A stretch of 11,389 nt of DNA from Propionibacteriaceae bacterium (GTDB lineage: Bacteria; Actinomycetota; Actinomycetes; Propionibacteriales; Propionibacteriaceae), in contig DMIX01000061.1 of assembly GCA_003451975.1 (NCBI GenBank), positions 1 through 11,389 of the forward strand, read 5' to 3'. This document shows, in pieces, positions 1 to 11,389 of this stretch; the first letter of the stretch is position 1; each line of letters starts with the position of its first letter. A program made the translations under genes and the position numbers. A model generated the notes under the pieces. The model had not been told where the DNA came from, did not search any database, and saw only the letters and a list, made by a program, of their open reading frames with translations.

Positions 1-66
1 GACCTGGCCCCGAGCCAGCCCTCCCACGAGGCTGCGTCACCGGCACTTCGCGGCGCGAAGCGGCAG
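1..66 (-). promoter_or_regulatory. Probable expression platform downstream of the B12 riboswitch
   Basis: On the minus strand the RNA after the B12 box can form a 6-bp hairpin with a 3-nt loop (CTTCGCGCCGCGAAG, 60-46) and a second weaker one at 18-4 (CTGGC/GCCAG). There is no U-run and no start codon with a Shine-Dalgarno sequence before the edge. Whether the switch works by termination or by masking a ribosome binding site cannot be told, because the sequence is cut off. Confidence 0.35.
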
Positions 67-260
67 GGCAGGTCTTCGGACTCGTGGGCAGGAACCGGCG
101 ATGCCGGCTCGGGCCTAATGGCCGTCGCTTCCCAGGATTACTCCCAGTGCTTGTTGACGGCTTTCGTTCCCACTCACCGCTGCGGGGCAGCTCCGGATTC
201 ACACCGGATTCCCTCTTTCGACGACTCCCCTGGCTGGAGAGCCGAACCCTTGCGGGAACC
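67..260 (-). ncRNA. Cobalamin (B12) riboswitch, reading leftward
   Basis: This is a cis-acting RNA that binds adenosylcobalamin or a related cobalamin and normally represses the gene that follows. Read on the minus strand it shows the class hallmarks in order: GGTTCC at 260-255, the core GGAATCCGGTGTGAATCC followed by GGAGCTGCCCCGC at about 211-182, a CACTG...CCTGGGAAG element at about 150-125, and the B12 box GAGTCCGAAGACCTGCC at 83-67. The spacing and order match the cobalamin family. The controlled gene lies left of position 1 and cannot be seen; such genes usually encode cobalamin synthesis or transport, or B12-independent isozymes. Identification is by motif recognition, and no covariance model was run. 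Confidence 0.93.
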
Positions 261-290
261 ACTATATGCGGTGACTTACATCGATGTAAC
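261..290 (-). promoter_or_regulatory. Candidate promoter with palindromic operator before the riboswitch
   Basis: On the minus strand a -10-like TATAGT (266-261) lies 18 bp after a -35-like GTTACA (290-285). A perfect 14-bp palindrome, TTACATCGATGTAA, at 276-289 overlaps this -35. A caution is that a start site 6-8 nt after TATAGT would fall at about 254, just inside the first conserved riboswitch strand (260-255). Either that strand is dispensable here or the real promoter lies further right. Confidence 0.35.
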
Positions 291-334
291 TAACTAGATG
301 CAGTCTTCTCACTCGGTAGCGGAGTATCAGGGCG

Positions 335-1699
335 TCAGGCTCTTCGAGAGTCGATCAGCTTCGAATACCACAGCGCGCTGGCCTTCGGAATGCGCCGTAG
401 GTGCCTGTCGACGCGCACCACGCCGAATCTCTTGCTGTAGCCCAGCGCCCACTCGAAGTTGTCCATCAACGACCACACCAGATAGCCGCGAACGTCGGCC
501 CCATCGGCCCGAGCCCGCTGTACCGCTCGTAGATGCTCGCGCAGATATTCGATCCGATCAGCGCTGTCGTCGACGAACCCGGACGCATCAGGCACATCCT
601 CGAAGGCCGCCCCGTTTTCGGTGATCACCATCGGCACGCCGGCTGCGCCGGTGTAGTCCCGCTGCAACCGCATCAACAACCGATACAGGCCATCGGGTTC
701 GATCTCCCAACCCATCGCGGTGCGGGGCAGCCCACGGCTCACCTCGACCGCCTGCGGCGCGGATACCTGGGCGCTCGCCGTATTCGACTCCCCCGTACCG
801 GCCGCGATGGCCTGGGTCGTGTAGTAGTTCACCCCGAGCACGTCCAGCGGTGCCGCAATGGTGTCCAGGTCGCCGTCAGCCACCAAATCCTCGGGCCACA
901 CCCCGGCCAGATCCGCCAACACATCGGCCGGATAGCGCCCGGTGAACAGTGCATCGGCGAACAGCCGGTTGGCCGTGCCGTCGACCCGGCGAGCCGCCTC
1001 ATGATCGGCTGCAGAGTCGCTGGCCGGCACTACCGGCGTGAAATTCAACGTGATACCCAGCTGCGCCTGCGGGTCGGCTGCCCGTAGCGCCCGGACGGCG
1101 CGTCCATGCGCCAACAACAGGTGGTGGGCCGCCTGCAGGGACTCCACCGGATCGGTATGGCCGGGCGCATGCACCCCGGCCGCGTACCCCAGGAACGCCG
1201 AGCACCACGGCTCATTCAGCGTGGTCCAGGTGCGCACCCGGTCGCCAAGCCGGTCGTGAACGGCCAAGGCATACTCCACGAAACGATCAACAGTGTCGCG
1301 ATTGGTCCAGCCTCCTGGCAGCGCTGCGGGAAGATCCCAGTGGTACAAGGTGAGCCAAGGGCTGACCTGGTGCTCCAGCAACTCATCGACCAGTCGGGAA
1401 TAGAAATCCATCCCGGCGGGGGTGACCCGGCCCTCAGCGAATACCCGCGGCCACGACACCGAGAATCGGTAGGTCTGCAGGCCCAAGTCGGCCATCAGCG
1501 CGACATCGTCGCGCATCCGGTGATAGTGGTCGCAGGCGATGCTGCCGTCTTCGGAGTTGAGGATGCGTCCGGGCTCACGACAGAACACGTCCCAGATGGA
1601 ATCGACGCGACCGTCCTCACTGATCGCGCCTTCCACCTGGTAGGCGGCCGTGGCGGCGCCGAAGGTGAAATCGTCAGAAAACTCAACCGGAGTACTCAT
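335..1699 (-). CDS. GH1 family beta-glucosidase
   Basis: This 454-residue protein is the usual length of a bacterial glycoside hydrolase family 1 enzyme. It should hydrolyse beta-glucosides, or related beta-glycosides, by the retaining mechanism. The acid/base glutamate is in TLNEP (E163) and the nucleophile in VITENG (E361). Other family signatures are FGAATAAYQVEG near the N-terminus, RFSVSWPR, LYHWDLP and SLMDNFEW. There is no signal peptide, so it acts in the cytoplasm on imported disaccharides or glycosides. The start at 1699 is preferred over an in-frame ATG at 1717 because AAAGGGAG lies 7 nt before it and the 1717 start would add only six residues. It is 90 bp downstream of tatA on the same strand and may share its transcript, though a TAGGTT hexamer over the tatA stop codon could serve as its own -10. 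Substrate preference within GH1 cannot be read from the sequence. Confidence 0.95.
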   Translation of the reverse strand: MSTPVEFSDDFTFGAATAAYQVEGAISEDGRVDSIWDVFCREPGRILNSEDGSIACDHYHRMRDDVALMADLGLQTYRFSVSWPRVFAEGRVTPAGMDFYSRLVDELLEHQVSPWLTLYHWDLPAALPGGWTNRDTVDRFVEYALAVHDRLGDRVRTWTTLNEPWCSAFLGYAAGVHAPGHTDPVESLQAAHHLLLAHGRAVRALRAADPQAQLGITLNFTPVVPASDSAADHEAARRVDGTANRLFADALFTGRYPADVLADLAGVWPEDLVADGDLDTIAAPLDVLGVNYYTTQAIAAGTGESNTASAQVSAPQAVEVSRGLPRTAMGWEIEPDGLYRLLMRLQRDYTGAAGVPMVITENGAAFEDVPDASGFVDDSADRIEYLREHLRAVQRARADGADVRGYLVWSLMDNFEWALGYSKRFGVVRVDRHLRRIPKASALWYSKLIDSRRA

Positions 1700-1789
1700 C
1701 GACGCGCTCCCTTTCATCGTTGAACGAAGCGTCAGGGGTTCACGCCGTCCTCAGCGTTCCCCGTAGTCGCTGGCGCGACCAGGACAAAC

Positions 1790-2014
1790 CTACGACTGAC
1801 TGGGACCCTCATCGGATTCCGCAGGAGAAGCCGGCGCCGGTGCCTGCGGTGCAGCAGGCTCGGAGTCGCCGGACTTGATCGCCTGGGTCTCCTCCTTGAA
1901 CTCCCGAATAGCCTTTCCGGCGTTCTTGCCCAGACTGGCAACCTTCGCCCCTCCGAACAGGACCAGCGCCACCACCGCGAGGATGACCCACTCCCAGCCG
2001 CCAAGATTCGGCAT
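1790..2014 (-). CDS. tatA: Sec-independent translocase subunit TatA
   Basis: This 74-residue protein is the pore-forming TatA/TatE component of the twin-arginine translocation system, which exports folded proteins across the cytoplasmic membrane. It has the family layout: a short N-terminal transmembrane helix (about residues 7-21), an FG hinge (F20-G21), an amphipathic helix with LGKNAGKAIREFKEE, and a disordered tail rich in Ala, Pro and Ser. An AGGAG Shine-Dalgarno sequence lies 6 nt before the ATG. No tatC or tatB is present in the window; tatA standing apart from tatC is seen in some actinobacteria. TatB is less likely because the protein is short and lacks the longer acidic tail. A convincing promoter was not found in the upstream 350 bp. 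Confidence 0.93.
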   Translation of the reverse strand: MPNLGGWEWVILAVVALVLFGGAKVASLGKNAGKAIREFKEETQAIKSGDSEPAAPQAPAPASPAESDEGPSQS

Positions 2015-2372
2015 GACTTTCTCCTTCAGACTCAGTTCGATGCAGTTCTACACGATGGGAGGCGGCTATGTACACGCCGCATCGGTGTCTGCATCGCTAC
2101 CCAACGGTAACCCCATCACGGCAAAACCACGCAGTCCGTGGCCCGGCCGAGCCATCGCCCAGCATCCAAGATGTGTGGACCACGCCTCAAGACACGTCGA
2201 ACAAATTCAGTGCGACTGATGCTCCTGTCCCCCAAAAGGGGGGTAAATTACCCTAGGGGGCTTCCGAGAGGACCAATGATGAATAGCCCAACCGCCACCA
2301 GCCAGGCGGGACCCCTCCCGCGGTTGGTATTGGGCCGCATGCTGCACCCAGGCACACTGCCAGGTGACTGCC
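2015..2372. other. Gene-free stretch between tatA and a membrane-protein gene
   Basis: These 358 bp separate tatA (leftward) from the small membrane-protein gene (rightward), so they should hold both promoters. No convincing -10/-35 pair was found on either strand. The stretch holds a small hairpin CCACG/CGTGG near 2130-2145, the motif TGTCCCCCAAAAGGG at 2226-2240, and a run of alternating C and G tracts at 2229-2260. Short open frames crossing it look like chance: they have no Shine-Dalgarno sequence and no recognisable product. Confidence 0.6.
2226..2260 (+). repeat. Alternating C/G tracts, overlapping inverted repeats
   Basis: The sequence holds C5 (2229-2233), A4, G6 (2238-2243), TAAATTA, CCC, TA and G5 (2256-2260). 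At least three overlapping hairpins or palindromes can form: C5 with the G6 tract, GGGTAA with TTACCC (2241-2253), and the palindrome CCCTAGGG (2251-2258). The first 15 bases match exactly the motif upstream of the kinase-phosphorylase fusion gene. It could be an operator cluster for tatA, for the plus-strand gene, or for both. Confidence 0.5.
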
Positions 2373-2789
2373 ATGACTGACGAGCGCTTCGACGACTTTC
2401 AGCGGCTCGACACCGTCAGCCGGATTTCCGTTGCACCTGCCGGAGGATGGCGGGTGCTGTGGAAACCCTGGCGCACCGTGGTCATGCTGGCGGCCCTGCC
2501 CGGCGTGTTCACCATCAACATGTCGATCGCGGCTTGGACGTTCACACCGCTGGCGGTGGCGCTCATCGCCATGATCTCCGCAGTGCAAGCCCTGGTCATC
2601 GCCACCTTCCTGCCGCGACCCGATCAGGCTCTCGTCACGACGTGCGGCGCGATTCCGCCGCTGACCCTCTTCGCAGCCAGCATCCTGCTGGCGGACCTCC
2701 CCAAGGATCCATCCATGGGCTTCATGGCGCTGGTGATCGTCGGCGTCGGTGCTGTCCTGCGTTTCTTCGGTACCACCTGCAAGGTCTAG
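2373..2789 (+). CDS. Small four-helix membrane protein, function unknown
   Basis: This protein of 138 residues is not recognised. A polar N-terminus of about 30 residues (rich in Asp, Arg and Ser) is followed by four hydrophobic segments, roughly residues 33-51, 54-75, 82-103 and 112-132, with a short charged C-terminus, so it is most likely an integral membrane protein. The ATG at 2373 is chosen because AGGTG lies 6 nt before it; a GTG at 2364 in the same frame would add three residues but has no good ribosome site. It is read alone, convergent with the fusion gene, whose stop codon is about 50 bp away. No catalytic or transport motif is visible. It is plausible as a gene because its codon use is GC-rich like its neighbours and its hydrophobicity pattern is coherent. 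Confidence 0.7.
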   Translation: MTDERFDDFQRLDTVSRISVAPAGGWRVLWKPWRTVVMLAALPGVFTINMSIAAWTFTPLAVALIAMISAVQALVIATFLPRPDQALVTTCGAIPPLTLFAASILLADLPKDPSMGFMALVIVGVGAVLRFFGTTCKV

Positions 2790-2840
2790 CGCCCAGGTGC
2801 GCCGATGGCTTCCTGAGGGGCGTGTCTCGGCATGGCCGGA

Positions 2841-5273
2841 TCAGGTGAGAGTGAATTCCTCACCGTCGGCGGTGCGTGCCTGGATTGAGTAGGTCCCCGC
2901 CCGCAGGTCGGCGTTCAGGTTGGCGCTGGCCCCAGCTCGGCGCCACGTGATCACCACCTGATCATCACTGGTATCGGCCACCTCGCAGGTGGCGTCGAAG
3001 CCGAACGCAGGGAACTCGCGGCGGAAGCGCAGCAGCTCCAACTGACCGAGCACCACCGGCTTGGTGAGCGCCTCAGCAACCTGAGCGGTAGTCAAATTCG
3101 TGCGATTGATCTCCTTGTGTCCATCGGCGCCCGCGCGGGTCACCGCTTCCAGATCGTTCTCGCCAGCGAGCAGATCCAAGTACCACACCTGCGGCTTACC
3201 CGGCAGGAAGATCTGCAACGCTCGCGCCAACAGCAGCCGATCGTCGCGGGCACCCAAGGCACTGAAGTAGGTGGCGTTCACCTGGTAATACACATTCTTG
3301 GCGCCGTGCAGATCCTTCACCCTGCCGCCACGTCCGGTGACGACCGCGATCAGCGACTCGATCCGTTCCTCGGGAAGCAGCCCGCGCAGGTCCAACAGCG
3401 GAATGCCGTCATGGCTGCCCAGCATGTTCACGGTGTCGATGCCCTGTTCGAGCAGTTCTGAGATCCAGCGTTTCAGCACGGCGGCATCGGCGGTCTCGAT
3501 GGCGTCCAGGATGAGTCCGGGGGCGAAGAAATCGTAGGTGAGGTAACCCAGCGCGCTGAGGGTGCGATGGATGCCCACGTCGTAGCGAGAGTGAATCTCG
3601 GGCAGCAGGACCAGCCCTCGCGCGTCGGCGAGTTCCTTGATGGCGGCCAGCAGCCACCAGGTTCCCGGGTCATTGAGGAAATTCCGGGCACCAGGCTGTT
3701 TGGGGGCATAGGCGAAAGCATCCAATCGGACGATGCGCGCCCCGTAGCCGGCCACGGTGTCCAGAGTCCTGGCGTAGAACTCCCACACCGATTCCGAGGT
3801 GATGTTCAGATCTACCTGTCCGCTATACCGACGCTGTCCGTCCACCTCCGTCACCGCCTGGTAGAAGGTGTTCCAGTACGGCCGCTCGGTGCCGTCTGCG
3901 AGGCGGACCATCACGATCGGCAAACCGGGCTTGCGAAAGAACATGTCGGCGATCAGTTCAGGGTCGGGCTGAATGTAACCGTCGTCGGTCATGGTGCCGT
4001 GCCCGGCCCAGAAAGCGTTCCAGTCGATGAAGAAGTCGGCGTAGGCGGAGGCATCGCCGCGGGCCAGCAGGTCCTGGAACTGCGGAGAGTTCATCGACGC
4101 ATGGTTCAGGACGAAATCCAGCTTCAGATCGATCCCCGCGGCCGCCAGCCGGGTCAGGTCCTCGGGCCGCGCCAGATCGGTATTGAGTTCATAGTCGATC
4201 ACCGAGAACCCTCGGTCGAGGTCGGAGTGATAGAGAGTCGGCAGCAGGTACGCCGAAGCGAAGACCCCGGCCAGCTCTGGACGCTCCACGAAATCGGCCA
4301 CGTCGGCGAGGGTTCCCCCCAGGCTGTCTGGATAGCAGTTCAGCATCGGACCGCCGTCGGGCCTGGCTTTCCCCAACTGGGCTCGGTACTGGGCTTTATC
4401 GATCAACTCTGCGGACTTGGCCACGATGATCGCGGCGCGCCGGGACTGGGCTTGGAGTTTGGCCTGCTCCAGTTCCAACACCACCGTGGTGAAGGGCGAA
4501 TCGACCCCGCGGTCTCGTGCCCGTGAGCGGCGGTGCGCCAAGGTCTCCTCGGGGGTGCTGTGCAACAGGATCGGCAGATCAACACCCGTCAGGTACGGCG
4601 AGTTGCCGTGGGTCCATTCCACGACGATCACCGCGACATCGCTGACATCGACGTCGTCATACCACAGCTCCGCCTCACTACGTCCCATGCGCTTGAGTCG
4701 CAGCGTGGCCGCGCCAGCGTGGAACTGGGCGAGGATGGCGTTGATCTCGGCGAAATCGATCTCGGCTTCACTGCCCAAGTAGGCATCCAACGCCGACCGC
4801 GCTGCACCGTGATAGGCAGCCAACCACGGATAGGCATCGATCAGGGCCGGGTCGGCGTCACGATCCTGGTCCTGCAACTCGGTCAGCACGGCCATCACCT
4901 GAGGCGACACCTCGGTGCCCAGCGCCTGTACTCCAGCCTCGCGATACACGCGCAACCGCTCGTCATCATTGGCGCCCGGTATTCGCCGCGGATAGTTGTC
5001 GCCGGAGAGCACATAGGCGCCCACACCGTGGGCGGACAGACCGTAGGCCAGCAGCGACCCGATTTCGGACTTGCCCACCCCAGAGCCACCGTGCACCGAA
5101 ACCACCGCCCGGCGATGAGGGTCGGCATCGAGGATCGGCAGGAGGGCATCCCACAGCGACGGGAAAATCTGCTGCGCTTTGGTCAGGTGTTCGGCGTTGA
5201 TCTCGATGCGATCACCCGGCATGTCCCCGGTGGGCACATCGGCAAGATCAATCTGCCCGGGAAAGGTAGCCAC
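2841..5273 (-). CDS. Fusion: P-loop kinase-like domain + sucrose-phosphorylase-like GH13_18
   Basis: This 810-residue protein joins two enzymes. Residues about 50-300 form a P-loop kinase-like domain: Walker A GGSGVGKS (62-69), SGDNYPRR (90-97), VIVVEW (215-220) and HRRSRARDRG (247-256), resembling the uridine kinase/phosphoribulokinase superfamily. Residues about 308-810 are a complete GH13 subfamily 18 barrel starting at LNCYPDSLGG. By recalled alignment with Bifidobacterium sucrose phosphorylase, the nucleophile is D518 (RLDAF), the acid/base E559 (LLPEIH) and the stabiliser D622 (SHDGI). The glucose-site residues D353, H391, R516, H621 and R724, and the phosphate-site Y522 and H561, are also present. 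It should therefore be an intracellular alpha-glucoside phosphorylase giving glucose-1-phosphate. The acceptor-side sequence (for example FFRKPGLP, PYWNTFYQ) differs from sucrose phosphorylase, so the substrate is uncertain. The GTG start at 5273 follows GGAAGGA by 5 nt. There is no signal peptide. The kinase substrate is unknown. Confidence 0.92.
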   Translation of the reverse strand: MATFPGQIDLADVPTGDMPGDRIEINAEHLTKAQQIFPSLWDALLPILDADPHRRAVVSVHGGSGVGKSEIGSLLAYGLSAHGVGAYVLSGDNYPRRIPGANDDERLRVYREAGVQALGTEVSPQVMAVLTELQDQDRDADPALIDAYPWLAAYHGAARSALDAYLGSEAEIDFAEINAILAQFHAGAATLRLKRMGRSEAELWYDDVDVSDVAVIVVEWTHGNSPYLTGVDLPILLHSTPEETLAHRRSRARDRGVDSPFTTVVLELEQAKLQAQSRRAAIIVAKSAELIDKAQYRAQLGKARPDGGPMLNCYPDSLGGTLADVADFVERPELAGVFASAYLLPTLYHSDLDRGFSVIDYELNTDLARPEDLTRLAAAGIDLKLDFVLNHASMNSPQFQDLLARGDASAYADFFIDWNAFWAGHGTMTDDGYIQPDPELIADMFFRKPGLPIVMVRLADGTERPYWNTFYQAVTEVDGQRRYSGQVDLNITSESVWEFYARTLDTVAGYGARIVRLDAFAYAPKQPGARNFLNDPGTWWLLAAIKELADARGLVLLPEIHSRYDVGIHRTLSALGYLTYDFFAPGLILDAIETADAAVLKRWISELLEQGIDTVNMLGSHDGIPLLDLRGLLPEERIESLIAVVTGRGGRVKDLHGAKNVYYQVNATYFSALGARDDRLLLARALQIFLPGKPQVWYLDLLAGENDLEAVTRAGADGHKEINRTNLTTAQVAEALTKPVVLGQLELLRFRREFPAFGFDATCEVADTSDDQVVITWRRAGASANLNADLRAGTYSIQARTADGEEFTLT

Positions 5274-5355
5274 ATTGTTCCTTCCGACAGCAACGATGTC
5301 AGCCTAGCTGGAAACCACCATGCCGCCGGGGTCCCGGATCGTAGCCGGAAATGGG

Positions 5356-5392
5356 AAAAGGCCCCTGCCCGGGGGGATGGGGCAGGGGTCTT
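5356..5392 (-). terminator. Strong hairpin with T-run: trxA terminator or leader attenuator
   Basis: Read leftward, AAGACCCCTGCCC (5392-5380) pairs with GGGCAGGGGCCTT (5370-5358) as a 13-bp stem with one G-U pair and a 9-nt loop, then TTTT, which is the shape of an intrinsic terminator. It follows trxA, but the promoter at 5443-5400 lies between trxA and this hairpin. A transcript from that promoter would start at about 5393 and so begin with the hairpin. It could end trxA transcripts, attenuate the fusion gene, or cap the 5' end of its mRNA. Confidence 0.75.
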
Positions 5393-5399
5393 AGCAACG

Positions 5400-5443
5400 A
5401 CTATAGGCGCGAGTTCATTCGAATGTCACCCTTTTGGGGGACA
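5400..5443 (-). promoter_or_regulatory. Promoter and 20-bp operator-like repeat for the fusion gene
   Basis: On the minus strand GTGACA (5429-5424, five of six matches to TTGACA) lies 18 bp before TATAGT (5405-5400, five of six matches to TATAAT), a good housekeeping promoter pointing at the fusion gene. Overlapping the -35 is the inverted repeat TGTCACCCTTTTGGGGGACA (plus-strand reading, 5424-5443), with arms TGTC-N-CCC and GGG-N-GACA. A second palindrome, CATTCGAATG (5416-5425), lies in the spacer. This arrangement suits a repressor. The regulator is unknown. Confidence 0.6.
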
Positions 5444-5457
5444 CTAAGCACTGCTGC

Positions 5458-5820
5458 TCAGCTCTGGGCTGCTTCAGCCTCGGCCTTGAGCTTTTCCATG
5501 TCGAGGCCCTTGACCTGCTCGACGAGGTTCTCAAAGGTCGACTTGTTCAGGGCTCCGGGCTGGCGGAACACCAGATAGCCGTCGCGGAACGCCATCAGCG
5601 TCGGGATCGACGTGATCTCAAGGCCGGCAGCCAAACCCTGCTCGGCATCGGTATCGACCTTGGCGAACACCGCGTCAGTGTTGGTCTCGGACACAGCTTC
5701 GAAGACCGGCGCGAACATTCGACAGGGCCCGCACCACGCGGCCCAGAAGTCGACGAAGACGATGCCGTTGTCTTTGATGGTGTCGCCGAAGTTCTCAGCG
5801 TTCAGCGCGATTGTTGCCAT
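5458..5820 (-). CDS. trxA: Thioredoxin
   Basis: This 120-residue cytosolic protein is a classical thioredoxin, which reduces disulfides in target proteins and is itself reduced by thioredoxin reductase. The active site is WCGPC (W29-C33), preceded by the usual VDFWAAW, and the conserved cis-proline is P73 in SIPT. The length is a little over the roughly 105-110 residue norm because of a C-terminal Lys/Glu/Ala-rich tail (about residues 107-120). The ATG at 5820 has GGGAGGA 7 nt upstream. It lies 88 bp downstream of dtxR on the same strand, so the two may be co-transcribed; no clear promoter was found between them. No trxB is in the window, whereas trxB-trxA pairing is common in actinobacteria, so this may be a secondary thioredoxin. 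Confidence 0.96.
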   Translation of the reverse strand: MATIALNAENFGDTIKDNGIVFVDFWAAWCGPCRMFAPVFEAVSETNTDAVFAKVDTDAEQGLAAGLEITSIPTLMAFRDGYLVFRQPGALNKSTFENLVEQVKGLDMEKLKAEAEAAQS

Positions 5821-5908
5821 GGTTGGATCCTCCCGGGTTTTCGGTCCTGCCTGAGTCGAACGCTCTTCCCGTGGCGGGTATTCCCCGAATCAGGTTCGCA
5901 CGGGTGTC

Positions 5909-6595
5909 TCATGCCGCCACGAAGATCTGATCGGCCACCGTTGCCGGGAGCGAGACCTGACGTCCGTCGGCCCGCAACACCAGCATTCGGCCCAGCAATA
6001 CGGCGCCGACTTCGCGCCCAGGCAGCATGCCGACTTCCGCCAAGACCTGCAACACTGCGGCGTCGGCTTGCAGCGCCTCACTGAGACGCTTCAGGACGAC
6101 CACATGTTCACGACCATCGCCGAGGGTCTCGGCCAACACTTGCGCCCCGCCCAGAAAGGCGTCGCAGGCCGAACCGCCACCGCGCTCATCAATCGCAGGA
6201 ATGGGGTTTCCGTAGGGAGATTCAGTCGGTGCGTGCAGAACCTCGACCAATCGCCGTTCCACATCGGTGGAGATCACATGCTCCCAGCGACACGCCTCGT
6301 CATGGACCAGCGGCCAGTCCAGACCGATCACGTCGGTGAGCAACCGCTCGGCCAAACGGTGGCGGCGCATGACCTGAACGGCACGCGCCAGTCCGACATC
6401 GCTGAGTTCCAAGTGCCGGTCAGGGTGAACCGAGACCAGGCCGTCACGCTCCATCCGGGCCACTGTTTGCGACACCGTTGGTCCGGATTGCTTGAGCCGT
6501 TCGGCGATCCGCGCCCGCAACGGGGGCACGCCTTCCTCGATCAGTTCGTAGATGGTACGCAGGTACATCTCGGTGGTATCGATCAACTCACTCAT
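5909..6595 (-). CDS. dtxR: DtxR/IdeR-family metal-dependent repressor
   Basis: This 228-residue protein closely follows diphtheria toxin repressor and mycobacterial IdeR over the first 140 residues. It should be an iron-activated (or manganese-activated) dimeric repressor of metal uptake and storage genes. The N-terminal winged helix-turn-helix (about 1-73) includes LRARIAERLKQSGPTVSQ. The metal ligands are all present at DtxR numbering: site 1 H79, E83, H98; site 2 M10, C102, E105, H106. The C-terminus (about 150-228) is the less conserved SH3-like domain. The length matches the family. An AGGAGG Shine-Dalgarno sequence lies 4 nt before the ATG. It is followed by trxA. I looked for the 19-bp iron box (TTAGGTTAGSCTAACCTAA type) upstream of the genes here and saw none. 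Iron rather than manganese specificity is inferred from similarity to DtxR and IdeR. Confidence 0.95.
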   Translation of the reverse strand: MSELIDTTEMYLRTIYELIEEGVPPLRARIAERLKQSGPTVSQTVARMERDGLVSVHPDRHLELSDVGLARAVQVMRRHRLAERLLTDVIGLDWPLVHDEACRWEHVISTDVERRLVEVLHAPTESPYGNPIPAIDERGGGSACDAFLGGAQVLAETLGDGREHVVVLKRLSEALQADAAVLQVLAEVGMLPGREVGAVLLGRMLVLRADGRQVSLPATVADQIFVAA

Positions 6596-6664
6596 GGCCC
6601 CTCCTCTCTGAGGATTACCCGGACCTAGGTGCCGGTCGACTCTGATCAGGCGACACCTCTCACC

Positions 6665-6931
6665 CTACGGGCGAGCGATCACCACCGCACCGGCAGCAAT
6701 CGCCACCGCACTGACACCGCCAATTATCCAGATCATTCGAGAGTTGTCCGGAGCGACATCCTCCGAGACGGAGATCTCCTCATCGGACGCCGCCGTGGAG
6801 GTCGCCGACGGCGAAGGTGTAGAACGAGGACTCGCCGAAGGGGCGGCTACTGCCACACCCCGCGCTATCCCGAAAATCGAGCACACACTCAGCGTGCCCG
6901 CAGCGGCCAACCGCCGCAACGCCAACGTCAT
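6665..6931 (-). CDS. Small protein with signal peptide and C-terminal membrane anchor
   Basis: This 88-residue protein is not recognised. It begins with basic and hydrophobic residues typical of a Sec signal (MTLALRRLAAAG, ending near VAVAA at about 26-30). A short linker of about 40 residues rich in Ser, Thr, Pro and Ala and then acidic residues follows, and then a hydrophobic segment (about 65-86, with WIIGG and AIAAGAVVIA) ends in a lone Arg. The layout suggests a small cell-envelope protein with an extracytoplasmic linker. The ATG at 6931 is chosen because TAGGCT ends 7 nt upstream, as in leaderless genes; a GTG at 6949 in the same frame would add six residues. It sits 69 bp before dtxR on the same strand. 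No function can be assigned. Confidence 0.65.
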   Translation of the reverse strand: MTLALRRLAAAGTLSVCSIFGIARGVAVAAPSASPRSTPSPSATSTAASDEEISVSEDVAPDNSRMIWIIGGVSAVAIAAGAVVIARP

Positions 6932-6938
6932 GGGGCAG

Positions 6939-6944
6939 AGCCTA
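6939..6944 (-). promoter_or_regulatory. -10 hexamer TAGGCT, probably for a leaderless transcript
   Basis: TAGGCT (6944-6939 on the minus strand) fits the actinobacterial TANNNT pattern and stands 7 nt before the ATG at 6931, the distance expected if transcription starts at the start codon. No clear -35 was seen. Confidence 0.45.
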
Positions 6945-7035
6945 CCCACCCACTGGCAATAGTCCGGCCACGACCGACGTCGACGGCATGATCGCAGGCC
7001 GCGTCGTGCCTCTACCGAAGCCGACGCACAGCCAC

Positions 7036-7041
7036 TAGGTT
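7036..7041 (+). promoter_or_regulatory. -10 hexamer TAGGTT, probably for a leaderless transcript
   Basis: TAGGTT fits TANNNT and is followed by exactly 6 nt and then the ATG at 7048. No Shine-Dalgarno sequence of normal strength lies between, so the mRNA probably starts at or next to the A of ATG. Confidence 0.5.
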
Positions 7042-7047
7042 GGCCCC

Positions 7048-7698
7048 ATGAGCAGGCTGAAGCTCTGGGCGATCAGCATTGATGAAGTGCGTGGCATCGT
7101 CAGCGCCGATCCAGACACCGCCGGGCGGCTGCGCGCCGCCGCCACCGACCACTTCCACCTCGGTTCAGCGGCACCGATGGGGCTCATCGGCAAGTTGGGG
7201 CCATTTCTGCGCAAAGGCGGAGACCCGGCAGCACCGCGGCCGGAATCACCCACGGCCCAGGAGGTGGAAGATCTGCTCGCTGGACGGTTCGTACCACCGG
7301 ACCGGCTGATTCCGGCCTGGAATCTCCTGGAGTTCTGGTTGGACACGGTTGCGCACGGCTACGGGACCTGGACACTCACCGAGCCAGGCGTCAACGATTT
7401 CGACTTCGACCTCGCCCGCGCCCAAGTGCCATCACGGTACGGCCTCAGTGATTTGTTCAAGAATTCGCTGGGTATCACACTCACCCGCTGCCCGGGCTTG
7501 GCGGCGGGATGGGTCTCCGGTCAGCACGCCCTCGCCATGGCCGCAAACTGGCCCCGCGGGATCGGCGATCTCAGCACTGAGCACGCCGAACTCGCCACCA
7601 GCGTCCTGCGATTCTTGGACGACTGGCCCGGCTGGGAGGATCAAGCCGCGCGGTCAGGCCGTCCGGCTCCGGACCTGGTCGCGGTCTTTCGCACCTGA
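7048..7698 (+). CDS. Hypothetical soluble protein, 216 residues
   Basis: I do not recognise this protein with confidence. It has no signal peptide and no membrane segment and looks like one globular cytosolic domain. Visible features are an N-terminal SRLKLWAISIDEVRGIV stretch, a short acidic and Pro-rich part around 55-75 (PAAPRPESPTAQEVEDLL), a central PAWNLLEFWLDTVA, then SRYGLSDLFKNSLG, and a tail with LRFLDDWPGWE. It faintly recalls uncharacterised Streptomyces proteins of similar layout, but this is memory and not a search. It is read alone, divergent from the small secreted protein (about 116 bp between start codons) and convergent with the purine permease across a large hairpin. No catalytic motif was seen. 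Confidence 0.75.
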   Translation: MSRLKLWAISIDEVRGIVSADPDTAGRLRAAATDHFHLGSAAPMGLIGKLGPFLRKGGDPAAPRPESPTAQEVEDLLAGRFVPPDRLIPAWNLLEFWLDTVAHGYGTWTLTEPGVNDFDFDLARAQVPSRYGLSDLFKNSLGITLTRCPGLAAGWVSGQHALAMAANWPRGIGDLSTEHAELATSVLRFLDDWPGWEDQAARSGRPAPDLVAVFRT

Positions 7699-7701
7699 TC
7701 A

Positions 7702-7749
7702 CCGACCTTTTCGGCCTGGCGCCCGGTGCGGGTGCCAGGCCGAGGTCGG
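7702..7749. terminator. Long hairpin between convergent genes, probable bidirectional terminator
   Basis: CCGACCT (7702-7708) pairs with AGGTCGG (7743-7749), and after a TTT bulge CGGCCTGGC (7712-7720) pairs with GCCAGGCCG (7734-7742). A further CCCG/CGGG pairs inside, giving about 20 bp of stem. It begins 3 bp after the stop of the 7048 gene and ends directly at the permease stop. Neither side has a T-run, so it may end transcription weakly or protect mRNA 3' ends. Confidence 0.7.
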
Positions 7750-9261
7750 TCAGTGGACGAGCCCGGCGATCATTCCCTGAGCGAAATAGAGCAGGAACGC
7801 CGCTGCCACGCCATAGAGCAGCGGGTGGACGTCCTTCGCCTTGCCGAGGATCAGCTTGATCACGACGTAGGCGATGAAGCCGGCCCCCATCCCGGTGGTG
7901 ATGGAGTAGGTGAACGGCATCAGCACGATCATCAGGAAGCCAGGGATGGCCACCTCAGGATCGGTCCAGTCGATCTCGGTCACCTGCGACATCATCAAGA
8001 AGCCCACGAAGAACAGGGCGGGTGCCGCTGCTTCCGACGGCACCATGTTCACCAGCGGCGACAGCACGATGGCGAAGAGGAAGGCCAGGCCGGTGACGAT
8101 GGACGCAATGCCGGTACGGGCGCCCTCGCCAACACCAGCCGCCGATTCGATGTAGGAGGTATTGGACGACACCGAGCCCACACCGCCGGCGATGGCAGCC
8201 AGGGAGTCCACCAGCAGAATCTCCTGCGAACGTGGCGGATTGCCGTCCTCCTGCAGCAGATCACCTTCAGCGGCGACAGCCACCATGGTGCCCATGGTGT
8301 CGAAAAAGTCGCTGAGCAGCAGCGAGAAGACCAGCAGCAGCAGCCCCAGCACCGCGCCCGGCCCCGCCGCACCGGTGAATGCGCCGAACATGTCCGGCAG
8401 CGGAAGACCGAAGCTCGGTGTGTGGAAGTCGGTCAGCATCGGCACATTCAACTTCCAACCGGTGGGGTTGACCAGCTTGCCGGCCGCGTCGAACATGCCA
8501 CCGGTCTTGGTCAATACCTCGACGATGACGGCGAGCACCGTTCCGGCCAGAATCGCGATCAACATGGCGCCTTTGACCCGGCGTACATAGAGCACGATCA
8601 GGATCAGCAGTGTGATCAGGAAGATCCCAATCGGCCAGCCCTGCAGAGCGCCGTTGACGCCCAGTTCGACGGGTACCGCACCGCTCGCCTGCTGGCGTAC
8701 CACGCCAGCGTCATACAACCCGATGAAAGCGATGAACAACCCGATACCCACCGAAATGCCGGCACGCAACGGCCGCGGCACCGCATTCAGGATCGCTCGA
8801 CGGAAACCGGTCAACACCAAGATGGTGATCAGGATGCCCTCCCACACCACCAGCCCCATGGCCTGCGGCCAGGTCATCTGAGGTGCGATCGTGTAAGCAA
8901 CCAGGGCGTTCAATCCCAGACCGGTGGCAATGGCAATCGGGAACCGTCCATAGACGCCCATCAAGATCGTCATCAGGCCCGCGATCAGGGCGGTAGCCAC
9001 CGCCACCATCGCGATCGACGTGCCGACCGCACCATCGGCCGCGATGGGCTGGCCCGTGATCAGGTTGCCGTTCTTGTCAGGGACAGTGCCAATGATCAAC
9101 GGATTCAGAACGATGATGTAGGCCATCGTGAAGAAGGTGACCAGACCGCCGCGAATCTCGCGACCGACGGTGGACCCTCGTTTGCTGAGCTCGAACCATG
9201 AGTCCAAGCCCCTATTCGGTGTGGAGGACGGCGGAGCCGTCGTAGAGCCAGCATTTGCCAT
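7750..9261 (-). CDS. NCS2-family purine permease (AzgA/GhxP-like)
   Basis: This 503-residue integral membrane protein belongs to the AzgA branch of nucleobase:cation symporters, which import adenine, guanine or hypoxanthine with protons. It has the hydrophobic profile of a 12-14 helix transporter. Signature motifs are TFFTMAYIIVLNP (42-54), GLGLNA (114-119), SDFFDTMGT (317-325) and SSNTSYIESAAGVGEGART (365-383), which in this family contribute to the substrate site and fold. The N-terminus is a short Ser/Thr/Pro-rich cytosolic tail. No Shine-Dalgarno sequence precedes the ATG at 9261; a TAGCAT hexamer exactly 6 nt upstream suggests a leaderless mRNA. No purine riboswitch was seen upstream, where only about 45 bp separate it from the divergent DUF2530 gene. 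Adenine versus guanine/hypoxanthine preference cannot be decided. Confidence 0.95.
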   Translation of the reverse strand: MANAGSTTAPPSSTPNRGLDSWFELSKRGSTVGREIRGGLVTFFTMAYIIVLNPLIIGTVPDKNGNLITGQPIAADGAVGTSIAMVAVATALIAGLMTILMGVYGRFPIAIATGLGLNALVAYTIAPQMTWPQAMGLVVWEGILITILVLTGFRRAILNAVPRPLRAGISVGIGLFIAFIGLYDAGVVRQQASGAVPVELGVNGALQGWPIGIFLITLLILIVLYVRRVKGAMLIAILAGTVLAVIVEVLTKTGGMFDAAGKLVNPTGWKLNVPMLTDFHTPSFGLPLPDMFGAFTGAAGPGAVLGLLLLVFSLLLSDFFDTMGTMVAVAAEGDLLQEDGNPPRSQEILLVDSLAAIAGGVGSVSSNTSYIESAAGVGEGARTGIASIVTGLAFLFAIVLSPLVNMVPSEAAAPALFFVGFLMMSQVTEIDWTDPEVAIPGFLMIVLMPFTYSITTGMGAGFIAYVVIKLILGKAKDVHPLLYGVAAAFLLYFAQGMIAGLVH

Positions 9262-9267
9262 GGCGGA

Positions 9268-9273
9268 ATGCTA
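9268..9273 (-). promoter_or_regulatory. -10 hexamer TAGCAT, probably for leaderless permease mRNA
   Basis: TAGCAT (9273-9268 on the minus strand) fits TANNNT and is followed by TCCGCC and then the ATG at 9261. The 6-nt gap and lack of a Shine-Dalgarno sequence point to transcription starting at the start codon. Confidence 0.5.
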
Positions 9274-9305
9274 TTGGTCGAGGGATTGGCCTTAAGGTGC
9301 TGTCC

Positions 9306-9620
9306 GTGACGCAGAACGCCGAAGATCACAAGCCTGCCCTGATACAGGCGCCCGTGCGAGCGCTCGACCCCGACGGATTCGCCGTCGTGGGCTCAGGCAC
9401 GGTGGCCTTCGCGTTGGGCGTCATCGTGTGCTGGATCTACCTGGCGCCCCTCACCGCGACGGGACGCCAGTGGTATCTCTACGTCGCCATCACCGGCACG
9501 ATCATCGGCCTGGTCGGCCTCGGGGTTGGATTCGTGCGGCGGCACCGCCGCCAGCCACCGAGCGAGGACTCAGTCGAAGAGTCCCTCGTCGATACTGATG
9601 GTGTCCCAGACCGGGACTGA
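9306..9620 (+). CDS. DUF2530-like two-helix membrane protein
   Basis: This protein of about 104 residues has the pattern of actinobacterial DUF2530 proteins: a polar N-terminus, two transmembrane helices (about 20-42 and 56-76, containing GSGTVAFALGVIVCWIYL and ITGTIIGLVGLGVGFV) joined by a short loop with a WYLY motif, then a basic RRHRR cluster and an acidic tail. Its function is unknown. The GTG at 9306 is preferred because TTAAGG lies 8 nt upstream; a GTG at 9297 is possible, and an ATG at 9255 would overlap the permease start. It is divergent from the permease and convergent with the DUF3027 gene, and the last 51 bp of both coding regions overlap. The family name is from memory of the sequence pattern. 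Confidence 0.75.
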   Translation: MTQNAEDHKPALIQAPVRALDPDGFAVVGSGTVAFALGVIVCWIYLAPLTATGRQWYLYVAITGTIIGLVGLGVGFVRRHRRQPPSEDSVEESLVDTDGVPDRD

Positions 9621-10349
9621 AAGATCCACCCCTCGGCTCGGCTCGGCAACATCGGAGTGCCCACCGCAACCGTGGTCGAGACTCACCACAGATCCGTCGG
9701 AGGGTGACAGTTCGTTGGCGCAAACGCCGAACAGGCGGCTCATTCCGCCAGCGAGCGGAATGAGGAATCCACAGGTGGCGCACTCACCGGGAGCCTGGCT
9801 GGTCATCGGATTGTCCGGTCCGCCATCGCCTGCCAGCCAACGCTCGGCGGCTTCGTCGCGTCCGTCGATCGACAACACTCGTTCTCGACCCAATCCCAAC
9901 TCGGCCACGACGGCACGCACCTGACTGGCCTCGGCCGGATCAGGATCAGCGGCGTTCTCACCACCGGTGAAGCCGGGCTCCAGGCGGTAGTCGTCAATCG
10001 GGCTGGGGGCGACCACACCGGGGCTGAGATCCTTGGGTCCTACGCGATCCGACCACGGCACCCAGGCCGGTGCGAGCAGAGCGTCCGTGCCGGGCACCAG
10101 GGTCACCTCGGAGACGGTGACCACCCGAGCCCGTGAAGCGCGCACCACCGTGACTGACCAACGCCACCCCGGATAGCCGGGATGCACGCACTCGAACAGA
10201 TGCGTCGCCACCCGGGCATCCTCGGCGTAGACGCCGAGGTGTTCGCCCACCTCCAAGACGCCGGCGCGGGCGACTGCGGCGGCCTTCGCCTGATCGATCG
10301 CCTGCGCGCAGGCCTGGTCGAGTTCCACCGCAGCAACGCTCACACTCAC
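9570..10349 (-). CDS. DUF3027 family protein
   Basis: This 259-residue cytosolic protein matches the actinobacterial DUF3027 family, whose function is unknown. Typical landmarks are GEHLGVYAEDARVATHLFEC (36-54), a WRWSVTV strand (62-68), VTLVPGTDALLAPAWVPWSDR (82-102) and DYRLEPGFTGG (120-130). The C-terminal part has C190-x2-C193, C210, H226, C228 and H231 in a spacing that could bind zinc, much like a small zinc ribbon. The GTG at 10349 shares a GTGA overlap with the stop of the cold-shock gene, so the two are probably translationally coupled; a second GTG two codons later is also possible. The 3' end overlaps the DUF2530 gene by 51 bp. The coupling with a cold-shock protein hints at a role near RNA or translation, but that is inference only. 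Confidence 0.88.
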   Translation of the reverse strand: MSVSVAAVELDQACAQAIDQAKAAAVARAGVLEVGEHLGVYAEDARVATHLFECVHPGYPGWRWSVTVVRASRARVVTVSEVTLVPGTDALLAPAWVPWSDRVGPKDLSPGVVAPSPIDDYRLEPGFTGGENAADPDPAEASQVRAVVAELGLGRERVLSIDGRDEAAERWLAGDGGPDNPMTSQAPGECATCGFLIPLAGGMSRLFGVCANELSPSDGSVVSLDHGCGGHSDVAEPSRGVDLSVPVWDTISIDEGLFD

Positions 10350-10732
10350 AACTCCAACTCATCAGCGACGGCGCGCAGCACCGAAGCAGTCTTCCCGGCC
10401 AATTTGGGGTCGGGATAACGTCCCCGCCGGTAACCGTTACCGACGTTGTCGAGCATCTTGATCAGGTCCTCGACGATGATCGCCATCTGCTCGGCGGACT
10501 TGCGGGTGGCCTTGGACAGCGACGGCGGCGGGTCCAACAGCCGCACCGAAAGAGCCTGTTCGCCCTTCTTGCCGTCGATCACGCCGAACTCGACCTTCTG
10601 GCCGCGCCGCAGGCTGGTCACACCCTCGGGCAGTGCCGAGGCGCGCACGTAGACATCGTCGCCACCGTCGTCTTTGGAGAGGAAGCCGAAGCCTTTCTCC
10701 GCGTCGTAGTAGCGCACCTTGCCGATGGGCAT
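10346..10732 (-). CDS. Cold-shock domain protein with C-terminal extension
   Basis: This 128-residue protein has an N-terminal cold-shock domain (about 1-67) that binds single-stranded RNA or DNA. RNP1 is KGFGFL (13-18) and RNP2 begins at DVYVRASAL (26-34). The usual VKWF is VRYY here, keeping aromatic residues. A C-terminal helical extension of about 60 residues (PPPSLSKATRKSAEQMAIIVEDL and so on) is absent from the 65-70 residue CspA type but is found in mycobacterial CspB-like proteins. The ATG at 10732 has GGGAG about 8 nt upstream. It overlaps the DUF3027 start by 4 nt. A TAGGCT hexamer at 10782-10777 is a likely -10, giving a leader of about 40 nt, so it differs from the neighbouring leaderless genes. 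Confidence 0.93.
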   Translation of the reverse strand: MPIGKVRYYDAEKGFGFLSKDDGGDDVYVRASALPEGVTSLRRGQKVEFGVIDGKKGEQALSVRLLDPPPSLSKATRKSAEQMAIIVEDLIKMLDNVGNGYRRGRYPDPKLAGKTASVLRAVADELEL

Positions 10733-10776
10733 GATTCTCTCTCCCGCAGTTCCGTGGGCGATTTCGCCTGAGGATC

Positions 10777-10782
10777 AGCCTA
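10777..10782 (-). promoter_or_regulatory. Candidate -10 for the cold-shock/DUF3027 operon
   Basis: TAGGCT (10782-10777 on the minus strand) fits TANNNT and would start RNA near 10770, leaving a leader of about 40 nt with a Shine-Dalgarno sequence. The -35 is weak. Confidence 0.4.
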
Positions 10783-10820
10783 TCCGGTCGAGGCCCGAGG
10801 GGCACCTCGGCGAAGCCGCG

Positions 10821-10826
10821 TACGAT
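10821..10826 (+). promoter_or_regulatory. -10 hexamer TACGAT, probably for a leaderless transcript
   Basis: TACGAT is followed by exactly 6 nt (TCAGAC) and the ATG at 10833, with no Shine-Dalgarno sequence between. It lies back to back with the cold-shock promoter, about 40 bp apart. Confidence 0.55.
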
Positions 10827-10832
10827 TCAGAC

Positions 10833-11389
10833 ATGGCCTCCTGGACCGATGGACCCGAGTACGCGCCCACCGTGCGTCCTACTGCGTTCGTGGCACCGGT
10901 CGCCGGAGCTCTGGTCGAGCCCGAACCTCGACAGCAGGTCGACGCGTCCGTCCCCGACACCGAGCCGACCTTCGAGCCTCCCACCGAGCCCGCACCCGAC
11001 TTGCGTGAATTGGTGCCCTCGGCGGCACCGGGACGCAACCCGAACCTGCCTTTCGAGACGATCACTACTCCGATCACCGCAACCGAGGATCCACCCAGTG
11101 GTCCGCGTGACCCTCGGCTGCCTTTCGCCGAAGCCGGGCCGCCCTTGAGTGGCTATCTGGCTGCGCCGGTGCAGCAGCCGCCGCCACAGGTGAATCCGGC
11201 GCCGTTCCCCGCCCCGGGCACGCCCCAGTGGTTCGCCCCTGATCCATCCCAGCTCTATGCACCGCCGCCCCAGGTCACCATCGGCCAGATCTGGAAGGCC
11301 GCCACCAACTGGGTCATGATCCCGTTGTTGGTCGGCATGTTCTTCGCCGCAATCTCACCGGTGGCACTGCTGGTGGCGACCGTCAGCAC
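10833..11389 (+). CDS. Proline-rich membrane protein, 5' part only
   Basis: The frame is open from the ATG at 10833 to the window edge (185 codons and 2 bases) with no stop, so the gene is cut. The N-terminus, MASWTDGPEYAPTVRPTAF, recalls a conserved start (W-x-x-GPEYAP) of uncharacterised actinobacterial membrane proteins; this is from memory. Residues about 20-145 are a disordered linker rich in Pro, Ala and Glu, with two LPF motifs and a PQWFAPDPSQLY box. From about 160 a hydrophobic helix follows (NWVMIPLLVGMFFAAISPVALLVA), so a cytosolic N-terminal tail before a membrane domain is likely. The reading frame uses GC-rich third positions like its neighbours. The function is unknown. It is divergent from the cold-shock gene by 100 bp. 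Confidence 0.75.
   Translation, partial: MASWTDGPEYAPTVRPTAFVAPVAGALVEPEPRQQVDASVPDTEPTFEPPTEPAPDLRELVPSAAPGRNPNLPFETITTPITATEDPPSGPRDPRLPFAEAGPPLSGYLAAPVQQPPPQVNPAPFPAPGTPQWFAPDPSQLYAPPPQVTIGQIWKAATNWVMIPLLVGMFFAAISPVALLVATVS

What the first reader, a model, noticed from the sequence alone, without database searches (positions are those of the whole stretch)
2841..5273. P-loop kinase fused to a catalytically intact GH13_18 phosphorylase
One frame encodes an N-terminal Walker A kinase-like domain (GGSGVGKS) joined at about residue 305 to a whole sucrose-phosphorylase-like barrel. The barrel keeps the nucleophile, acid/base, stabiliser, glucose-site and phosphate-site residues, but its acceptor-side sequence differs from sucrose phosphorylase. 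The enzyme may cleave an alpha-glucoside with phosphate to glucose-1-phosphate, while the fused kinase phosphorylates the released aglycone. Glycerate is one candidate: GH13_18 includes glucosylglycerate phosphorylase, and one class of glycerate kinases belongs to the same P-loop superfamily. That pairing is a guess. I know of no described enzyme with this architecture, but could not search.
Basis: partly seen in the sequence, partly recalled or inferred. Interest (0 to 1): 0.8.

Follow-up and report, generated by a model that had tools for sequence, protein, structure and literature searches.

The report
Sucrose kinase fused to sucrose-phosphate phosphorylase
One bacterial protein appears to carry both steps of an ATP-dependent sucrose pathway, first putting a phosphate on sucrose and then splitting it with phosphate, and the fusion suggests which end of sucrose this poorly understood kinase family really phosphorylates.

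Summary
Window 2841-5273 (-) is one 810-residue frame: a P-loop kinase (about 1-305) joined to a whole GH13_18 barrel (about 306-800). The whole fusion recurs in 37 of 197 genomes searched from its family, so it is no assembly accident.

The proposed function needs changing. The barrel matches the strict sucrose 6F-phosphate phosphorylase (SPP) of Ilumatobacter best (592 bits; next 264) and keeps its +1-site residues. The kinase is homologous to the sucrose-kinase domain of AgaSK. It most likely acts first, on intact sucrose: sucrose + ATP gives sucrose 6F-phosphate; + Pi gives glucose-1-P + fructose-6-P.

In 250 Lachnospiraceae genomes the 22 with the kinase are the 22 with the SPP, always adjacent. 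A single origin of the fusion is rejected on the SPP tree (p 0.001).

Published work puts AgaSK's phosphate on the glucose C6 and has SPP's substrate imported; the fusions argue for the fructose C6 and in-cell supply. Ten searches of an open-licence library found no paper describing the fusion. New variant of a known kind; chemistry untested.

The parts
2841..5273 (-). whole fusion gene, 810 aa
4359..5273 (-). N-terminal P-loop kinase domain, residues 1-305 (PRK/uridine kinase/pantothenate kinase fold)
   Evidence: model pLDDT 94.6; fold matches; homology to an AgaSK orthologue's kinase domain
5067..5090 (-). Walker A GGSGVGKS, residues 62-69
   Evidence: read from sequence; K68 in 49 of 49
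4998..5000 (-). D92, at the place of the catalytic Asp of the uridine kinase family (role recalled, not from a call)
   Evidence: invariant in 49 of 49 and in 38 of 38 diverse kinases
2874..4358 (-). GH13_18 phosphorylase, residues 306-800
3720..3722 (-). D518 nucleophile (IcSPP D223)
3597..3599 (-). E559 acid/base (IcSPP E264)
3408..3410 (-). D622 transition-state stabiliser (IcSPP D327)
3933..3935 (-). R447 = IcSPP R152, fructose-6-phosphate site
3282..3317 (-). residues 653-664: K653 (IcSPP K364) to loop A KNVYYQ = KXXYYQ signature of strict SPPs
3114..3116 (-). K720 = IcSPP K434, fructose-6-phosphate site

Best explanation
A bifunctional sucrose 6F-kinase / sucrose 6F-phosphate phosphorylase. 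Step 1 (kinase, residues 1-305): sucrose + ATP -> sucrose 6F-phosphate + ADP. Step 2 (barrel, residues 306-800): sucrose 6F-phosphate + Pi -> alpha-glucose-1-phosphate + fructose-6-phosphate. Shown here by sequence: the folds, the catalytic and substrate-site residues of both halves, kinship of the kinase to the AgaSK sucrose kinase, conserved pairing and repeated fusion. Inferred: that the kinase accepts sucrose in this protein, that it phosphorylates the fructose C6, and that the fusion hands the intermediate over. The ATP cost equals that of sucrose phosphorylase plus fructokinase (one per sucrose), but sucrose is trapped as its phosphate and free fructose is never made.
For: Barrel: best solved match 6s9u, IcSPP, 592 bits against 264 for the next; all nine IcSPP residues that I took from PMC6720575 (R152, D223, E264, D327, K364, K373, Y377, Q378, K434) are kept. 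Kinase: 174 bits, 36% identity to the kinase domain of an AgaSK orthologue whose GH36 part matches AgaSK 2yfn over 1-719 at 1220 bits; AgaSK and its isolated kinase domain phosphorylate sucrose (kcat/Km 1.06e3 and 2.40e3 per M per s, PMC7688924). Pairing: in 250 genomes of L074's family (Lachnospiraceae) the 22 with a clear kinase are the 22 with an SPP at 62% identity or more, always adjacent, same strand, kinase first; 13 with only other GH13_18 proteins (35-40%) have no kinase match. In genome G113, whose SPP agrees with IcSPP, the gene just before it, overlapping by 4 bases, is a shorter related kinase. Short kinases also sit beside the other, TtSPP-type SPP (GFDVHQ) in 4 of 80 loci. Fused/separate needs three changes on both trees; one origin rejected, p-AU 0.0013 (SPP tree) and 0.045 (kinase tree).
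Against: No activity was measured for any member of the fusion. The published position for AgaSK is the glucose C6, not the fructose C6 (PMC7688924). The kinase fold is shared with many kinases of other substrates. One long-type kinase locus of 17 has no SPP beside it (L099; only about 1.5 kb of downstream sequence held). Among the ten window proteins that I scanned none is a sugar transporter; the nearest sugar gene is a GH1 beta-glucosidase at 335-1717. The full-length model has pTM 0.69, so how the domains pack is unknown.
Confidence: 0.76

Rival explanations
1. SPP barrel as above, but the kinase acts after it: a phosphofructokinase (fructose-6-phosphate to fructose-1,6-bisphosphate) or fructokinase that pulls the reaction forward; sucrose 6F-phosphate is imported.
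Against: The homologous AgaSK domain phosphorylates sucrose. GH36 alpha-galactosidase genes or domains, which make sucrose from raffinose, lie in the same cluster in 5 of the 11 loci (L143 by motif only; L138 confirmed, L141 and L146). A fructokinase has no evident place since SPP yields no free fructose.
Confidence: 0.1
2. The kinase makes sucrose 6G-phosphate (glucose C6), as reported for AgaSK, which another enzyme uses; the fusion joins two independent sucrose activities.
For: Published assignment for AgaSK (PMC7688924); that group's model keeps the two sucrose phosphates in separate routes. Sucrose 6G-phosphate was not in the substrate table of RgSPP, so its use by an SPP is not excluded by experiment.
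Against: No GH32 hydrolase that could use it was found in the window's genome (genome 74.7% complete). Repeated fusion and exact co-occurrence with SPP would have no evident reason. In the section I read the product was identified by mass spectrometry, which alone does not place a phosphate on one ring or the other; the original AgaSK paper was not held.
Confidence: 0.09
3. One reading: glucosylglycerate (or similar) phosphorylase plus glycerate kinase.
Against: Loop A has Gln664 in 49 of 49, not Glu; SPP phosphate-site residues conserved in 49 of 49; best match is SPP by a wide margin.
Confidence: 0.02

Closest known systems
Ilumatobacter coccineus sucrose 6F-phosphate phosphorylase (IcSPP, PDB 6s9u)
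   Same: Barrel sequence, catalytic triad, KXXYYQ loop A, all fructose-6-phosphate site residues named in the paper
   Different: IcSPP is crystallised as a single-domain protein; in G113, whose SPP agrees with it, a separate, shorter kinase gene lies just upstream
Ruminococcus gnavus AgaSK (alpha-galactosidase/sucrose kinase) with neighbouring RgSPP
   Same: Homologous sucrose-kinase domain (with an orthologue); SPP of the same type directly downstream
   Different: There the kinase is fused to the C-terminus of a GH36 alpha-galactosidase and the SPP is separate; here the kinase is fused to the N-terminus of the SPP
Uridine kinase / phosphoribulokinase / pantothenate kinase fold family (PF00485 and kin)
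   Different: The window kinase itself matches no Pfam model above cut-off, nor does the L142 fusion for PF00485

Membership tests
Strict sucrose 6F-phosphate phosphorylase (IcSPP/RgSPP type) | GH13_18 catalytic triad | tested here: met
   D518, E559, D622 in 49 of 49
Strict sucrose 6F-phosphate phosphorylase (IcSPP/RgSPP type) | loop A KXXYYQ (PMC7178133) | tested here: met
   window KNVYYQ; 130 of 145 homologues found keep the pattern; of the other 15, four are shorter than 720 aa
Strict sucrose 6F-phosphate phosphorylase (IcSPP/RgSPP type) | +1-site R152, K364, K434 | tested here: met
   R447, K653, K720 in 49 of 49
Strict sucrose 6F-phosphate phosphorylase (IcSPP/RgSPP type) | cleaves sucrose 6F-phosphate, not sucrose | not testable with these tools
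   needs assay
NCBIfam TIGR03852 sucrose phosphorylase equivalog | score over 334.4 bits | tested here: not met
   306.2 bits
TtSPP-type SPP | GFDVHQ loop A | tested here: not met
Glucosylglycerate phosphorylase | Glu in place of loop A Gln | tested here: not met
   Q664 in 49 of 49
AgaSK-type sucrose kinase | homologous kinase domain with Walker A | tested here: met
   174 bits, 36% identity to an AgaSK orthologue's domain
AgaSK-type sucrose kinase | fused to GH36 alpha-galactosidase | tested here: not met
   fused to GH13_18 instead
AgaSK-type sucrose kinase | phosphorylates sucrose | not testable with these tools
   needs assay
D-glycerate 3-kinase | family-level sequence match | tested here: inconclusive

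The most novel reading that the evidence does not exclude
The window kinase belongs to a wider, unnamed set of ATP-dependent disaccharide kinases that prime a sugar for phosphorolysis: one branch makes sucrose 6F-phosphate for two different SPP types (and lies beside sucrose-phosphate-synthase-like genes), another lies beside GH65 phosphorylase-like genes and, in one case, is fused to trehalose-phosphate synthase and phosphatase domains, so would make trehalose-6-phosphate. The glucose-C6 assignment of AgaSK would then be wrong, and the supposed import of sucrose 6F-phosphate unnecessary.
Probability: 0.4. Interest if true: 0.8.

Novelty: new variant of a known kind. Interest (0 to 1): 0.58.

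Why it matters
[quoted passage not shown] One polypeptide holding both, arisen more than once, says they are consecutive steps and turns an open question into a one-tube assay. It would also give an ATP-driven route for sucrose that needs no PTS in Propionibacteriaceae, and a single enzyme that makes glucose-1-phosphate and fructose-6-phosphate from sucrose.

Tried and rejected
Rejected: glycerate/glucosylglycerate pairing (loop A and +1 residues); ordinary sucrose phosphorylase (equivalog cut-off not met; IcSPP far the best match); assembly or frameshift artefact (37 of 197 family genomes). Sequence search of the kinase against the PDB gave nothing significant (best E 0.022), and whole-protein Pfam gave nothing. 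Own-genome GH32 search empty; own-genome S6PP search gave one partial match (26.7 bits over 58 of 247 positions, over the cut-off), which I read as a general HAD protein, not as sucrose synthesis. The full-length model does not settle domain packing. I could not read the original AgaSK paper (not held).

Limits. Those loci were found through the kinase; the reverse direction (SPP to kinase) was tested only in the 250 genomes, where I set the identity cut after seeing the gap (62% and up against 35-41%); three of the 22 (G314, G469, G513) also hold another GH13_18 protein; two (G469 at a contig end, G513 with a stop in one piece) are incomplete. The probability ignores shared ancestry. Four weak kinase hits (E 2e-4 to 7e-4) were left out as other P-loop proteins. 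Trees used 44 rows: P0046 was dropped by my split rule, and G247, L099 and the truncated L083, L087, L039, L047 were not put in. Three changes can also be one gain and two losses. The 16-row clade test was chosen after I had seen the tree. In one search partners were called by phmmer score within 2 kb; three short-kinase and six distant loci showed none of them (L077's GH65 gene lies just beyond 2 kb). 'SPS-like' means kin to the sucrose-phosphate synthase model only: the four scanned (L036, L038, L042, L048) are under its cut-off, and for L042 an MshA model scores higher.

Full report

The barrel is a strict SPP. Among solved structures the best match is 6s9u, the sucrose 6F-phosphate phosphorylase of Ilumatobacter coccineus, at 592 bits; the next is 264 bits. 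I took from passages of PMC6720575 and PMC7178133 the residues and the loop A motif KXXYYQ that mark this type, and mapped them: R152, D223, E264, D327, K364, K373, Y377, Q378 and K434 are all present in the window protein. In 49 aligned fusion proteins all but K373 are invariant; K373 is Lys in 42 of 49. Over all 145 homologues listed by two searches, 130 keep both KXXYYQ and GGSGVGKS; 15 lack the exact loop motif, four of these being shorter than 720 residues.

The kinase is a sucrose kinase by descent. In 250 genomes of the family of L074's genome (Lachnospiraceae), two loci (L137, L138) show the layout described for R. gnavus: a regulator and three transporter genes (by look, not scanned), a 932-938-residue GH36 protein with a C-terminal kinase, then a KXXYYQ SPP. 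The L138 protein matches AgaSK 2yfn over residues 1-719 at 1220 bits; 2yfn covers only the GH36 part, so the kinase comparison is to this orthologue, not to R. gnavus itself. Its kinase domain and the window's align at 174 bits, 36% identity. PMC7688924 (outline, introduction, kinase results and discussion read) reports that AgaSK and its isolated kinase domain phosphorylate sucrose. The same introduction says the product carries the phosphate on the glucose C6.

Pairing. In those 250 genomes, the 22 with a clear kinase (E below 1e-12) are exactly the 22 with an SPP at 62% identity or more to the L074 SPP; in all 22 the kinase comes first, same strand, 1-194 bases between matched parts. Thirteen further genomes carry only other GH13_18 proteins (35-40%) and no kinase match. 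Among 80 named loci fetched through the kinase, 17 have the window-type long kinase: 15 beside or fused to a KXXYYQ SPP, one (L083) beside a GH13_18 gene cut by the contig end, one (L099) with none. Of 31 with the short kinase, 7 have an SPP-like GH13_18 gene (one KXXYYQ, four GFDVHQ, two cut before loop A), 16 a sucrose-phosphate-synthase-like glycosyltransferase, 6 an unknown 700-residue protein, 3 none of these; one locus, L039, has both of the first two, and its synthase-like protein carries a sucrose-6F-phosphate phosphatase domain. In 296 genomes of the window's phylum the short kinase is immediately upstream of a KXXYYQ SPP in three; in one of them (G113) the SPP's N-terminal sequence and numbering agree with the IcSPP chain printed, and kinase and SPP frames overlap by four bases. 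Two other genomes (G108, G086) have the short kinase without a GH13_18 gene that I could see.

Fusion. The actinobacterial fusions form one clade (support 100/100 on the SPP tree, 99/99 on the kinase tree); Lachnospiraceae have fusions of their own at two other places (L141 with L143; L142). Both trees need three changes between fused and separate. Holding all 18 fusions as one clade is rejected on the SPP tree (p-AU 0.0013) and, weakly, on the kinase tree (0.045); holding the actinobacterial ones with L142 is rejected as well (0.0054). AgaSK is a further fusion of the same kinase to another partner. In the window's own family 37 of 197 genomes hold the whole fusion and two more hold it cut by contig ends.

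Mechanism. The simplest reading that fits all of this is two consecutive steps in one chain: phosphorylate sucrose at the fructose C6, then phosphorolyse. SPP of this type released products from sucrose 6F-phosphate and not from sucrose (RgSPP, PMC6521584 section read; sucrose 6G-phosphate was not in its table). The -1 site residues that bind an unmodified glucose are kept here (D353, H391, R516, H621, matched to the paper's list by motif), which makes a substrate phosphorylated on the glucose C6 unlikely; that last step is inference. PMC6521584 instead proposes dietary sucrose 6F-phosphate taken up by an ABC transporter and PMC7178133 names a PTS or an unknown source. The mass spectrometry cited for AgaSK's product in PMC7688924 does not by itself settle the carbon; the original paper was not held, so I cannot judge its evidence.

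Novelty. Ten paper searches of the open-licence library found no description of a kinase fused to a GH13_18 phosphorylase; I judged most hits by their listing. A review of glycoside phosphorylases (PMC8950772, word search) does not use the word kinase, and another (PMC11046441) has none of the terms I tried. Figures, supplements and subscription papers were not seen. [quoted passage not shown] So the parts and the neighbourhood are known; the fusion, its repeated origin, the exact co-occurrence and the consequence for the regiochemistry are, as far as I could search, new.

Wider pattern, less certain. Of 32 loci with more distant kinases, 26 lie within 2 kb of a GH65 gene; six loci (L062, L069, L072, L085, L086, L088) also carry a TPS/TPP-like gene, and in L077 the kinase is fused to trehalose-6-phosphate synthase and phosphatase domains near a GH65 gene. 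Of the two GH65 proteins I scanned, that of L024 is fused to a beta-phosphoglucomutase-like HAD domain and that of L077 is not. That looks like a trehalose counterpart of the sucrose system, but nothing here tests it.

Noticed in passing
L077:4832-7666 and 163-2652: Distant kinase of this family fused to GT20 trehalose-phosphate synthase and trehalose-phosphatase domains, with a GH65 gene upstream (Kiritimatiellae); possible trehalose kinase.
   Followed up: partly
L054-L103 (26 of 32 distant-kinase loci): Distant kinases lie beside GH65 phosphorylase-like genes, by record title mostly in Bacteroidota.
   Followed up: partly
L036, L038, L039, L040-L046, L048-L053: Short kinases of this family beside sucrose-phosphate-synthase-like glycosyltransferases in many phyla (16 of 31 short-kinase loci).
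   Followed up: partly
L029:3812-5938, L031, L032, L033, L035:8635-10728, L076: An uncharacterised protein of about 700 aa follows the short kinase in 6 of 31 loci; two scanned (L029, L035) have no Pfam match and L035 has weak similarity to a GH13 maltodextrin glycosyltransferase (1gju, E 1.5e-4). L020:5601-7775 may be another (no Pfam match; not compared).
   Followed up: partly
L025:8001-10445: A Bacteroidota SPP that branches among clostridial SPPs (83/94) but is paired with the short instead of the long kinase: possible partner swap.
   Followed up: no
L139:5696-7846: Long kinase joined in one frame to a PF00144 beta-lactamase-like serine hydrolase domain, upstream of an SPP.
   Followed up: no
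window 2841-5273 against P0005, P0059, L078: Most of the 120 relatives listed are about 55 residues longer; in those I read the extra stretch lies in the barrel after NTFYQ. The window lineage lacks it.
   Followed up: no
P0086, L143, L145: SPP-type barrels that lack the exact KXXYYQ pattern but keep YYQ; P0086 and L143 keep the phosphate-site residues.
   Followed up: partly
window 50-266 (-): Cobalamin riboswitch (Rfam RF00174, 98.1 bits) whose gene would lie outside the window.
   Followed up: no
window 335-1717 (-), 5909-6595 (-); L078: A GH1 beta-glucosidase and a DtxR-type repressor flank the fusion gene; genes that look alike flank it in L078 (by eye).
   Followed up: no
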